Source: Thermogutta terrifontis (lineage in GTDB: Bacteria; Planctomycetota; Planctomycetia; Pirellulales; Thermoguttaceae). Taken from it: a stretch of DNA of 64,000 nt. Positions 1 through 64,000 of the stretch are shown here, piece by piece. Position 1 is the stretch's first letter, and every line of letters starts with the position of its first letter. Both the position numbers and the translations under genes were made by a program. The notes beneath the pieces were generated by a model, which did not search any database, was not told the origin of the DNA, and worked only from the letters and a program-made list of their open reading frames with translations. Location of the stretch: assembly GCF_002277955.1 (NCBI RefSeq), contig NZ_CP018477.1:2315206-2379205 (forward strand), given 5' to 3'.

Positions 1-650
1 GCGTATCCGTCGAACCCCATCTGAACGAGCTCTTCAACGCAACGAAGTCGAAGGTCTGGTTCCAGCCCTCCCTGTACGATACCAAAGAGCCATTGATCTT
101 TACGCTGGTGAGCTTTTTGACAGCGTTCCGCCCAGCGGAGACTCCTTTCCATCGCGTCCTCGATGACCGACCTTTCGTTGGGCAGGGCGACGACGTGATC
201 GAGAACCATGGCGATATCGCTGCCCAACAACTCTTGCACTTCGATGGCGCGTTCTGGTGTCAATTCGACAAGGGAGCCGTCCAGATGCGACCGAAAAACA
301 GCTCCCCGTTCCTCGATGCGTGTGAGTTGAGCGAGGCTGAACACCTGGAATCCGCCGCTGTCTGTGAGGATGGGTTTGTGCCATCCCATGAAGCGGTGAA
401 GTCCCCCTAACGCGGCCACCGTTTCCGGTTTCGGACGCAAAAGGAGGTGGTATGTGTTCGACAAAATGATTTCCGTGCCGGTCCCTTCAACCAGATGGGG
501 CAGCAAACCCTTGATGGTTGCCTGCGTGCCGACAGGCATAAAGGCGGGCGTGTGAACAATGCCGTGGGCCGTTCGGAGAATGCCGCACCGGGCGAGTGTT
601 TGCGAATCTGTGCGGACAACTGAAAAGATCTCCCCGCCAACGGTGCTCAT
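1..650 (-). CDS. tgt: Queuine/preQ1 tRNA-guanine transglycosylase, C-terminus cut by window edge
   Basis: The product exchanges the wobble guanine of GUN-anticodon tRNAs for preQ1 (queuosine pathway) in the cytoplasm. The first 216 residues are present and in frame to base 1; the rest of the roughly 370-residue family length lies outside the window. The N-terminal region holds TPAFMPVGTQATIKG, then LSNTYHLLLRP and the substrate-pocket signature ILTDSGGFQVFSL, which carries the first conserved active-site Asp; further on are LDHVVALP and FGIVQGG. The zinc site and the second catalytic Asp are not covered. The ATG is preceded by AGGAGA at good spacing, and the next minus-strand gene begins about 160 bases upstream. 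Family assignment is secure from these motifs. Confidence 0.95.
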   Translation of the reverse strand, partial: MSTVGGEIFSVVRTDSQTLARCGILRTAHGIVHTPAFMPVGTQATIKGLLPHLVEGTGTEIILSNTYHLLLRPKPETVAALGGLHRFMGWHKPILTDSGGFQVFSLAQLTRIEERGAVFRSHLDGSLVELTPERAIEVQELLGSDIAMVLDHVVALPNERSVIEDAMERSLRWAERCQKAHQRKDQWLFGIVQGGLEPDLRLRCVEELVQMGFDGY

Positions 651-812
651 CTTCTCCTATGCCACAGTCGGCATTGCCTGGTCACGACTGCTGTCGAAAC
701 GTCCCACTGACCTTCGCACCTTACCTTACATTGTGAGTAAGCAAGGCCAACCCTGGCCACTGAGTGCCGGGATGAATCGTTGGCCGAGCATCCTGCAAAC
801 GTGCGGAAGGAA

Positions 813-2150
813 TCAATCCCCGCGAAGCTTGAGTCCTAACGCTCGCAGCTTTTCGCGAACCTCGTTGAGGCTGGTTACGCCGAAGTTCTTGCACTCCAGT
901 AATTCATCGCCGCTGTAACGGATCAGTTCTCCAACTGTATTGATTCCCAGCCGGGCGAGACACTTCCGTGCACGCACGGAAAGATTCAGCTCGGAGACCG
1001 GTTTGGCAAGGAGTGCCTGTTCCTCGGGAGGCAGGGCTTCTTCCTCTTCCCCAACGCCCTCTGCGGCAGGCGCGCCTGGACGCTCGGGGAGCAGCTGCCC
1101 GAGACGGAGCCCTTTGGATGCCAGCATCTCTTTGATTTCGGCGAGACTCGTTTCACCGAAATTCTTGCTGGCCAGGAGGTCTTGCTCGGTGCAGCGGCAC
1201 AGATCGCCCAACGTCATGATGCCCATTTTCTGGAGGCAGTTACGGCTGCGGACGGAGAGTTCAAAATCTGTGACAGGGGTGGCGAGAATCTGAGCGAGGC
1301 GATCTCGACGTCGGGTGGTATCCTCTTCGAGAACAATCTGCCCGGCCGCCTGGGCGTCTTTCAAGAACAGCCGCGCACGCTCATGCCCCGGAAAGGCCTC
1401 CAACACCCTCTGATAGCAGCGGACAGCCTTTTCGTACTGCTCCATATCCTCGTAAAGAATGCCCAGATTGATGAGCGCACCCAGGTGCGGCGGAAACCGC
1501 GATACGCATCTTTGGTAAAGTTCGAGAGCGACGTCGTCGTTGCCATGACGGTCATTTTCCCACGCCAATCCGAAAAGTGCGCCCACGTGGTTAGGATCAA
1601 TTTGAATCGCCTTTTCATAAAGCGCGGCTACTTCTTCGGCGGGAGCACCCAACGCTGCCAGCGTGGCACCACGCTGGTAGTAATACTCGGCACTTTCGGC
1701 GGCGGAACCAGAAAGCCGATCGAGGATCTCCATCGCCCCCTTGAGCTCTCCTTTCCCCCGCAGAGCCTCCACTTCCCCGAGAGCGCAATCATCCGGGTTG
1801 TAGCCAGCGATTCTTGCCGCCCGAAAACTCTCCAGTGCCTCGTCGTACCTTTGAGTAGCTAGATAACACTTTCCAAGGTAGAAATGGGCGAGCGCACCGT
1901 TATCCCCTCGTTTGAGGACGGAAATAGCGCTTTCGAAACGCCCCAGCAGATAGAGGCAACAGCCGAGTCGGACATTACTGGCCGGAGTCTCTTCGCGAAG
2001 TTCCAGTTCAGCGACTGCGTCGCGGAGTGCTCTATATTGGGAGGGGTCCTCCGCCATGGCACTGGCCAGCGCCTGAACCTCTCGTGGGCCAAACAGAGAG
2101 TTGCTGAGGACGATTTGCTTGACGTCAGTCTCCAACGCCGCTTGCGACAT
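813..2150 (-). CDS. TPR protein with two RNA polymerase alpha-CTD-like domains
   Basis: This 445-residue soluble protein has TPR-type helical repeats over about residues 50-270. Two helix-hairpin-helix modules follow that closely resemble the RNA polymerase alpha C-terminal domain, at about 286-352 and 377-445, joined by a Glu/Pro/Ala-rich linker. In module 1 the alpha-CTD equivalents of R265 and N268 (SVRSRNC) are kept, while K298 becomes Thr (FGETS). Module 2 keeps the Arg but has Lys for N268 (VRARKC). Proteins of this architecture occur in planctomycetes. A role in transcription through DNA or RNA-polymerase contacts is inference from the alpha-CTD fold. It is not RpoA, because the alpha N-terminal dimerisation domain is absent. 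It lies 140 bases downstream of tRNA-Thr on the same strand and may share its transcript. Confidence 0.85.
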   Translation of the reverse strand: MSQAALETDVKQIVLSNSLFGPREVQALASAMAEDPSQYRALRDAVAELELREETPASNVRLGCCLYLLGRFESAISVLKRGDNGALAHFYLGKCYLATQRYDEALESFRAARIAGYNPDDCALGEVEALRGKGELKGAMEILDRLSGSAAESAEYYYQRGATLAALGAPAEEVAALYEKAIQIDPNHVGALFGLAWENDRHGNDDVALELYQRCVSRFPPHLGALINLGILYEDMEQYEKAVRCYQRVLEAFPGHERARLFLKDAQAAGQIVLEEDTTRRRDRLAQILATPVTDFELSVRSRNCLQKMGIMTLGDLCRCTEQDLLASKNFGETSLAEIKEMLASKGLRLGQLLPERPGAPAAEGVGEEEEALPPEEQALLAKPVSELNLSVRARKCLARLGINTVGELIRYSGDELLECKNFGVTSLNEVREKLRALGLKLRGD

Positions 2151-2290
2151 CTTATCAGTCCTTGTTGTTGGTTCGTTGGGAGATTCCCGTCCGAAAAACC
2201 AGCCCCACCTTAGCCTGAAGGAGTGGCAATGTATGAAGCTCCGTGCCGCGATCTAAAGAGTGTGCCCCGTCACGTGGTGTCCAAAGAAAC

Positions 2291-2363
2291 AGCCAACGGG
2301 GGGACTCGAACCCCCAACACCCGCATTACGAATGCGGTGCTCTGCCGATTGAGCTACGCTGGC
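2291..2363 (-). tRNA. tRNA-Thr, anticodon CGT
   Basis: The 73-base cloverleaf is complete. The acceptor GCCAGCG pairs with CGTTGGC (one G-T wobble), the D arm is GCTC/GAGC, the anticodon stem is CCGCA/TGCGG around loop TTCGTAA, and the T arm is GGGGG-TTCGAGT-CCCCC. Anticodon CGT reads ACG (Thr). The discriminator base is T, and no CCA is encoded (GTTTC follows), so CCA must be added after transcription. Confidence 0.97.
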
Positions 2364-3093
2364 AGTTAAAACCCGGGTGCAAAACATAAACCCGCCCCGC
2401 ACGAGGGGACGCTCCCTTGAAAATTAACATACCAAAAAGAACTACTTTGGCAAGGGCGACCGCAAGTCAGTACTAAATTAGGAGGAGTCCCCTATCCCTC
2501 ATGATCGGGGCGATTTGGTACTTTTTCCACAAAGGCTGATATCCGGCTTACGGGTAACCAAGGGCGGCCGTGTGTCGGCGGATCGCCGGACTTACGGCGG
2601 GTTAAGAACAGGACGAGATGCGGTCGCTCGGCATTCCTGGGTCTGCCCGTCCTTAGAACACCTCCAATCCCTTCGGATCCTGGGCCACCCCCATTTCTTG
2701 TGAGGACCTGTAAGACGCCAGTACGCCAATGTATCGTTGGGGCAATTCGTCCATTGCCCCTGCCTTAGATAAACAAGGGCCGAACCAGCAAATGGGGGCC
2801 AGGGGGCGAAATGGATTGTCCACCGACGGAATTTCGACGTGACAATCACGTACCTCCGGACTGTATTCCGCTTGTTTTCATGACCTTGCGAAGGTCGACG
2901 CCCCTTTCCAATCGTCTAAAAATGGCGATGGCTCAATCCCAACGGCTTTGCTAGCACCGCGAGTTTTTCGCTATCATGGATGGACGGGTAGGTGAGCTGA
3001 GATGCGGCCGACTTTCGCCAGAGATTATCCTCGGCAGAGATGCCATGATTTCACAACATGCGCGTCGTGTGCCGGATCGGAGGGGACCCATCC
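2364..3093. other. Gene-free stretch between tRNA-Thr and the CpaF-like gene
   Basis: No reading frame here has a credible start, ribosome site or protein-like composition. Apart from the possible tRNA promoter, the only structure I see is a perfect 8-bp inverted repeat, GGGGCAAT around TCGTCC, at 2739-2760. It has no following T-run and so is not a typical terminator. Confidence 0.5.
2426..2453 (-). promoter_or_regulatory. Possible promoter for tRNA-Thr
   Basis: On the minus strand TTGCCA (-35, 5 of 6 to consensus) is followed after 16 bases by TATGTT (-10, 4 of 6). Transcription would begin some 55-60 bases before the tRNA 5' end. Only the sequence match supports it. Confidence 0.35.
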
Positions 3094-4212
3094 ATGTCGC
3101 GGGAAGCCATATTTGAAGCCAGCACCCGATATTTTCTGTCGCCCATTTTGCCTTATTTACTGGACGACAGCGTGACCGAGATTATGGTCAACGGGCCATA
3201 CGAGGTTTATATCGAGCGCGGCGGCAAACTGGAAAAAACGGATGCGCGATTCCCCAGTGAAGACGCCCTTATTTCTGCAATCAACAATGTGGCCCAGTGG
3301 GTTGGTCGAGAAATTAACGAGGAGCACCCGGTTCTGGACGCCCGCCTCCCCGATGGCTCGCGCGTCCACGCTATTCTTCCGCCAACCTCCCGGATTGGAC
3401 CTTGCCTGACGATTCGTAAATTTACCCGGGAAGCGATGACCCTGGAGGATTTGGTTCGACTCAATTCTCTATCCGAGATCGCCAAGGAGTTTTTGGAAAT
3501 CTGTGTGAAGTTGCGGAAAAATATACTCATTTCTGGGGGGACCGGTACTGGGAAGACGGTTCTGCTCGGAGCGTTATCGCGTGCAATTCCGCCGGAAGAA
3601 AGGATCGTCGTCATCGAGGATACTTCCGAACTGCGTCTCGTTCAGCCACACACGATTTATCTCGAGGCCAGGCACGGCGGCCGTGATGGACGCGGTGGTC
3701 TGACGATCCGCCATCTGTTCAGCAATTCGCTTCGTATGCGCCCGGATCGGGTGATTGTGGGAGAGGTGCGCGGTGGCGAGGCGCTGGACATGATTCAAGC
3801 CATGCTCAGCGGCCATTCAGGCAGTCTTTCCACGATTCATGCGAGTTCTCCGCGGGATGCCCTCATTCGATTGGAGACGCTCTCGCTGATGTCCGATGTA
3901 GAAATTCCCGTGTACGTCGCGCGGGCGCAAGTGGCGTCAGCAATTCACATCGTCATCCAGATTGCCCGATTCACCGAAGATGGATCACGGAAGATCACCC
4001 AGGTAAGTGAGGTGGCCGGTTTAGACAATGATGGCCGATATATTCTCCGGGATCTTTTTGTTTCCCGGCTGGTGGGCCGCTCTCCGCAGGGGAAACTGGT
4101 AGCGGACCTGGCGTTCACCGGCGTAAAGCCCACTTTTGCGGATGCACCGAAGAATACAGGTATGGAGCATTTGGTACAGCATTCGGCGCCACTCTGGGAT
4201 CTGGCATCGTGA
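3094..4212 (+). CDS. CpaF/TadA-family secretion ATPase (VirB11-like)
   Basis: This is a cytoplasmic hexameric ATPase of the type II/IV secretion superfamily, which powers Tad/Flp pili or related machines. An N-terminal domain (about 1-120) is followed by the ATPase core. The core has Walker A GGTGTGKT, the Asp-box region VIEDTSELR, Walker B-like RVIVGEVRGGEA and the His-box-like GSLSTIHASS. The length of 372 residues is normal for stand-alone CpaF. I chose ATG 3094 because GGAGGGG lies 8 bases before it; an upstream in-frame ATG at 3058 has no ribosome site. No tadB/tadC, prepilin, secretin or CpaE gene is nearby, so the partner machine must be encoded elsewhere and the exact system is unknown. 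Confidence 0.88.
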   Translation: MSREAIFEASTRYFLSPILPYLLDDSVTEIMVNGPYEVYIERGGKLEKTDARFPSEDALISAINNVAQWVGREINEEHPVLDARLPDGSRVHAILPPTSRIGPCLTIRKFTREAMTLEDLVRLNSLSEIAKEFLEICVKLRKNILISGGTGTGKTVLLGALSRAIPPEERIVVIEDTSELRLVQPHTIYLEARHGGRDGRGGLTIRHLFSNSLRMRPDRVIVGEVRGGEALDMIQAMLSGHSGSLSTIHASSPRDALIRLETLSLMSDVEIPVYVARAQVASAIHIVIQIARFTEDGSRKITQVSEVAGLDNDGRYILRDLFVSRLVGRSPQGKLVADLAFTGVKPTFADAPKNTGMEHLVQHSAPLWDLAS

Positions 4213-4546
4213 GCATTTGTGGGATGCGTCAACCTGGGAAATTGTGAGGGACCATTCCAATTTGTGCCCGCTGGTGATAAGTACCTTTGACCGGAATTTC
4301 CTGCACGACCGATTGATTTTAACTCGGGCGAAAGTGACAGGAAGTGGGCTCATGGCCATGGAAGGGGCCAATCGAAATCGGCCGGGCCAGTTCTGAAGTG
4401 TGGCGGAGACAGGAAGTCATCCCGACACTGTTTCTCAAAGTTTTCGGCCTTTGGCAAAGATGAATTCAGGCGAATAGAGGTGGGCACTCGAACCGACCGG
4501 TACCTAACATGGATCACGAGACAAAGGGTATCAGGGATAGCCTCTG
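4213..4546. other. Gene-free stretch after the CpaF-like gene
   Basis: I see no credible gene, RNA or terminator here. It presumably carries the promoter of the following oxidoreductase-like gene, but I cannot point to clear -35/-10 elements. Confidence 0.4.
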
Positions 4547-5560
4547 ATGAAGCTGCGACTAGGAGTCATTGGATTGGGGGAAGGCTGGGAACGCCGCTAT
4601 TTGCCCGCTCTCCGTGTGCTCAGTGATCGTTTTAACCTCGTAGCTGTCTTCGAGTCGGTCTCCCAGCGGGCACGGATGGCAGCGCGGGAATCGAGCCTTG
4701 CTGTTCACGACAGTTTTTGGACACTCTGCCGGCGAAATGACGTGGACGCCGTTCTTGTGCTTAATCCCCGCTGGCTGGGGCCATTGCCGGTATTGGCGGC
4801 CTGTGAGTTTGGAAAGGCCGTGTATTTAGGGGCTTCTGTCCTCTTGACACTCGAAGAGGTTACCGAATTGCGGGAGGCCGTGTTTCGATCGGGGGTGGCT
4901 TTCATGGTGGAGTTCTACCGCCGGTATGCTCCCGCCACAATCCGCCTCAAGGAATTGATCGCGACGCGGTTGGGACCTCCACGACTTCTGTTTTGCCACC
5001 GGCGCCTGTCTCATTATCTCAAAGCAAACGGCACATCGGGGCCTCAACCAGTGGACCCCATCCGGCTCGATCTCGTCGAGCTTGTGGATTGGTGCCGGTT
5101 CGTCGTGGGCGAACAGGCTACGAGCGTGATGGGGGTTTTACATCATTGCCCGGAGAAAGGAGAACTCGACTATTTAATGCTCAACCTTGATTTCAGTCCT
5201 CCGGGGCAACTCGGAAGGGGCCCAACGGCGCAGATTAGCTGCGGCCGCTACATCCCTCCGCACTGGCATGAAGCCGTGAGCTACCGTCCACTGGCGGAGC
5301 TGCAGGTAGTCTGTGAACGTGGTGTGGCGTTCGTTGATCTTCCGACAACCCTTGTTTGGTTCGATGAAGCCGGCCGCCATCAGGAACTCCTCGATCATGA
5401 ACGCCCGATCGAAGAGCGCTTGCTCCTTCATTTTTATCGAGCGGCGACCAGCCTGGTACAGCGTGCCAGCGACATCGACGACTTGCGTTTCGTGCTGAGC
5501 ACCATTCACAAGGCCGAGGAAAGTGCTGCAGCAGGGCGTCGAATCTCGCTTGACGGCTGA
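4547..5560 (+). CDS. Degenerate Gfo/Idh/MocA-family oxidoreductase-like protein
   Basis: The 337-residue protein begins with a Rossmann nucleotide-binding motif (GVIGLGEGWERRYLPAL) and follows the Gfo/Idh/MocA fold in outline. The family's EKP motif, whose Lys contributes to catalysis, is missing: the equivalent stretch reads KAVYLGASVLLTLEEV. The C-terminal half has the usual alpha/beta shape, but the conserved HxxD/HxxH-type pair is not evident. It carries no signal peptide, so it is probably cytoplasmic. It may bind NAD(P) without being a classical sugar dehydrogenase. The start has a weak AGGGA ribosome site. No operon partner is apparent. Confidence 0.7.
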   Translation: MKLRLGVIGLGEGWERRYLPALRVLSDRFNLVAVFESVSQRARMAARESSLAVHDSFWTLCRRNDVDAVLVLNPRWLGPLPVLAACEFGKAVYLGASVLLTLEEVTELREAVFRSGVAFMVEFYRRYAPATIRLKELIATRLGPPRLLFCHRRLSHYLKANGTSGPQPVDPIRLDLVELVDWCRFVVGEQATSVMGVLHHCPEKGELDYLMLNLDFSPPGQLGRGPTAQISCGRYIPPHWHEAVSYRPLAELQVVCERGVAFVDLPTTLVWFDEAGRHQELLDHERPIEERLLLHFYRAATSLVQRASDIDDLRFVLSTIHKAEESAAAGRRISLDG

Positions 5561-5900
5561 ATTGTTCTAATCTGCTTTCGCACCTGTCTTTCTGATCTCG
5601 CTGAGATCGCAAGTTCATCATTTCAGACTCCAACCGCGGAGATGGAATGCGGGTTCCACGCCTGAGCCAGAGCTTCGATGCGGCAGGGCCAATGTGCGTG
5701 GAGCACTTCGGAAAGGTGAAATGAAAGCAGTGTTCAGCTATAGTAGAAGATGCTTGGCATGCTGGCACAACAGTGGGTTCGAGCCTCTGCTCCGTCGTTT
5801 TTCTGCGCCACGGCAAGGCTGCCAGGATCCAGCACATGAAGTTCGGGCAAGACGTTGAATGGGGTGAGGCTCACATGTTTGAGGGAGGTCGGCTGCGCGA
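5561..5900. other. Gene-free stretch
   Basis: I find no credible reading frame, RNA gene or strong hairpin here. It separates two + strand genes and probably holds the promoter of the second. Confidence 0.4.
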
Positions 5901-7463
5901 ATGAACTGGCTTTCCGCTGCTTATCGCCTTTTCAGTGTGATGGATGCCCTTTACCTGGCGGGAAATTTTCTTTATCGCCGGAGTCTCCGCTATACGTTGG
6001 CCACGGCAGTGGTATCGTTGCTGGGATATCTCGGTAACTTCATACCTGGAGTTCGTACTTATGATGCTCAGGTGGCCATTTTTATGCCACTTTGCGTAGG
6101 GGGAGGTATGCTCACCGGGGGCCTGCTCCTCAAGCTACTGCCCAGCCTCTTCAAATCCCGGCTTCTCAACGTGGCCCAAGCGGCTGATCTGGACCTGATG
6201 GAAAACTACCGGAAATGGAACCAGGACAAACACCTGGAGGCTCTCTGGGATCGTGTGTATCGCTTTGAGTGGGAATTAGGGACGGCGTTGGTTCGGCTTC
6301 GTTCTCATGCCGAGGAATGCCCTCCCGAGCTGTGCAGTGATGAAGGTTTGCCGGACGACCCGATGGAACGGGGAAGAATCAAATTTTTGCGGTGGGGGAG
6401 GTTTGCGCTCGCGCGGCCACAACCGGAGCCGCGACAGCGTTACTATTTGGGCATTGATCTCCGCTTCCTCGAGGACTGGTACAATGGGGGCTACTTTGAT
6501 CCCAACGATGTCAAGCTTTATGAGCAGCAATCGGCTGCACTCCCAATTGAAAGGGTACGCGATCTGGCAGGTTATCATCTTTGGGATGTGCTCGCCGACC
6601 TGCCAATGAAAATCTCTTCCAAAATCTGGTTTCGGCTGATCACTCGGGCGGTTGCCATGCGGGTAGGGGAAGCGGTGATTTGCCTTAACCGTACCTTCCG
6701 CACCGATTATTTCAATGCCCAGGCCCTTCTCTGGCCGGAGGAGGCGGACGAGCCCTGGGTCACGGAGATGGGAACGAATGCCCGGGAAACACTCCTGCGC
6801 GAGCGGGCCAGGCTGCTCAACCGGGTTTTTGGGTCGCTCGAAGAAGGACGACGCATGCTCGACCATTTTTTGGTGCCCCTGTTTTGGGCGGCTACCGATC
6901 TTCGGGCACGATTTGATCCGGAATATGTTGATGGCAGCCTGGGATACGACGTCTGGAGCGACCTCAAATGGGCGGGGTTTGGAAATTTTCGACCGATGCG
7001 ATTCGTCCGCCTGATGCAGCGGGCAGCGCGCGATAGAAAACAACTCATGGACTGCCTCGAATCTGGTGAATTCTCGGAGCTGGACCCGAATCCTTTGACA
7101 AAAGAAGGCCGGGAGGCATTTCGCGCCGTTCGCATTGCACTTCATGTCAACTGGCAGGGTTTGCGGAACAAACTTGCCCGCTGGCACCGCGCGGGAGAAC
7201 GGCATGCTCGTTATCATGAGGACCTCTACACTGTGTTTAAACAGGCAATTTCCTGCCGATCTCAATTCACCACTTACCTGGTGGCCCTGCGAACACACCA
7301 CGAACTTTGCCGACTTCATCGCATCACGTATCAAGAACTGTTGGAGGACCTTTTTGAAACCTGCTCTGAAGTTGCCCCGTGGGGGGCGAAATCCATCGAA
7401 TTGGCATCAAATGAAAGGAATCGATACTGCGCAGAGGTCGCAGAAAAAGAAGTCCGCCTGTGA
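5901..7463 (+). CDS. Membrane-anchored protein of unknown function, 520 residues
   Basis: I do not recognise a family. Two hydrophobic segments near the N-terminus (about 26-48 and 53-78) probably form a membrane hairpin. About 440 largely helical, charged residues follow, rich in Trp, Arg and Leu, with several short aromatic clusters such as FLEDWYNGGYFDP and YDVWSDLKWAGFGNF. No nucleotide-binding loop, zinc motif or protease signature is visible. GGGAGG stands 12 bases before the ATG, which follows a gene-free stretch, so the gene is probably transcribed alone. Codon use resembles its neighbours and the frame is intact. It could be a planctomycete-specific family. Confidence 0.8.
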   Translation: MNWLSAAYRLFSVMDALYLAGNFLYRRSLRYTLATAVVSLLGYLGNFIPGVRTYDAQVAIFMPLCVGGGMLTGGLLLKLLPSLFKSRLLNVAQAADLDLMENYRKWNQDKHLEALWDRVYRFEWELGTALVRLRSHAEECPPELCSDEGLPDDPMERGRIKFLRWGRFALARPQPEPRQRYYLGIDLRFLEDWYNGGYFDPNDVKLYEQQSAALPIERVRDLAGYHLWDVLADLPMKISSKIWFRLITRAVAMRVGEAVICLNRTFRTDYFNAQALLWPEEADEPWVTEMGTNARETLLRERARLLNRVFGSLEEGRRMLDHFLVPLFWAATDLRARFDPEYVDGSLGYDVWSDLKWAGFGNFRPMRFVRLMQRAARDRKQLMDCLESGEFSELDPNPLTKEGREAFRAVRIALHVNWQGLRNKLARWHRAGERHARYHEDLYTVFKQAISCRSQFTTYLVALRTHHELCRLHRITYQELLEDLFETCSEVAPWGAKSIELASNERNRYCAEVAEKEVRL

Positions 7464-7664
7464 TCAGCGGCTGGCAGAACAAGGCTTATAGTACCGTCGG
7501 CGAATTTGCCGATCGGTCTTGCCAGTCGCATGACGACTCCGGAAAGTGCGGAGGGACGCATACTCCGGGGCCAGCGATACCCGTCGAGCGGCCGGGTGTT
7601 ATCATGATAGGCAGAGAGTTGGCAAAGGTGTGAATTATTTTTCCGGGAGACGGAGTGGGCTGCG

Positions 7665-8624
7665 ATGGAACCTAAAGGAAGTTCGGGAGCGGTCCGGTGT
7701 CCCCAGTGTGGCAAACTTTCGCGGCTCCCGGCCGGGATTTCGGTGACGCGGGTCCGGTGCCCACACTGCCATGCGGTTTGGCAACTTGCCCCCCGAGGCG
7801 AACCGAGCCCGGCTCCCAATCTCGGATCACAAGCAGGCGGAATCCCCGACAGCAGCATTGCCACCGGGGCGCCAGGCACCGACGGCCCAGACTTTGGGCA
7901 ACAACCTTTGCATCTTGCAAGCAGAGGACCTTTCGCCGAGGACAAACATACCAAAGCACCGCCGCATATTTGGTGGTTTGTTTTGGGAGGCCTCTTCGTA
8001 TTCGCGTTGGTGGTCATCGTTGGGCTGGTGATCGCGGTTGTTTTTCTGGCATGGCAGCGTCCTGCACCGGCTCCACAGCCGGTTGCGCCTCCGCAGCAAG
8101 TTGTGGCACCCCCTCAACCGCCTCCGCAACCTCAGATGGATCAAGATTTGGTCCGAAGGGGAGAAGCCACAGCCGCGTATTTGCAAGGATTGCTCGACGC
8201 CACGGGAAAAGCTCTTGTTGGTTCCGACCTCGCCTCGATCCTCATTGGGGGCGCCGGAATTCAAAACCCGGGCGAGAAGTTGGCGGCATGGGAGCGGGAG
8301 GTGGCTTCCCTTAACCCACAGGACGTAGACCCGCTTGCGATCGAATTCAAAGAAGAATTTGCTCAGAAATTCCGCAACTTGATGCGTGCGTTAGAGGCTG
8401 GTCCGAAGCTGGCTTTCGACATCGCCAGTGCCCCGCCTGACAAAATGCTTGATCAGGCGGCCGGCCAGCTCACGCCACTTGCATTCATTGCGCCTCTTCA
8501 GGACTTTATCAACTTCGTGAATACCCGCGGGGCCGAGGTCAAGGCGGAACTGGAAAAACGCTACAATCGGGAGATGCCGGTCCTCAGAATTCCCAGCTTG
8601 GGGGGAGGATCACAAGTTCCCTGA
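7665..8624 (+). CDS. Zinc-ribbon (MJ0042-type) single-pass membrane protein
   Basis: An N-terminal zinc ribbon with two CxxC pairs (CPQC and CPHC, residues 12-36) resembles the MJ0042/YfiM-type finger common in planctomycetes. A Pro-rich spacer follows, then one strong transmembrane segment at about 105-132, a second Pro/Gln-rich linker and a C-terminal helical domain of about 160 residues with no recognised motif. The ribbon should face the cytoplasm and the C-terminal domain the periplasm, which is inference from topology. It converges on the GT39 gene with an 8-base gap and no visible terminator. Function unknown. Confidence 0.8.
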   Translation: MEPKGSSGAVRCPQCGKLSRLPAGISVTRVRCPHCHAVWQLAPRGEPSPAPNLGSQAGGIPDSSIATGAPGTDGPDFGQQPLHLASRGPFAEDKHTKAPPHIWWFVLGGLFVFALVVIVGLVIAVVFLAWQRPAPAPQPVAPPQQVVAPPQPPPQPQMDQDLVRRGEATAAYLQGLLDATGKALVGSDLASILIGGAGIQNPGEKLAAWEREVASLNPQDVDPLAIEFKEEFAQKFRNLMRALEAGPKLAFDIASAPPDKMLDQAAGQLTPLAFIAPLQDFINFVNTRGAEVKAELEKRYNREMPVLRIPSLGGGSQVP

Positions 8625-8632
8625 CATGCTTC

Positions 8633-10645
8633 TTAAGGCACTGTATCGTGCGCGGCATGCTGGTCCGGTTTAAAAAGAGGGGCACAGGCAGGGTTGGAAG
8701 TTGTATCTTCGCGTTCGACGGTGATCGCTTCGCCAACGATGACCACCGGTTGAGGATCCCGGCCGGGCGTGCGACCGAGCGGAATAACTCTTCGGGGTGT
8801 CCAGCAAAAGGACAACCGAGGGCAAACAATTAATCGGCCGTTCCACGAAAACTGAACGACCTGTTGACCACTTTTCTGTTCGACGCGAGCGCGCGATGAG
8901 TACATTGATCCCGCAACACAAAACACGGGATCTAGCAGGGTTTCGACGGACGTTCCTCGGGGAAGCTGTCTGACGAAGTACGGGTAGTGGAAACGAAAGG
9001 CGGCCGGAACAGGCCCCAGGCTGGCCAACTTTTCTGGTGCCCGTAGCTCGCCTGCGAGACTCTGGATCTGTTCACGGGGCGACCACAGGAGTTGTCGTTG
9101 GAGGGGCAGAATTCCCACGCGATGGCCCACACCGAGAAAAAGTCCAACGGCGAGAGCAGAAAAAGCGAGATTGTGGGGGGTAGCATTTTTCAATGTCAAT
9201 TGGGTGGCCACAACGACCGAAACCGCCAGGACGCAAATAATGACCGTCGATAAAACGGGAAGTTGGAGTCCCTTAAACACATCCGTCGAAACGGAGAAGA
9301 ATCTAACAACACAAAGGAAAATTGCCGCGGCAGTCCCCAGGACTGCGAGGGCTTGCATCAATCTGAGAAAAATGACGAAGCCTCGCGGTTGTGGGGCAGA
9401 AAAGTTGCCGGCTTTGTCTGATGTCTCGGACACATATTGCCACGGTAATGAGAACAGAAGAGCGGCCGGCAGGTAAAGCGGCAAAAGATATCGGTTTTTG
9501 GCTTCGGGGATGACCCAGAGGCTCACAAATCCGACTGTTACGCAAAGTATCAGATAAGTGATTAGCGACCGATACTTCGTCGCCCAGCGGCGAAAGCGTT
9601 TATCTGTCCATGCCAAAAACAACAGGGACCACGGAAGCATGGCCCCCATCGTTTCCACCGGAAAAGAGAAAAAGTGGGCTAAAAACCCGCGGGTGGCAAG
9701 ACGTTCCTCCACCTGGCCCAACCAGATCTCTCGCGTGGCCTGCAAGCCCGTGGTCAGACAGTACGGAATGCTCCACAGGGCGATGGGCAGTGCCATGGCC
9801 CCAATGGAAGCGAGGTATTGCTTGCCAACAATGCGATTTCCCTGTCGCGAAATGAGGAGGAAACCCGCGGTGGAGAGGATGAAGTAAACGGGAGCTTGAA
9901 GCCCTTTTGTGAGCGCTGCCAGCCCAGCGAGAAAACCAGCCGTAGTCCAGCGCCACCCATAATTTGATCTAAATCCACCACAGAACCACACCAGGAGAGC
10001 GCTGCCAAGGAAAGCGGCAAAGAGCGAGTCGGTCTCTCCAAGTTGCCCGATCGTCAGTGATTGACCGGCGGTCAAGTAGGCAATCCCGGCGACAACGCCC
10101 GCTACTGGTCCGATGTGTTGTTGGGCGATCGTCCAGCAGATCCCGGCGGCAAAGACAAGGGCCAGGGCGCTGGGCAGACGAACCGCCCAAACATCGAACT
10201 CGCCCCGCCACACGCCAATTACGGCAATAAGCCAGTTTTGGAGCGGAGGACGCGTACAGTAAAGCTGGCCCTGTTCCCGAGGAACCAGCCAGTCGCCGGC
10301 CCAGTACATTTCTCGCGCCACCTGACCGCGTCGCGGTTCTTCCCCTATGATGGGCAGCGTGTTGATTCCCAAGAACGAGACTAAAAGGACGGTGATGGCA
10401 AATGCCAAAGACAAGACCGGCGCGAATCGTTCTTTTCCTGAGTCTCGTCCAGGCTGCGGAACAGTCGGTTTGGCTTCGGCGATCTCCGTATTCGCCGGCG
10501 AGACACTGTGCTCATCCACGAGATGGTGTAGTAGGCTCGCTTGAATTCCCACGCGCACGGTCCTCCACACCGCGACCCATGCACGGAATTTATCGGGCCT
10601 GCTAAAATGATAAACTTGGGATGGAGTTGCGAAATAGATGGACAT
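8633..10645 (-). CDS. ArnT-like glycosyltransferase (GT39 / PMT_2 superfamily)
   Basis: This multi-pass inner-membrane protein of about 670 residues probably transfers a sugar from a polyprenyl phosphate carrier to a lipid or protein outside the cytoplasm. The N-terminal catalytic loop typical of the family is visible: after the first hydrophobic helix comes GINTLPIIGEEPRRGQVARE, then REQGQLYCTRPPLQNWL. About ten further hydrophobic helices follow, then a hydrophilic C-terminal domain. The start is uncertain. ATG 10645 lacks a ribosome site, a TTG lies 18 bases upstream, and a GTG about 42 codons downstream would remove an odd N-terminal stretch. It is transcribed away from yidC. Confidence 0.85.
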   Translation of the reverse strand: MSIYFATPSQVYHFSRPDKFRAWVAVWRTVRVGIQASLLHHLVDEHSVSPANTEIAEAKPTVPQPGRDSGKERFAPVLSLAFAITVLLVSFLGINTLPIIGEEPRRGQVAREMYWAGDWLVPREQGQLYCTRPPLQNWLIAVIGVWRGEFDVWAVRLPSALALVFAAGICWTIAQQHIGPVAGVVAGIAYLTAGQSLTIGQLGETDSLFAAFLGSALLVWFCGGFRSNYGWRWTTAGFLAGLAALTKGLQAPVYFILSTAGFLLISRQGNRIVGKQYLASIGAMALPIALWSIPYCLTTGLQATREIWLGQVEERLATRGFLAHFFSFPVETMGAMLPWSLLFLAWTDKRFRRWATKYRSLITYLILCVTVGFVSLWVIPEAKNRYLLPLYLPAALLFSLPWQYVSETSDKAGNFSAPQPRGFVIFLRLMQALAVLGTAAAIFLCVVRFFSVSTDVFKGLQLPVLSTVIICVLAVSVVVATQLTLKNATPHNLAFSALAVGLFLGVGHRVGILPLQRQLLWSPREQIQSLAGELRAPEKLASLGPVPAAFRFHYPYFVRQLPRGTSVETLLDPVFCVAGSMYSSRARVEQKSGQQVVQFSWNGRLIVCPRLSFCWTPRRVIPLGRTPGRDPQPVVIVGEAITVEREDTTSNPACAPLFKPDQHAAHDTVP

Positions 10646-11028
10646 AATAGCCGAAGGTGCCAATACCGATCAACGCTGATTAAATCCCTGACCGCGATTA
10701 CCACCAGGAGTGTTTGCACGGACCACGCGAACGGGGATGACGCCGGCCTTTCCATCGTGTTTTGACCAGGCGGAAAACCACGTGATTTTTACCTTTGGCT
10801 CCTGCTGGAAATAGGATAAAATGTCGGTTTTTCCACAGCGGAACAGAGTAATGTCGCCGAAGTGGCATCGGGGTGCACAAAGGCCGGCAAGAGTCCTGTT
10901 GTGAAAATGAGTCAAATGGGCAAAAGACCGGGCAAGCTCCGCTGGTTCGCCGCGTATGATGGATCTCCTGTTCCTGTCGTCAATTTGGGGGGTTGCACAT
11001 AGCTAGAGTGTTTGCTTGAGGAAGCGAT
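10646..11028. other. Divergent promoter region between the GT39 gene and yidC
   Basis: No gene is visible. The stretch must contain promoters for both flanking genes; it includes AT-rich patches around 10770-10810, but I could not assign -35/-10 boxes with confidence. Confidence 0.4.
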
Positions 11029-13530
11029 ATGCTCGATCAGAGTCAGAATCGGATGTGGGCACGGTACTTCGCTTTTTTGGCCGTGTCCATGCTCATCATT
11101 GTGATAAATCTTTATCTCGGGAGCCTCTGGGCGCCGAACCCCCCCGGAGGACCGCCAGCCAACGTCTCTCAACTGGAAGAAACGCATTCTGGGGAGACCG
11201 AGGGTAAAAAAGAGAGTGTAAGCGCTGAAAAAACAACCGGCAGCTCCGAGAAGCCCAGCGTATCTGCCATCCAACAAGAAAAAGAAACTGTCAAGACTGA
11301 GAAGTCCCACCTGCCCGAGCCACCGGTTCGCTACGTCACGCTGGGTTCCCTGGATCCCGAAAGCCCGTATCGGATGCTGGTAACCCTCTCCAGTCGGGGA
11401 GCGGCGGTCTCTCGGCTTGAGCTGAATAGCCCCAAGTACTGCGACACGGAAGCCCGGGGAGGATACCTGGGAGAATTGTTCTTCGAGCCTCCCCTGGACA
11501 AAGGACCGCTCCAGGTGGACGTTGTCGGGCCTGGTACTCCGGCCGCTCTTGCAGGTCTCCGGGCCGGTGATGTGCTTTTGAGCATCGACGATAAGCCGGT
11601 GGAAGGGATTCTTGGATTCCGGCAAATCATGGACAAAACACGTCCGGGCCAGACGGTGAGCCTGACAATCCGGCGGGGCGATAAACAGCTCACCCTGGAA
11701 GCCCGATTGCGTAGGACGCCGATGGCGATTATTCGCCGAGAGGAAGGGGGGCCCTACTCTTTCGAAATGACGCTCGCCGCATTGGGCAAGGAACGGCTTG
11801 TTGACGTCCGATCTCGATTCGAAGAACGGATGCAGGAAACAAACGATCCGCTACAAAAGGAGGTTCTGTACCTTCAGTGGTTGCATTCCGAATTACCGGA
11901 CATTCACCTGAAAAGCGAGAACTGGTATCTTCTGCCCGACGGGGCCGACCCGACCAAGCCCGAAACATGGACGGCCGAGTCAGACAATAACGGTGTTGTG
12001 CCCCGGGAAAGTGTCCGTTTTGCGCAATGGCTCCCGGACAAGAATCTGGTCATCGTGAAGCGGTACGAGTTGGCGCGGGTGTCACCTGGAAAGCGGGATG
12101 ATCATGATGATCCGTCGTATCACTTCACCCTTGGGATCACGGTTATTAACGTCGGGCAGAGCGCAACCAGCGTGGCTTACGAAGTGGACGGACCCAACGG
12201 TCTACCTACAGAGGGGGCCTGGTATGCCCGAAAAATGAGCAATAGCTGGAGTGCTGTGGGGCTTCGCGATGTGGCCGTCCGCGTTGGTAACAATGGGATT
12301 AAACTAGTGGCCTGTCCGGCTATTGCACGGGATCGCTGGGGAGCCCCCTGGAAAGATACGGAAAAGCAGTTAATTACAGCTCTTGGCGTTGACGCCCAGT
12401 ATTTTTCCGTGATTCTTCTACCCCAGCGGGAACAGCCGAGTGACATTTGGTTTGCTGATGCGAGGCCAATCCGTATTGGAGCCGTCGAGCCGAACTATGA
12501 ATATCTCACGAACGTGTCCTGCCGTCTCCAGTCTGTTCCGGTAGAACTGAAGCCTGGCGATCGGCTATCGCATACCTTCAAAGTCTTTGCTGGGCCCAAG
12601 CGGTCTGATCTTCTCGCTCATTATGAACTTGGTGGTCTGATTCAGTACGGTTGGTTTTGGTTCGTAGCCGACCCGATGACAAGGCTCCTGCATATTTTTC
12701 ATGACTATCTCGTGTTTAACTATGGCCTGGCGATTATTCTGCTGACGGTGGTTGTGCGGCTCCTGATGTTTCCCATCAGCCGCAAGCAGGCTCTCAACGC
12801 CCAGAAGATGCAAGAGCTCCAGCCGGAGATTAAGAAAATCCAGGAAAAATATAAAGACCTTCAGGAACGTAATCGCGCAACACAGGAGCTGTTTCGGCAG
12901 CATAATTATAACCCATTCTCCGGATGTTTGGTTTTATTCATACAATTGCCGATTTTTATCGGTTTGTATAAAGCCCTTGCCATTGACGTGGAGTTGCGTC
13001 AGGCACCATTGATTTCGGAAAGCATTCGCTGGTGTTCCAATCTGGCAGCCCCCGACATGCTTTTCGACTGGAGTTTTCTCTGGCCGGAGTGGTTCAACCG
13101 CGGGCACGGGATGTTTGGACTCGGCCCGTATTTCAATATCCTACCGGTTCTCACAATAGCCCTTTTTCTGTGGCAGCAGAAGCGGATGATGCCGCCGCCC
13201 GCGGATGAGCAGGCTGCGGTGCAGCAGAAGGTCATGAATTTCATGATGATCTTTATGGGAATCCTTTTCTATAAAGTCCCCAGCGGGTTGTGTCTTTACT
13301 TTATTGCGTCGAGTTTATGGGGCATGGCAGAACGCGAAATTCTACTGAAGACGGTAAAGAAACCTGACAAGACCAGGAAAGCAAAACGCGACTGGAAAAA
13401 CACATGGCAGAAGATACAGAGTGCAATCCCCGACTGGCTCAAAGCACTCGTCAAAGCCGCGGATAAGCGGTACGCGGAAAAGATGCCTCGTGAAAGGCAG
13501 CGTCCCCCCGCAAAACGCACACGCGTCTGA
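11029..13530 (+). CDS. yidC: Membrane protein insertase YidC with PDZ insertion
   Basis: YidC inserts and folds inner-membrane proteins, alone or with SecYEG. This 833-residue form has a first membrane helix at about 10-32, a low-complexity Glu/Lys/Ser linker, a large periplasmic domain and the conserved insertase core from about residue 540 (FNYGLAIILLTVVVRLLMFP, then the helical C1 hairpin, NPFSGCLVLFIQLPIFIGLY and FYKVPSGLCLYF). It ends in a basic tail. Within the periplasmic domain, residues about 160-228 form a PDZ-like unit (GPGTPAALAGLRAGDVLLSI with LGFRQIMDKTRPGQTVSLTI), which explains the extra length over the usual 540-600 residues. GAGGAAG precedes the ATG. mnmE begins 14 bases downstream, a linkage seen in many bacteria. 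Confidence 0.96.
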   Translation: MLDQSQNRMWARYFAFLAVSMLIIVINLYLGSLWAPNPPGGPPANVSQLEETHSGETEGKKESVSAEKTTGSSEKPSVSAIQQEKETVKTEKSHLPEPPVRYVTLGSLDPESPYRMLVTLSSRGAAVSRLELNSPKYCDTEARGGYLGELFFEPPLDKGPLQVDVVGPGTPAALAGLRAGDVLLSIDDKPVEGILGFRQIMDKTRPGQTVSLTIRRGDKQLTLEARLRRTPMAIIRREEGGPYSFEMTLAALGKERLVDVRSRFEERMQETNDPLQKEVLYLQWLHSELPDIHLKSENWYLLPDGADPTKPETWTAESDNNGVVPRESVRFAQWLPDKNLVIVKRYELARVSPGKRDDHDDPSYHFTLGITVINVGQSATSVAYEVDGPNGLPTEGAWYARKMSNSWSAVGLRDVAVRVGNNGIKLVACPAIARDRWGAPWKDTEKQLITALGVDAQYFSVILLPQREQPSDIWFADARPIRIGAVEPNYEYLTNVSCRLQSVPVELKPGDRLSHTFKVFAGPKRSDLLAHYELGGLIQYGWFWFVADPMTRLLHIFHDYLVFNYGLAIILLTVVVRLLMFPISRKQALNAQKMQELQPEIKKIQEKYKDLQERNRATQELFRQHNYNPFSGCLVLFIQLPIFIGLYKALAIDVELRQAPLISESIRWCSNLAAPDMLFDWSFLWPEWFNRGHGMFGLGPYFNILPVLTIALFLWQQKRMMPPPADEQAAVQQKVMNFMMIFMGILFYKVPSGLCLYFIASSLWGMAEREILLKTVKKPDKTRKAKRDWKNTWQKIQSAIPDWLKALVKAADKRYAEKMPRERQRPPAKRTRV

Positions 13531-13544
13531 ATATCAAGAAATCC

Positions 13545-14969
13545 ATGTGGCAGCAGGCCCATGATACCATCGCCGCAGTGGCAACCGCCTTTGGGCGTGG
13601 TGCCCGGCAAATCATTCGAATCTCTGGCCCTGAGGCGTGGCAGGCGGTGAGGCGCGTTGTTTTTCCGGAGAGCCTCCCTTCAGAGGAACCTCTTCAGCCA
13701 GTGGTCGTTGCAGCATATCTGGCTTGGGAAGGACTACCCGCACAGGTGCCGTGCGATGTCTTCTACTGGCCCTCAGGCCGAAGTTACACCGGTCAGGCAG
13801 TGGTGGAAATTCATACGGTATGTTGTGGTCCGCTTGCTCAAGAGATCGTAGCGAGGCTCAAGCTCCGACCTGCCCGTCCTGGGGAATTTACGTTACGGGC
13901 GTTTTTGAATGGACGACTTGATTTAACCCAAGCGGAAGCGGTGCTGGGAGTCGTCGAAGCTCGCGAGGTCCGGGAACTTCAGATCGCGCTTCAGCAACTT
14001 GCGGGAGGCATTGGTGGGCCTTTACGGGCATTACGGGAAGAACTTCTCAACCTGGTCGCAGACGTGGAAGCAGGCCTCGATTTCGCGGAGGAGGATCTGC
14101 CGTTTCTGTCCTGGGAGGAGTTGGAAACCCGAGTAGCCACCGCTGGCAGAACGCTCGAGGAGATTCGACACCAATTTGAACAGCGAGGAGGAAGTACCGA
14201 ACTTCCCAGGGTGGTTCTGGTTGGGCCACCAAATGCCGGGAAAAGCACGCTTTTTAATGCACTTCTGTCAGCAGAGCGGGCCATCGTGTCGCCGGTACCG
14301 GGAACGACGCGTGACTATCTGACGGCCGTCTGCACTTACCGCGGGGTGAGCTTTGAGCTGGTCGATACGGCCGGTGTAGAAAGTTGGTCTGGGACGAAGT
14401 CGTTTTCTGCATCCGAAAACATGACAGAGGCGGAGACGTCAACCGGAGATGCGGATTCTTTTATCGCAGGAAAGATGCGGGCGGCCACCCAACAGGCAGC
14501 GGAAACGGCTGATTTACAACTCGTTTGCTGGGACGTTACCCAATATTCCCCCCAGGCGGTGCGGCTGAACCGGAATACTCATAACTCGCGGACGCTTCTC
14601 GTGCTGACCAAAGCCGATCTGCTGCCGACGGAGAAATCATGCTCGTGGCCGGAAAGTGCGATCCTGGTGAGTGCTCGCCGTAACAGGGGGCTTGAGACGC
14701 TCAAGGAGGCCATTGTAAACCGCCTTGTATCGCGACAGGAAACAAGCGCGGGGGTCGTCGCAGTGACGGCTATGCGCTGTCGGGATGCTTTGCAACGGGC
14801 GGCCGATTCTCTTCAACAGGCCCACGAACTTATCCGCCGGCGGGAATCTGAAGATTTCATCGCGACCGCTCTCCGCTCCGCTCTCTCTTCGATTGGTGAA
14901 ATCACGGGTGAGGTTTATTCGGAAGAAATCCTTGCCAGAATTTTCTCGCGGTTCTGCATCGGCAAGTAA
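13545..14969 (+). CDS. mnmE: tRNA-modifying GTPase MnmE with altered switch II
   Basis: With MnmG, this protein makes 5-carboxymethylaminomethyl uridine at the tRNA wobble position. Length (474 residues) is close to normal. The N-terminal folate-binding domain begins DTIAAVATAFGRGARQIIRISG and contains RPGEFTLRAFLNGRLDLTQAEAV. The G domain inserted in the helical domain has GPPNAGKSTLFNALL (about 223), GTTRDY, DTAG and TKAD. The C-terminal FCIGK is intact, so the Cys needed for modification is kept. The residues after DTAG are unusual: about 22 extra residues rich in Ser/Thr/Glu replace the normal LRE-x-DEVE stretch that carries the catalytic Glu. Probably co-transcribed with yidC. Confidence 0.96.
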   Translation: MWQQAHDTIAAVATAFGRGARQIIRISGPEAWQAVRRVVFPESLPSEEPLQPVVVAAYLAWEGLPAQVPCDVFYWPSGRSYTGQAVVEIHTVCCGPLAQEIVARLKLRPARPGEFTLRAFLNGRLDLTQAEAVLGVVEAREVRELQIALQQLAGGIGGPLRALREELLNLVADVEAGLDFAEEDLPFLSWEELETRVATAGRTLEEIRHQFEQRGGSTELPRVVLVGPPNAGKSTLFNALLSAERAIVSPVPGTTRDYLTAVCTYRGVSFELVDTAGVESWSGTKSFSASENMTEAETSTGDADSFIAGKMRAATQQAAETADLQLVCWDVTQYSPQAVRLNRNTHNSRTLLVLTKADLLPTEKSCSWPESAILVSARRNRGLETLKEAIVNRLVSRQETSAGVVAVTAMRCRDALQRAADSLQQAHELIRRRESEDFIATALRSALSSIGEITGEVYSEEILARIFSRFCIGK

Positions 14970-15060
14970 ATCATCTCGTCTCCCGGCAGGGCCGGTTCTC
15001 GGTAGGATTCGCCGCGAGTAAAATCGTCGCGAGCATGTTGAGCCGGCAAGGAGACTGTGA

Positions 15061-15996
15061 ATGAAAGACCGCGTTATCGTCTTGGGCTCCGTAAACACGG
15101 ATCTTGTGGTCAAAGTGCGCCGCTTGCCCCGGCCGGGAGAAACTGTTATTGGCGGTACCTTCTACCAGAACCAGGGCGGAAAAGGGGCCAATCAGGCGGT
15201 GGCTGCTGCCCGATCGGGTGAAAAACCGGTGACGCTCATCGCGGCAGTGGGAAACGACGTTTTTGGGCGGGAAAGCCTGGCAGCGTTACAAAGAGATAGA
15301 ATCGATCTTACGCATGTCAAGGTAAAGCACAGCATCTCCTCAGGAGTGGCACTCATCATGGTGGATGAGGGTGGTGAAAACGCCATCGCGGTGGCATCTG
15401 GTGCGAACACCGCTCTTTCGCCAGCGGATGTCAACGAGGTGCCTGATTCGGTTTTCGAATCGGCTGCTGTCCTGCTGGCCTGCTTCGAAATTCCTGTGGA
15501 GACTGTGCGAGCTGGGATGCGCCGTGCCCGACAGTTCGGGGTGACCACCATCCTCAACCCAGCACCTGTTCCCGAAGAACTTCCTGCCGATTTGTTTTCC
15601 GACGTGGACATCATGACTCCGAACGAGCATGAGATAGCAAGGCTCTTGCACTTGCCACAGATAGAAGATGAGGCGGGTGTGCGCGATGCGGCGACGCGGT
15701 TGTTGGATCGGGGTGTTCGAAATGTCGTTCTTACTCTTGGAGCTCGTGGGTGCTTTTTCGCGGGAGCCGAGGGGACCGGATTCCTTCCTGCTTTTCCAGT
15801 AAAAGCTGTCGATACGACAGGTGCAGGGGACGCGTTCAACGGAGCGCTCGCTGCGGCCCTCTCTGAAGGGCGTGCTTGGGGGGACAGTCTCCGATGGGCA
15901 TCAGCCGCCGCCGCCATTTCGGTGACGCGCGCAGGGGCACAGCCATCGATGCCGTTTCGGCGCGAAATTGAGGATTTTCTGAAGATTCACGGATGA
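15061..15996 (+). CDS. rbsK: Ribokinase (PfkB family)
   Basis: This cytoplasmic kinase phosphorylates D-ribose at O5 with ATP. The 311-residue protein begins VIVLGSVNTDLVVKV, has the substrate-binding NQGGKGANQAVAAAR motif near residue 38 and the anion hole/catalytic base DTTGAGDAFNGAL near 255; NPAP and TPNEHE are also typical. AAGGAG precedes the ATG. No ribose transporter or regulator is adjacent. A related sugar or nucleoside kinase activity remains possible, but the motif set fits ribokinase best. Confidence 0.9.
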   Translation: MKDRVIVLGSVNTDLVVKVRRLPRPGETVIGGTFYQNQGGKGANQAVAAARSGEKPVTLIAAVGNDVFGRESLAALQRDRIDLTHVKVKHSISSGVALIMVDEGGENAIAVASGANTALSPADVNEVPDSVFESAAVLLACFEIPVETVRAGMRRARQFGVTTILNPAPVPEELPADLFSDVDIMTPNEHEIARLLHLPQIEDEAGVRDAATRLLDRGVRNVVLTLGARGCFFAGAEGTGFLPAFPVKAVDTTGAGDAFNGALAAALSEGRAWGDSLRWASAAAAISVTRAGAQPSMPFRREIEDFLKIHG

Positions 15997-16157
15997 TTCA
16001 GTCGTGGCTCTGTCTTTTGGGGAAGCTTGAAGCCCGGCCCGCCGTGCCGTAATATAACCGGCAATGATTGGCGGAAGACCGAGTCGTCCCCACGCAAGGA
16101 ACCCGGGGGTTTTCATGCCCTTTCCTTCGTTTGCCTTCTTGATTTCGGAGGGAAGAG

Positions 16158-17405
16158 ATGAGTGCGCTGCGATTTGGGCTGGTAGGAGGCGGTTTTTACG
16201 CGCGGTTTCAACTTCGGGCACTCGAGCAGGTTCGGGGTGTGGAGGTGGCGGGCCTCGTATCACGACGACCGCCAGAGGCAATCGCCCAGTATGTCCGTGA
16301 AAAAAGGCTGGGGGAAGGGCGAATCTTTCCCAGCGTTCGGGAAATGGCCCATCATGTGGATGTCGTGGCAATTTACGCACCCAATTTTGCGCGAGTCGCA
16401 ATTGTTGAAGAAATAGCGAAGGCGCTTGAAGAGGGGGCAAAACTTCGGGCAGTGATTTGCGATAAACCGCTGGCACGGAATCTCCGCGAAGCCAACCAGA
16501 TGATTTCGCGCTTGGAACCCTTTGGTGTGCCGCTCATTTATTATGAAAATCAGCTCCATATGAAGGCTGTCAAAGCGGCGAGGACGCAACTCGAACCTGT
16601 TATGAGCACGATGGGACCGCTTGCGCTGGTTCGCGCCTCTGAAGAGCATGCAGGTCCGCATTCCGCATGGTTTTGGGATCCCACGCAGCAGGGCGGCGGA
16701 GTGATGACGGACATGGGGTGCCACAGTGTGGCGGTCGCATGGTACCTACTGACCCCGCCCGGAAAGCCGTTGGGATATTTGCAGCCGGTGTCTGTTCAGG
16801 CGGATCTCTCACTTTTGAAATGGGGCCGTCCCGAGTGGCGAGAACAGCTCAAGGCCCGCTTTGGTGTCGATTATACGAAGACTCCCGCGGACGACTTTGC
16901 GACCGGGCTGATTACTTTCCGCAATCCCGAAACTAACGTTCTCAGCAAAGCGCAGTTCACTGTTTCATGGATGTACGACAAGCAGGGGTTGCGGGTGATG
17001 ATCGACGGTCTTGGTCCCGGTTACGCGTTCGAGTTCAACACGCTCCGCTCACCGCTCGACGTATTTGTGGGGGATGTCGCCGCGGCAGCCGTTGCCGACG
17101 CTGAAGCGGCCCTGGAAAAGCAACAAGCTACGCGAGGGTTACTCACTGTTCAGCCTAATGAAGCAGACCTCTACGGCTATGTGGATGAAAATATCGACGC
17201 CGTGGAAGCAATTCTCACCGGGCGGCCGGCGCTCATGGATTGGCGTTTTGGCCGTGAGGTGGTTAAACTCACAATGGCCGCCTACTTGTCGGCCGAGAGG
17301 AAGGCAGTTGTGGATCTAACTGATCCGGCGACGGTGGAATATCTCGAGAATTACATTCCGCTGATTCAACAGGGGAAAGGTCGTGAGGTGCTCCATCTTC
17401 CCTGA
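16158..17405 (+). CDS. Gfo/Idh/MocA-family oxidoreductase (cytoplasmic)
   Basis: This is a 415-residue NAD(P)-dependent sugar or inositol dehydrogenase-like protein. The Rossmann motif is FGLVGGGFYARFQLRAL, the EKP position reads CDKP (conservative Asp for Glu) and the substrate-side helix has GGGVMTDMGCHSVAVAWYL. No signal peptide is present, unlike two later paralogues in this window. GGAGG lies well placed before the ATG. It is followed by a ThuA-domain gene and a Tat-exported paralogue on the same strand. The substrate cannot be read from sequence. Confidence 0.9.
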   Translation: MSALRFGLVGGGFYARFQLRALEQVRGVEVAGLVSRRPPEAIAQYVREKRLGEGRIFPSVREMAHHVDVVAIYAPNFARVAIVEEIAKALEEGAKLRAVICDKPLARNLREANQMISRLEPFGVPLIYYENQLHMKAVKAARTQLEPVMSTMGPLALVRASEEHAGPHSAWFWDPTQQGGGVMTDMGCHSVAVAWYLLTPPGKPLGYLQPVSVQADLSLLKWGRPEWREQLKARFGVDYTKTPADDFATGLITFRNPETNVLSKAQFTVSWMYDKQGLRVMIDGLGPGYAFEFNTLRSPLDVFVGDVAAAAVADAEAALEKQQATRGLLTVQPNEADLYGYVDENIDAVEAILTGRPALMDWRFGREVVKLTMAAYLSAERKAVVDLTDPATVEYLENYIPLIQQGKGREVLHLP

Positions 17406-17504
17406 AACATAGAAGCGGTAGACTATCAAAAGTTGCCGAGTATAGAAACTGATTGTTCGAAGTGTAGAGTTTAACAGAGCTACGGGAACTGGGAGACAGC
17501 ACCG

Positions 17505-18551
17505 ATGAAACCATTGACTGGGTTGTGTTTGTCCGTGGCTTTGATCTGCACTCTGTGGCTTGGCGGTGGATTTCTGGCTTTTTCAGATGAAGGATCAAAT
17601 CAGCGGTCATGGGTTGTGTATGAGGGCAAGACCGGTCCGGGAGTGGGCAAGCGGATCGTCCTGATTTCGGGCGACGAAGAATATCGATCCGAGGAAGCGT
17701 TACCGATGCTTGGGAAAATCCTCGCCAAGCATCACGGTTTCACGTGCACGGTGCTCTTTGCTATCGACCCTGCGACGGGAGAAATCGCTCCCAACGTGAG
17801 GGATAATATTCCCGGATTAGAAACACTCAAACATGCGGATTTGATGATTATTTTTACCCGTTTTCGAAATCTTCCTGATGAACAGATGAAATACATCGTG
17901 GATTATCTTGAAGAGGGAAAGCCTGTCATCGGAATTCGGACGGCCACCCATGCCTTCGATATTCCTCGGGATAGGATGTATGCGCGGTTTAGCTGGAACT
18001 CCCAGGAGCCCGGCTGGGAAGGCGGGTTCGGACGGGTTGTGCTGGGCGAGACATGGATCGCCCATCATGGAGCACACAATAAAGAGAGCACCCGCGGCGT
18101 GATTGCCCCCGGGGTAGAGAACGAGCCTATTGTACGGGGTTGCCAGGACATCTGGGGGCCAAGTGATGTTTATCGTGTGCGGCTTCCCCTCCCGGGGGAT
18201 TCCCGATCATTGGTGCTGGGGCAGGTGCTCGTCGGAATGAATCCCACTGATCCGCCTGTCACAGGGCCTAAAAACGATCCGATGATGCCCGTTGCGTGGG
18301 TCAAGACGTATGAAATCGCGCCCGGCAAGAAAGGACGGGTATTCACCACCACGATGGGAGCCGCCGTGGATTTCAAGAGTGAGGGACTGCGCCGCCTGTT
18401 GGTCAATGCGGCCTACTGGTGTGTCGGGCTGGAAGATCGCATCCCAGAAAAGGCCAATGTTGATTTTGTGGGGCCCTATGAGCCGAATTACTTCGGTTTC
18501 AACGGCTACAAAAAAGGTCTTCGTCCGGCGGACTTCGAGTGGAGTGAATAA
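17505..18551 (+). CDS. Secreted ThuA-domain protein
   Basis: The 348-residue protein has a signal peptide (hydrophobic residues about 6-24) and then a ThuA-like class-I-glutamine-amidotransferase-type fold: VLISGDEEYRSEEALPMLGKIL, a central LMIIFTRFRNLPDEQMKYI and PVIGIRTATHAF. ThuA domains occur in trehalose and sugar metabolism, and in planctomycetes they are usually encoded next to Gfo/Idh/MocA oxidoreductases, as here. No nucleophilic Cys elbow of active amidotransferases is visible. The likely role is handling a sugar derivative in the periplasm together with the neighbouring oxidoreductases, which is inference from context. GGGAG precedes the start. Confidence 0.88.
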   Translation: MKPLTGLCLSVALICTLWLGGGFLAFSDEGSNQRSWVVYEGKTGPGVGKRIVLISGDEEYRSEEALPMLGKILAKHHGFTCTVLFAIDPATGEIAPNVRDNIPGLETLKHADLMIIFTRFRNLPDEQMKYIVDYLEEGKPVIGIRTATHAFDIPRDRMYARFSWNSQEPGWEGGFGRVVLGETWIAHHGAHNKESTRGVIAPGVENEPIVRGCQDIWGPSDVYRVRLPLPGDSRSLVLGQVLVGMNPTDPPVTGPKNDPMMPVAWVKTYEIAPGKKGRVFTTTMGAAVDFKSEGLRRLLVNAAYWCVGLEDRIPEKANVDFVGPYEPNYFGFNGYKKGLRPADFEWSE

Positions 18552-18780
18552 ACTCAATGCGAGCTAATTAACCCGGGTTAACAGTTGTTTGTTTTCAATC
18601 GGTCAGGAGGCTTTGTTTAGCGAGGGATATGAGATTGCTCTAAGCGGTGTTTCGCGTGCGGCGAGAGTAATACAAATAAAATCTCGTTACGTGATTCCTC
18701 GACATGGGATTAGAAAATTACAAAGTAATGGCAAAGTTTAGAGGAGTAGCCGAGTGGTGTAACATAGGGAGATCCAAGCG

Positions 18781-20064
18781 ATGAGAAGGCCTGAGCATGC
18801 TTCACAGGTAAATCGGCGAGAGTTTTTAGCCAGAAGTGCCGCTCTCATAGGGAGCGTGGGAGTACCGTTACTCGTTTCCGGCCGAGCGCTGGGGCTTAAC
18901 GGTAGCGTGCCGGCGAGTGAAAGGATTGTGATGGGTGGGATCGGCATTGGGCCGCGAGGAAGGACCGACCTGGCATGCTTTTTGAGAAACCCCGATGTGC
19001 AATTCGTCGCCGTGGCCGATCCACAGAGCGACCGAAGAAAGCTCGTCAAGGAAATGGTCGACAAACATTATCAAAACAGCGATTGCCAAACTTATCACTC
19101 CTTCTTTGACGTGCTCGACAGGGAGGATATTGATGCTGTTCTCATCGCAACCGGGGACCGATGGCACACGCTGGCTTCTATTCTGGCGGCCAAGGCGGGC
19201 AAGGATATTTACTGCGAAAAACCCTGCTCGATGACGATCGCGGAAAGCCGGGCCCTGGCGGACACGATTCGCCGTTATGGCCGGATTTATCAGGCAGGCA
19301 CTCAACGGCGGAATATTGGCAATTTCATTTTTGCGATTAATCTTGTGCACAGTGGCAAGTTAGGAAAACTTCATACTGTTCATGCCAACACCCTGGATCC
19401 CCGTACCACAAAGGATTGGCTGCCGGCAGAGCCGGAGCCGCCGAAAGATGTCTGCGATTGGGATCTCTGGTTGGGCCCGTGCCCCTGGCGACCGTTCAAC
19501 CAGCGCTACGTCAACGGAGGTTGGCGCGGGTTCTTCGATTTCCACGGTGGGGGGATCCTGGAATGGGGATCGCACACGGTCGATCTCTGTCAATGGGCTA
19601 ACCAAGCCGACGACACAGCCCCCATTGAATACGAGCCGCAGGGCAATCATGTCCATGCCACCTACGCCAACGGGGTCAAGCTAATTATGCGCGACACCGG
19701 TTGGCTGGGCCTGGGCACGTGCAGTGTTCGCTTTGAGGGGGACGAAGGCTGGGTGGAAACGGGCGACAGCGGCCAGGTTGCCGTCTTTCCGGAATCCCTG
19801 CGCTCTGAAATGCCCGTTTTTACGATGGCGGGAACAGATCCTTCGACGCATATCCGTGATTTTCTGGACTGTGTGAAAAGCCGTAAGCAGCCAGCTTCCA
19901 ATGCGAGCGTGGTGGCCCAGTCGCACATTGCCTGTCACGCTGCGTATATCGCGTGGCAACTGGGTCGCAAGGTGCGATTTGACCCGGTCAAGGAGGAGTT
20001 CATCGGTGATGATGAAGCCAATCGCTTGCGCTCCAGGGCGCTGCGCGAACCTTGGCATATTTGA
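18781..20064 (+). CDS. Tat-exported Gfo/Idh/MocA-family oxidoreductase
   Basis: A twin-arginine signal (NRREFLARSAALIGSVG) precedes a Rossmann domain (GGIGIGPRGRTDL), so the protein is probably folded with its cofactor in the cytoplasm and then exported. The EKP motif is intact (KDIYCEKPCSMTIAES), and GGGILEWGSHTVDLCQW supplies the usual substrate-side His. It is 427 residues long. The WDLWLGP and RWYVNGG-like aromatic stretches are typical of planctomycete relatives. GGGAG stands before the ATG. It sits between the ThuA gene and a HEAT-repeat gene on one strand, possibly one sugar-processing unit. Confidence 0.92.
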   Translation: MRRPEHASQVNRREFLARSAALIGSVGVPLLVSGRALGLNGSVPASERIVMGGIGIGPRGRTDLACFLRNPDVQFVAVADPQSDRRKLVKEMVDKHYQNSDCQTYHSFFDVLDREDIDAVLIATGDRWHTLASILAAKAGKDIYCEKPCSMTIAESRALADTIRRYGRIYQAGTQRRNIGNFIFAINLVHSGKLGKLHTVHANTLDPRTTKDWLPAEPEPPKDVCDWDLWLGPCPWRPFNQRYVNGGWRGFFDFHGGGILEWGSHTVDLCQWANQADDTAPIEYEPQGNHVHATYANGVKLIMRDTGWLGLGTCSVRFEGDEGWVETGDSGQVAVFPESLRSEMPVFTMAGTDPSTHIRDFLDCVKSRKQPASNASVVAQSHIACHAAYIAWQLGRKVRFDPVKEEFIGDDEANRLRSRALREPWHI

Positions 20065-20133
20065 GGAGCTTTTGGTGGAGTGGGACTTTAGCAAAAATCG
20101 ACAATGATGTTTTAACAAACAGGGAGTAAAACA

Positions 20134-22071
20134 ATGCGTGCCGGAAGCGTGTTGTATTTTGGTTTGGGCTTGCTCCTTGTGTTCGGTGCCAATCTGCTGA
20201 AAGCGCAAGATTTGGCGACCACACAGGACGTCTCTCAGTTGGTGGCGGCGCTGAAGAATCCCGCATCAACAGATCACGAGAAAGCGGTGGCGTGTGAACG
20301 CTTGGCAGTTCTGGGAGGCGAGGACGCTGTGGCCGTTCTCAAGGAAATGCTCCTCGATCCTAAGTTTTCCCACTACGCGCGATATGCGCTGGAGCCGATT
20401 CCCTCACCCGCGGTAGATCAGGCGCTTCGAGAGGCCCTCATTAAGGCTGAGGGATCTGTGCGCCTGGGGATCCTTAACTCGCTCGGCAATCGCCGGGATG
20501 GCAGCGCCATTTCAATCATCGCACCCCTCTTGGAGAACTCCGACCTGGCTGTTGTGGATGCGGCAGCCTCCGCACTGGGACGCATCGCCACGCCCGAGGC
20601 AGCACAAATTCTCTCGAAGGCGCTCAAAGATACTCGCCCAGCAACACGGAAGGCGGTTGGAGATGCGCTCTTGACATGTGCGGAACGTTTGAACGCCGCT
20701 GGTCAACGCGATCTCGCTCTGGCAACTTGGGATATGCTGCGAGCCGCCGACGTGCCGCTACCAATTCGCGTGGCTGCACTCCAGTCTCTGATTATCGCTC
20801 GAGGGGCTGATGGGATTAGTTTGTGGAAAGAGCAGGTGTTCTCTGACAACGAAAAGTTTTTCCAACTGGGGATGCAGGTAGCGCGAAAACTGCCTGTTGA
20901 AGCTGCTCGCCCCGTTCTCGCTGAGGCGGTGACCAAACTGCCCGAGACACGTGCCGCGGTTGCGCTCGAGGTTCTGGCGGAGGTTGCATCAAAAGAGTCA
21001 CTGCCGATGGTTCGCCAATTCGCCCAGCAAGGGCCGCAGGCAGTGCGGCAGGCGGCTCTGCGTTCACTTGCAAAAATCGGCGATTCCTCGGACATTGCGA
21101 TACTTTTGGCTGCAAGTGTTGACTCGGACGAACAAATTGCAACGGCAGCGCGTGAGGCTCTTGAGGTCTTGCCAGGGAAGGAAGTCAATCAGGCCCTGGT
21201 GCAAGCGGCAAGTGGTGCATCTAGGGATAAATTGCTTGTTATTCTGAATGTATTGGGCCAGCGACGGGCGTCCGAAGGTTTGAAAACCATTCGCGAGGCG
21301 ATGCGAAGCGACGATAAAGAAGTGCGGGCGGCCGCGGTTGCTGCTTTAGGAAAGGTGGCCCGGGATGATGACATAATTCCCCTTGTTAAGGAACTCGTAC
21401 AAACCGAGTCGGAAAGCGAACGGGCTGTGTTGATGGAGGCCCTCCGAACGGCTTGTCAGCGAGTGGGGGATAGGGAGAAAGTGGCGGCACTCGTTGCTGC
21501 CCAGTTGCCATCGGCCCCCGCTCCGGCTCGGGCCAGCTTGCTTGAACTTCTCGGCGTTTTAGGGGGAAAAACAGCGCTGACAGCGGTGGCAGAAGCTGCC
21601 AAAAGCTCAGATGCTGACTTGCAGGATGCTGCCACGGCTGTGCTTGGAAACTGGCTCTCTGCGGATGTTGCTCCGGTTATCTGGTCGTTGATCGAGAGTA
21701 ATGCGGCGCCCCGTTATCGGGTGCGGCTGATTCGCGCCTATATTCGTGTGGCCCGGCAGTTGAGTGTCCCCGACCAGGAACGTCTGGAGATGTGCCGGAA
21801 GGCACTTTCCGTGGCGGAACGTCCAGACGAGCGACGTTTGGTTCTGGATGTTTTGAGACGGAATCCCTCAGCGGAGTCGCTCGCACTGGCAGCGCAATTG
21901 GTTGCGCAACCAGATGTCCGGGAAGCGGCTTGTGATGCTGTGGTTACGATCGCCGAGAAATTGAATCAGAATGTGCCGGGATTGAAAGAGGCTCTGCAAG
22001 CGGTTCTGCAGCATGGCACCAACGCGCAGGTTCGCGCCCGGGCGGAAGCACTCATGAAGCGTTTTCCGTGA
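20134..22071 (+). CDS. Secreted HEAT-repeat protein
   Basis: A signal peptide (about 1-24, ending KAQD) is followed by some 600 residues of HEAT/PBS-lyase-type helical repeats. These recur at about 31-40 residues as VRQAALRSLAKIGD, VRAAAVAALGKVA, DLQDAATAVLGNWL and similar. Such solenoids act as protein-binding scaffolds; no catalytic motif is seen. Its placement directly after ThuA and Tat-oxidoreductase genes resembles planctomycete sugar-degradation clusters, in which HEAT proteins are frequent. GGGAG precedes the start, and a clear terminator follows the stop. Confidence 0.88.
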   Translation: MRAGSVLYFGLGLLLVFGANLLKAQDLATTQDVSQLVAALKNPASTDHEKAVACERLAVLGGEDAVAVLKEMLLDPKFSHYARYALEPIPSPAVDQALREALIKAEGSVRLGILNSLGNRRDGSAISIIAPLLENSDLAVVDAAASALGRIATPEAAQILSKALKDTRPATRKAVGDALLTCAERLNAAGQRDLALATWDMLRAADVPLPIRVAALQSLIIARGADGISLWKEQVFSDNEKFFQLGMQVARKLPVEAARPVLAEAVTKLPETRAAVALEVLAEVASKESLPMVRQFAQQGPQAVRQAALRSLAKIGDSSDIAILLAASVDSDEQIATAAREALEVLPGKEVNQALVQAASGASRDKLLVILNVLGQRRASEGLKTIREAMRSDDKEVRAAAVAALGKVARDDDIIPLVKELVQTESESERAVLMEALRTACQRVGDREKVAALVAAQLPSAPAPARASLLELLGVLGGKTALTAVAEAAKSSDADLQDAATAVLGNWLSADVAPVIWSLIESNAAPRYRVRLIRAYIRVARQLSVPDQERLEMCRKALSVAERPDERRLVLDVLRRNPSAESLALAAQLVAQPDVREAACDAVVTIAEKLNQNVPGLKEALQAVLQHGTNAQVRARAEALMKRFP

Positions 22072-22116
22072 GTGATTCCGCGCTATTAGTCGTTGCAATT
22101 TGTTAAACCAATAATG

Positions 22117-22147
22117 GCCCGCTCCGAATACGGAACGGGCTTTTTTG
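22117..22147 (+). terminator. Rho-independent terminator after the HEAT-repeat gene
   Basis: GCCCGCTCCG pairs with CGGAACGGGC around loop AATA (10 bp with one C-A mismatch), followed directly by TTTTTTG. It ends the + strand cluster just before the convergent dnaE2 gene. Confidence 0.92.
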
Positions 22148-22177
22148 TAAGCACATGGTACTATGATTAAACAGGCA

Positions 22178-25100
22178 TTAACAGAAGTCACGAGATTGTC
22201 CTTCTAATCCTGCAAGTTTGCTGGAAAGATCTTCTAACCGCATGACAACAACGTGGATGACCCCACTCTGCTTTTGAAGCCGTCCTACCGCAAGGATGAG
22301 CGGTGCGTTGAGGGCAATGAGCCGCCACCGTTGCCATACATCAGGGCGGATGATCAGGTTAATCATCCCAGTCTCGTCTTCCAGGGTCATGAACGTGATT
22401 CCTCGGGCAGTGGAAGGTCTCTGACGCACGAGAACCATTCCCGCCACGCGCACAGGATGACCATCAGGAATGTCCTTCAATTTAATTGCTGGAACGACAC
22501 GTAGGCGGTTGAGCTCCGATCTGAGTAATCGTAAAGGATGCGCCTTCAAGGACACACCAAGCATGGAATAATCAGCGACTACTTCCTCAGCCATTGACAT
22601 TTGCGGCAGAAGAGACTTTTCTAAGGACTGATCTTTTGTATTCTGGTGTGAGGATTGGTCCGATGGATAATGAGCAGAACTCGTCTCCACGGTGGAGGTA
22701 AAAAGGGAAGGAGTTTCAGGAGCCATTTTCATGGCCAGCCAGAGGGCCTCGCGGCGCGTCAGGCCCAGTGAGGCAAAAGTATCTGCGCGGGCAAGACGGA
22801 CCACGGCAGACTTACTGAGTTGGGTTCTTTTCACGAACTCAGTGAGACTTGTAAAGGGGCCTTTCACTCGGGCTTCGATGATTTTTTCGGCGTCTGCTTG
22901 TCGCATGCCCTGGACCATGCGAAATCCCAGACGAATGGCTTTTACGGGGAAGAACGTTGATTCAGGGCAGAGTGGAAACTTATTGGTATTGCTTTCCAGA
23001 TGTGGGTTTGGAGAAGCGTGCCATGGACATGGACCCTCCCAGGGTATTTCCTTTGACAACGGCCATGGATTCTCTCCCTTTCTTTGAGAACGATCAGATG
23101 CAGAGATTGCCTCGGTCGCCAGTTTCGTGGGTGCATCCGCGTCTTCCAGATCGCTATCCCAGAAGCTGAAATTCACATCCACAGGCCGGACTTCGACCCC
23201 GTGACGCTGGGCATCTTCAATGAGTTGGGCCGGGGCGTAAAATCCCATCGGCTGGCTGTTGAGAAGTCCCACCGTAAAAGCCGCCTGGTAGTGATATTTG
23301 AGCCATGCAGAAACATAGACCAGCAGGGCAAAGCTGGCTGCGTGGGATTCTGGAAAACCGTAGTCCCCGAAACCACGAATTTGCTGGAATATGGCTTCGG
23401 CATATTCTGGACTAAAGCCATTGGAAAGCATGCCATCAATGAGTTTACGGCGAAATGCATCGATGAGGCCCGGTCTCCGCCATGCTCCCATAGCCCGGCG
23501 CAACTGGTCGGCCTCTCCCGGAGTAAATCCGGCCGCCACCATGGCAAGTCGCATCGCCTGTTCCTGAAAAAGGGGCACACCCAGGGTTTTGCCCAGCACC
23601 TCACGAATGGCCTCATTGGGATACGTGACAGGTTCCTCACCGGCACGGCGGCGTAAATAGGGGTGAACCATATTTCCCTGAATTGGGCCAGGACGCACAA
23701 TGGCCACTTCTATGACAAGATCGTAGAAGCACCGAGGTTGAAGTCGGGGCAGCATGCTCATTTGGGCGCGACTTTCAATTTGAAAGACACCCATCGTATC
23801 GGCACGGCGAATCATTTGATAAACCCCTTCATCTCCTTCAGGAACCGAGGCGAGGGTGATTTCCCGACCATAATGCTTTTTAATTGTCTGAAATGTCTTA
23901 CGAATAGCAGTCAGCATTCCCAAACATAGACAATCAACTTTGAGAATGCCCAGCTCATCAAGGTCGTCTTTATTCCACTGAATAACCGTTCGATCGGGCA
24001 TTGCCGCGTTCTCAAGCGGAACAAGTTCACACAGCGGCCCATGTGTGATGACCATCCCGCCCGTGTGCTGGGAGAGATGTCGGGGAAATCCCACCAGTGC
24101 GGTGGCCCATTCCACAAGGTGTCGGGTGGCAAGAGACTGGGTGTCAAATCCCGCTTCGCGGCAGCGTTCAAGGAGATCGGGCTCCTCGTGGAACCGCTCG
24201 ATTGTGCTCGCAAGGCGGTCCACCTCCTCCAGCGAAAAGCCCAGGGCCTTGCCCACATCCCTGACCGCAGAGCGAGGACGGTAGGTGATGACTTCGGCCG
24301 TCATCCCCGCACGTTCCCGTCCATATTTGTTATAAATATACTGAATAATTTCCTCCCGTCGTTCGTGCTCAAAATCCACATCGATATCGGGAGCTTCGTT
24401 GCGTTCTCGGCTGACAAAACGTTCAAACAGAAGATCCATGCGGTCAGGATCCACGGCAGTAATGCCCAGGCAGAAACACACTGCTGAATTGGCGGCGGAT
24501 CCCCGGCCCTGACAGAGAATGCCCCGACTCCGAGCAAAACGGACAAGATCCCACACAGTGAGAAAGTATGCCTCGTAGTGGAGTTCCCCGATAAGGCGAA
24601 GTTCATGTTCAAGGATCGAGCGAACCTTTTCAGGAATTCCCCGAGGATAGCGTTGGCGGGCTCCCTCCCACGTGAGATGGCGAAGATACTCCAGCGGCGT
24701 GTATCCAGGTGGAACTAATTCCTCGGGATATTCATACCGAAGTTCATCAAGTGAAAAGTGGGATTGCTCGGCAATTTCCGCGGCTCGCTCGCAAGCGTCC
24801 GGCGCGCGGTGCCACAACGCTCGCATTTCCTCAGGTGATTTCAGATATTTCTGGGCATTGGCAAACCGCTGCTCTCCGAGTTCATTGACCTTTATTCCCA
24901 TCCGGATGGCTGTGAGGATGTCGTACAAGGGAGCGCGAGAAGGATGGTGATAAAAAACATTCCCGTCGGCTACGAGCGGTAAATGGGATCGCTGCGACAG
25001 ACTTTGCAGCCACTCCAGGCGCCGGCGGTCGTTCGGGCCAAGGGAAAGTTCTCCCAAGAGATAGCCTCTTTTTGAGAAGACTTTCGCATACTGTTGAAGA

Positions 25101-25501
25101 TGGAAAAGAAGGGGCAGTCCTTTTGGGGCTTTTGGAATCACTCCCGCCAGAAGACCATCACTGTGTTCGACAATATCCTGAAAGGTGAGGCTGTACTGCC
25201 CCTTTTCGGCCTGGCACCGGCCCTTTGTGATGAGACGACAAAGCCGTCCATAGGAACGGCGATCAGTAGCCCATAGAACAACCGGCAAACTATCCTGTGG
25301 GTGAATCTCGGCACCCACGATGAGTTTCAGTCTCAGCTCTTTTGCGGTGATGTGGGCCCGAACAACTCCCGCCACACTGGCTTCATCGGTGATGGCCAAT
25401 CCTTTCAGCCCCAATTCTGCAGCCTGTTGAAAGAGTTCATCCGGATGGGAAGCCCCCTGAAGGAAAGAGAAATTTGTTTTGACATGAATATGATAATCCA
25501 T
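22178..25501 (-). CDS. dnaE2: Error-prone DNA polymerase III alpha subunit DnaE2 (ImuC)
   Basis: This 1107-residue C-family polymerase belongs to the mutagenic translesion complex ImuA-ImuB-DnaE2. A PHP domain opens the protein (DYHIHVKTNFSFLQGASHPDE). The palm motif PDIDVDF near residue 370 carries catalytic aspartates, and a C-terminal OB fold lies near 1010-1060 (VRVAGMVLVRQRPS). Length matches DnaE2 rather than the roughly 1160-residue replicative DnaE1. ATG 25501 was chosen because GGGGAG lies upstream at suitable spacing and it falls 16 bases after the imuB stop; longer in-frame extensions would overlap imuB. It is the last gene of the cassette and converges on the terminator of the HEAT-repeat gene. 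Confidence 0.95.
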   Translation of the reverse strand: MDYHIHVKTNFSFLQGASHPDELFQQAAELGLKGLAITDEASVAGVVRAHITAKELRLKLIVGAEIHPQDSLPVVLWATDRRSYGRLCRLITKGRCQAEKGQYSLTFQDIVEHSDGLLAGVIPKAPKGLPLLFHLQQYAKVFSKRGYLLGELSLGPNDRRRLEWLQSLSQRSHLPLVADGNVFYHHPSRAPLYDILTAIRMGIKVNELGEQRFANAQKYLKSPEEMRALWHRAPDACERAAEIAEQSHFSLDELRYEYPEELVPPGYTPLEYLRHLTWEGARQRYPRGIPEKVRSILEHELRLIGELHYEAYFLTVWDLVRFARSRGILCQGRGSAANSAVCFCLGITAVDPDRMDLLFERFVSRERNEAPDIDVDFEHERREEIIQYIYNKYGRERAGMTAEVITYRPRSAVRDVGKALGFSLEEVDRLASTIERFHEEPDLLERCREAGFDTQSLATRHLVEWATALVGFPRHLSQHTGGMVITHGPLCELVPLENAAMPDRTVIQWNKDDLDELGILKVDCLCLGMLTAIRKTFQTIKKHYGREITLASVPEGDEGVYQMIRRADTMGVFQIESRAQMSMLPRLQPRCFYDLVIEVAIVRPGPIQGNMVHPYLRRRAGEEPVTYPNEAIREVLGKTLGVPLFQEQAMRLAMVAAGFTPGEADQLRRAMGAWRRPGLIDAFRRKLIDGMLSNGFSPEYAEAIFQQIRGFGDYGFPESHAASFALLVYVSAWLKYHYQAAFTVGLLNSQPMGFYAPAQLIEDAQRHGVEVRPVDVNFSFWDSDLEDADAPTKLATEAISASDRSQRKGENPWPLSKEIPWEGPCPWHASPNPHLESNTNKFPLCPESTFFPVKAIRLGFRMVQGMRQADAEKIIEARVKGPFTSLTEFVKRTQLSKSAVVRLARADTFASLGLTRREALWLAMKMAPETPSLFTSTVETSSAHYPSDQSSHQNTKDQSLEKSLLPQMSMAEEVVADYSMLGVSLKAHPLRLLRSELNRLRVVPAIKLKDIPDGHPVRVAGMVLVRQRPSTARGITFMTLEDETGMINLIIRPDVWQRWRLIALNAPLILAVGRLQKQSGVIHVVVMRLEDLSSKLAGLEGQSRDFC

Positions 25502-25517
25502 ATACGTCTCCCCTTTT

Positions 25518-26936
25518 TTAGAATATGCCATGAAGAAACCATTTTCCGGTGTAAAGGCAGCGATAAATCCAGAAATGTTCTCCGGCAGTCGTTTCAACCC
25601 GATAATAGTCACGCAGAATCGTGTCGCCGCGCCACCATCCGGTTTCAATTCGCTCTGGCCCCCAAAAACGCACGATTTCTTTGTTTTCCCCCCGATAAAA
25701 GAATCGATAGGGATGTCCTGAAGGAATCCCCATGACCACCTCAATCGGTGCAGGATTGTTCAAAAGCCGCAAAGGACGCGCTCCGGGAAGAGATGAGAAA
25801 GATAAGGATGAGCTCTTCTGTTTTCGCTCTCGATCGAGACAACTCCTCCATCTGGTCACATATTCCGGTGCATAATCCGGTTCAAGGAAGGCCTCAGAGA
25901 TTCGCTCTTTTCCCAACCGGGCAGCCAATCGCTCGAGAAGCTCTGTCCACTCCCGGGATGGGGAGGTGGCCGAGGGATGAAAGAGAGTCGATTGTCCCCA
26001 TTCGAGGGAGGCAGCACACGTCACCGCAACCGAGATTTGCGTAATAGGCCCTGGTAAACGTAGATGCTCTTTGTGTAACTGGAAAAGACTGTACAGTTTG
26101 TCCGCATTTACCGTAGGATGGATCAGATTGATCGTGATGGATAAAGGCTTTATATCGTCACAAAAGAAAGTTATGACTAACTCCAAGGCCCCCTGCCCTT
26201 TTTTGAGAAGATCGTTTGTTAATGTGTGCAAAAGTGCCGATATGTGTCCATCGATAATTTCGGCCAGTGCTGTGGGATATTCAAGATAGGCACTGTATTC
26301 GGATTTGGGTAAGGGATGATACGGAGGAAGAATTTCCTCGCGCTCTCCCAGGAGTTGCTGAATGCGAATGCCAAAGTCTTTTCCGAAACGTTCCTCCCAT
26401 TCAGAGAGAGGGATGCGGAGAACGTCTCCAATCGTATGACATCCCAGCTCATGACAGGTAGCATGCCATTCCTCCTTGCCCCGAATGGCTTCCACAGGAA
26501 GGGAGTGCAGCCAGTATCGCATCTTTCCCGGGGGAATAATCCATCCCTGAGATAGGTGATGATTTCTTTCAAGGGAGACGAAATGGGTAAAGGCCCAGCC
26601 GGCCGACGCGGTTTCGGTGATCGCAATCACAACTGGATGAAATCCTTGCCGATAACATTCTCCTATCAGATGGATGATGAATGCCTGTTCATCGTTAATG
26701 AGGTGAGGCACATGAGTAAGATCGAGGAATAATGTGTCAGAAGGGGAAAGCGAGTCAAAATAAATGTGAGGAGTATATCGAGTACAAAATTCCGCAAGAT
26801 GGAGCAAAAGGAGTTCCTGGTTGTTCTGGTCCGTGCTGCGAGGGGGATTATGCCCGAAGTGATGCTCCTTTGAAGGATGGGCTTTGGGAGAGGGATGGGG
26901 TTGCAAAAGTCTGAGACAGAGGATCCGCCGGATCAT
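25518..26936 (-). CDS. imuB: ImuB-like inactive Y-family polymerase homologue
   Basis: ImuB is a catalytically dead DinB/UmuC relative that links the beta clamp, ImuA and DnaE2 during mutagenic repair. The 472-residue protein starts MIRRILCLRL, where active Y-family enzymes have the catalytic DxDxFFA motif, and the second acidic pair is also absent, as expected for ImuB. The C-terminal tail (WIYRCLYTGKWFLHGIF) is typical. Its start overlaps the imuA end by 89 bases in another frame, so an internal start is possible. Two sampled 60-base blocks (26101-26220) have 25 G+C each, far below flanking genes. It lies in the order imuA-imuB-dnaE2. Confidence 0.9.
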   Translation of the reverse strand: MIRRILCLRLLQPHPSPKAHPSKEHHFGHNPPRSTDQNNQELLLLHLAEFCTRYTPHIYFDSLSPSDTLFLDLTHVPHLINDEQAFIIHLIGECYRQGFHPVVIAITETASAGWAFTHFVSLERNHHLSQGWIIPPGKMRYWLHSLPVEAIRGKEEWHATCHELGCHTIGDVLRIPLSEWEERFGKDFGIRIQQLLGEREEILPPYHPLPKSEYSAYLEYPTALAEIIDGHISALLHTLTNDLLKKGQGALELVITFFCDDIKPLSITINLIHPTVNADKLYSLFQLHKEHLRLPGPITQISVAVTCAASLEWGQSTLFHPSATSPSREWTELLERLAARLGKERISEAFLEPDYAPEYVTRWRSCLDRERKQKSSSLSFSSLPGARPLRLLNNPAPIEVVMGIPSGHPYRFFYRGENKEIVRFWGPERIETGWWRGDTILRDYYRVETTAGEHFWIYRCLYTGKWFLHGIF

Positions 26937-27708
26937 CGATCAGCACCTCCCCTGCAATGTTTTCCCATTGACCGCGAGCCCGAAGCACGCTCACCTGGAT
27001 ACGCCGACGCTGAGAAGTGTCCCGAGCACAGGCTGCCGGCTGGGGTTGAACAAGAAAGCGTACCTGGGCCCAGGAAATCTCGTTGATTGCCTGGAACGGC
27101 CGAACGAAAATTCCCACGGTGAAACCCTGTTCAGCGGCGAGTTGAAAGCGACGAGCGGTTTTCGTGTCCAGGCGGTCGATGTGTGCCCAAAGGGCCCCTG
27201 TGGCAGAACAGCGAAGCACTTGAGTGATGGCCCAGTAAGCGTCCTTTGTGGAAGCGGGGTGAAGGAAGATGGTTCGTTGGAGATCGATCCCCAGATACAC
27301 CAAGCCTGGAGGATAGATTTCCTGAGTTGGGTCAACAATGACGAGATGGCCCTTCCGCTGCACTGCGATAGACCAGGCCATTCGCAGAGAAAGACATTCT
27401 CCTCCTGTGCCTTCTGTGGGGATCAGCCATTCAACAAAACCGCCTGGAAAAATTCTTTTTTGGGGAAGGAGGGCGTCCACTTCCGGCAGGCCTGTGGAAA
27501 TCCCTTCGGAGGGAGAATGCACCTGCCGACGCGAAACCGCCTCTATTTGCTGGCGAAGAGCGGCCACGAGAAGACTCCGAGAGTCCCCTGCCTGCTGCGA
27601 GGAAGTCGGAGGAGCCTTCACATGGTCTCCATAATTTCCCAGGGAAGTATTCTCTTGAGGAATCCCGAGGGAGTCTGCCGAAGGTATAAAGACATCGATG
27701 CTAGCCAT
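26848..27708 (-). CDS. imuA: ImuA-like RecA-fold protein of the mutasome
   Basis: ImuA is the RecA-like accessory factor of the ImuABC mutasome. This 286-residue protein has the RecA-like entry GISTGLPEVDALLPQKRIFPG, the hydrophobic strand HLVIVDPTQEIYPPGL and a variable C-terminus. The Walker A position reads PTEGTGGECLS, lacking the GK[ST] of ATP-hydrolysing RecA. ATG 27708 was chosen because GGAGGTGA lies 4 bases upstream; an upstream in-frame ATG has no such site. The promoter and two palindromes that may bind LexA lie within 75 bases upstream. First gene of the cassette. Confidence 0.88.
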   Translation of the reverse strand: MASIDVFIPSADSLGIPQENTSLGNYGDHVKAPPTSSQQAGDSRSLLVAALRQQIEAVSRRQVHSPSEGISTGLPEVDALLPQKRIFPGGFVEWLIPTEGTGGECLSLRMAWSIAVQRKGHLVIVDPTQEIYPPGLVYLGIDLQRTIFLHPASTKDAYWAITQVLRCSATGALWAHIDRLDTKTARRFQLAAEQGFTVGIFVRPFQAINEISWAQVRFLVQPQPAACARDTSQRRRIQVSVLRARGQWENIAGEVLIDDPADPLSQTFATPSLSQSPSFKGASLRA

Positions 27709-27726
27709 GCTGTCACCTCCATGTAT

Positions 27727-27755
27727 AGTGTACATCTGTACCCTATCTTCGTCAA
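27727..27755 (-). promoter_or_regulatory. Promoter of the imuA-imuB-dnaE2 cassette
   Basis: On the minus strand TTGACG (-35, 5 of 6) is followed after exactly 17 bases by TACACT (-10, 4 of 6), and transcription would begin about 10 bases before the imuA ribosome site. The palindrome GTACA-GA-TGTAC overlaps the spacer and -10 box. Confidence 0.65.
27730..27741. promoter_or_regulatory. Palindromic candidate operator inside the imuA promoter
   Basis: GTACATCTGTAC is a perfect inverted repeat (GTACA/TGTAC, 2-base centre) covering the spacer and overlapping the -10 box, the classical place for a repressor. From memory, it resembles the cyanobacterial LexA motif GTAC-N4-GTWC. That a LexA binds it is inference. 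Confidence 0.5.
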
Positions 27756-27767
27756 TTTGCATCGATG

Positions 27768-27781
27768 TGTTCATGTGAACA
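27768..27781. promoter_or_regulatory. LexA-like palindrome TGTTC-N4-GAACA upstream of imuA
   Basis: TGTTCATGTGAACA lies 12 bases upstream of the -35 box. Its arms TGTTC and GAACA are perfectly complementary. The pattern equals the motif I recall being reported for LexA of Verrucomicrobia, a sister phylum. SOS control of imuABC cassettes is well known in other phyla; binding here is inference. Confidence 0.5.
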
Positions 27782-27916
27782 TCATAGAGACACTTTTTAG
27801 GTAAACTGATCCGCTGGCAAACGCGGCTCTTGTGTTTCCTGCGCGCCCTTGGGGCCTATAATTCTGGGAAAACGGTTATCAGAAGCTTGTGGAAGCGCTC
27901 GACGAGGGAGAAGCCC

Positions 27917-28405
27917 ATGAGTGAAATCGAAGAACTTCGCCAGCAGTTGAGAGATGCCTACAAAAACCGGGCGATGATCTATTACCATATCTACGAAGAG
28001 CTATCCCGGGAACTTGGGCCGGAGCGTGCTGAGCAGATTATGAAACGGGCCATTTATCGCCGCGGGCAGGAGCGGGGGCAGGCCTTCCGCCAGTTTGCCC
28101 CCGCCAATCTTGCGGGACTGCGTGAGGCATTTTTGGGCCATCTGCCCGATCAGGGACGGCTTTTCGAGCCTGAAGTCCTGGCCCACGATGAGACGCGTCT
28201 GGATATCAAATTCCACCGTTGTCCCCTGCGAGAAGCCTGGGTGGAAGCGGGCTTGCCCGACGATCTCGTGGCCACTCTCTGTCGAATTGCTGCTGAGGTG
28301 GATTACGGGTTATTTCAGGAGGCTGGATTTAAGTTTTTTGCCGACACATGGCAGCCAGGAGGCGAAGGGTGCTGTTGCCTGCACATCCGTCCCGGAACAG
28401 GGTGA
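27917..28405 (+). CDS. L-2-amino-thiazoline-4-carboxylic acid hydrolase-like protein
   Basis: The 162-residue soluble protein matches the ATC-hydrolase-like family in pattern: an N-terminal helical region (EIEELRQQLRDAYKNRAM), the motif HRCPLREAWVEAGLP, then LCRIAAEVDYGLF and the C-terminal EGCCCLHI. Family members act on amino-thiazoline or other small substrates, but most are uncharacterised, so the substrate is unknown. ATG 27917 has GAGGGAGAA close upstream; a longer in-frame opening at 27830 lacks a ribosome site. It is divergent from imuA and lies 90 bases before a quinone-reductase-like gene. Confidence 0.7.
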   Translation: MSEIEELRQQLRDAYKNRAMIYYHIYEELSRELGPERAEQIMKRAIYRRGQERGQAFRQFAPANLAGLREAFLGHLPDQGRLFEPEVLAHDETRLDIKFHRCPLREAWVEAGLPDDLVATLCRIAAEVDYGLFQEAGFKFFADTWQPGGEGCCCLHIRPGTG

Positions 28406-28494
28406 GTGTCATCGGAAGCTGAATATTTCGGTCGAAAGTCGGCGACGCACCGAATCATGGATTGCCTTTCAGGAGAAGCAGCGAGGAGGTTCCT

Positions 28495-29487
28495 ATGAAG
28501 GCGGCTTATATCGAACATTACGGTCCTCCGGAGGTTATCAGATATGGGGATCTGCCGCAACCACGGCCCGGCGATACCGAGGTGCTCATTCGCGTGGGGG
28601 CAGTTTCTGTCAATCCCATTGACACTTACATTCGGGCGGGCATTGTTCCAATGCCGATTCCAAAGCCCTATATCTTAGGGTGTGATGTTGCCGGGACGGT
28701 GGAGGCCGTGGGAGCGAAAGTGACGCGATTCAAGGTCGGCGACCGCGTGTGGGGCTCGAATCAAGGGCTTCTCGGAAGACAGGGAACTTTCGCTGAATAC
28801 GTCGTGGCCGACGAATGTTGGCTTTATCCCACGCCGCCAACGGTGTCTGATCGCGAGGCAGCCGCCATCGCTCTGGTAGGAATCACGGCCCATCTGGGAT
28901 TGTTCCGCGATGCAAGACTTCAGCCGGGCGAGACTGTGTTTGTGCACGGTGGGGCTGGAGGGGTGGGATCCTGTGTCGTTCAAATGGCCAAGGCCGTGGG
29001 AGCCCGCGTGATCACCACGGCGGGGAGTGACGAAAAAGCCGAACTCTGTCGCCGGTTGGGTGCAGATCTTGTGATCAATTACAAGAGAGAGAACGAGGAG
29101 CAAGCGATTCGTCAGTTTGCCCCCGACGGTGTGAATGTCTGGTTCGAAACGCTTCGTGAACAGAATTTGGAAATGGCTGTGTCACTGCTGGCCATGCGGG
29201 GCCGGTTGGTCCTCATGGCTGGGCGGGAATCTCGGCCACCATTTCCCGTGGGACCATTTTACGTTAAGGATTGCAAGGCTTACGGGTTTGCGATGTTTAA
29301 TGCCCCGCCCGAGGAGCAACGCCGCGCCGCGGAAGATATCAACCGTTGGCTCGCCGAAGGGAAGTTGCGGCCGGTTATTGGTAAGATTTTCAAACTCGCG
29401 GAGGCGCCCGAGGCTCATAAACTTCAGGAAGACAACACCCTGCGTGGGGCGGGGACGCTGGTGGGCAAGATCGTGCTGGAGCCCTAA
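28495..29487 (+). CDS. NADPH:quinone reductase-like MDR oxidoreductase
   Basis: This 330-residue protein of the medium-chain dehydrogenase/reductase superfamily, quinone oxidoreductase (Qor) type, lacks the zinc ligands of alcohol dehydrogenases. The N-terminal GroES-like domain (KAAYIEHYGPPEVIRYGDLP; SVNPIDTYIRAG) is followed by the cofactor motif VHGGAGGVGSCVVQMAKAVGA near residue 155 and the C-terminal GRLVLMAGR. It is predicted cytoplasmic and reduces quinones or enone-type substrates with NADPH. ATG 28495 follows GAGGAGG at ideal distance; an upstream in-frame start was rejected. It may be transcribed with the preceding ATC-hydrolase-like gene. Confidence 0.92.
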   Translation: MKAAYIEHYGPPEVIRYGDLPQPRPGDTEVLIRVGAVSVNPIDTYIRAGIVPMPIPKPYILGCDVAGTVEAVGAKVTRFKVGDRVWGSNQGLLGRQGTFAEYVVADECWLYPTPPTVSDREAAAIALVGITAHLGLFRDARLQPGETVFVHGGAGGVGSCVVQMAKAVGARVITTAGSDEKAELCRRLGADLVINYKRENEEQAIRQFAPDGVNVWFETLREQNLEMAVSLLAMRGRLVLMAGRESRPPFPVGPFYVKDCKAYGFAMFNAPPEEQRRAAEDINRWLAEGKLRPVIGKIFKLAEAPEAHKLQEDNTLRGAGTLVGKIVLEP

Positions 29488-29642
29488 CCCGATCTCGCTG
29501 CCGTTGGGTTGGCCTCGAAGGATCGCCCCAGACACGCTTGACAGTTTGGCGATCATATCCGGGGCGGCTTAACCCTCGCTGGCATCAACTCGCGGTATGG
29601 ATCTTCTCGACGAGGTTGGAACGGTTTCCCAAATCGGACACA

Positions 29643-30068
29643 ATGAGGAATGCTGTAGAAAGAAACTCAGCTTCCCACGTGATCCTCCATGAAATGGCCT
29701 TTCATAGGAACCAAGAGTCCGTCGACCCAACGATTCATCTGCGTCGTCACGCCCTTGGCGTGCTCGCAGTTCTCTTGTGCCTAGGAGCCGTTTTCTTTCA
29801 ACTTCACCCGCCGCGCAGTTCATTTGAAATCATGTGCGAGTCCGCCTGCTGGCGGATGGCGCCGGTCACTGCCCTGCTCTGGCTTGCGTACTACCGCATT
29901 CTCGAGTTGCCGCGGTGGCTCGTGGTGGCGGTTCCTTGCTTTTTGCTCGTGGTGGTGATCCGACCAAAACTTTTGTTGTTTGCTGCCCCTCTCATTCTGC
30001 TCATTTTGTTTCTAAAACCGCGTCCAGCAGGCTCGGCAGGAAAAAAACGGGCCGCCAGAAAAAGATGA
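29643..30068 (+). CDS. Small multi-pass membrane protein of unknown function
   Basis: The C-terminal 110 residues hold three hydrophobic segments: LGVLAVLLCLGAVFF, MAPVTALLWLAYYRIL and WLVVAVPCFLLVVV, the last merging with LLLFAAPLILLILFL. A strongly basic tail (GKKRAARKR) should stay in the cytoplasm. No family is recognised. The start is unsure: ATG 29643 (141 residues) and ATG 29694 are both possible, and neither has a good ribosome site. Its 3' end overlaps the terminator of the opposing oxidoreductase gene. Confidence 0.6.
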   Translation: MRNAVERNSASHVILHEMAFHRNQESVDPTIHLRRHALGVLAVLLCLGAVFFQLHPPRSSFEIMCESACWRMAPVTALLWLAYYRILELPRWLVVAVPCFLLVVVIRPKLLLFAAPLILLILFLKPRPAGSAGKKRAARKR

Positions 30069-30080
30069 TCTCGGCGGCCC
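30041..30080 (-). terminator. Rho-independent terminator after the minus-strand oxidoreductase
   Basis: Read on the minus strand, GGGCCGCC pairs with GGCGGCCC (8 perfect bp, 16-base loop), followed by GTTTTTTT. It serves the gene ending at 30117 and overlaps the last codons of the convergent membrane-protein gene. Confidence 0.8.
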
Positions 30081-30116
30081 TCCGCGCAGTTATTTTTCTT
30101 TACGTTTTCTGGGGCG

Positions 30117-31427
30117 TTAGACCTCAGGCAGCAGATAGGGCTTTCGGCGAGGACGATCCAGGAATTGGTTTGCCTCCTCGTCGCCTACAAAACGTTCTTT
30201 AACAGGATCCCACTTGAGGGGCCGACCGACCCAGCGAGCGATATTGCCAAGATGGCACAACGTTGTCGAACGGTGACCCACTTCCTCGTGGGCGACCGGT
30301 TTTTCGCGTGTCTTGATGCATTCCAGCCAGTTCAACAAATGGTGATTGCTGACCGGTAGATGCACCGTGAAATCGTCATACGGGGGATCTCCGAGCTCTT
30401 TCGGTTCCGCCACAAATTTCCCGCGGTCGATCGTGATCCGTCCTTTTTCCCCGATGAAAATGGCACCTCCCGGCGGACCGTTGTCGAACTTCACGACAAT
30501 CCCGTTTGCATATTTGAAAAACACCTTGGGCTGGCTGCAGATTTTCTCACCGCGGGCCCGGGATTCTGGCTCCGTGTAAGTGGGGGGATTAAACCTGGGG
30601 CCTTCCGTCCAGATTTCCACCGGGCCGGTATCGTCGGTACCGAGAGCCCACTGGATCTGGTCCAATCCGTGGGCTCCCCAGCCGGTCATTTCGCCTCCCG
30701 AATAGGGCCGGAACGAAATCCACCCTGGGCGGGCGCGGGGGGTGTAAATGTCGATGTGGTAGGGAACCGGCTCTGTAGGCCCACACCACATATCCCAGTC
30801 CAGGCCCGGTGGTACCGGCTGACCGGGGAAATTGCATTCCCACGGACTTGGATAATTGGCCGCTATGACCGTGTGTACTTTACCGATACGTCCGTTTCGT
30901 ACCAATTCACATCCCAGCCGATTGGCTGCCATCGAACGCTGCTGGCTGCCGGTTTGGAAGACTCGCTTGTATTTCTGAACGGCTTCCACGATTTTCCGCC
31001 CCTCATGGATCGTAAGTGTCATCGGTTTTTCGGCGTAGATGTCCTTCCCGGCTTGGCATGCATGGATGCAAACAATGGCCCGCCAGTGGTCGGGTGTGGC
31101 TGTGATGATCGCATCGACATCTCTCCGTTCCAGCAGTTTACGATAATCCTGGTAAGCGGCAGCCTTATAGGGCTCGGCCGTCTTTTCTGCCCGCGGGAGG
31201 TTCACGTCGGCAATTGCCACGATCCGCCCGAGCGTGGGGAGTTCATCAAACAACTGGAGTCCCCGACGGCCGATACCTATCCCACCGATGCCGATGCGTT
31301 CATTGGCCGGGGGAACGCTTTCCGTGCCCAGCACGTGCCGCGGAATATACAGGGGAGCCACTGTGGAGGCCGAAGCAATCAGTGACAACCGCAGAAACGA
31401 GCGACGGCTGGTTCTTGTGGTTGGCAT
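30117..31427 (-). CDS. Tat-exported Gfo/Idh/MocA-family oxidoreductase
   Basis: The 436-residue protein starts with a twin-arginine signal (TSRRSFLRLSLIASAST) and continues with a Rossmann domain (GIGGIGIGRRGLQLF), an intact EKP motif (KDIYAEKPMTLTIHEG) and GGEMTGWGAHGLDQIQW on the substrate side. It is a close relative of the Tat-exported paralogue near 19 kb. GAGGG lies 8 bases before the ATG. An FG-GAP secreted protein lies upstream on the same strand. Substrate unknown; export implies a periplasmic sugar derivative, or export of bound cofactor with the enzyme. Confidence 0.92.
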   Translation of the reverse strand: MPTTRTSRRSFLRLSLIASASTVAPLYIPRHVLGTESVPPANERIGIGGIGIGRRGLQLFDELPTLGRIVAIADVNLPRAEKTAEPYKAAAYQDYRKLLERRDVDAIITATPDHWRAIVCIHACQAGKDIYAEKPMTLTIHEGRKIVEAVQKYKRVFQTGSQQRSMAANRLGCELVRNGRIGKVHTVIAANYPSPWECNFPGQPVPPGLDWDMWCGPTEPVPYHIDIYTPRARPGWISFRPYSGGEMTGWGAHGLDQIQWALGTDDTGPVEIWTEGPRFNPPTYTEPESRARGEKICSQPKVFFKYANGIVVKFDNGPPGGAIFIGEKGRITIDRGKFVAEPKELGDPPYDDFTVHLPVSNHHLLNWLECIKTREKPVAHEEVGHRSTTLCHLGNIARWVGRPLKWDPVKERFVGDEEANQFLDRPRRKPYLLPEV

Positions 31428-31470
31428 AACACATACCCTCCCAATTCCCTTTTAATTTATCTCTCACGAT

Positions 31471-31511
31471 GAAGAAACCGCAGGCAACCGAGGTTTGAGA
31501 GTTACCTGCGG
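31471..31511 (-). terminator. Terminator after the FG-GAP gene
   Basis: On the minus strand CCGCAGGTAAC pairs with GTTGCCTGCGG (11 bp with one T-G wobble) around a 12-base loop, followed by TTTCTTC. The T-run is interrupted, so strength is uncertain. Confidence 0.6.
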
Positions 31512-31530
31512 CGAGACGACGAAGCCAGGA

Positions 31531-32709
31531 TCAACGCAACTGGTTTTCAAACCAAACAGGGCCCCCCCACTTTCCCGTGACGACGATGTCGAGATCTCCA
31601 TCCCCGTCCATGTCGACCACAGGGATGTTGAGGCCCGCCCCAATCCCCTGATCGTAGGTAATGGCGTGCTTGATCCATTTGACTTCGGGCTTGGCCTGTA
31701 ATTCGTACCAATACACGCCAAGTGGCTCGAAGGCACCAGGGTCCCCACCATTGTGTGCCATGAACCGCTTGCCGGTCACAAGGTCAAGATCACCGTCGAG
31801 GTCAATATCCGCCAGTGTGAGCGAATGGGCCTGGCTCCATGTGTTGTCAATAACGTGGCGTTTGAACTTGATCTCCTGCCCATCCCTGACCTGTTCGTAC
31901 CAGTAAATCCCGTAGCGATGCGCAGAGCTCGCGATGAGATCATTAAGTCCGTCGCCATTCACATCGTGGACAAGAATCTGAGCTGTGTGTTCGGCAGTTC
32001 CTTCTTCGGCTCCTCCCAGGGCGATAGGGTGTTCAATCCAGGTGCCCTGGCGAGGGTCAGAGGGGGCCTCGAACCAGGCATTGGGGCGGATGATATCCGG
32101 GCGGCGGTCGCCATTCACGTCCCCTACCCCAGAACCAAAGTTCATTGGCTTTTCGCTCACCACGTGTTTGATAAACTGCACCTTTCCATCAGCCTGTGAT
32201 ACGATTTCCCACCACCACGTTGGGGCAACTTCGGGAACGATCTCCCGGGCCTTTCCGTCGCCATCCACGTCCGCCAGTTGAGCGGTTTCATGATTGAGGC
32301 TCACATCAATGACCGTCCGCGGCCAGAGGTCGCCGTCAAATCCCGTATTTCGATGCCAGTCCAGGCACTTTTCAAACCAGTCGCATGAAATGACATCCGG
32401 GCGGCCGTCGAGATCCACATCGAGCGGCAAATCGGCAAAATTCCACATGTAGCCTTTTCCAGAGTTGTCTACCTCCCCTTTCAAATCCCGAATCTTGTAG
32501 GCTTTCCAGTCGGGTGCCAGATAGACGAACGGGCCAGCGACCACATCCAGTTTGCCATCGCCGTTGAAATCTGCAACTCCACAGGCTTCGCTGCGAAACT
32601 GGCCGATGCGGTGCATCTTGAACGTGACGTCGGCCCCCCAGCTTGTGACCGTCCACGCGAGAACCACGGATAGTGGTGAAAGAGCGACCAAAATTCGGTG
32701 TAAACTCAT
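31531..32709 (-). CDS. Secreted FG-GAP/VCBS repeat protein
   Basis: A signal peptide (1-25, ending SWGA) leads into repeated FG-GAP/VCBS blades with the calcium-binding pattern DxDGDGxxD: DFNGDGKLDVV, DVDLDGRPDVI, DVDGDGKAREI, DVNGDRRPDII, DVNGDGLNDLI, DIDLDGDLDLV and DMDGDGDLDIV. Seven such units suggest a complete seven-bladed beta-propeller on the cell surface or in the periplasm. Planctomycetes carry many of these, usually beside sugar-handling genes; a ligand cannot be named. GGAGGAG sits before the ATG. Confidence 0.92.
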   Translation of the reverse strand: MSLHRILVALSPLSVVLAWTVTSWGADVTFKMHRIGQFRSEACGVADFNGDGKLDVVAGPFVYLAPDWKAYKIRDLKGEVDNSGKGYMWNFADLPLDVDLDGRPDVISCDWFEKCLDWHRNTGFDGDLWPRTVIDVSLNHETAQLADVDGDGKAREIVPEVAPTWWWEIVSQADGKVQFIKHVVSEKPMNFGSGVGDVNGDRRPDIIRPNAWFEAPSDPRQGTWIEHPIALGGAEEGTAEHTAQILVHDVNGDGLNDLIASSAHRYGIYWYEQVRDGQEIKFKRHVIDNTWSQAHSLTLADIDLDGDLDLVTGKRFMAHNGGDPGAFEPLGVYWYELQAKPEVKWIKHAITYDQGIGAGLNIPVVDMDGDGDLDIVVTGKWGGPVWFENQLR

Positions 32710-32938
32710 GGATTCTCCTCCGATGCTAATTCACTTTCCCAACGCGGTATTCACTCATGCTCAGTGTGGCAGCATGTTGCTCACCAATAGGCTAGTCTAA
32801 CCCGAAAACTTCCGCAAGAGACCGGCTAAGCGGGGTGTTCTTCGGTATGAGGTGCCGATTGACCGAGATTGCCGAGATTGTATCATGGGCGCCCGAGAGC
32901 TGAGACTGAAAAATTTTGTTTAACTGGGAGCGGCAACG

Positions 32939-34228
32939 ATGGGATTGACCTCGCGACAGCGGGTGCAGATGGCGCTTTCGCACCAGGAGCCAGACTACGT
33001 TCCGCTTGATCTGGGTGGTAGTGCCGTCACGGGAATGCACGTTAGCAGTGTTTACCTCTTGCGGCAGGCCTTGGGGCTCGATCCACCAGGGACCCCGGTT
33101 AAGGTTGTCGAACCTTACCAGATGCTGGGTGAAATTGACGAACGGCTCCAGGCGGCGCTGGGCGTGGACGTTGTGCCGCTCGGTCGTCGCAAGAATATGT
33201 TCGGCTTTGAGAATAAGAACTGGAAACCCTGGCAATTGTGGGATGGGACGCCTGTCCTCGTTCCCGGAGACTTCAACACCGAGCCGGAACCAAATGGGGA
33301 TCTCCTGATGTATCCCGAGGGAGATAAATCGGCGCCCCCGAGCGGAAGAATGCCAAAAAATGGCTTTTATTTTGACACAATCATCCGTCAGGAACCAATC
33401 GATGAGGAGAAGCTCAACCCTGAGGATAATCTGGAAGAATTCACCCCGATCGATGACGATGAGCTGCAATGGCTGGCTACTGAAGCAGATCGGTTGTATC
33501 GCGAAACTGATAAGGCGATTCTGGCTAATTTTGGTGGAACCGCCTTTGGAGACATTGCCCTTGTGCCGGCCCCATTTCTGAAGCATCCCAAGGGCATCCG
33601 CAATGTAGCGGAGTGGTACATGAGCACGGTGACGCGGTTTGACTATGTGTGGAAGGTTTTTGAAAGACAGTGCGAGATCGGTATCGCGAATCTCAAAAAA
33701 ATTTACGAGGCGGTGGGTGATCGTGTGACCGCCGTGTTCATTACGGGGACGGACTTCGGCCAACAGCATGGGCCGTTCATCAGTCCCCAAACGTATCGGC
33801 GGCTTTTCAAACCGTTCCACCAACGAGTGAACGCATGGGTACACGAAAACACTCCCTGGAAAACGTTTATCCACTCGTGTGGTTCGGTGGTGGCCTTTCT
33901 CGACGATTTCATCGAGGCTGGTTTCGATATTCTCAATCCGGTGCAGTGCTCCGCGGCCGGTATGGACCCACGAATGCTCAAGGAAAAATACGGCGACCGC
34001 CTTGTCTTTTGGGGTGGAGGTGTCGACACACAGAAAACGTTGCCCTTTGGAACGCCTGATGATGTCCGCCGGGAAGTAAGGGAACGGATAGAAATTTTCG
34101 GACGCGGTGGAGGGTTTGTTTTTAACACTGTGCACAACGTTCAGGCAAGGGTTCCGGTGGAAAACCTCCTGGCCCTGTATGAGACGGTCAATCAATGCCG
34201 AGGCCTTCCATTTCCGGTAACACGCTGA
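32939..34228 (+). CDS. Uroporphyrinogen decarboxylase-like (UroD/MtaA superfamily) protein
   Basis: The 429-residue protein has the UroD-type barrel: it opens MGLTSRQRVQMALSHQEPDYVP and contains FIHSCGSVVAFLDDFIEAGF, DILNPVQCSAAGMDP and FWGGGVDTQKTLPFGTP, ending GGFVFNTVHNVQARVP. The PxWxMRQAGR motif of true HemE is absent, so haem synthesis is unlikely. The better comparison is the methyltransferase or O-demethylation branch, in which HxCG residues bind zinc. The substrate is unknown; related genes are abundant in planctomycetes and other sugar degraders. GGGAG precedes the ATG. Confidence 0.88.
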   Translation: MGLTSRQRVQMALSHQEPDYVPLDLGGSAVTGMHVSSVYLLRQALGLDPPGTPVKVVEPYQMLGEIDERLQAALGVDVVPLGRRKNMFGFENKNWKPWQLWDGTPVLVPGDFNTEPEPNGDLLMYPEGDKSAPPSGRMPKNGFYFDTIIRQEPIDEEKLNPEDNLEEFTPIDDDELQWLATEADRLYRETDKAILANFGGTAFGDIALVPAPFLKHPKGIRNVAEWYMSTVTRFDYVWKVFERQCEIGIANLKKIYEAVGDRVTAVFITGTDFGQQHGPFISPQTYRRLFKPFHQRVNAWVHENTPWKTFIHSCGSVVAFLDDFIEAGFDILNPVQCSAAGMDPRMLKEKYGDRLVFWGGGVDTQKTLPFGTPDDVRREVRERIEIFGRGGGFVFNTVHNVQARVPVENLLALYETVNQCRGLPFPVTR

Positions 34229-34249
34229 CCAAGATTGGCCGTGCTCGAA

Positions 34250-35338
34250 CTACGGAATTCCTTTAACAATCCATGGGCCTAAGCACCGCGTCAACCAGAC
34301 GGGCAGGCGCCGCCACACGGCAGTTGCGAAACGGAAACGGGGGTTATCGGGACGGAGATCACGCGCGGAGCCGCGAAAAACGTGGTACTGCCAGTGCGCG
34401 GGGTGCGGCTGTGCGCCCCACTGTTTTTTGAAACGGTAGGTGGAACTCTCAAGAGTGCTTCGTCCAAAATCGAATTCGGCTTGTCCTCGTTCGATGCTCC
34501 GCTTCAGCATCGCCCAGTAAAGTCCCATATTGGCACAGGTCCAGTTCCACTTGCGGAGCGAGCTGGCGCTTGGGACTTCGGTGACGCCCGACCCGTGCAG
34601 AACGATCCCCGCGGCCAGTGCCCGATGTTTGAGCCGCACGATAGCAATTTCGGCTTCGGGAAACGCACGCAAGATACCGGCAAAAAGTTTTCGAGGAAAA
34701 ACGGGCGTACCGAGATCCCGCATATTGTGGCAAAAGACGCGATAAAACTCCGTAAGAAACTCTTCCCGACCCCACTCCACGACAAGGCCCAGTTTTTCGG
34801 ATTTACGAATTTGATTACGGACCTTGGGTGAAAGGCTTTTCCACAGTGCCTCGACCGTGTCAGGAAGTGCGAGCCGCATGTGGACCTTGTCGGTGACCGC
34901 CTGGGGGAGCGCCGGGTGCTCCACGGGGCGGTCGTGACGCAATTCGAGGTACCGCACCCCAAGCCGCTCCGCCAGCAGTACAGCCTCACGAATCAGCCCG
35001 GACGCGTTCTCTGGTCTTCCCAGCGCCCCGCCGTAATTGACATATGGGAGGCTTACCAAGCGTGACCCGAACAGTGGGCTTCTGACGTGGGCGAGGGGAA
35101 GAATTGTTAGATACGTTTGCCTCTCTGAGGAATCATGACTTCCTGGCCGATCACAGGCGACCAAACAGAACGGTCGATGTCCCAAAGCCTCGCGGAGTAC
35201 CTGCAACCACCGCGGATGGCGTGATAGGAAAGGTGTGCCGCTCGCTTTATAACAGGTTTCCAAAGCAGCCTCGGCATCAGGAAGATCTTCCGCCGTCAGG
35301 AGTTGAATGTTACTGTCTTGGCAAGGAGTTTGTGGCAT
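34250..35338 (-). CDS. FemAB-family GNAT-fold acyl/aminoacyl transferase
   Basis: This 362-residue protein has two GNAT-like halves. An N-terminal part contains GTPFLSRHPRWLQVLREALGHRP and LVSLPYVNYGGALG. In the second half SLSPKVRNQIRKSEKLGLVVEWG and GLYWAMLKRSIERGQAEFDFGRST are characteristic of FemAB-related proteins, including the branch linked to exopolysaccharide/PEP-CTERM systems. Classical FemAB enzymes add amino acids to cell-wall peptides. A role in envelope or exopolysaccharide modification is inferred; no exosortase or polysaccharide cluster is adjacent. It is cytoplasmic, with no signal peptide. The ribosome site is poor, so the start is moderately certain. Confidence 0.85.
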   Translation of the reverse strand: MPQTPCQDSNIQLLTAEDLPDAEAALETCYKASGTPFLSRHPRWLQVLREALGHRPFCLVACDRPGSHDSSERQTYLTILPLAHVRSPLFGSRLVSLPYVNYGGALGRPENASGLIREAVLLAERLGVRYLELRHDRPVEHPALPQAVTDKVHMRLALPDTVEALWKSLSPKVRNQIRKSEKLGLVVEWGREEFLTEFYRVFCHNMRDLGTPVFPRKLFAGILRAFPEAEIAIVRLKHRALAAGIVLHGSGVTEVPSASSLRKWNWTCANMGLYWAMLKRSIERGQAEFDFGRSTLESSTYRFKKQWGAQPHPAHWQYHVFRGSARDLRPDNPRFRFATAVWRRLPVWLTRCLGPWIVKGIP

Positions 35339-35569
35339 ACACCATCAGCCGTGCGAGTTTAAAGGGAGAGCTCTTCACGTGCTCAATGGCAGAGACGCCT
35401 CGCAATCGGGACGAACAGACGTGGCAACGCCGCTGGTTTAAACCCATGATAATCAGCGGCGTGCCGGCTGGCATCGTCCGGCAAGCCCACACCGCGGGCG
35501 AACAACTGTACCGTGGGCTTTCATGCTCGCGGGGAAAAAGCACCGGAGATCGGCAAGGAGTGGTCGATA

Positions 35570-37522
35570 TTATTTTTCGAGAAGATAGAGAAACGTGTTC
35601 GGACCGTCTGCCCGACATGTGATCTGCTGCACATTGTGGCCAACTTCCTGGCCGCTGAACAGCTCCATCACACGGGAACAGGGCTCGCGCAGGCGGAGTT
35701 GCCACTCGCCCGGCCGGGCTGTATGAAAGGCGATGAAGTGGCTGTTTACGTAGCAGACCTGGTCCTCTTCGCAGTAGATGTGCACGCCCGCCTTTTGGGC
35801 GATTTCTCGGAGCGTTGCTCCCGACAGGTTTGGCTTGGGTGCCAAGACCGATCGCCAGGCAGAGAAATCCTTCACCGTGATCTCCTGTGCCCCAACGGGT
35901 AACCCGGTGAGTTTCTCCACTCCGTCCGGGTCATACCGGCCGTTCCAAATGATACCCGGTGAGCGAATCCAGACCACTGTGCGATGGTCTTTGAAGACTT
36001 TTTCCGAAAGAAGATTGATTTTCTCGTCATCGACCACGAATAGATTGGGGAAGATAACCATCTTGTATTGGCTGAGGTCCACGGTGGCCAGATCGCTGAA
36101 GACGTAAATGTCGTACGGTGCGCCCATGCGTGCCAGGCCAAATCGCTGGCGGGAAAGCAGATCGTTGTAGATACTGGCGTGGCCATCCAGGTAATAAAAG
36201 CTTTCGCTATCAACGAGAACAGCAACTTCGCTCACGGAACGCGTTTGAATTGGGGAAAACCGCTGCCAAAGGCTGGCCATTTCTGCGAGGGCCTGCCGGA
36301 CCGCGGGACCATCGTACCAGTGGCCGAACATGTCGAACCACCATAGGGCAGTCCCGTTGATCAGCCCCAAGGCGAATTCCCTCCGTAGTCCAGCGATGGT
36401 GGACTGCTCGTCGGGAAATCCCGACTCATGTCCCGGTACGGGGCGCCCCAACAGGGTGACGCTTTTCGCGGTGTGGGTGCGGTGATCGATTTCATGGACA
36501 AACCCTTTTCTGTGGTGGCGGATAGACGCCAGGCACACCATGAATCCACTTGCCCCGCCGATTTGCCGATCGAAATAAGAACCTGGAGCGAGAAAAAAGT
36601 CCACGTCGGGCGAGTTGAGGACCTTTTCGAACCCGAGATGCCCTTCGTAAAGGAGCCGCCCAGCAGCGTGTTCCAGCCAGTATCCATAATACACGCCAAC
36701 AGGAACGCGATGCCGAATGACCTCTTGGGCGGCTTTCGCGTAAAACAAAATCGTATCGGCGATCAAGTCGGCATTAAACTTCCAGTAAAGGATGCTTTGA
36801 CGGTCGGCAACTGGATCTCGAAACAAACCATGGGTCACGTGCTCTCTGACCGAGGCAGGGGGAATGTCCACAGGGTCCGGTAAACCCTGCGCAATCATCC
36901 AGTCCCGCCACGCTTTACGGCGAACTGCGCTCTCTTCGCCACGCGCCATATCCTGCCATTCAAGGGTCATACCTCCCACAAGCACGTAGGCTATGATTCG
37001 CTCGCTATAATTGGCCTCCAAATGTTTTAAGAGAGTTTGCAGATACTCCCGGGTGTCCTGCCGCCATCCGGGATGTGCAGCCACTTTTCCCAGTTTCGTG
37101 AAACTATCGTCACGATCGGCTGCTGCTCCCAGCCAGCGAGGCCACCACACAGGTGTATTGAGATCGATTTCCAGAATAATTTTCGCTCGCGGATTGGCCT
37201 CGAGTATGTCATGGATTTGTTGATCGACGCAGTCCAGGCGGTGCATCCCAGGTCCAATCCAGATCGGCGGATACGGACTGTACGGTACACCGACCGAGGA
37301 GAGCGTGTTGGCAGGGAAAAAGGTGACCACGTCGATGCCGAGCGCTCCAAACTCCTTGAGGGTTGTGAGATCGCGGAGGTAAGAGTGGTAGCCCATAAAG
37401 CGAACAGGAGCTGGGCAAGGCGCCGGCTCCTCGGCATAACCAGAGAACGTCATACGGGAACCGACAAAAACCGTCAAACCGGCAGCCAAGCCTGTGATAA
37501 GAAGCTGTGTGATCCGCCGCAC
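35570..37522 (-). CDS. Secreted GH42-like glycoside hydrolase-type protein
   Basis: A GTG start at 37522 with GGGAGG upstream gives 650 residues and a clean signal peptide (RRITQLLITGLAAGLTVF). A TIM-barrel catalytic part follows (LKEFGALGIDVVTFF; KIILEIDLNTPVWWPRW; YVLVGGMTLEWQD; GVYYGYWLEHAAG; GFVHEIDHRTHTA). Next comes a flavodoxin-like domain resembling the GH42 trimerisation domain (SEVAVLVDSESFYYLDG; YKMVIFPNLFVVDDEKINLL) and a C-terminal beta domain. The Glu of MTLEW and of VHEIDH are my candidates for acid/base and nucleophile, which is inference. Probably a periplasmic beta-galactosidase-like enzyme; exact family and substrate are unknown. Confidence 0.75.
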   Translation of the reverse strand: MRRITQLLITGLAAGLTVFVGSRMTFSGYAEEPAPCPAPVRFMGYHSYLRDLTTLKEFGALGIDVVTFFPANTLSSVGVPYSPYPPIWIGPGMHRLDCVDQQIHDILEANPRAKIILEIDLNTPVWWPRWLGAAADRDDSFTKLGKVAAHPGWRQDTREYLQTLLKHLEANYSERIIAYVLVGGMTLEWQDMARGEESAVRRKAWRDWMIAQGLPDPVDIPPASVREHVTHGLFRDPVADRQSILYWKFNADLIADTILFYAKAAQEVIRHRVPVGVYYGYWLEHAAGRLLYEGHLGFEKVLNSPDVDFFLAPGSYFDRQIGGASGFMVCLASIRHHRKGFVHEIDHRTHTAKSVTLLGRPVPGHESGFPDEQSTIAGLRREFALGLINGTALWWFDMFGHWYDGPAVRQALAEMASLWQRFSPIQTRSVSEVAVLVDSESFYYLDGHASIYNDLLSRQRFGLARMGAPYDIYVFSDLATVDLSQYKMVIFPNLFVVDDEKINLLSEKVFKDHRTVVWIRSPGIIWNGRYDPDGVEKLTGLPVGAQEITVKDFSAWRSVLAPKPNLSGATLREIAQKAGVHIYCEEDQVCYVNSHFIAFHTARPGEWQLRLREPCSRVMELFSGQEVGHNVQQITCRADGPNTFLYLLEK

Positions 37523-37625
37523 GACACGACCCTCCCTTTCAGTGATTGGCTCGAAAACGCAAACCGGAGCCGTCGCGATAGCGTCTTGCAAGGCCGCCGT
37601 GGCCGAGGAGCACACCGCAGCTCTG

Positions 37626-38627
37626 TTAACGTTCGTAACTAATCTTCATTGTGTCAAAGACACTGCATATCCGCGAAATGATGGCGGATACGTCGCTGGA
37701 TTGCGGGCCCCGAAGGCTTTCCGCCAGTTTGACCAAGGCGTCGCGGGTGACAATATGCTTGTTGCGATATTCAAGGAGAGCCCAGGCGGCGGCCTCCGTT
37801 GTGCGGACGACACCTTTTCCAAACCGCTTGAGAGCACTCGCGGGGACAGCTTCGTGAACGACATCCGACCCAAAGGCAGCGAGGAGGGCAAAGGCCTTGC
37901 TGCCCTGCGGAACGTTTCCCTCGATGACGTGTCGCGTTGTGAGAAACATGGAAACGCTGCATGTGTAGGCAGACCTGGGAACATCCTCAGGTTTGGTGAA
38001 AATGTGCGGATGGTCCCGCATTTGCTGGTCCACATTTTCCGCGGTCAGCGCTACTTTCATGAACTGCGGTGGCGTATCGACTGGGATTCCGGGCTCGTGG
38101 AATCCCCAATGGCCATTTTCCCCAATCCCCATGATTTGAAGGTCCAACCCGTGAGTCAGAAGCAACTCCTGGTAGCGACGGGCTGCGGCGTCCGTATCCT
38201 CGGAGTCAGCATCAAAAAGATGAACCCGACCGGGGTCGCAATATGATGCCAAGGGTATGAAGAAATGCTTCAAGAGCAGATACCGGAACGAAGCGGGATG
38301 GTGGGCCGGGAGCGGGTAATCATCGAACTGAAAGTAATGCGTGCGGGAGCATGCCCGTTGAAGCTGGGGAGACATTTCGGCCAGTTGCACATAGGCGCGA
38401 TAGAATGCAAAGGCCGAAGGGGCCGCCATGATGATGAAGCTGGCCTTGCCTTGCTCTTCGACAAGTCGGAATTGTTCCCGTGCCAGTCGAATTGCCGAGG
38501 CGCGGCCCATCTCTTCTGCCGTCTTGTACACGACCACGGTGACCCCTGATAACGGCACGACCGCTGAAGGTTGCGGGGACTGGAGCTCAAAAACCGGCTG
38601 AACGGAGTGGATGTCTTCCATGGGCAT
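37626..38627 (-). CDS. Glucosamine-6-phosphate deaminase-like protein (NagB/6PGL family)
   Basis: The 333-residue protein has the NagB signatures: FQFDDYPL, with the Asp acting as base, then HHPASFRYLLLKHFF, MGIGENGHWGFHEPG with active-site His and Glu, and FLTTRHVIEGNVPQGSKAFALL. NagB converts glucosamine-6-phosphate to fructose-6-phosphate and ammonia. The protein is about 70 residues longer than E. coli NagB, mostly at the N-terminus, so the precise sugar could differ. The start ATG 38627, or the next one at 38621, follows AGAGGA; much longer upstream extensions are not credible. Confidence 0.85.
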   Translation of the reverse strand: MPMEDIHSVQPVFELQSPQPSAVVPLSGVTVVVYKTAEEMGRASAIRLAREQFRLVEEQGKASFIIMAAPSAFAFYRAYVQLAEMSPQLQRACSRTHYFQFDDYPLPAHHPASFRYLLLKHFFIPLASYCDPGRVHLFDADSEDTDAAARRYQELLLTHGLDLQIMGIGENGHWGFHEPGIPVDTPPQFMKVALTAENVDQQMRDHPHIFTKPEDVPRSAYTCSVSMFLTTRHVIEGNVPQGSKAFALLAAFGSDVVHEAVPASALKRFGKGVVRTTEAAAWALLEYRNKHIVTRDALVKLAESLRGPQSSDVSAIISRICSVFDTMKISYER

Positions 38628-39252
38628 ACTTCCTCTAGATACGGGATTGGCATTGTCGGAATTGTTATCACGTTGCTGCAACGGCATCAAGGTTCTTCCT
38701 CGCTGGTCACTCGCGAATTTCGGGTGAGTGACACCGGTCCGCATCGCGTGCGGCCGTGGAAGCCGATGAGTATTCTCTCGCGTTGCGGTGGCAGGCAGCC
38801 ACCGACATGGCGAGACGGCAGCTAATATAAGCCTGTTCCGGTCCCTGTCAAGCATCTTGATGGCTGACCCGTCCGCACTTTTTGCATGGGCCTGTGAGAA
38901 GGCAAAGGTTCGATATGTGGTGGGAACAATTCATGCATTGCGCCTGCAAAAAAAAGGTCGGGATGGGTAGGTTCATCAGGGTCTGCGCTGCACCCGCGAG
39001 GCTATGGGACAGGACTTATCGCACATCCCCTTGCGAATCTCCGTGGTTGGCCTGCCGGAATCAGTCTGCCTATGAAACAAACGACGCTGGGTTAAAATAA
39101 AAAGTTTGTGTTTGTCGCTCAGAAGGACCCGTGGTGCACACAACGCTCAAAAGCCGGTTACCACTCCATTGATCGGTTGGCGATAGACTCCCCTCAGAGC
39201 GGGGATGGATGGCCTCCAAGGGCGTCTGTTTTGCGGAAAAGGAGTCGAAGCT
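38628..39252. other. Gene-free stretch upstream of aspS
   Basis: About 620 bases between divergent genes. No reading frame looks coding, and I see no tRNA, riboswitch core or T-box. It includes an AT-rich patch near 39090-39115 that might hold an aspS promoter. Confidence 0.4.
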
Positions 39253-41019
39253 TTGCTGAGAACACACACTTGCGGAGAACTTCGTCTTCAGCACGTCGGT
39301 CAGCGCGTTACCCTTTGCGGTTGGGTGGATACATATCGGGACCACAAAGGGGTTCTCTTTGTTGATCTTCGCGATCGCTACGGCAAGACGCAGATCGTTT
39401 TTTCCTGCGATGCGGGAGAGGAACTCCATCAACTCGCCAGATCGCTGCGTCCGGAGTACGTGATCCGGGTGACGGGAATTGTGGAACGCAGGCCCGAGGG
39501 AACGGAGAATCCGAAGTTAGCCACAGGTGAAATAGAAGTTCGGGCAGAGGAATGCGAGGTTCTCAATCGGGCGGTGACGCCTCCGTTTCTTCCCAGCGCC
39601 CCGGATCTGCCCGGCGAGGAAATTCGGTTGCGATACCGGTACTTGGATCTTCGTCGACCGATGATGCAGCAGATTCTCATGTTGCGGCATCGGATGGTCA
39701 AGATTATGCGAGATTATTTCGACGAGTTGGGGTTCATCGAGGTGGAAACTCCGATGCTGGGGCGAAGCACGCCGGAAGGAGCCCGGGATTATCTGGTGCC
39801 CAGCCGGATTCAGAAAGGTACCTTTTACGCACTACCCCAATCTCCACAACTATATAAACAGATTTTGATGGTGGCCGGATACGACCGGTACGTGCAGATT
39901 GCCCGGTGTTTTCGCGACGAAGACCTGCGTGCGGATCGGCAGCCGGAGTTCACGCAGTTGGACCTTGAAATGTCCTTTGTGGATGCCAATGATGTCATGA
40001 CGGTGGTGGAAGGCTTGATGGCTCGTCTGTTCAAAGAGATTCTTGGGAAGGAACTCGCGCTTCCCCTCCCCCGCATGACCTATGACGAGGCCATGGAGCG
40101 ATTCGGGCACGACGCTCCCGATCTTCGTTTTGGCATGGAGTTAACAGATATCACGGATATTGCCCGCGAGTGCGATTTTCGTGTCTTTCGGGAGGCTGCC
40201 GAGACCGGTCAGCGGGTGCGCGGATTGGTTGTGCCCGGTGGCGCGACGCGTTATTCCCGAAAACATATCGATGAAATGACGGAGTGGGTGAAGCAGGATT
40301 TTGGAGCGAAAGGCCTCGTGTGGTTTCGAGTGGAAGAAGGAAACGTCCTTAATTCAACGGTTGCCAAGAATTTTTCTGAATCGCATTTAAAAGCGATTGG
40401 GGAAAAGATGAAGGCGCGTGCGGGGGACTTGCTCCTGTTTGTGGCTGACACGTTTGATGTCACCTGCAAGGCCCTTTACGGTTTGCGAAAAAGATTTGGC
40501 GCCGAGCTTGGACTTTACGATCCCCGTGACATGCACCTTTCGTGGATTGTGGAGTTCCCGATGTTTGCCATCGATCAGGAAGATGGCGGCTGGACGGCGA
40601 TGCACCATCCGTTCACGTCTCCACGACCACAGGACCGAGAGTTTCTTAAGAGCGATCCCGGCCGCTGCCGAGCACAGGCCTACGACCTTGTGCTGAACGG
40701 GACTGAAGTGGGCGGCGGGACGATCCGTATTCACAATCCGGAGCTCCAGCAGGAGGTGTTCGAAATTCTGGGAATTGACGAAGCACGGGCAAAGGATCGG
40801 TTTGGATTTCTTCTGGAGGCGCTCCAGTATGGTGCGCCTCCCCATGGGGGAATCGCACTAGGAGTGGACAGACTTGTGGCGATTTTTGCAGGCGTGGATT
40901 CGATCCGGGATTGTATTGCTTTCCCCAAGACTCAGCGGGCTGTCGATTTGATGACGGGTGCCCCGAGCGAGGTTGATCCGAAGCAACTGAAAGAGCTGGG
41001 GATAAAAATCGAGAAATGA
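39253..41019 (+). CDS. aspS: Aspartate--tRNA ligase, TTG start
   Basis: This class II synthetase charges tRNA-Asp. Starting at TTG 39253, which has AAAGGAG 8 bases upstream, the 588-residue protein aligns from its first residues with bacterial AspRS (RTHTCGELRLQHVGQRVTLCGWV); an in-frame ATG 48 bases upstream lacks support. The OB-fold anticodon domain is followed by motif 1 (FIEVETPMLGRSTPEGARDY), motif 2 (FRDEDLRADRQPEFTQLD), the bacterial GAD insertion at about 280-420 and motif 3 (GGIALGVDRLVAIFAG). Length is standard. A redoxin-like lipoprotein gene follows on the same strand. Confidence 0.97.
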   Translation: MLRTHTCGELRLQHVGQRVTLCGWVDTYRDHKGVLFVDLRDRYGKTQIVFSCDAGEELHQLARSLRPEYVIRVTGIVERRPEGTENPKLATGEIEVRAEECEVLNRAVTPPFLPSAPDLPGEEIRLRYRYLDLRRPMMQQILMLRHRMVKIMRDYFDELGFIEVETPMLGRSTPEGARDYLVPSRIQKGTFYALPQSPQLYKQILMVAGYDRYVQIARCFRDEDLRADRQPEFTQLDLEMSFVDANDVMTVVEGLMARLFKEILGKELALPLPRMTYDEAMERFGHDAPDLRFGMELTDITDIARECDFRVFREAAETGQRVRGLVVPGGATRYSRKHIDEMTEWVKQDFGAKGLVWFRVEEGNVLNSTVAKNFSESHLKAIGEKMKARAGDLLLFVADTFDVTCKALYGLRKRFGAELGLYDPRDMHLSWIVEFPMFAIDQEDGGWTAMHHPFTSPRPQDREFLKSDPGRCRAQAYDLVLNGTEVGGGTIRIHNPELQQEVFEILGIDEARAKDRFGFLLEALQYGAPPHGGIALGVDRLVAIFAGVDSIRDCIAFPKTQRAVDLMTGAPSEVDPKQLKELGIKIEK

Positions 41020-41116
41020 GTAAGATATCATAGGCTTGAAGGCAGGCTGAGAGACGGCGGCCTGGCCCACGCACAGCGTCAGGTGTGGCATTTTCGTTGA
41101 GAGCAGGAGGTAAGCA

Positions 41117-41869
41117 ATGAGATGTCAATGGCACCGGAGGACAGAACTTATTTCCATCGCCTCCATGGTTCTGGGGCTTGGCCTGCTGGTGTCTCTCGGA
41201 TGTCCGCGACCGGTTTCTCAGGAGAAGGCGAAGGTCTCGGGGCAGCCGCAAGTCACGTCGCAATCTGTTTCCAATCCATCAGCCGCGGGTCAACCTTCAA
41301 CGGAAACCGAGCAACCGGCGACGCCTCCATCCCCGGTGACCGAACCGGCGCCCAAAACAGAACCGAAAATTCCTCCGGTTGTGATGGCTGAAGTCGATCG
41401 GGCGCAGTGCAAACTGTTTGTGGGTGACGGGGCCGCTTTGGCAGCACTTCCCAATCTCGAGAGTCAGGAAACCGACGTGAAACAATTGTTGGGAAGCAAG
41501 GGCACTGTCTTGGTTTTCTTCTCTGCAGGTGAGAGCCAGAGAAAAAGACTGCTGGCGTCGAATCTGCTAGCTGATCTTCAAGAGGACATTGCGAAGGTGA
41601 GCGGCAGTTCCGGGATTTCGGTGGTCGCGATTCATGTGGGGGACGACAAGGGGCAGCTTGCGGCGGTGGTGAAGGATGCCCAGGCCGAGTTTCCCGTGCT
41701 CATTGACCGCGACGGCAAATATTACGGCCAATTTGCAACGCACGCTCCCCCTGCCCTTTACCTCCTGGATAGCTCGGGCAAGATTGTGTGGCTGGATATC
41801 GAATACAGTCGGGTGACGAGAGAGAACCTGAAACAGGCTGTGGCAGCTCTCGTGGCGGGGAAGTCGTGA
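41117..41869 (+). CDS. Lipoprotein-like protein with a thioredoxin/redoxin fold lacking catalytic cysteines
   Basis: The 250-residue protein has a signal sequence ending VSLGC, an imperfect lipobox (Ser rather than Leu at -3), then a Pro/Gln/Glu-rich linker to about residue 95. The C-terminal domain has the redoxin pattern: TVLVFFSAGESQRKRLLASN, VVAIHVGDD, FPVLIDRDGKYYGQF, APPALYLLDSSGKIVWLD. Where redox-active members have CxxC, this reads SAGESQR, so thiol chemistry is not expected; a binding role is more likely. AGGAGGT precedes the ATG. An acetate kinase gene follows after 54 bases. Confidence 0.75.
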   Translation: MRCQWHRRTELISIASMVLGLGLLVSLGCPRPVSQEKAKVSGQPQVTSQSVSNPSAAGQPSTETEQPATPPSPVTEPAPKTEPKIPPVVMAEVDRAQCKLFVGDGAALAALPNLESQETDVKQLLGSKGTVLVFFSAGESQRKRLLASNLLADLQEDIAKVSGSSGISVVAIHVGDDKGQLAAVVKDAQAEFPVLIDRDGKYYGQFATHAPPALYLLDSSGKIVWLDIEYSRVTRENLKQAVAALVAGKS

Positions 41870-41923
41870 CGCAACGTCGCCGGGGACGAGGCGAATAATT
41901 GGCCGGCGGGAGTGGCAGTATCC

Positions 41924-43156
41924 ATGAAAATCCTCGTCATCAACGCAGGTTCAAGCAGTATCAAGCTCGCCCTGTACACCTGGAACGATCTCAATTGTAT
42001 CGCGCAGGGTTTGGTGGACTTTGGGGTGGGTGCGGGGTCGGCGGAAATTAGCCTCCAATATCATGATGGAGTCTCGAAGACAAGGGTTCCCGCAACCAGT
42101 TACCGAGAGGGCCTGCTCTCCGCTTTGGATTCTCTGAAAAACGCAGGGGTCATCGAGTCCAACACAGAAATCTGTGCCGTGGGGCACCGCTTAATTCACG
42201 GTGGCGAGACGCTCCGCGAGCCTGTGGTGATTGACGAAGAGGTCAAAAAAATCATCCGCAGTTTTCGGCCCTTGGCTCCCCTCCACATCCCCGCTGGCCT
42301 TGAAGCGATCGAGGCGGCTGAATCCTTATTCCCCTGGGCTGTGCAGACCGGGGTGTTTGATACAGGTTTTTTTGCCGATATTCCGCCGGCGGCCTATCTG
42401 TATCCGGTTCCGTATGAGTGGTACACAGAGTGGGGGATTCGGCGATTCGGATATCACGGCACAAGCCACCGGTACGCATGCGAGCGGGCTGCCGAAATGC
42501 TCGACCGTGATTTAACAAGTCTCAGGCTCATCACGTGCCATCTTGGACAGGGTTCCTCGGCGAGTGCTATTCAAGGTGGTAAAGCGGTGACCAATACGAT
42601 GGGATTCACGCCGCTGGAAGGCTTTATGATGGGAACCCGCTCCGGTACTGTGGACCCGGGGATCATCACGTACGTCCAGAAGCACTACGGGCTTACAGTC
42701 GAGGAAGTGGAGGAAATCCTTCACAAACGTTCGGGATTACTTGGAGTTTCCGGGGTTTCTGGCGATTATCGGCAGGTGTATGAGGCAGCAAAGGCCGGTA
42801 ATCCGCGGGCCAAGTTGGCACTGGAAATGTATGCCTATCGGGTGCGAGCAATGCTGGGAGCGCTCGCGGTCACGATGGGCGGAGTGGATGCCCTCGTGTT
42901 TACCGGGGGTATCGGGGAAAATGCGAGGGAACTCCGGGCGGACATTTGTCGTGGTCTGGAGTGTTTGGGGCTGGAGTTGGACCCAGAGCGCAATGCCCAC
43001 GCCACTCCCGATGCCGAAATCTCGGCTGCCAGTTCGTCCGGCAGGATTCTTGTGATCCACTCGCGGGAAGACTATATTCTGGCACGGGAAGCCAAGCGGC
43101 TGGTTGAGAAACGTGAAAAAACCGATGTCGCATCGGTGAAGGCGTCGGAAAAGTAG
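41924..43156 (+). CDS. ackA: Acetate kinase
   Basis: AckA interconverts acetate + ATP and acetyl phosphate + ADP. The 410-residue protein carries the family signatures: KILVINAGSSSIKLALY at the N-terminus, VGHRLIHGGE, FDTGFFADIPP, YHGTSHRYACERA, TCHLGQGSSASAIQGG and TMGFTPLEGFMMGTR. Length is normal. ATG 41924 has GGCGGGAG 11 bases upstream; GTG at 41912 is an alternative. No phosphotransacetylase gene is adjacent, so the partner enzyme must lie elsewhere. Possibly co-transcribed with the redoxin-like gene before it. Confidence 0.96.
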   Translation: MKILVINAGSSSIKLALYTWNDLNCIAQGLVDFGVGAGSAEISLQYHDGVSKTRVPATSYREGLLSALDSLKNAGVIESNTEICAVGHRLIHGGETLREPVVIDEEVKKIIRSFRPLAPLHIPAGLEAIEAAESLFPWAVQTGVFDTGFFADIPPAAYLYPVPYEWYTEWGIRRFGYHGTSHRYACERAAEMLDRDLTSLRLITCHLGQGSSASAIQGGKAVTNTMGFTPLEGFMMGTRSGTVDPGIITYVQKHYGLTVEEVEEILHKRSGLLGVSGVSGDYRQVYEAAKAGNPRAKLALEMYAYRVRAMLGALAVTMGGVDALVFTGGIGENARELRADICRGLECLGLELDPERNAHATPDAEISAASSSGRILVIHSREDYILAREAKRLVEKREKTDVASVKASEK

Positions 43157-43197
43157 TCGCTTCTTCCCATTCTTAATGGTTGTGGAGGGGTCGAACC

Positions 43198-44385
43198 ATG
43201 TTGCGGGAAACATTTCACAGGGCGAGGCGTAATCGGGGGCAATGCGAGAAAGATTCACCCATTCGGTTTGGGGGCGTGCTGGTATCGGTTGTGTGGCTTG
43301 CGTTGGGGTCGTGCTCCGGTTTTGCGAGTGAGAGTTCAGCGATGAAAGTGACAAGAGAAGTTTTTGGAAAAACGCCTGAGGGTCAGGAAGTTTACCTGTA
43401 TCAACTGGAGAATGGACGGGGACTGACCGTGCGGGCGATGTCCCTGGGGGCTACACTCACGGCAGTGGAATACCCGGACCGTGAAGGCAAACGGGAAAAC
43501 GTGACTCTTTATCTGGAGACACTTGAGGATTACCTCAGGGGGCACCCGTGCTTCGGTTCCGTGTGTGGGCGCTACGCGAACAGAATTGCGAAAGGGCGAT
43601 TTGAATTGGATGGTGTCGTGTACCAGTTGGCGACGAATAACGGTCCCAATCATTTACACGGAGGCCGTGTGGGATTTCATCAACGACTATGGCAGCATGA
43701 GCCGGTTCAGGGAGACGGATTTGTTGGCGTGAAGTTCACCTATGTCAGTCCTGATGGGGAAGAAAACTATCCTGGGACCTTAACTGCTACGGTCATCTAT
43801 CGAATCACTCCAGACAACCGTTTGGAGATGGAGTACTTCGCGACGACTGACAAGCCCACGGTTGTGAACCTGACGAATCACGCTTATTGGAATCTTGCGG
43901 GAGCAGGCGTGGGGACTATTTTGGATCACATTCTGCAGATCAACGCGGATCGATATTTGCCCGTCGATGACACGTTGATCCCCCTGGGTGAAATGGCCCC
44001 TGTTGAGGGAACGCCCTTCGACTTTCGTCAGCCCAAACCGATTGGGCGGGATATCGAAAAAACGGGCGGGGGTTATGATCACTGTTTTGTCCTCAATAAG
44101 TCCCGGCCGGGCGAGCTCTCGTTCTGTGCTCGGCTTGAGGATCCGAAAACGGGCCGTGTGATGGAGGTGTTCACCACGCAGCCGGGCGTTCAGGTGTATA
44201 CAGCCAACGGCCTGAACGGCCGCCTGGGCGCGCACGGTCGAACCTATCCCAAATTCGGTGCCGTGTGTCTGGAAACTCAGCACTTTCCTGACTCGCCTAA
44301 TCGGCCGCAATTTCCATCCACGGTGCTCCGACCGGGCGGAACATACCACGAACTGACTGTCCACCACTTTTCCGTGGCTAGGTAG
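43198..44385 (+). CDS. Secreted aldose 1-epimerase (mutarotase)
   Basis: The 395-residue GalM-type enzyme interconverts alpha and beta anomers of sugars such as galactose. After an N-terminal signal-like segment (about 25-45, with GSCSGFAS after it), the fold shows GRYANRIAKGRFELDG, NHLHGGRVGFHQRLW, the active-site His in VNLTNHAYWNLAG and the catalytic Glu in CLETQHFPDSPNRPQFP. Export suggests action on free sugars in the periplasm. ATG 43198 follows GTGGAGGGG; a TTG 18 bases upstream is less likely. The Cys near the signal end may be lipidated, but the lipobox is weak. Confidence 0.9.
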   Translation: MLRETFHRARRNRGQCEKDSPIRFGGVLVSVVWLALGSCSGFASESSAMKVTREVFGKTPEGQEVYLYQLENGRGLTVRAMSLGATLTAVEYPDREGKRENVTLYLETLEDYLRGHPCFGSVCGRYANRIAKGRFELDGVVYQLATNNGPNHLHGGRVGFHQRLWQHEPVQGDGFVGVKFTYVSPDGEENYPGTLTATVIYRITPDNRLEMEYFATTDKPTVVNLTNHAYWNLAGAGVGTILDHILQINADRYLPVDDTLIPLGEMAPVEGTPFDFRQPKPIGRDIEKTGGGYDHCFVLNKSRPGELSFCARLEDPKTGRVMEVFTTQPGVQVYTANGLNGRLGAHGRTYPKFGAVCLETQHFPDSPNRPQFPSTVLRPGGTYHELTVHHFSVAR

Positions 44386-44551
44386 GTGTCTGCCAATAGC
44401 GAATGGTCCGACACCCTGTCTAGCTGGTGGCATTATCTCCTTCCGAGACGTTGGAAGGAATTAGCACAGAGCCTGACATAGGTAGAGCGGTGAAGCACCC
44501 GCGAATATTCCGCGCCGTTCTGCCCTCGGAACCGGCCTGTTCCGCGAGGTT

Positions 44552-45886
44552 CTATTCTTTCCCGGACCACCAGTGATCGAGCTCTTCCATGAGCTTCTTG
44601 ACCAGTTCGGGATGCGCACTCGCGAGGTCCCGAGTTTCAAGTGGATCAGCCACAACGTCGTACAGTTCCGGTTTGCCATTCTGGTCGGCGGGCACGATCA
44701 GCTTCCAGTTTTCGTGAATAATCCATCGGAACGACAGGCTCTTGGTCGGGTGATCCACGTCGGCCACGTTGTGCTCGTAGATTTCACCAAAGATCGCCCG
44801 CCGTTGCTGTACCGCCTCGCGATTCAAGAGATTGATACCTGGAAGATTGGCCGGGACCGGAAGGCCACACGCCGTCAACACGGTGGGTGCAATATCGATA
44901 CTGCTTGCCAAATTCTCATCATCGCGCAGAGGCGTGATCTTCCCCGGCCAGGACACCATGATGGGAGTGCGAATCCCGCCGTCGTACGGCGACCGTTTGG
45001 AACGCGGTGCAAACTGATTGGGCCGATTCGGATCCTGAATCCACCCGTTGTCTGCCAGGTAAATGATAAGCGTCGATTCTCTGAGCTTTTCTTTTTCAAG
45101 GAACGCTATGAGATCGCCGCATGTTTGATCGAACCACTCACACATGGCGTAATAGCGGGATTGCGCTGGGGTCAGGTCGGGGCGCTGGTACTTCTGGAGG
45201 TACTTCTCCGGTGGAGTGTGAGGAGAATGAGGCATCATCGGGGCATACCAGACGAAGAACGGCTTCCCCGCCTTTTTGGCTCTTTGAATAAAGTCGAAGA
45301 TGGGCTCTAACCCCTCTCGGCCGATCGCAAGCCCGGCATCCCCGTGTCGCCCTCCCCGCTTGGGATCCCCGTGCGTCATACCTTCCGTGAATCCCCCACG
45401 GGTGTAGGCACCTTCCCACCACTTTCCTGTCTGCAAGGAGATATACCCAGCTTGACCGAGGAGTCTGGGCAAGGTTGGGTGCGTTTCAATTCGTCGCATG
45501 AGGGTTTCGTAAAACCGGGCAAATTCGGGACGGGCCCTGCCCGCCATCGGATTGACCTTCGGGTCGGGGAGCGTAGGGTCATTTCCCGTGATCCCGTGCT
45601 GGTGGGGATACAATCCCGTGATGATCGTGGCGAGAGAAGGACGGCAAAGTGAATCCGGGACATAGCCTCGGGTGTAAACAAGCGATTCTCGCGCGAGCCT
45701 GTCCAGATGGGGCGTCTGTATCACCGAATGGCCCATGAAACCATAATCCGTCCATGCCTGGTCATCGGAGATGATGAGCAGGACATTTGGTCGGGACGAT
45801 TCCTGCGCAAGACCAATCCCCCCTGTTTCTCTCAAAAAGACAAAAAGAGCACCAACCAGCAGCAACCACATTGAAGCACGTCGCAT
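44552..45886 (-). CDS. Secreted sulfatase (formylglycine-type)
   Basis: This 444-residue family S1 sulfatase hydrolyses sulfate esters, probably on a polysaccharide. A signal peptide (residues 6-28) precedes the metal-binding RPNVLLIISDDQAWTDYGFMG. The modified Cys lies in DSLCRPSLATIITG; the usual Arg at +4 of C-x-P-S-R is Leu here, a variant I associate with planctomycete relatives. LIIYLADNGWIQ completes the calcium site, and a C-terminal ESTLIIY/RWIIHENWKLI portion is present. ATG 45886 has GAGGAGG upstream. Activity needs a formylglycine-generating enzyme, not encoded in this window. Confidence 0.92.
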   Translation of the reverse strand: MRRASMWLLLVGALFVFLRETGGIGLAQESSRPNVLLIISDDQAWTDYGFMGHSVIQTPHLDRLARESLVYTRGYVPDSLCRPSLATIITGLYPHQHGITGNDPTLPDPKVNPMAGRARPEFARFYETLMRRIETHPTLPRLLGQAGYISLQTGKWWEGAYTRGGFTEGMTHGDPKRGGRHGDAGLAIGREGLEPIFDFIQRAKKAGKPFFVWYAPMMPHSPHTPPEKYLQKYQRPDLTPAQSRYYAMCEWFDQTCGDLIAFLEKEKLRESTLIIYLADNGWIQDPNRPNQFAPRSKRSPYDGGIRTPIMVSWPGKITPLRDDENLASSIDIAPTVLTACGLPVPANLPGINLLNREAVQQRRAIFGEIYEHNVADVDHPTKSLSFRWIIHENWKLIVPADQNGKPELYDVVADPLETRDLASAHPELVKKLMEELDHWWSGKE

Positions 45887-45964
45887 GGGATGCCTCCTCA
45901 AACACCACCTTGTGGGGTAAGGATCCAGAAGGTCTCAGGGGCCGTTTGAAATTCCAGCAGAGGC

Positions 45965-47176
45965 CTAACCGAGTATTCGCTTCCAGCGTTCGATATTGTA
46001 CCGCGCCTTTTCGAGGGGAGTCATCTTGCTGAAATCTGGGTCGTCAGGCGGCTGCCGCCATGTGGCGATGGTGACTCGTGGCTTACTGGGGCCCTGATCG
46101 GTACTCAGTTGCCGAGCATCGCGCCCTGTACTACCTCCGCGTCCAGAATAACTGTGCGAGGTCTGGGTAAGCTGAAGGTCGTCCTCCAATGGCCGATGAG
46201 GTGGCACGCCTAATTTTTCCAGGTCGGCATGGTAGGCACGGACCGCCTCGGCAGGCAAAATCTCGTCATCAGCAATGAGCCGCAGGTACTTGATGAAAGT
46301 CAACTGGTCTTCCGCGTTGTTGATCTTCCGTCCGTAAAGAGCCACCCGGGCACCGTACTTTTTGGCCTCCCACAACATGTGAAACGCGTCGTAGGTGGTG
46401 CCTGCTGAACCACCCAGGATGCCGACCACCAGCGAGCTGTCGTAGCGGCACAGTGCCTCCATGGCTTCGGGGCCATAGTAGGGGATTTTCAGAAATAAAG
46501 GACGGCCTGTGCTTGTCACTCCCGCCAGGGTTCGCACGATGTGGTCGTTAACGAACCGCGGAACGTCCCGCGGGGCGTTTTGACCGGGCGCGTTGGGACT
46601 GAACACCTCCAGAAAATGCCGAAAGCCTTTTCTTTCTGCCTCCAGTCGGAATTCGCGATAAGCCTCGAGCGTTCGCAGATCAAGCTCCACGTCGTTGTTG
46701 AACGTAACGGAATACAATCCTAAATCCGCCCCTAATTTGCGTTCCTCCGGAGTGCATTCGACCTTGCCGCACATGATATGGTCGAGAGTCGCCGTACGAA
46801 AAGGTCGCGATGGTTCGCGATCGTAGATGCCCAGGCCACCCCCCGCCAGCCAAATATCAGTGGCGTCGTTGGCTCGTACGGCGGGAGTGACGTGACTGTT
46901 GTCAAAAATTCTTTCGCGGATTGTCAGAACCTCGTTCGTGCTGGCGCTCATGAGCATGATGTCCACCAGACCCTGAGCCACAATCTCGCGGATGATCTGG
47001 CGGTATTCGTCGAGCGTTCGAAAGCGGGCTTCGTGAGCATGATGTTCCGGGCTTTTGCCGGGAGCGGACAGTCCAAAAGCCATGTCCGCATCTTTCGCAT
47101 CCGCGAGAATAAAATCGCGGCAGGAGCGATCAGCCTTGATTCTCGCCAGCTTAATGTCAAGTGTTTTTTCTGGCAT
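45965..47176 (-). CDS. DeoC/LacD-like aldolase-fold TIM-barrel protein
   Basis: The 403-residue cytoplasmic protein resembles the class I aldolase barrel group (DeoC/FbaB/LacD). It has an alternating strand-helix pattern, IVAQGLVDIMLMSASTNEVLT, then LGLYSVTFNNDVELDLRTLEAY, FLEVFSPNAPGQNAP, and a Lys on a strand in GRPLFLKIPYYGPEAM that could form a Schiff base, followed by LVVGILGGSAGTTYDAF. I cannot name a substrate. An extended Ser/Gln/Arg-rich C-terminal region (about 335-380) ends in a short helix. GAGGG precedes the ATG. It is transcribed away from cobL. Confidence 0.65.
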   Translation of the reverse strand: MPEKTLDIKLARIKADRSCRDFILADAKDADMAFGLSAPGKSPEHHAHEARFRTLDEYRQIIREIVAQGLVDIMLMSASTNEVLTIRERIFDNSHVTPAVRANDATDIWLAGGGLGIYDREPSRPFRTATLDHIMCGKVECTPEERKLGADLGLYSVTFNNDVELDLRTLEAYREFRLEAERKGFRHFLEVFSPNAPGQNAPRDVPRFVNDHIVRTLAGVTSTGRPLFLKIPYYGPEAMEALCRYDSSLVVGILGGSAGTTYDAFHMLWEAKKYGARVALYGRKINNAEDQLTFIKYLRLIADDEILPAEAVRAYHADLEKLGVPPHRPLEDDLQLTQTSHSYSGRGGSTGRDARQLSTDQGPSKPRVTIATWRQPPDDPDFSKMTPLEKARYNIERWKRILG

Positions 47177-47559
47177 TGAAATATCCCTCGTTCCCGCAGA
47201 GACAGGACCTCCGGCCAGTCACTATCTCACAGATGGCGCGGAAAGATTTTTGTTCACCTCCAACCTGACTTTGGCAATCCCCAGTCAAACATCGCCCATC
47301 GAGGTTGTCAAGTCAAGCAGGCGAAGTCCGCTCTTGAAGGTTGGGGTGTGGAAGCCATTGTCCGGACCGGTACGACGATTGAGAGTTGACGGCCAACAGC
47401 GGCCCGAGGAAAGCCACCACTACCGTGGGTTGACGCTGTCCCGTAGAATCAGCCCAAAGGGCCTTACGAATCGAATCAACAGGGACTGGGACGCTGGAAT
47501 AGCCGCTCAACGGCAGGCGACAGTGGACAGGTGAGCAACGGATAGGGATCAGAAACGCG
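47177..47559. other. Divergent promoter region between the aldolase-like gene and cobL
   Basis: No gene or RNA is evident. In particular I looked for a cobalamin riboswitch ahead of cobL and did not see its conserved core. Clear -35/-10 boxes could not be assigned. Confidence 0.4.
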
Positions 47560-48846
47560 ATGAGCCAACGCATCGGTGATAAGAATGATAAGATTTACGT
47601 CGTGGGAATCGGTGAAGACGGATTTCTTGGGCTTACCGAGTATGCCCAAAATACCATCCGGTCTGCGGATGTTATTGTCGGTGAGCCCCACTGCCTTGAG
47701 CTTGTGCGGAATGTTGAGTTTGCGAAACCGGTGCAGATGCTCACTGTCTCCGGTGCTCTGGACGAGATTGTCCGGCGGATCGAGGAAAACTCCGACAAAC
47801 GCATCGTGGTGCTGGCCGTTGGTGACCCCCTCTTTTACGGAACGGCTCGGTACCTCTGGGAAAAACTGGGAAAAGAGCGTTTTGAGATCATTCCCCACGT
47901 CAGCATGATGCAAATGGCGTTTGCCAGGGTGAAGGAAAGCTGGGAAGATGCCTTTCTGGCAAATTTGTCAACAACTTCTTTGGAAGACATCTTCAATCAA
48001 ATTCGCTCTGCAGAAAAGGTCGGGCTGTTCACCAGCGAAGAACTCCCGCCCAACGTCATTGCGCAAAAGCTGCTTGATGTGGGCCTTGACTACTTCACAG
48101 CCTACGTGTGTGAGAATCTCGGAGCACCCAACGAGCGTGTGACTTGCGGTGAATTGCAGGATATCGCGTCGCACACCTATTCGCCGCTCAATGTGTTGAT
48201 TCTCATTCGGAAACCTGACGTCCCGGACCGTCCCCTCAGCTTATGGGGAAAACGGCTTTTTGGAAATCCGGACGATGCGTTCTTACAGGCAAAACCCAAG
48301 CGCGGCCTCTTAACTCCCGCAGAGATTCGGTCGATTGCCCTGGCGGAACTTGATGTGGGGCTGGCGAGTGTGGTATGGGACGTTGGCGCCGGAAGTGGTG
48401 CCGTGGCCATCGAGGCCGCTCAAATTGCCAGGGACGGACGTGTTTACGCCATCGAAATGGATCCCGAAGACGTTCGCCTGATCGAGGAAAACGCCAAACG
48501 GTTTGGTGTGACGAACTTGGTCACAATTCTGGGGCGTGCCCCGGAGGCGTTGGCTGACCTACCCGCACCCGATTGTGTGTTCATCGGGGGGAGCGGGCGT
48601 CAGGTTGCCGAGCTATGTGAGCTGGCGTTTGAGCGACTGAAACAGCGGGGACGCCTGGTGGCAACGATGGGCAGTTTGGAAAACGTCGTGGATGTCCACC
48701 AGAGGCTCCGCCGACTCTCGCGCGTGGTGAATGTCCTCATGATTAATCTGGCACGGGGATTCTACCAGTTTGACCGTGTGCGGTTTCAGGCACTCAACCC
48801 CACTTTCCTTGTTTCCACGGTCAAAGTCAGGGAAGCGAGGGCGTGA
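47560..48846 (+). CDS. cobL: Precorrin-6Y C5,15-methyltransferase, fused CbiE-CbiT
   Basis: The enzyme methylates corrin carbons 5 and 15 and removes a carboxyl group during cobalamin synthesis. The N-terminal CbiE part (about 1-205) shows KIYVVGIGEDGFLGLTEYAQ and VVLAVGDPLFYGTARYL of tetrapyrrole methylases. The C-terminal CbiT part (about 240-420) has PKRGLLTPAEIRSIALAEL, the S-adenosylmethionine motif VWDVGAGSGAVAIEAA near 273 and CVFIGGSGRQ. The fusion and 428-residue length are as in CobL. No other cob/cbi gene is adjacent. AGGGATC lies before the ATG. Confidence 0.95.
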   Translation: MSQRIGDKNDKIYVVGIGEDGFLGLTEYAQNTIRSADVIVGEPHCLELVRNVEFAKPVQMLTVSGALDEIVRRIEENSDKRIVVLAVGDPLFYGTARYLWEKLGKERFEIIPHVSMMQMAFARVKESWEDAFLANLSTTSLEDIFNQIRSAEKVGLFTSEELPPNVIAQKLLDVGLDYFTAYVCENLGAPNERVTCGELQDIASHTYSPLNVLILIRKPDVPDRPLSLWGKRLFGNPDDAFLQAKPKRGLLTPAEIRSIALAELDVGLASVVWDVGAGSGAVAIEAAQIARDGRVYAIEMDPEDVRLIEENAKRFGVTNLVTILGRAPEALADLPAPDCVFIGGSGRQVAELCELAFERLKQRGRLVATMGSLENVVDVHQRLRRLSRVVNVLMINLARGFYQFDRVRFQALNPTFLVSTVKVREARA

Positions 48847-48930
48847 GGTTTCGGGCAGAGCTGAAGGGGCAAGAGAAGGTTTTCAGCCAGGTTCAAAAAA
48901 TACCCTCGTACTTTCGACCATAGATCGCAG

Positions 48931-49740
48931 ATGGGCGTGATGGGTCTTGAGAGCAGAGCATCCGAGCGAGATGACAAAATGATCCAGAAGGCAAGTATTA
49001 TTCACGATATCCGACAGTCAACTCAGGAGACGGTTGACGTTATTGCCGTAGGTGCCCACCCCGACGATGTGGAGATCGGGTGTGGAGGGTTTTTGCATTC
49101 ACTCAGTCGGCGGGGCTATAGGGTCGGCATTATCGATCTCACCGATGGCGAGCCAACGCCGAACTGTCCCAGTCCCGACCAGCGGCTTGCCGAAGCGGCC
49201 CGAGCGGCCCAGGAACTCCAGGTTAAGGTCCGAGTAGTCCTATCGTTGCCGAATCGCCGGCTGTTTGATAGCTTTGAAGCGCGCATTGCGCTGGCGCACC
49301 AGTTTCGGGTCCTCAAACCGCGGTGGGTACTGGGATTAGGTGCATCCACACCCATGGCCTCGCCAGATCATGAGCAAGCTGGCCGAATTACCGAAGCCGC
49401 AGTGTTCTACAGCCGTCTTTCTAAATGGGAAGAGTATTTCGAAGGGCTGCCGCCTCATACCATCGATTTCTATCTGCATTATTTTCTGGCCCTTCGTTAT
49501 ACAGTCCCTCCAGGACGGCATCCGGTGGTTGTCAATATCAGTGACAGCCTGGAACCGAAGCTCCGCGCGATCGCGGCCTATGAATCTCAATTCGCTCACC
49601 GCCCTGAAATTCTGGATAGGATCCGCATTTACTGCCAGCAGTTAGGGCAAAGTGTTGGTTTTTCGGCGGGAGAGGTTATCAGCCATCCGACCGGCTGGGG
49701 ATTCAACGACCTTTTCGCCGGGATGCTGGGATCGGCGTGA
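48931..49740 (+). CDS. PIG-L/LmbE-family deacetylase (BshB1-like)
   Basis: This zinc-dependent N-deacetylase is closest in pattern to the bacillithiol-pathway enzyme BshB1, which removes acetyl from GlcNAc-malate. The metal motif AVGAHPDDVEIGCGG (residues 36-50) is followed by DLTDGEPTP, LPNRRLFDS and SPDHEQAGRITEAAVFYS, where His completes the site; the C-terminal HPTGWGFNDLFAGML is typical. Whether this organism makes bacillithiol is unknown, and another N-acetyl sugar could be the substrate. Several in-frame starts exist (ATG 48931, ATG 48979), none with a strong ribosome site. Confidence 0.82.
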   Translation: MGVMGLESRASERDDKMIQKASIIHDIRQSTQETVDVIAVGAHPDDVEIGCGGFLHSLSRRGYRVGIIDLTDGEPTPNCPSPDQRLAEAARAAQELQVKVRVVLSLPNRRLFDSFEARIALAHQFRVLKPRWVLGLGASTPMASPDHEQAGRITEAAVFYSRLSKWEEYFEGLPPHTIDFYLHYFLALRYTVPPGRHPVVVNISDSLEPKLRAIAAYESQFAHRPEILDRIRIYCQQLGQSVGFSAGEVISHPTGWGFNDLFAGMLGSA

Positions 49741-49804
49741 ATAAATCCGCTTGATGTTTAACAACGTGAGCGGATGCCACGGTCATCTGGTCGCTGTCGC
49801 ACGG

Positions 49805-50812
49805 TCACCTTTGAATATTCTCCAAAGACCGATACCGGCGGAGTTCTTCGAGCACTTGTGCGATATCCTGGGGAAGGGGTGCTTCCACCTCCATTCGCTG
49901 CCCGGTTCCCGGGTGGGTGAATCCCAATTTCCAGGCGTGAAGGGCCTGTCGGGAAAGTAGAACGGTCTCATCGGAAGGATCTCGCCGGATCTCGCCGCGT
50001 GTGAGAACCGCCCGTCCTCCGTACTGACGGTCACACAGAACCGGACAACCCACATGGGCAAGGTGTACCCGAATCTGATGGGTGCGCCCCGTTTTGGGAT
50101 GCGCGGAGATCAACGCGAAACCGTCAAACCGCTCTAGGACCCGATAGAGTGTTTGGGCCGATCGCGCTTCCGGATCGAATCTGCGGATGGCCATTTTTTC
50201 GCGTTGCCGCGGATGGACCCCAATCGGCTGATCAATCCAGTCGGCATCGCGGTCAGGCACGCCGGAAACGAGGGCGAGATATGTCTTGTCCACCGTCCGT
50301 TCCGCGAACTGCGCTGCCAGCTTACCGTGGGCCAGGTCGTGTTTGGCGATAAGAATGGCTCCACTTGTGTCGGCGTCCAGGCGGTGGACGATGCCAGGTC
50401 GGTTTGGACCTCCCAAGGTGCTCAGTTTCCCACCATAGAGGTACTGGATGGCGCTGGCGAGAGTTCCCGACCAGTGGCCGCGCGCAGGGTGGACGACCAT
50501 TCCAGGTGGCTTATTGATAACCGCCAGCCAATCGTCTTCGTAAATCACCTCGACCGGAATATTCTCCGGTTTGGGACATTGACGAGGTAATTCCGGCAGG
50601 ACTACCCGAACGCGCTGGCCGGGTTTTAATCGATACGCGGGTTTGGCCCCTTTGTCGTCCACGGTCACCCCGCCTGCCGTGATGACCTGGCGGAGCAAAC
50701 TCCGACTGTACGCCGGAAAGTGATAGACAAGAAAGGCGTCCAGACGCCAGTTTGCTTCCTGAGAGGTGACCGTCAGCTCGACAGGGGTGTCACTCAGCCG
50801 TGCATCGGCCAT
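49805..50812 (-). CDS. RluD-family 23S rRNA pseudouridine synthase
   Basis: The 335-residue enzyme isomerises uridines in large-subunit rRNA or tRNA. An S4 RNA-binding domain (about 20-80: RLDAFLVYHFPAYSRSLLRQ) precedes the catalytic domain with the active Asp in GIVHRLDADTSGAILIAK, preceded by INKPPGMVVHPA, then HPKTGRTHQIRVHLAHVG and HAWKLGFTHPGTG. RluD is the best match, although RluA/RluC relatives are possible. ATG 50812 was preferred to GTG 50830. It starts 26 bases after the stop of a TPR membrane-protein gene on the same strand, suggesting one transcript. Confidence 0.93.
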   Translation of the reverse strand: MADARLSDTPVELTVTSQEANWRLDAFLVYHFPAYSRSLLRQVITAGGVTVDDKGAKPAYRLKPGQRVRVVLPELPRQCPKPENIPVEVIYEDDWLAVINKPPGMVVHPARGHWSGTLASAIQYLYGGKLSTLGGPNRPGIVHRLDADTSGAILIAKHDLAHGKLAAQFAERTVDKTYLALVSGVPDRDADWIDQPIGVHPRQREKMAIRRFDPEARSAQTLYRVLERFDGFALISAHPKTGRTHQIRVHLAHVGCPVLCDRQYGGRAVLTRGEIRRDPSDETVLLSRQALHAWKLGFTHPGTGQRMEVEAPLPQDIAQVLEELRRYRSLENIQR

Positions 50813-50837
50813 ATGGTTGCCCCCGAGCACCGCTTAA

Positions 50838-51824
50838 TTATTTCCCGGAGTTGCTGGAAGCCTCATTACCTGAACTGGCTGGCAATTCGGCTTTCGGCTC
50901 TGATGATTTGTCTGATTGCCGGGGTGGATTGGCCGCGGGGGCAGTTCCCTCAGCCGATGGCTGAGCAGGCCCGGCCTGGGTTTTGTCGCCATTCGGAGCG
51001 GGCAACTCGGGCAACTGGCCAGGGGTTTGCGAGAAAGCAGCGGGTTGCTGCGGCTGACTTTGAGATTGTGGACTATTCGACTCTGCAGCCCCCCCAGGAG
51101 CCGGTGGTGTCGGTGGTGTGCCCTCCATCGGTCCCGGGCTGACTGGCGGAGGCAGCACGCTACCAGTGCCTTCCGTGCTGGTTGCAGGCTTGGGCGGCTC
51201 ATACGCTGCAAACATGTCGTAGAACTGCCGATTTTCTGGTTTGTTCAGGAATGCAATACGGTGACGCGCCTGCTCGGCATAGGGACCGTCGGGCCACCGA
51301 TCAACCAACTCTTGATAGATCTTAATGGCATTTTCCAGTTCTCCCTGACCCTGTCGGGTTCCGGACAGGGCTTCGTACGCCCTCGCAAGTCCCCAAAGTA
51401 CCCTTTGCTGGAAAAACGGAGACCCAGACACCCCCCGCACGGCGAGATATCCGTCGATCGCTTTGCGGAGTTCTTGAGCGGCATTCGCCTTGTTGGAAAG
51501 GATTTCCTGGCACCCGAACCGGAGGTGAAGATCTGCCGCCAGCAAACGAGCCCAATGCCCGGCATCGGTCCGCGGATACTGCTCGGCGACGGCTTCCAGG
51601 TCCGCCGGACCGCCTGTTTCCAAGGCAGAGTACAGGGCGTTCCATGCGTTTTGCTCGACGGCTCGCGCCCAGTTTGCCCAGACAATCCAGCCCACGTACA
51701 GCACTATGATCGCGAGCAATCCAATAAGAATGGCCTGGGAATACGGCGCGATTTTTTGCATCCAACGCCCGATGAGCTCGGCCAGTTCGTTTTCTTTCAG
51801 CTCTTGCCGTCGTTCTCGTTTCAT
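50838..51824 (-). CDS. YfgM-like membrane-anchored TPR protein with a Pro-rich tail
   Basis: The 328-residue protein has a short basic N-terminus, one transmembrane helix (about 32-52, ILIGLLAIIVLYVGWIVWA) and TPR-like helices over 60-200, including VLWGLARAYEALSGTRQGQG and AIKIYQELVDRWPDGPYAEQARHRI. A 125-residue tail rich in Pro, Gln, Ser and Ala follows. This layout resembles YfgM/TPR_21 proteins, which work with membrane chaperones. The tail should be extracytoplasmic and disordered. The RluD-type gene follows directly. Family match is by architecture only. Confidence 0.75.
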   Translation of the reverse strand: MKRERRQELKENELAELIGRWMQKIAPYSQAILIGLLAIIVLYVGWIVWANWARAVEQNAWNALYSALETGGPADLEAVAEQYPRTDAGHWARLLAADLHLRFGCQEILSNKANAAQELRKAIDGYLAVRGVSGSPFFQQRVLWGLARAYEALSGTRQGQGELENAIKIYQELVDRWPDGPYAEQARHRIAFLNKPENRQFYDMFAAYEPPKPATSTEGTGSVLPPPVSPGPMEGTPPTPPAPGGAAESNSPQSQSQPQQPAAFSQTPGQLPELPAPNGDKTQAGPAQPSAEGTAPAANPPRQSDKSSEPKAELPASSGNEASSNSGK

Positions 51825-52135
51825 TGACCTGCAGTCCTCACGCGCTCATCCAATTTTGAATCCACTTTTGCCGCGAGAATGGCAACCCGGGTGCTCCTCC
51901 GAGTTTCCATGGTTTTGGATTGTCAGGAGCCTAAGTCCGAGATCTTCTCGCTTGCTGTCAAGTTTTTATCTTACCGGAAAGGCGTTACGGGAAGAAGATC
52001 GGTCACTCGATCAGTTGGGTACACTCCGCTTGTGTGATGGAGCTGTTTTGACTTGCAGGAGGAGCTAATCCCGGGCGCCGGGTGGCAACTGTTAAGGGGT
52101 AAGATGCCCCCACAGTGTACGCTCCAGACTTCGCG
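51825..52135. other. Intergenic stretch upstream of the YfgM-like gene
   Basis: No gene is visible. It should contain the promoter of the YfgM-like/rluD pair, transcribed leftward, and the end of the large secreted-protein gene; no terminator-type hairpin with T-run is evident. Confidence 0.4.
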
Positions 52136-54754
52136 TCAGGGTGATTCATCTGGTAAAAGGATTTTCAAATCAAAGGGGCGGATGTCGATGCGATCGAAGG
52201 CCTGGACTTCCGTCACGCCCAAACTACGCCGCGGGGCGACGCGGAAGCGAACAAACTGTGCGGTGACGGGCGATGACAATGGGAGAATGTAATTCCAACC
52301 CTGAGCTGTTTCGTCATCCGGAAGCATGTGATTAATGGGAATCTCCCGACGCCACAGATTCAGATTGAATGTCCCCTGTCGAGTAAAGTTTTGACCATCG
52401 AGCGACGTCCAGACCTCCACCTCATCGCGGACCTCTCCTTTGAGAGCATCCCACCATGGCCACCCGGCCGTCAGATGGATCCCAAACCCAGCGATTTGTT
52501 GAGGCTCTTGCATGTCGACAGTGATCTCCGCAGGGCCGACCTTCTCATCCAATCCCACTGCGTATTTCATGGATATTCCGCCCGCATAATTCGGCCCGAC
52601 CACACCATCCGTGAGTTTCTTGCGTTGAGGGTCGTCTGCACCCCAAGCCCCGGTAGGCTCAACATTGATTCGGTAGGGCTTACCGACCAGAAGATTTCGA
52701 CCTAACTCTTGCCAAACATCACTGACACGCTGCCCCAGCCCGAGGCGGTTGTCCGAATAGCCGTAGTGAGTCGTTCCAGAATTCGTGGGACATTCCACGG
52801 AGAGGCTTTTAACAATGGGATGGTCAACCCCGCCCACGTCGATCGTGTATCTCATGGGCACATGGTCGATGCGTTGCCGGTGGGACCGTGTGATGCGAGC
52901 GCGATCACTCTGCACTTCTTCCCACGTGAAACACACATCAAAGGGCTCGAAGGCAGGACCTGTCGCCTGGTGCCGGACCTCCATGCGAACGCTGTAAATA
53001 CTGCATGCCATCGGGCCGGCCTGAGGAGCCTCAAGTGAATATTTCAGCAGTACCTCGTGTGAATCTGCAGGAACATCCCGCACAGTTGCATAATGGATCA
53101 CGTCCCAGGGTTGAGATGTGTCGGTCAGCGTCCAGTCGGTATGCCAGGTTTGCCCTCCGTCAAAAGAATGACTCAACCATATTCTGCCGCCGGGGACACG
53201 GTTATAAAACCGGCCGCCATAAATTAGGCTCGTAATTGGCCTGGGGCACTGGACGCGGTAGATCGTAAACGCCTCAGTGCGAGGTTTCTGGGCAAACATC
53301 ACTCCTCGCCATCCAGCGTGTTCTTTTTCAGTGGCGATATTCTGCTCCTCGAGCATAAACTGCCGATAGGAGTCTCCCTGAAGATCGGGCCAGATGACGA
53401 CGCAATCGGTGGGTTCTCCCACGTCGACAAACACGGTGTTAAGTCCCAAACGAAGTTGCGGCTGCATTTTTGTATTGAGCATTGTCCGCGTTTCAATCGA
53501 AATGTCGGAAACGCCCGCATCTTCAGCATTTTTATTCGCCAGCAGTATAAACTTAACGAGTATTTCATACTGCCCGTTTACTTCGTCAATTAACAGTTTT
53601 TCGATGGTTTCGTCCGCTGGGCCCACTTTATCATAAACCGTTTGCCAATTGGTCCCCGATGTGGTACTGACCGCGATGGTGAGGTGATCATCAGGACTTT
53701 GCATTCGGGCGCTGGCACGAATGATCTGCGACGTGGCAATGTTTGCTGGCGTGATTTTGAAGACGATTTCCCCTGGTTTCCCCGCTTCGACTGGGCAGAC
53801 CATCCCGCTTGGCGATACTGCGACATTTGAGATCGAATAGGCCGATCGAGCTAATTCGTCGGGAGTCAACAGCGGTTTGAATGTCCAAACCCCATTGCCG
53901 CGAATGCGATAACGCGGATTAGTTGACTCTGGATCTTTTCCTCGATTTGGCACAAAGTATTCACGTGAATTACCCAGGTTGTAGTAATAACGAGTATATG
54001 ACTCGCCTTTATGCAAATTGAGGATATAACGGTGCCCCCAGTCCCAGTTGTTGTAGTAGGTGCGGAGCTTAAGACCATTCGGATGAAAGCACCGGGCCTC
54101 CTGATCCAAATCCCGTGCACAGTCAGCACCTGTGAGAAAGCCGTTCGCGCTGGTAGCAGTGAGGCAGTGATACTTCACAACATGGCCCATCTCACTATGG
54201 CCGCCCGAAAGCGCACACGCTCTGGTATCGCCCAAATCCTCCACGCCTGCGATCGTCTGGCGGTCGCAGAGCGTATAAAGGGCCGACATGGAATTGTCAT
54301 ACATGTGCCACCGGCCCTCGTAAAAGCACTCGGAGACGGTATGCAGGGTGACGTCCCAAAATCGCACAGGCAAGCCCAGATGGTGCCACAGCGCGCAATT
54401 CATTCCGGCCACAGTGCTGCACATGGTGTATCCAAAGTCATTGAACTGGCGAATGGGATCGGTCACCTCGACGCCATGGAAAACCATCGGACTGGTTTGC
54501 CGACGGCCGACATGAACCCAATAGAAAAGCGCCCAGCAGCGATCCTTTGGAGCTGACCAGGCTCCTGTGGCGCTGCGAAGGAAGCTTTCCATGTCGTGAC
54601 AATCCGGACTGGCATCCGTGACCACTTTGATGTTACACACTTGCCCCCACAGAGGGGTTGGAACCGAAAGGAACAACGCGATCAGCGCGGCCAAGAAACC
54701 GTAACGCATCGGAGGGGCTCCCGAGAATGGAATCGTTTGTTGGTCGTTGGCCAT
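52136..54754 (-). CDS. Large secreted protein with transglutaminase-like fold and discoidin-like C-terminus
   Basis: The 872-residue protein has a signal peptide (MRYGFLAALIALFLSVPTPLWGQ); ATG 54754 follows GGGAGA, while ATG 54709, with GGGAGC before it, would start right at this signal. The first domain resembles transglutaminase/cysteine-peptidase folds: nucleophile candidate Cys in FGYTMCSTVAGMNCALWHHL, then His in VTLHTVSECFYEGRWHMYDN with a following Asp. A long middle part is built of beta-sandwich segments (SHSFDGGQTWHTDWTL). A C-terminal F5/8-type carbohydrate-binding-like region is suggested by ITVDMQEPQQIAGFGIHLT and VEVWTSLDGQNF. The function is unknown; a protein-crosslinking or peptidase role on the cell surface is inference. 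Confidence 0.7.
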   Translation of the reverse strand: MANDQQTIPFSGAPPMRYGFLAALIALFLSVPTPLWGQVCNIKVVTDASPDCHDMESFLRSATGAWSAPKDRCWALFYWVHVGRRQTSPMVFHGVEVTDPIRQFNDFGYTMCSTVAGMNCALWHHLGLPVRFWDVTLHTVSECFYEGRWHMYDNSMSALYTLCDRQTIAGVEDLGDTRACALSGGHSEMGHVVKYHCLTATSANGFLTGADCARDLDQEARCFHPNGLKLRTYYNNWDWGHRYILNLHKGESYTRYYYNLGNSREYFVPNRGKDPESTNPRYRIRGNGVWTFKPLLTPDELARSAYSISNVAVSPSGMVCPVEAGKPGEIVFKITPANIATSQIIRASARMQSPDDHLTIAVSTTSGTNWQTVYDKVGPADETIEKLLIDEVNGQYEILVKFILLANKNAEDAGVSDISIETRTMLNTKMQPQLRLGLNTVFVDVGEPTDCVVIWPDLQGDSYRQFMLEEQNIATEKEHAGWRGVMFAQKPRTEAFTIYRVQCPRPITSLIYGGRFYNRVPGGRIWLSHSFDGGQTWHTDWTLTDTSQPWDVIHYATVRDVPADSHEVLLKYSLEAPQAGPMACSIYSVRMEVRHQATGPAFEPFDVCFTWEEVQSDRARITRSHRQRIDHVPMRYTIDVGGVDHPIVKSLSVECPTNSGTTHYGYSDNRLGLGQRVSDVWQELGRNLLVGKPYRINVEPTGAWGADDPQRKKLTDGVVGPNYAGGISMKYAVGLDEKVGPAEITVDMQEPQQIAGFGIHLTAGWPWWDALKGEVRDEVEVWTSLDGQNFTRQGTFNLNLWRREIPINHMLPDDETAQGWNYILPLSSPVTAQFVRFRVAPRRSLGVTEVQAFDRIDIRPFDLKILLPDESP

Positions 54755-55193
54755 GATTGTGCTCTCCCACTTGTCGATTTGTCAACGGTTTAGACACCGT
54801 AACAGACCAGGACTTGGAAAGCCTCGGCGAAGGCGTCTGTGAAACTGAGATTCGGTTCGAATACGTCAGCGTGTCGGTCCGCATCTGGCGTAACTTGCTC
54901 ATCGGGTGCGAATTCCAGTACGCTCATTTTGGCGGACTCGACGCGCGCACTCCCCGGCACCTCTCTGCCGCGGACTGATGCGCAATATCGATAGAAAACC
55001 CGCGGTTTCGACAGCTGAGGACTCCACCGCGATTTCTCAATCATGGCGTCCGTGGGCGGGAGTGCGAGCCCTTGTCCCGGGCCGGGAACTCTCTACCGGC
55101 AGGCAGAGAGCATCTTTGGTGAGGCTCCGAAACCAGATGCACTACGCAACGGGCATGTGATTGAAGGAGGGCCGGTCGTGCCTGGTCGTGTTT
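54755..55193. other. Gene-free stretch
   Basis: Three short frames (70-85 codons) exist but lack ribosome sites and protein-like composition. A 5-bp hairpin (ACGGT/ACCGT) near 54786 is too weak to call. Probably the promoter region of the large secreted-protein gene. Confidence 0.4.
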
Positions 55194-56327
55194 TCAGCGG
55201 ATGGGCGGAAAAGGCTGCACAGCCGACGCCGATTGTTCCTGTGACGAGGTGAAAAGGCCAGGGGCCTCATCGATAGGGGGCAGAGGTGCTACAAGGGATG
55301 GCGAAGGAGCAGGGCTGGGTGAAATCGTGGGCGCGCCGGCGGTTTCAGACGACAAATTGCGATTCTGACCGAAATCTACACGCTGACCGATCTTGGATGG
55401 ATCGGGTGCGATTCTCTCGGTATTCGCAGTGCTGGGTGCTGACGTCTTAAGCCGACTGGTGAGCGCATCGCGCCAGGCGATCGCATCAGGAAAATTGGGG
55501 CGTATGGCCAGGGCCCGGTTGAAATACCGCAACGCGGCCACGTTGTCTCCCTTTTTGGCCAACAGGTAGCCCAGATTGTAGCAGGCCGTGGCTTCGTCAT
55601 GCACCGCGGAGAGATGCCTCATCGCCCCGCTCAGATCTCCAATCTGTACGAGCACGGTGGCCAAATTATGCCGATACCGTGGTTCCCGAGGGGCGAGATT
55701 GACGGCTTTCTCAAATGCATTGATGGCGTCGCGAGACCGGCCCAGCCGGGCATAGCAGAGCCCCAGGTGGTTCCACGCGGGTGCGGAATCGGGATGCGCT
55801 TTCACGGCTTTGGAGTAGTAATTTAGAGCGTCCTCCATGTTTCCCTGCCGATCTTTCAAGCGTCCCAATCCCAATAGGGCGTCGAGATATTTGGGATCGA
55901 GTTGGAGCGCTTTCTGGTAGTACTGCTCAGCGTTCTCCGGCTGCTGAGCGTCTTCCGCCAATCTCGCCATGGCCACATAAAGTCGGGGACTCGGTTTGGC
56001 CTTGGTGCGCAGCGACGTGGGGTCGGGAGCCTGGTGGACCGGCTCGGAGAATGTGAGTAATTCACCAACTTTTTCTAATCCGTCTTTGACCCCCGCGAGA
56101 AGGTCAAACTCGCCGGAGGGATTGGCACCATTTGCTCCACCAGCCTGTGTTGCTAAAGGAGCCGTCGGCGGCTTAGCGGAGGTGGTGCGGTTGAACAAAG
56201 GGGCCTCGGAAAGGGTTCCCGACCGTGTGTTGTTCGCCGAAAGAGAGGTACTTCGACACCCGGCAAACAGCGCGATTACCAGGAAAAACCCCAAAGGATG
56301 AACGAGTTGGAACCCAACCCGAATCAT
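55194..56327 (-). CDS. TPR-repeat lipoprotein-like protein
   Basis: After a signal-type segment ending LFAGC (a weak lipobox, Phe at -3), the protein has a low-complexity linker and TPR repeats over about 120-285. These include RLYVAMARLAEDAQQPENAEQ, YYQKALQLDPKYLDALLGLG, YYSKAVKAHPDSAPAWNHLG and AFEKAVNLAPREPRYRHNLA. A Pro/Ser-rich tail follows. Such proteins scaffold complexes at the cell envelope; no partner can be named. ATG 56327 (377 residues) has GGAG 9 bases upstream and is preferred to ATG 56342. It is divergent from the small secreted-protein gene. Confidence 0.82.
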   Translation of the reverse strand: MIRVGFQLVHPLGFFLVIALFAGCRSTSLSANNTRSGTLSEAPLFNRTTSAKPPTAPLATQAGGANGANPSGEFDLLAGVKDGLEKVGELLTFSEPVHQAPDPTSLRTKAKPSPRLYVAMARLAEDAQQPENAEQYYQKALQLDPKYLDALLGLGRLKDRQGNMEDALNYYSKAVKAHPDSAPAWNHLGLCYARLGRSRDAINAFEKAVNLAPREPRYRHNLATVLVQIGDLSGAMRHLSAVHDEATACYNLGYLLAKKGDNVAALRYFNRALAIRPNFPDAIAWRDALTSRLKTSAPSTANTERIAPDPSKIGQRVDFGQNRNLSSETAGAPTISPSPAPSPSLVAPLPPIDEAPGLFTSSQEQSASAVQPFPPIR

Positions 56328-56702
56328 GACTGGATTCTCCATGCAACTTTGGACGCATGCGCGGAGCGATCCCCCAGCCTCGCGCGGGAAATCGATCCAT
56401 CACCTAAAATCGGCAAAACCGGCAGATAAGTTGAATCCGATTTGTGCAACGAGACAAGATGCGATGACTTTTCCGGGGGCGGCTTCCGTCAATGGAGCCT
56501 CCCGCGGGTTTGACAGCGTCGAGAGACTCTTCCCTTACGTGGAATTCGGTGGGAATTGTAGAGCAGAGTCGCCGATACATCCTATAGCCGCACAACGTCC
56601 GTCATTTTCGTCATTTTGCCGTCAGATGCAACCAAACAATCAGGCAACTCCCGGGCAAAGGCTGGGACAGCCTTTCCGGCTGCAAGCGTCGCGAGGTGAT
56701 CC
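56328..56702. other. Divergent promoter region
   Basis: No gene is apparent. For the rightward gene, TTGACA occurs near 56510, but the best -10-like hexamer (TTACGT) is 19 bases away, so I do not call a promoter. Confidence 0.4.
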
Positions 56703-57263
56703 ATGAAGACTTTGTGGCAACTGGTTATATCGGCAGGCTTTGTGATTGGGATGGCGAACACACTCTGGGCGGGGGGAGGCTTCTTCCATAGCATCGGTGT
56801 GGACACGGCACGAAACAACTGCTGGCCGGATACCTTCGTGCCGTCAGACCGCGCAAGTGTGCGACTGCCCTTTGTCGCCATGGTGGCCAATGGCTGGATG
56901 AAGCAAAACCTGATCAGTGATCATTTGTTTGACGAGTCGGGGCAGAGACTCACGGAAGCCGGCCGTCGCAAGGTGCAGTGGATCGTGACCCAGGCACCTC
57001 TCCAGCATCGCACGATCTACGTCAAGAAGACATTGACCGAAGAGGTCAACCAGGCGCGGATCAATGCCGTCATGGCGGCGGCAAAACAGGTCATCCCACC
57101 GGATCAGAATGTGGATGTCCGTTTAACCGACGTCGAAGCCCCGGGCTGGCCGGCCGAGTATGTGGACCACGTGGAACGCTCATACTACAAGACAATGCCC
57201 GAACCGCGGTTGCCCCCCAGAAGCCCTTCGGGAACGGAAAGCGGGGGTTCAGCCTCGAACTGA
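56703..57263 (+). CDS. Small secreted protein of a planctomycete-type family, function unknown
   Basis: The 186-residue protein has a signal peptide (1-23, ending LWAGG) and a mature domain with SDRASVRLPFVAMVANGWMKQN, LTEAGRRKVQWIVTQAP, HRTIYVKKTLTEEVNQARI and a C-terminal Pro/Ser tail. From memory, similar proteins are spread across planctomycetes, with no known role. The alternation of helix and strand in RKVQWIVTQAP/RTIYVKK resembles periplasmic OmpA- or BON-like alpha/beta units, which is only an impression. AGGTGAT precedes the ATG. It converges on the cytidylyltransferase gene without a visible terminator. Confidence 0.75.
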   Translation: MKTLWQLVISAGFVIGMANTLWAGGGFFHSIGVDTARNNCWPDTFVPSDRASVRLPFVAMVANGWMKQNLISDHLFDESGQRLTEAGRRKVQWIVTQAPLQHRTIYVKKTLTEEVNQARINAVMAAAKQVIPPDQNVDVRLTDVEAPGWPAEYVDHVERSYYKTMPEPRLPPRSPSGTESGGSASN

Positions 57264-57284
57264 GCTCCGTGCGGGTCATCCCAT

Positions 57285-58088
57285 TTACCGAGGACGGCGG
57301 ATCGAATGGGGTTCTGTTAAATTGTGTTGAGAAGAAGGTCCCTCGCGTCCTGCTCCCAGATTGATCGCTTCCATCTGCCGCCGCAAGGACGGGCAGCCCT
57401 CGATGAGTCCGGCAATATGATGCCCATCACAGTCCGGGCCGAGGGCATCAACAATAATCTGGTGCACCTCCCAGTCATCCTCGTTGACCAGCACGAGCCG
57501 AATGTCGCGGCGGTCGAGTTTTTCCGGAACCGGGATCCAGTGGACTCGAAATCGGTCCGGATGAGCGTAAATATACCGCGTTGGGTGCTGTCGGTCCTCG
57601 GCACTCCGAAGTTTTTCATTCAGTCGATGGAGAGTCTTGGTGAGAACAAGTTCACCATAAAGGACTGCCGAGCTTAGCATGGCCGGTGTGCCGTCCTGAG
57701 TTCGGTAACCCACATAATCGGCCGGTTCGGGAAGGCGACGCGATTCTTTCACGAGCCGATCCACCAGGAACCGATCCACAAACGGGCACACCGTCTCGAA
57801 TCGCACAAATTTTTCGCACGGATAGGCTTCGAGTGCCTTTGCCCACAGCGACAGAATATCCTCCGCTTCGGCGGCGAAGACAGGAACGTCTAACGGAACG
57901 AGGTCTTTGACGAACTCATTGGCTGGATCGGCCGTCGTCACGACGATGACACCGTCGAGCTGCTGGCAATCGGTGGCGCGACGCGAGACCCATTCCAGAA
58001 CGGACTTGCCCTGCAATCGCCCGGCTGACCGACGACGTTCCTTGTCGGTACGAAAACAGGCATCGACGATTCCCAAAGTTTGAATCAT
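57285..58088 (-). CDS. SpsF-like cytidylyltransferase-domain protein
   Basis: The 267-residue protein matches the nucleotidyltransferase branch of SpsF/NeuA/KdsB-type enzymes. It opens MIQTLGIVDACFRTDKERRRSAGRLQGKSVLEW, in which the conserved Arg-rich sugar-nucleotide loop is altered (no RxGSxRLPGK), followed by DGVIVVTTADPAN, VPVFAAEAEDILSLWAKAL, VRFETVCPFVD and, further on, LNEKLRSAEDR. SpsF proteins help make activated sugars for polysaccharides; the altered loop makes activity doubtful. ATG 58088 was chosen because AAGGAGGT lies 8-9 bases upstream; an extension of 39 codons is not supported. Confidence 0.75.
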   Translation of the reverse strand: MIQTLGIVDACFRTDKERRRSAGRLQGKSVLEWVSRRATDCQQLDGVIVVTTADPANEFVKDLVPLDVPVFAAEAEDILSLWAKALEAYPCEKFVRFETVCPFVDRFLVDRLVKESRRLPEPADYVGYRTQDGTPAMLSSAVLYGELVLTKTLHRLNEKLRSAEDRQHPTRYIYAHPDRFRVHWIPVPEKLDRRDIRLVLVNEDDWEVHQIIVDALGPDCDGHHIAGLIEGCPSLRRQMEAINLGAGREGPSSQHNLTEPHSIRRPR

Positions 58089-58357
58089 TCGGCCCAACCT
58101 CCTTACTTGGGCTGCGATTCGTGCGAGATGCTCTACCAGCGGCCAATATACCACGTGACTATCACAGGCGTCAACCATTGGCGGACAGTAAATCAAAGAC
58201 GCCAAGGACTTCTACCACTCCCGGTCAAGAATACTTCCGAGGTCACTGCTTCAGCGGGTTTGCCGTGAGTAGCGAAAGCAATGGGAGCGACTATGCGATC
58301 CAACAAAAACTGGCCTTTTAGCTGGTTTCAATGCGGTGGCCCGGATGAAGACCGGTC

Positions 58358-59863
58358 CTATTTGCGTGACTCCTGACCAGTCTTTTCTTTCGGAGAACGT
58401 AAGCCAGATTCGTTCTGCTTCACCGCCTGGGATCTCATCCATTGTTCGATCCGTCGTCGGAACTCCTCCGGATCATCTTCGGGAGCGCGCTGGGGCGGGG
58501 CGCTGCTATCCGTCTGTGTTGAGACGCTTCCAGACTGTGAAGGCTTCTTCAGGCCTTCGGAGGTGCTGGGACCACCCACCTGAGAGCTTATCAAGATGAG
58601 CAGACCGCCAATGCCCAAAGCCACAACGAGAATGATTGCAACACGGAAGAGGCTGTTTTTTAAGAAGACAGGAAAAATGGGGAAAGTTTCGGGCTCAGAC
58701 TTCAAGCTGGAAGTTCTCTGATCCCCGGCAAGCAGTGTCTTAGCCTGGTCCGCAATGGGGTTTTGACCTTGACCGCTGGCCGCCGAAGGGACGGACGGTT
58801 CCTCCGGTTCAATCGGGGTAGCGACTGGTAACGCCTTTGCCCGGACTAACCCCGGGGACGCTAGGTCAAGGCAGGCCTTCAGTGCCCGAGCAAGTTCCTC
58901 CGCCGTTTGAAACCGTTCGCCGGGCAACTTGGCCAGGCACTTCCGATAGAGCAGATTTAATTCCTCGGGGACATCAGGCCGGAGTTTTTTAAGATCGGGC
59001 GGGGGCGCGGTCTGATGTTTCACAATTCGCTCGGACAGGCTCCCTTCAGGAAAGGGTGGTTTTCCAACGAGAAGAAAGAACAGAACACAGCCGAGAGAAT
59101 ATATGTCCACCCGTCCATCGACGGACTCAGGCTGAAGAGCCAACTCCGGTGCCATGTAATCAATGGTTCCCACCACGGCTGTCTCGGATGATTGTCCCGC
59201 CGGACTGTTGCGAAGTCTGGCCAGCCCGAGGTCAAGTATTTTTACAACGTCTTGCGGAGTAACCATCAGGTTCGCAGGCTTGATATCACAGTGGACCACC
59301 CCCTTATCATGCGCATATCCAAGTGCAGCGGCTGCCTGTCGGACCAAACCCGCGGCCCGTCGCCACGGCAACGGTCCCTCTTTTCGAACAAGTTGTTCCA
59401 GATCAACCCCTTCCACATACTCCATGACGAGGTAATATTGGCCGTTTTCCAGGTCCACGTTGTACGCATGGACAATGTTCGGATGGTCCAAAGCCGCGAT
59501 TATGCGGACTTCATTGAAGAACCTCTCTAGAGCAGGAGGCGGAAGGCGTGGATCGATGAGTTTGATTGCCACGCGACGTTCCATCGTCACATGCTCGGCG
59601 AGAAATACCTCTCCCATTCCCCCACGACCGAGGGTCCCCAGAAGCCGATACTTCCCAATGAGAAATCGCGGGCGTCCAGCCAGCAGTTGCTGAGCCTGCC
59701 AGTGGGTGAGCTGACCGAGTTGCTCCAGATGCCGCACGAAATCTTCAAAAGTCCGGAAAGAAACCGTTTCGCAGATCCGCGCCACCGCCTCTCGCGATAC
59801 GGCCAACCCTGCGGCGTGCAGCCGCTCACACCATTCCTTAACTTCTGGAGAGAGGGCCATCAT
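58358..59863 (-). CDS. Membrane-anchored Ser/Thr protein kinase (Pkn2/PknB type)
   Basis: From ATG 59863, 501 residues. A short N-terminal helical module typical of planctomycete kinases (LTHWQAQQLLAG) precedes the kinase domain at about 72-330. The domain has Gly-rich loop LGRGGMGEVFLAE, catalytic Lys in VAIKLI (about 101), HCDIKPANLMV (about 191, Cys replacing the Arg of HRD), DLG in place of DFG (about 211) and APE-like MAPELAL. One transmembrane helix (about 410-433) leads to a short Gln/Ser-rich extracytoplasmic tail. HCD suggests the kinase is not regulated by activation-loop phosphate, which is inference. Its start overlaps the preceding gene's end by 26 bases, indicating translational coupling. 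Confidence 0.93.
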   Translation of the reverse strand: MMALSPEVKEWCERLHAAGLAVSREAVARICETVSFRTFEDFVRHLEQLGQLTHWQAQQLLAGRPRFLIGKYRLLGTLGRGGMGEVFLAEHVTMERRVAIKLIDPRLPPPALERFFNEVRIIAALDHPNIVHAYNVDLENGQYYLVMEYVEGVDLEQLVRKEGPLPWRRAAGLVRQAAAALGYAHDKGVVHCDIKPANLMVTPQDVVKILDLGLARLRNSPAGQSSETAVVGTIDYMAPELALQPESVDGRVDIYSLGCVLFFLLVGKPPFPEGSLSERIVKHQTAPPPDLKKLRPDVPEELNLLYRKCLAKLPGERFQTAEELARALKACLDLASPGLVRAKALPVATPIEPEEPSVPSAASGQGQNPIADQAKTLLAGDQRTSSLKSEPETFPIFPVFLKNSLFRVAIILVVALGIGGLLILISSQVGGPSTSEGLKKPSQSGSVSTQTDSSAPPQRAPEDDPEEFRRRIEQWMRSQAVKQNESGLRSPKEKTGQESRK

Positions 59864-60560
59864 GGTGCTGTGTTGTCCTGGCACAGAGAGACATGTTCGG
59901 GGAGGCCTTTTCAAGTGTTTCCCGCAGGACCTGGTAGAGCTCCTCGGGAGATGTATTTTCGCGGATTCCTATCCTGAAAACGGGAACTTGCCGACGCGCA
60001 TAGTAGTCGACGACAGGTTTCGTTTCTGCCAGATACTGCTCAAATTTGAAGCGAACAAGCTCCGGGGTATCGTCCTGCCGGCCGGTTCGGTCCCCGCCAG
60101 TGTTTTTCTGAATACGCTTCAGAATAGTCCGCAAGTCGCAATCCAAAAGGATGACTCTCTCGACACGAATGAATTCCTCGAGGAGGCCCGCCTGGTCCAC
60201 AGTGCGCGGTAGTCCATTGAGTACCAGTTTGGGAGTTTTGGGAGCGACCTGGCGACGTGCACTGTCAAGGAACCATCGCAATATTTTCGTTGCGAGGTGG
60301 CCTTCCTCCGGTTTTAGGAGCCGCCCGGTAGACAAAACCTCAGCGACGATCTGCCGATCCTGGGGGATGAGAGCGTGTGCCGCACTTTCCCCGCTGCTGA
60401 TCAACCGGAGTTGATGACCGAAATCAAAATGGACATAAGGCCCATCCGACAGCCCACGACCCGCAATTAACTCTCCAAGCGGTGTCTTGCCGGACCCCGT
60501 CGGACCGATGAGAATCGTCGCGACACAGTGGTGATCTGAAAACATCAGGCAAACACCCAC
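59838..60560 (-). CDS. P-loop NMP-kinase-like protein (adenylate kinase fold)
   Basis: The 240-residue protein has a P-loop (GPTGSGKTPLGELIAGRGL), a GLPRT motif (LVLNGLPRTVDQAGLLEEF) as in adenylate kinase GFPRT, and RIQKNTGGDRTGRQDDTPELVRFKF, in the place of the LID that binds phosphates (Arg-rich, then DDTPE). It resembles adenylate or other nucleotide monophosphate kinases, but the sequence is divergent and the substrate uncertain. Start is GTG 60560 or ATG 60545. It overlaps the Ser/Thr kinase gene downstream, so the two are probably made together. Confidence 0.75.
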   Translation of the reverse strand: MGVCLMFSDHHCVATILIGPTGSGKTPLGELIAGRGLSDGPYVHFDFGHQLRLISSGESAAHALIPQDRQIVAEVLSTGRLLKPEEGHLATKILRWFLDSARRQVAPKTPKLVLNGLPRTVDQAGLLEEFIRVERVILLDCDLRTILKRIQKNTGGDRTGRQDDTPELVRFKFEQYLAETKPVVDYYARRQVPVFRIGIRENTSPEELYQVLRETLEKASPNMSLCARTTQHHDGPLSRS

Positions 60561-60700
60561 ACCGTCATCTTATTCAGCAGCTATTCCCATTGTAGCCGGA
60601 GAGAGCCGGTTAAATAATACGGAGGTACAAAGGAACAAAGGTGCTGTCCCGAAAGCGGCAGATCCCACGGCTCGGATGACCAGCGAAGTTGAAGTGACCA

Positions 60701-61915
60701 ATGTCTCCTCCTTGGCGCATAACGTTTCTCATCACCGAATTGGAGATTGGGGGTGCGGAAAAATTCATGGTCGAACTGGTATGTCGGCTCGATCGGCAAT
60801 TCTTCGATCCGTATGTGGTTGTCCTGTCTGAAATGCCGCAGCGCAGGCACCTTGTCGACCGCCTCGATGAGTGCCAAATTCCCGTTGCGTTTCTGGGAGT
60901 GAGAAATCTCGTCGAGTTGGCGGCAGGGATCGCGAAACTTGTGAAACACCTTCGGAGCTTCCGTCCAAGGATTCTCCAGAGTTTTCTTTTTCATGCGAAC
61001 TTCGTGGGGCGATTGGCTGCCAGAATAGCGGGGGTTCCCACGGTGATCTGCGGTGTTCGGGTAGCAGAGCGGGAGCATCCCTGGCATTTGTGGCTCGATC
61101 GATTGACCGCTGCCTGGGTGGACAAATACGTCTGCGTGAGTGAGGCCGTGGCCAGGTTTTCCGCGGAAGTGGGAATGCTCCCTGAGTCAAAATTGATGGT
61201 TATTCCCAACGCCGTGGATGTCGCGGCGATCTGTTCTCAGAAACCCGTGGATCTAGGAAAACTATTCCGGCGGGACACCGCCGGCTGTTGCGCTGGGTTG
61301 GCCGGTGGAGTGTCTGAACGCGTTAAAGGGGCGGCAGAAGGGGACGCACATACCGGATCGTCTGTTTTTGAAAACGACGAGTTCTATATGGTTGCGGTGG
61401 GGCGGTTGGAGCGGCAAAAAGGGTTCGATTGGCTGCTGAAGACACTGGCCCCCCTCTTGCGAGAGTTATCGGGCCTTCGACTTGTCATCGTGGGATCAGG
61501 TCCGGAAAAAGAACGGTTGGTATCCATCATCGGCAGAGAGGGAATCGAAAAGGCTGTTCGCCTGGTAGGCTTTCGGGATGATGTTCTGGGAATTCTTCGA
61601 AGCTGCGATTTGTTCTTGCTGAGCTCTCTATGGGAAGGAATGCCCAATGCCCTTTTAGAAGCCATGGCGGCCGGCAAACCAGTCGTGTGCGTGGAAGCGG
61701 AAGGTGTGCGTGAGGTTCTTGGACCCCTTTGCAAGGATCAACTTGTCCACGACAGGAATCAAGAACAGTTTCGGCGCGCAATCTTGAAGCATTATCATAA
61801 CCGCCAGTACGGGGCTCTTCTCGGAGGCCGCAATCAGAAACGGGTAGCAGAACACTTCAATTGGTGGCGCGTCGTTAAGCAATATGAAAGCCTGTGGGCG
61901 AGCTTCCTACGCTAG
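60701..61915 (+). CDS. GT4-family glycosyltransferase
   Basis: This 404-residue GT-B enzyme transfers a sugar from a nucleotide donor to a cell-envelope or polysaccharide acceptor. The N-terminal domain opens RITFLITELEIGGAEKFMVE and has RILQSFLFHANFVGRLAAR. The C-terminal donor domain has AVGRLERQKGFDWLL, IVGSGPEKERL and the E-x7-E motif in SSLWEGMPNALLEAMAAGKP. A poorly conserved patch (about 185-220) follows the VIPNAVDV stretch and could be a lineage-specific loop. No signal peptide. The ribosome site is weak. It is divergent from the NMP-kinase-like gene. Confidence 0.93.
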   Translation: MSPPWRITFLITELEIGGAEKFMVELVCRLDRQFFDPYVVVLSEMPQRRHLVDRLDECQIPVAFLGVRNLVELAAGIAKLVKHLRSFRPRILQSFLFHANFVGRLAARIAGVPTVICGVRVAEREHPWHLWLDRLTAAWVDKYVCVSEAVARFSAEVGMLPESKLMVIPNAVDVAAICSQKPVDLGKLFRRDTAGCCAGLAGGVSERVKGAAEGDAHTGSSVFENDEFYMVAVGRLERQKGFDWLLKTLAPLLRELSGLRLVIVGSGPEKERLVSIIGREGIEKAVRLVGFRDDVLGILRSCDLFLLSSLWEGMPNALLEAMAAGKPVVCVEAEGVREVLGPLCKDQLVHDRNQEQFRRAILKHYHNRQYGALLGGRNQKRVAEHFNWWRVVKQYESLWASFLR

Positions 61916-62056
61916 ATCACAGCGAGAGTTACGTCGGCTTCCAGAACGCGTGACGGCGCAGATCCAGTGTGAGCGACCACTCGATCCGGGGCATCCCTCG
62001 GCGGACGGGAAAGAGCCTACCACTACACAAAAAGGACATAATTTTTTATTTCTCTT

Positions 62057-62945
62057 ATCTTTCTCCCCAAATAGCTGGGTAAAGGCTCCCATAGCCATAC
62101 TTTCTGGGAGGTGATTTCCCTCCTACGCGATGGTTTTCGCTCCGATGCTAACCGGCTGTTCGCATGACACGCGGAAAGTGTGTCACCTTCTCTGTCCCAC
62201 CTGATGGGATTGACCTGCCCAGATACTGGTTCTTACTTACCACGGTAGGTAGAACACAACGCTCTGAATAGCCTGCGGCTATTCCCCCTCTGTAAGATGG
62301 TCAAATACGATGCTATGTAGCTACACGAGATAGGCGGTGATTTCACCGGCTTCCTACCATTGGTTGCCCGGGAAAGTGTTCAAATGGATATTACTACTAC
62401 GGTATCAGGAGAGACTCCAAAAAAGTGGAACGCCTTCCTAAAAACCTGCTGAACTTACCGTCGCGGACTGGTGCGTTCAACTCGCCTCGGGACGTCTGAT
62501 CGTTAAGCGTGGCTCCACCGAGCTGCCATACCCCTCTTCGGGAGTGACAGCATTTCTCGGTTCCCGGCAGGTTTGTGTCCGGTCTATCGGCTGGCAACAC
62601 AAATAGTCCATTTGACTCTTGGAGAGCCCCTGCGCATGATGGAAACGCAGGGTGACAGAAAGGACGTAATTCACGTGTATTTTTGTACACTGCGTTCTGT
62701 CCTAAGTGATGAGTATAGCACGTTTGTCCGTCCGAGCTGTCGCCGAGGGGTGGGGCCTTCAGTGTTGGTTCTTGGCCACCGACCAGCACTGAATTCGGTT
62801 CGCCACGTGCCGGTTGTGCCCCTTCCCATTGATGACAGGGAAGTCATCGCGAGCGACATGCGAGCCCCAGCCACGTTGTGGATATCGAGGGCTCAGAGGC
62901 CTGTCCCATGAGCTGCGGGAAAGCATCCTCGGGACAGGCCTTTTT
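62057..62945 (+). ncRNA. Candidate structured non-coding RNA locus ending in a terminator
   Basis: No plausible protein gene fits this stretch, yet it holds many hairpins. Arms are CTCCCA/TGGGAG (62086/62105), TGACACGC/GTGTGTCA (62165/62178), TTACTTAC/GTAGGTAG (62233/62245), GAATAGCC/GGCTATTC (62266/62277), CGGTGA/TCACCG (62335/62343), TTTGTGT/ACACAAA (62572/62597), CCCTGCG/CGCAGGG (62628/62646), GACAGAA/TTCTGTC (62654/62695), a 12-bp stem at 62758/62782 and TGATGAC/GTCATCG (62830/62843). The non-Watson-Crick pairs are G-T on the + strand and would be A-C on the other, which favours a + strand RNA. I found no tmRNA, RNase P, SRP, 6S or riboswitch signature. Boundaries and the number of transcripts are uncertain. 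Confidence 0.4.
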
Positions 62946-62950
62946 CTTTC
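62897..62950 (+). terminator. Strong Rho-independent terminator of the gene-free stretch
   Basis: AGGCCTGTCCC pairs perfectly with GGGACAGGCCT (11 bp) around a 23-base loop that can itself pair weakly (GAG/CTC), then TTTTCTTTC. No protein gene precedes it on the + strand within 980 bases, so it seems to end a non-coding transcript. Confidence 0.88.
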
Positions 62951-63064
62951 ACATTGGGCGAGAAGTGACCAACGTAGGTCACATCGCCAAAAAGACGACG
63001 AAGACGACCTACAGCGATCTTTGGATCCGCCGGAACGTCAGAATCAGATGCTGATTGGCCCGCT

Positions 63065-64000
63065 TCACCGCCTCTCGCTCCGCTTCTTGAAAATACGTTG
63101 TGCCCTTTCCAGACCTTCCACCAACTGATCAATCTCGTTTAGTGTGTTGTAGAAATAGAAACTGGCGCGTGCCGTGGCCACGACCCCCAACCGTTTGTGA
63201 AGGGGCATCGCGCAGTGATGTCCTGCCCGAACGGCAACACCCACGGAATCCAGCAGCTGGGCCACGTCGTGCGCGTGAATGCCATCGACGACGAAACTGA
63301 CGATCCCCCCTTTTTTATCAGGCGCCGGTCCGAAGACGCGAACCCGCGGCATTTCGGCAAGGGCGGCATGGAGTTTGACGGTCAGTTGGTTTTCATGGAC
63401 TGCGATACGCTCCAGGCCGATTCGTTCCAAATAATCAATGGCGGCCGCAAGACCAATTGCTCCCACGATCGGTGGCGTTCCCGCCTCGAAGCGGTACGGG
63501 AGATCGCCCGGCACAAAGCCATCGAGCCGGACCTCCCGAATCATGCTCCCACCGCCCATGAAGGGCGGCATCGCTTCCAGAATTTCGCGCTTTCCGTATA
63601 GGACCCCAATTCCCGATGGACCGAGCATCTTGTGGCCGCTGAACGCCAGGAAGTCGGCATCCATTTTTTGAACGTCCGTTACCAGGTGCGGGACACTTTG
63701 AGCTCCGTCTACAAGAACCTTGGCTCCGACCGAATGTGCCGCCCGAATGATCGATTCCACGGGATTAATCGTACCCAGGACATTGGAGACGACGGTGACG
63801 GCAACGATTTTCGTTCGTTCGGTCAAGAGTGTATCCAGGTTGTCCAGAACAAGTTCCCCCTGATCGTTGATGGGGATGAAGCGAACCGTGGCCCCTCGAC
63901 GTTCAGCAAGCTGAAACCACGGCACGAGGTTGGAGTGGTGTTCCATCTCGGTCACCAGGATCTCATCGCCTGGTCTGATGTTGGCATCTCCCCATGCCCG
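63065..64000 (-). CDS. sufS: Cysteine desulfurase SufS, N-terminus cut by window edge
   Basis: This PLP enzyme takes sulfur from cysteine for Fe-S cluster building (SUF system). The reading frame continues to base 64000, so only the last 311 residues are seen; family length is about 400-415. Visible motifs are VTEMEHHSNLVPW, VDGAQSVPHLVTD with the PLP-binding Asp, the Schiff-base Lys in FSGHKMLGPSGIGVLYG, RFEAGTPPIVGAIGLAAAI and the persulfide-forming Cys in RAGHHCAMPLHKRLG. The longer group II (SufS/CsdB) motif order is clear. It converges on the candidate RNA terminator; suf partner genes, if any, lie beyond the window. Confidence 0.95.
   Translation of the reverse strand, partial: RAWGDANIRPGDEILVTEMEHHSNLVPWFQLAERRGATVRFIPINDQGELVLDNLDTLLTERTKIVAVTVVSNVLGTINPVESIIRAAHSVGAKVLVDGAQSVPHLVTDVQKMDADFLAFSGHKMLGPSGIGVLYGKREILEAMPPFMGGGSMIREVRLDGFVPGDLPYRFEAGTPPIVGAIGLAAAIDYLERIGLERIAVHENQLTVKLHAALAEMPRVRVFGPAPDKKGGIVSFVVDGIHAHDVAQLLDSVGVAVRAGHHCAMPLHKRLGVVATARASFYFYNTLNEIDQLVEGLERAQRIFKKRSERR

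Follow-up and report, generated by a model that had tools for sequence, protein, structure and literature searches.

Predicted LexA-type boxes at the imuA-imuB-dnaE2 promoter of Thermogutta terrifontis and their counterparts in related planctomycetes

The mutasome operon and the dyads at its promoter

The window, a 64,000-nucleotide stretch of the Thermogutta terrifontis genome, carries three consecutive minus-strand genes that make up an ImuA-ImuB-DnaE2 mutasome operon. The first, imuA (26848–27708, 286 aa), matches NF033429 with E = 2.7e-28 and 99 bits, short of the curated cut-off of 150, and was assigned with the help of its operon context. The second (25518–26936) encodes an imuB-like Y-family protein, recognized by its place in the operon and by weak similarity to a polymerase IV profile (E = 8.9e-6); no Pfam match to it was found. 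The third, dnaE2 (imuC; 22178–25501, start placed by eye at MDYHIHVK), encodes an error-prone DNA polymerase III alpha subunit and scores 1401 bits against NF004225 (cut-off 939). With ImuA scoring below its NCBIfam cut-off and the polymerase match of ImuB being weak, both names depend in part on the operon context. An alternative in-frame ATG for imuA lies upstream at 27774; the start was taken at 27708 because a ribosome-binding site, GGAGGTG (27714–27720, read directly), is found there. Many bacteria have imuA-imuB-dnaE2 as a cassette under LexA control (PMC6511836, PMC3919608).

On the minus strand, the promoter region runs from a distal dyad, TGTTCACATGAACA (TGTTC-ACAT-GAACA, 27768–27781), through 12 nt to the −35 hexamer TTGACG (27750–27755), and through 17 nt to the −10 hexamer TACACT (27727–27732) with a proximal dyad, GGTACAGATGTACA (GGTAC-AGAT-GTACA, 27729–27742), over it, followed by GGAGGTG and the imuA ATG. 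The −35 is a sequence reading, and TTGAC is kept at equal distance in the imuA promoters of relatives. The proximal dyad, a predicted 14-bp LexA operator also on the minus strand, contains the 12-mer core GTACA-GA-TGTAC (27730–27741) and overlaps the −10 with its edge, as expected of an SOS operator, which lies over or abuts its promoter. The distal dyad is a candidate second LexA operator, centred 39 bp from the proximal one. An earlier note on this DNA had described the promoter, a GTACA-N2-TGTAC palindrome over it and TGTTC-N4-GAACA 12 bases upstream of the −35, and all of these are exact to the base. The divergent neighbour of imuA (27917–28402) matches PF14196, an ATC hydrolase family; its start is 135 bp away from the distal dyad, which lies upstream of it and may be common to both genes.

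Both dyads have the geometry GTWC-N4-GWAC. Because they share one register, they were read as two forms of a single 14-bp dyad, TGTWC-N4-GWACA, and the sequences are better seen in this way than as two kinds of box; two separate motif families were rejected on account of the common register and spacing. The proximal site has one mismatch to TGTWCN4GWACA, its outer G. A scoring matrix was built from the lexA and imuA sites of relatives, with those of T. terrifontis left out, and a threshold of at least 10 bits was used. Of all 14-mers in the 64-kb window, the proximal site scores highest with this matrix, which draws on other genomes alone (17.7 bits, the next being 11.4), and the distal site ranks fifth (8.7 bits).

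The earlier note had likened the proximal palindrome to a cyanobacterial LexA box and the distal one to a Verrucomicrobia box. Erill et al. are said to have described, in 2016, the Verrucomicrobia box as TGTTC-N4-GAACA; the distal imuA and recA sites agree exactly with this consensus, whereas the lexA site, the proximal imuA site and the sites at lexA in relatives depart from it. The cyanobacterial box, RGTACNNNDGTWCB (AGTACWNWTGTACT; PMC3091678), has the same GTAC-N4-GTWC core and spacing, but here T and A prevail at the outer positions, and GTATA closes the usual form at lexA of the relatives. By eye on the minus strand, the proximal site fits 13 of the 14 positions, and the T. terrifontis lexA site starts with T rather than R. 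The Bacillus subtilis box, quoted in the same source as CGAACN4GTTCG, likewise pairs two short arms across a 4-bp spacer, but its arm sequence differs.

LexA motifs vary among bacterial groups, and a 2021 paper counted 17 (PMC8565304). A 2011 study (PMC3108266) states that LexA of Planctomycetes does not recognize the E. coli motif. No definition of a planctomycete LexA motif was found in the titles, abstract openings and text passages searched, which include few subscription papers.

Boxes elsewhere in the genome

The T. terrifontis genome is a single contig of 4.81 Mb. The core GTACANNTGTAC (GTACA-N2-TGTAC) occurs at four sites, compared with one for the reversed control: in the imuA promoter, in the lexA promoter, before an HTH gene and inside a reading frame. 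The lexA-promoter site, TGTACACTTGTACA, begins 174 bp before the lexA start, so that the same box is present at the gene of its predicted repressor. The TGTTCN4GAACA form occurs ten times (reversed control, two); the imuA and recA promoters hold one each, and copies of one repeat account for four more; most of the matches other than imuA and recA are coding or repeat copies. The recA site, TGTTCATTTGAACA, has the TGTTC form and begins 73 bp before the recA start both here and in the nearest relative, G001. The anticipated recurrence is seen: lexA has the GTAC form and recA the TGTTC form. A short segment at 356262–356333 of the contig, some 3 kb beyond the downstream end of recA, shares 92% identity with residues 333–356 of RecA.

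The combined pattern TGTWCN4GWACA has 19 genome sites, and the reversed pattern five. Six are in front of genes, namely recA, lexA, imuA (the distal site), an IrrE/ImmA-like M78 gene, nrdJ and an HTH gene; five are copies of one repeat, seven are in long reading frames (L007, L008, L011, L149, L150, L152 and L153) and one (L014) was left unassigned. The site of the IrrE-like gene, 47 nt in front of it, is the mixed form TGTACATTTGAACA. The start of nrdJ, which encodes a B12-dependent ribonucleotide reductase, was taken at MAQENH. The relaxed pattern KRTACN4GTAYA showed no genome-wide excess over its reversed control (9 and 11 against 15 and 10), and excess as a proof was dropped for this pattern; its signal lies in position, not number. 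Its matches L359–L361, L363–L365 and L367 fall within long reading frames of either strand or of both, and the operator count leaves them out.

Two other sets of sites were observed. The HTH gene among these six opens a phage-head cluster (L274:811–16425, 493.8–509.4 kb of the contig) with small and large terminase subunits, portal and head protein; TGTACATATGTACA, which precedes its first gene, is the best LexA-like site among the T. terrifontis loci scored (20.8 bits), raising the question of whether DNA damage induces the cluster as a prophage or a gene transfer agent. A repeated gene carries TGTTCAAACGAACA, or a form differing in one base, in several copies (L009, L012, L013, L015 and L148). 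L015 matches PF00589 integrase, and for L009 and L148 the shorter frames gave no match; these recurrences are probably repeat copies and not regulation.

Conservation of the box in relatives

Thermogutta is placed in the order Pirellulales (NCBI), and we infer that the other same-order genomes compared are Pirellulales as well. Sixty genomes, including that of T. terrifontis, were searched for LexA; 56 had a match at E ≤ 0.001, some of them a weak match to the S24 domain only. Four loci with divergent LexA proteins (L062–L065) were dropped, and lexA of G038, at a contig end, was left out. In 43 lexA promoters outside the genus, TGTACN4GTATA was found in exact form in 29, with one mismatch in nine and with two in five. 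A TTGAY- or TTGY-like −35 lies within 9 nt upstream in 37 of the 43, and a second copy of the box follows 15 bp on in 12. Same-genus G003 has only a degenerate site in its lexA promoter. A second set, of named planctomycetes, comprised 80 lexA loci, 79 with enough upstream DNA (L209 was too short), of which 18 duplicate the first set. Exact TGTACN4GTAYA lies within 350 bp before 48 of 61 non-duplicate lexA genes (59/79 with duplicates), and the reversed control occurs before none of the 79. The form conserved among relatives is the proximal type.

A match to imuA was found in 33 of the 60 genomes, the weakest matches being at recA loci; L067 (no upstream DNA) and L095 (a RecA-like match) were dropped. 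A composite of promoter and box, in which TTGAC or TGGAC is followed after 16–18 nt by a −10 with the box in between, was present in 20 of 28 imuA promoters, that of T. terrifontis included. In an alignment of 23 of 27 promoters, chosen by box pattern and without T. terrifontis, the box carries 1.24 bits per position compared with about 0.1 in the flanks. The −35 stands out as well, having been loosely used in choosing among matches.

The palindrome might be a by-product of promoter sequence, with TGTACACT as an extended −10, since one half-site overlaps the −10 at imuA and, as read here, at lexA. Nevertheless, conservation in the imuA alignment extends to the second half-site, beyond the −10, the box of the IrrE-like gene is downstream of the −10 as read here, and the control promoters of glnA lack the box (none of 30 at ≥10 bits, one of 30 at ≥8 bits), making this explanation scarcely credible. 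The conserved glnA dyads are unrelated to the box (GCAA-N6-TGCC in 12/29).

An operator reading is further supported by other damage-response genes. Sites of at least 10 bits were found at 43/46 lexA and 23/28 imuA promoters, both partly in the training set, and, for genes outside it, at 22/58 recA, 19/29 nrdJ (one short upstream region left out) and 19/20 irrE-like promoters. The latter two genes were chosen because T. terrifontis has a site there, and both sets include T. terrifontis and G001. At ≥8 bits the count for recA rises to 33/58; the T. terrifontis recA site itself scores only 8.3 bits. Compared with shuffled sequences, 21/30 nrdJ and 19/20 irrE-like promoters reached p ≤ 0.05, and a matrix from lexA sites only gave p ≤ 0.05 for 22/28 imuA and 35/50 recA promoters. 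A matrix-free dyad count returned parts of the box among the commonest dyads of imuA, and also of irrE and lexA, joined with −10 or −35 letters; nrdJ and recA gave partly other dyads. The irrE-like gene (PF06114; contig 1048406–1049131 in T. terrifontis) was observed in 32 of the 60 genomes, T. terrifontis among them, and the 19 of 20 promoters with a LexA-type box (L309–L328) also include that of T. terrifontis. Its protein has the motif HExGE, invariant in 14 sequences, which differs from the HExxH of M78 proteins.

The TGTTC form has a narrower distribution. Within 450 bp upstream of 50 + 80 lexA, 58 recA, 29 imuA, 30 nrdJ and 20 irrE-like loci, exact TGTTC-N4-GAACA was found only at imuA of T. 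terrifontis and at recA of T. terrifontis and G001; the contig of G001 ends inside imuA, before the region of the distal site. The proximal type recurs at other imuA genes, but the distal form, among 29 imuA loci, does not. Only the proximal site might then be a LexA operator, the distal one being a chance palindrome or the site of another regulator: the lexA and imuA sites of relatives are mostly of the GTAC/ATAC type, the distal site ranks fifth in the window, and its other genomic matches are mostly coding or repeat copies. Against this, the same form precedes recA in both T. terrifontis and G001 while having only ten matches in 4.81 Mb, and the mixed site TGTACATTTGAACA precedes a gene whose orthologues carry LexA-type boxes. 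We regard the restriction to the proximal site as unlikely, though with an appreciable chance of being right. As a LexA operator, the proximal site is strongly supported by comparison of sequences; the distal site is a candidate that rests mainly on its recA counterpart.

LexA and the proposed control of the mutasome

T. terrifontis encodes one LexA. The protein gives the single PF01726 match of the genome and passes TIGR00498, and it combines an HTH with a self-cleaving S24 peptidase domain. The Ala-Gly of the cleavage site and the catalytic Ser and Lys are invariant columns in an alignment of 20 LexA orthologues. The best 80 of 562 confirmed LexA loci are from planctomycetes, including Bythopirellula, Botrimarina, Lacipirellula, Adhaeretor and Aeoliella; among the named matches listed, LexA of Thermogutta sp. 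MAG-77 is the closest (94% identity). Since neither a lack of recurrence at lexA and recA nor a lack of LexA, the two outcomes named in the earlier note as counting against it, was found, its interpretation of the dyads as the SOS operator of the lineage is supported for T. terrifontis, with putative boxes at lexA, imuA, recA, nrdJ and the IrrE-like gene.

The box at recA (p ≤ 0.05) accompanies LexA: it was found in 36 of 45 genomes with an orthologue of T. terrifontis LexA compared with 2 of 13 without (Fisher p 4e-5). The latter class means no orthologue, as G022 and G024 have divergent LexA-like proteins (36–38% identity) and G026 has a fragment with a stop; its two genomes with a recA box, G016 (87% complete) and G026 (79% complete), were kept in the count. 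In the RecA tree, seven of the 13 form one clade, and a tree-aware test of the association was not significant, with two independent pairs. Co-occurrence as independent proof is weakened by this tree, and the association is supporting evidence only. The seven (G011, G012, G020, G023, G027, G031 and G034) belong to the same family and lie on one side of a RecA-tree branch; their recA promoters are without the box.

A damage regulator other than LexA could bind the box, as the link to LexA is drawn from sequence and nine of the 45 LexA-bearing genomes, same-genus G003 among them, have no recA box. Nevertheless, regular sites lie in the promoter of lexA itself, as autoregulation predicts, and the recA box is rare where LexA is missing, a point weakened by relatedness; such a regulator is highly improbable. 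LexA is the preferred regulator, and the sites are very probably LexA operators of an SOS response that would release translesion synthesis after DNA damage. We infer LexA binding, repression, induction and any cooperation between the two sites.

The dyad TGTWC-N4-GWACA, 14 bp long, would hold a LexA dimer. As at known LexA operators, the repressor at the proximal dyad would cover the −10, block RNA polymerase and keep imuA-imuB-dnaE2 silent; a second dimer probably binds the distal site, upstream of the −35, tightening repression. DNA damage would activate RecA, LexA would cleave itself and the operators would be vacated, so that the mutasome could be made along with LexA, RecA, the B12-dependent ribonucleotide reductase and the IrrE-like protein. 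The predicted regulon comprises lexA, recA, imuA-imuB-dnaE2, nrdJ and the IrrE-like gene, and the box is read as a lineage variant of the LexA operator. A defined operator would make the planctomycete SOS regulon predictable and testable, with added candidate members.

The recognition helix differs in T. terrifontis and G001. The two residues before a conserved His are Met-Cys in 13 and Val-Cys in five of the 20 aligned orthologues and Arg-Gly in these two, Arg51-Gly52 in Thermogutta LexA. In the LexA chain 7b5g, which has E. coli numbering and which we take to be the E. coli protein, the corresponding residues are Glu44 and Glu45. Both glutamates are listed among DNA-contacting LexA residues in PMC3091678. 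Arg-Gly LexA and TGTTC-N4-GAACA at recA coincide in the same two genomes, which counts as one observation because both are of one lineage. Taken together, a tentative reading, with chances slightly below even, is of a so far undescribed Pirellulales operator TGTAC-N4-GTAYA, with a core regulon that includes the IrrE/ImmA-like M78 protein with invariant HExGE, and of a Thermogutta operator in transition, with Arg-Gly for the usual Met/Val-Cys of LexA and additional use of Verrucomicrobia-type TGTTC-N4-GAACA at recA and imuA. If so, Thermogutta would capture the conversion of one LexA motif into another midway. A single promoter with both forms could throw light on changes in LexA specificity.

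Extension of the box beyond the order is unsupported, as sites fade in other orders and classes. A phylum-wide search matched 128 genomes, for which 30 loci were listed. At six of these, from a different order within the class (L246–L251), LexA has the same helix and the best sites score 0.6–11.2 bits, one of the six over 10, and 22 loci of other classes (L252–L273) have a different recognition helix and no site reaching 5 bits. In six loci of other Planctomycetota with a different LexA helix (L255, L259, L260, L263, L269 and L270), direct repeats were noticed by eye before lexA, for example GTTGGGTATTTGTTGGGTATAC in L270; they are a candidate direct-repeat LexA operator.
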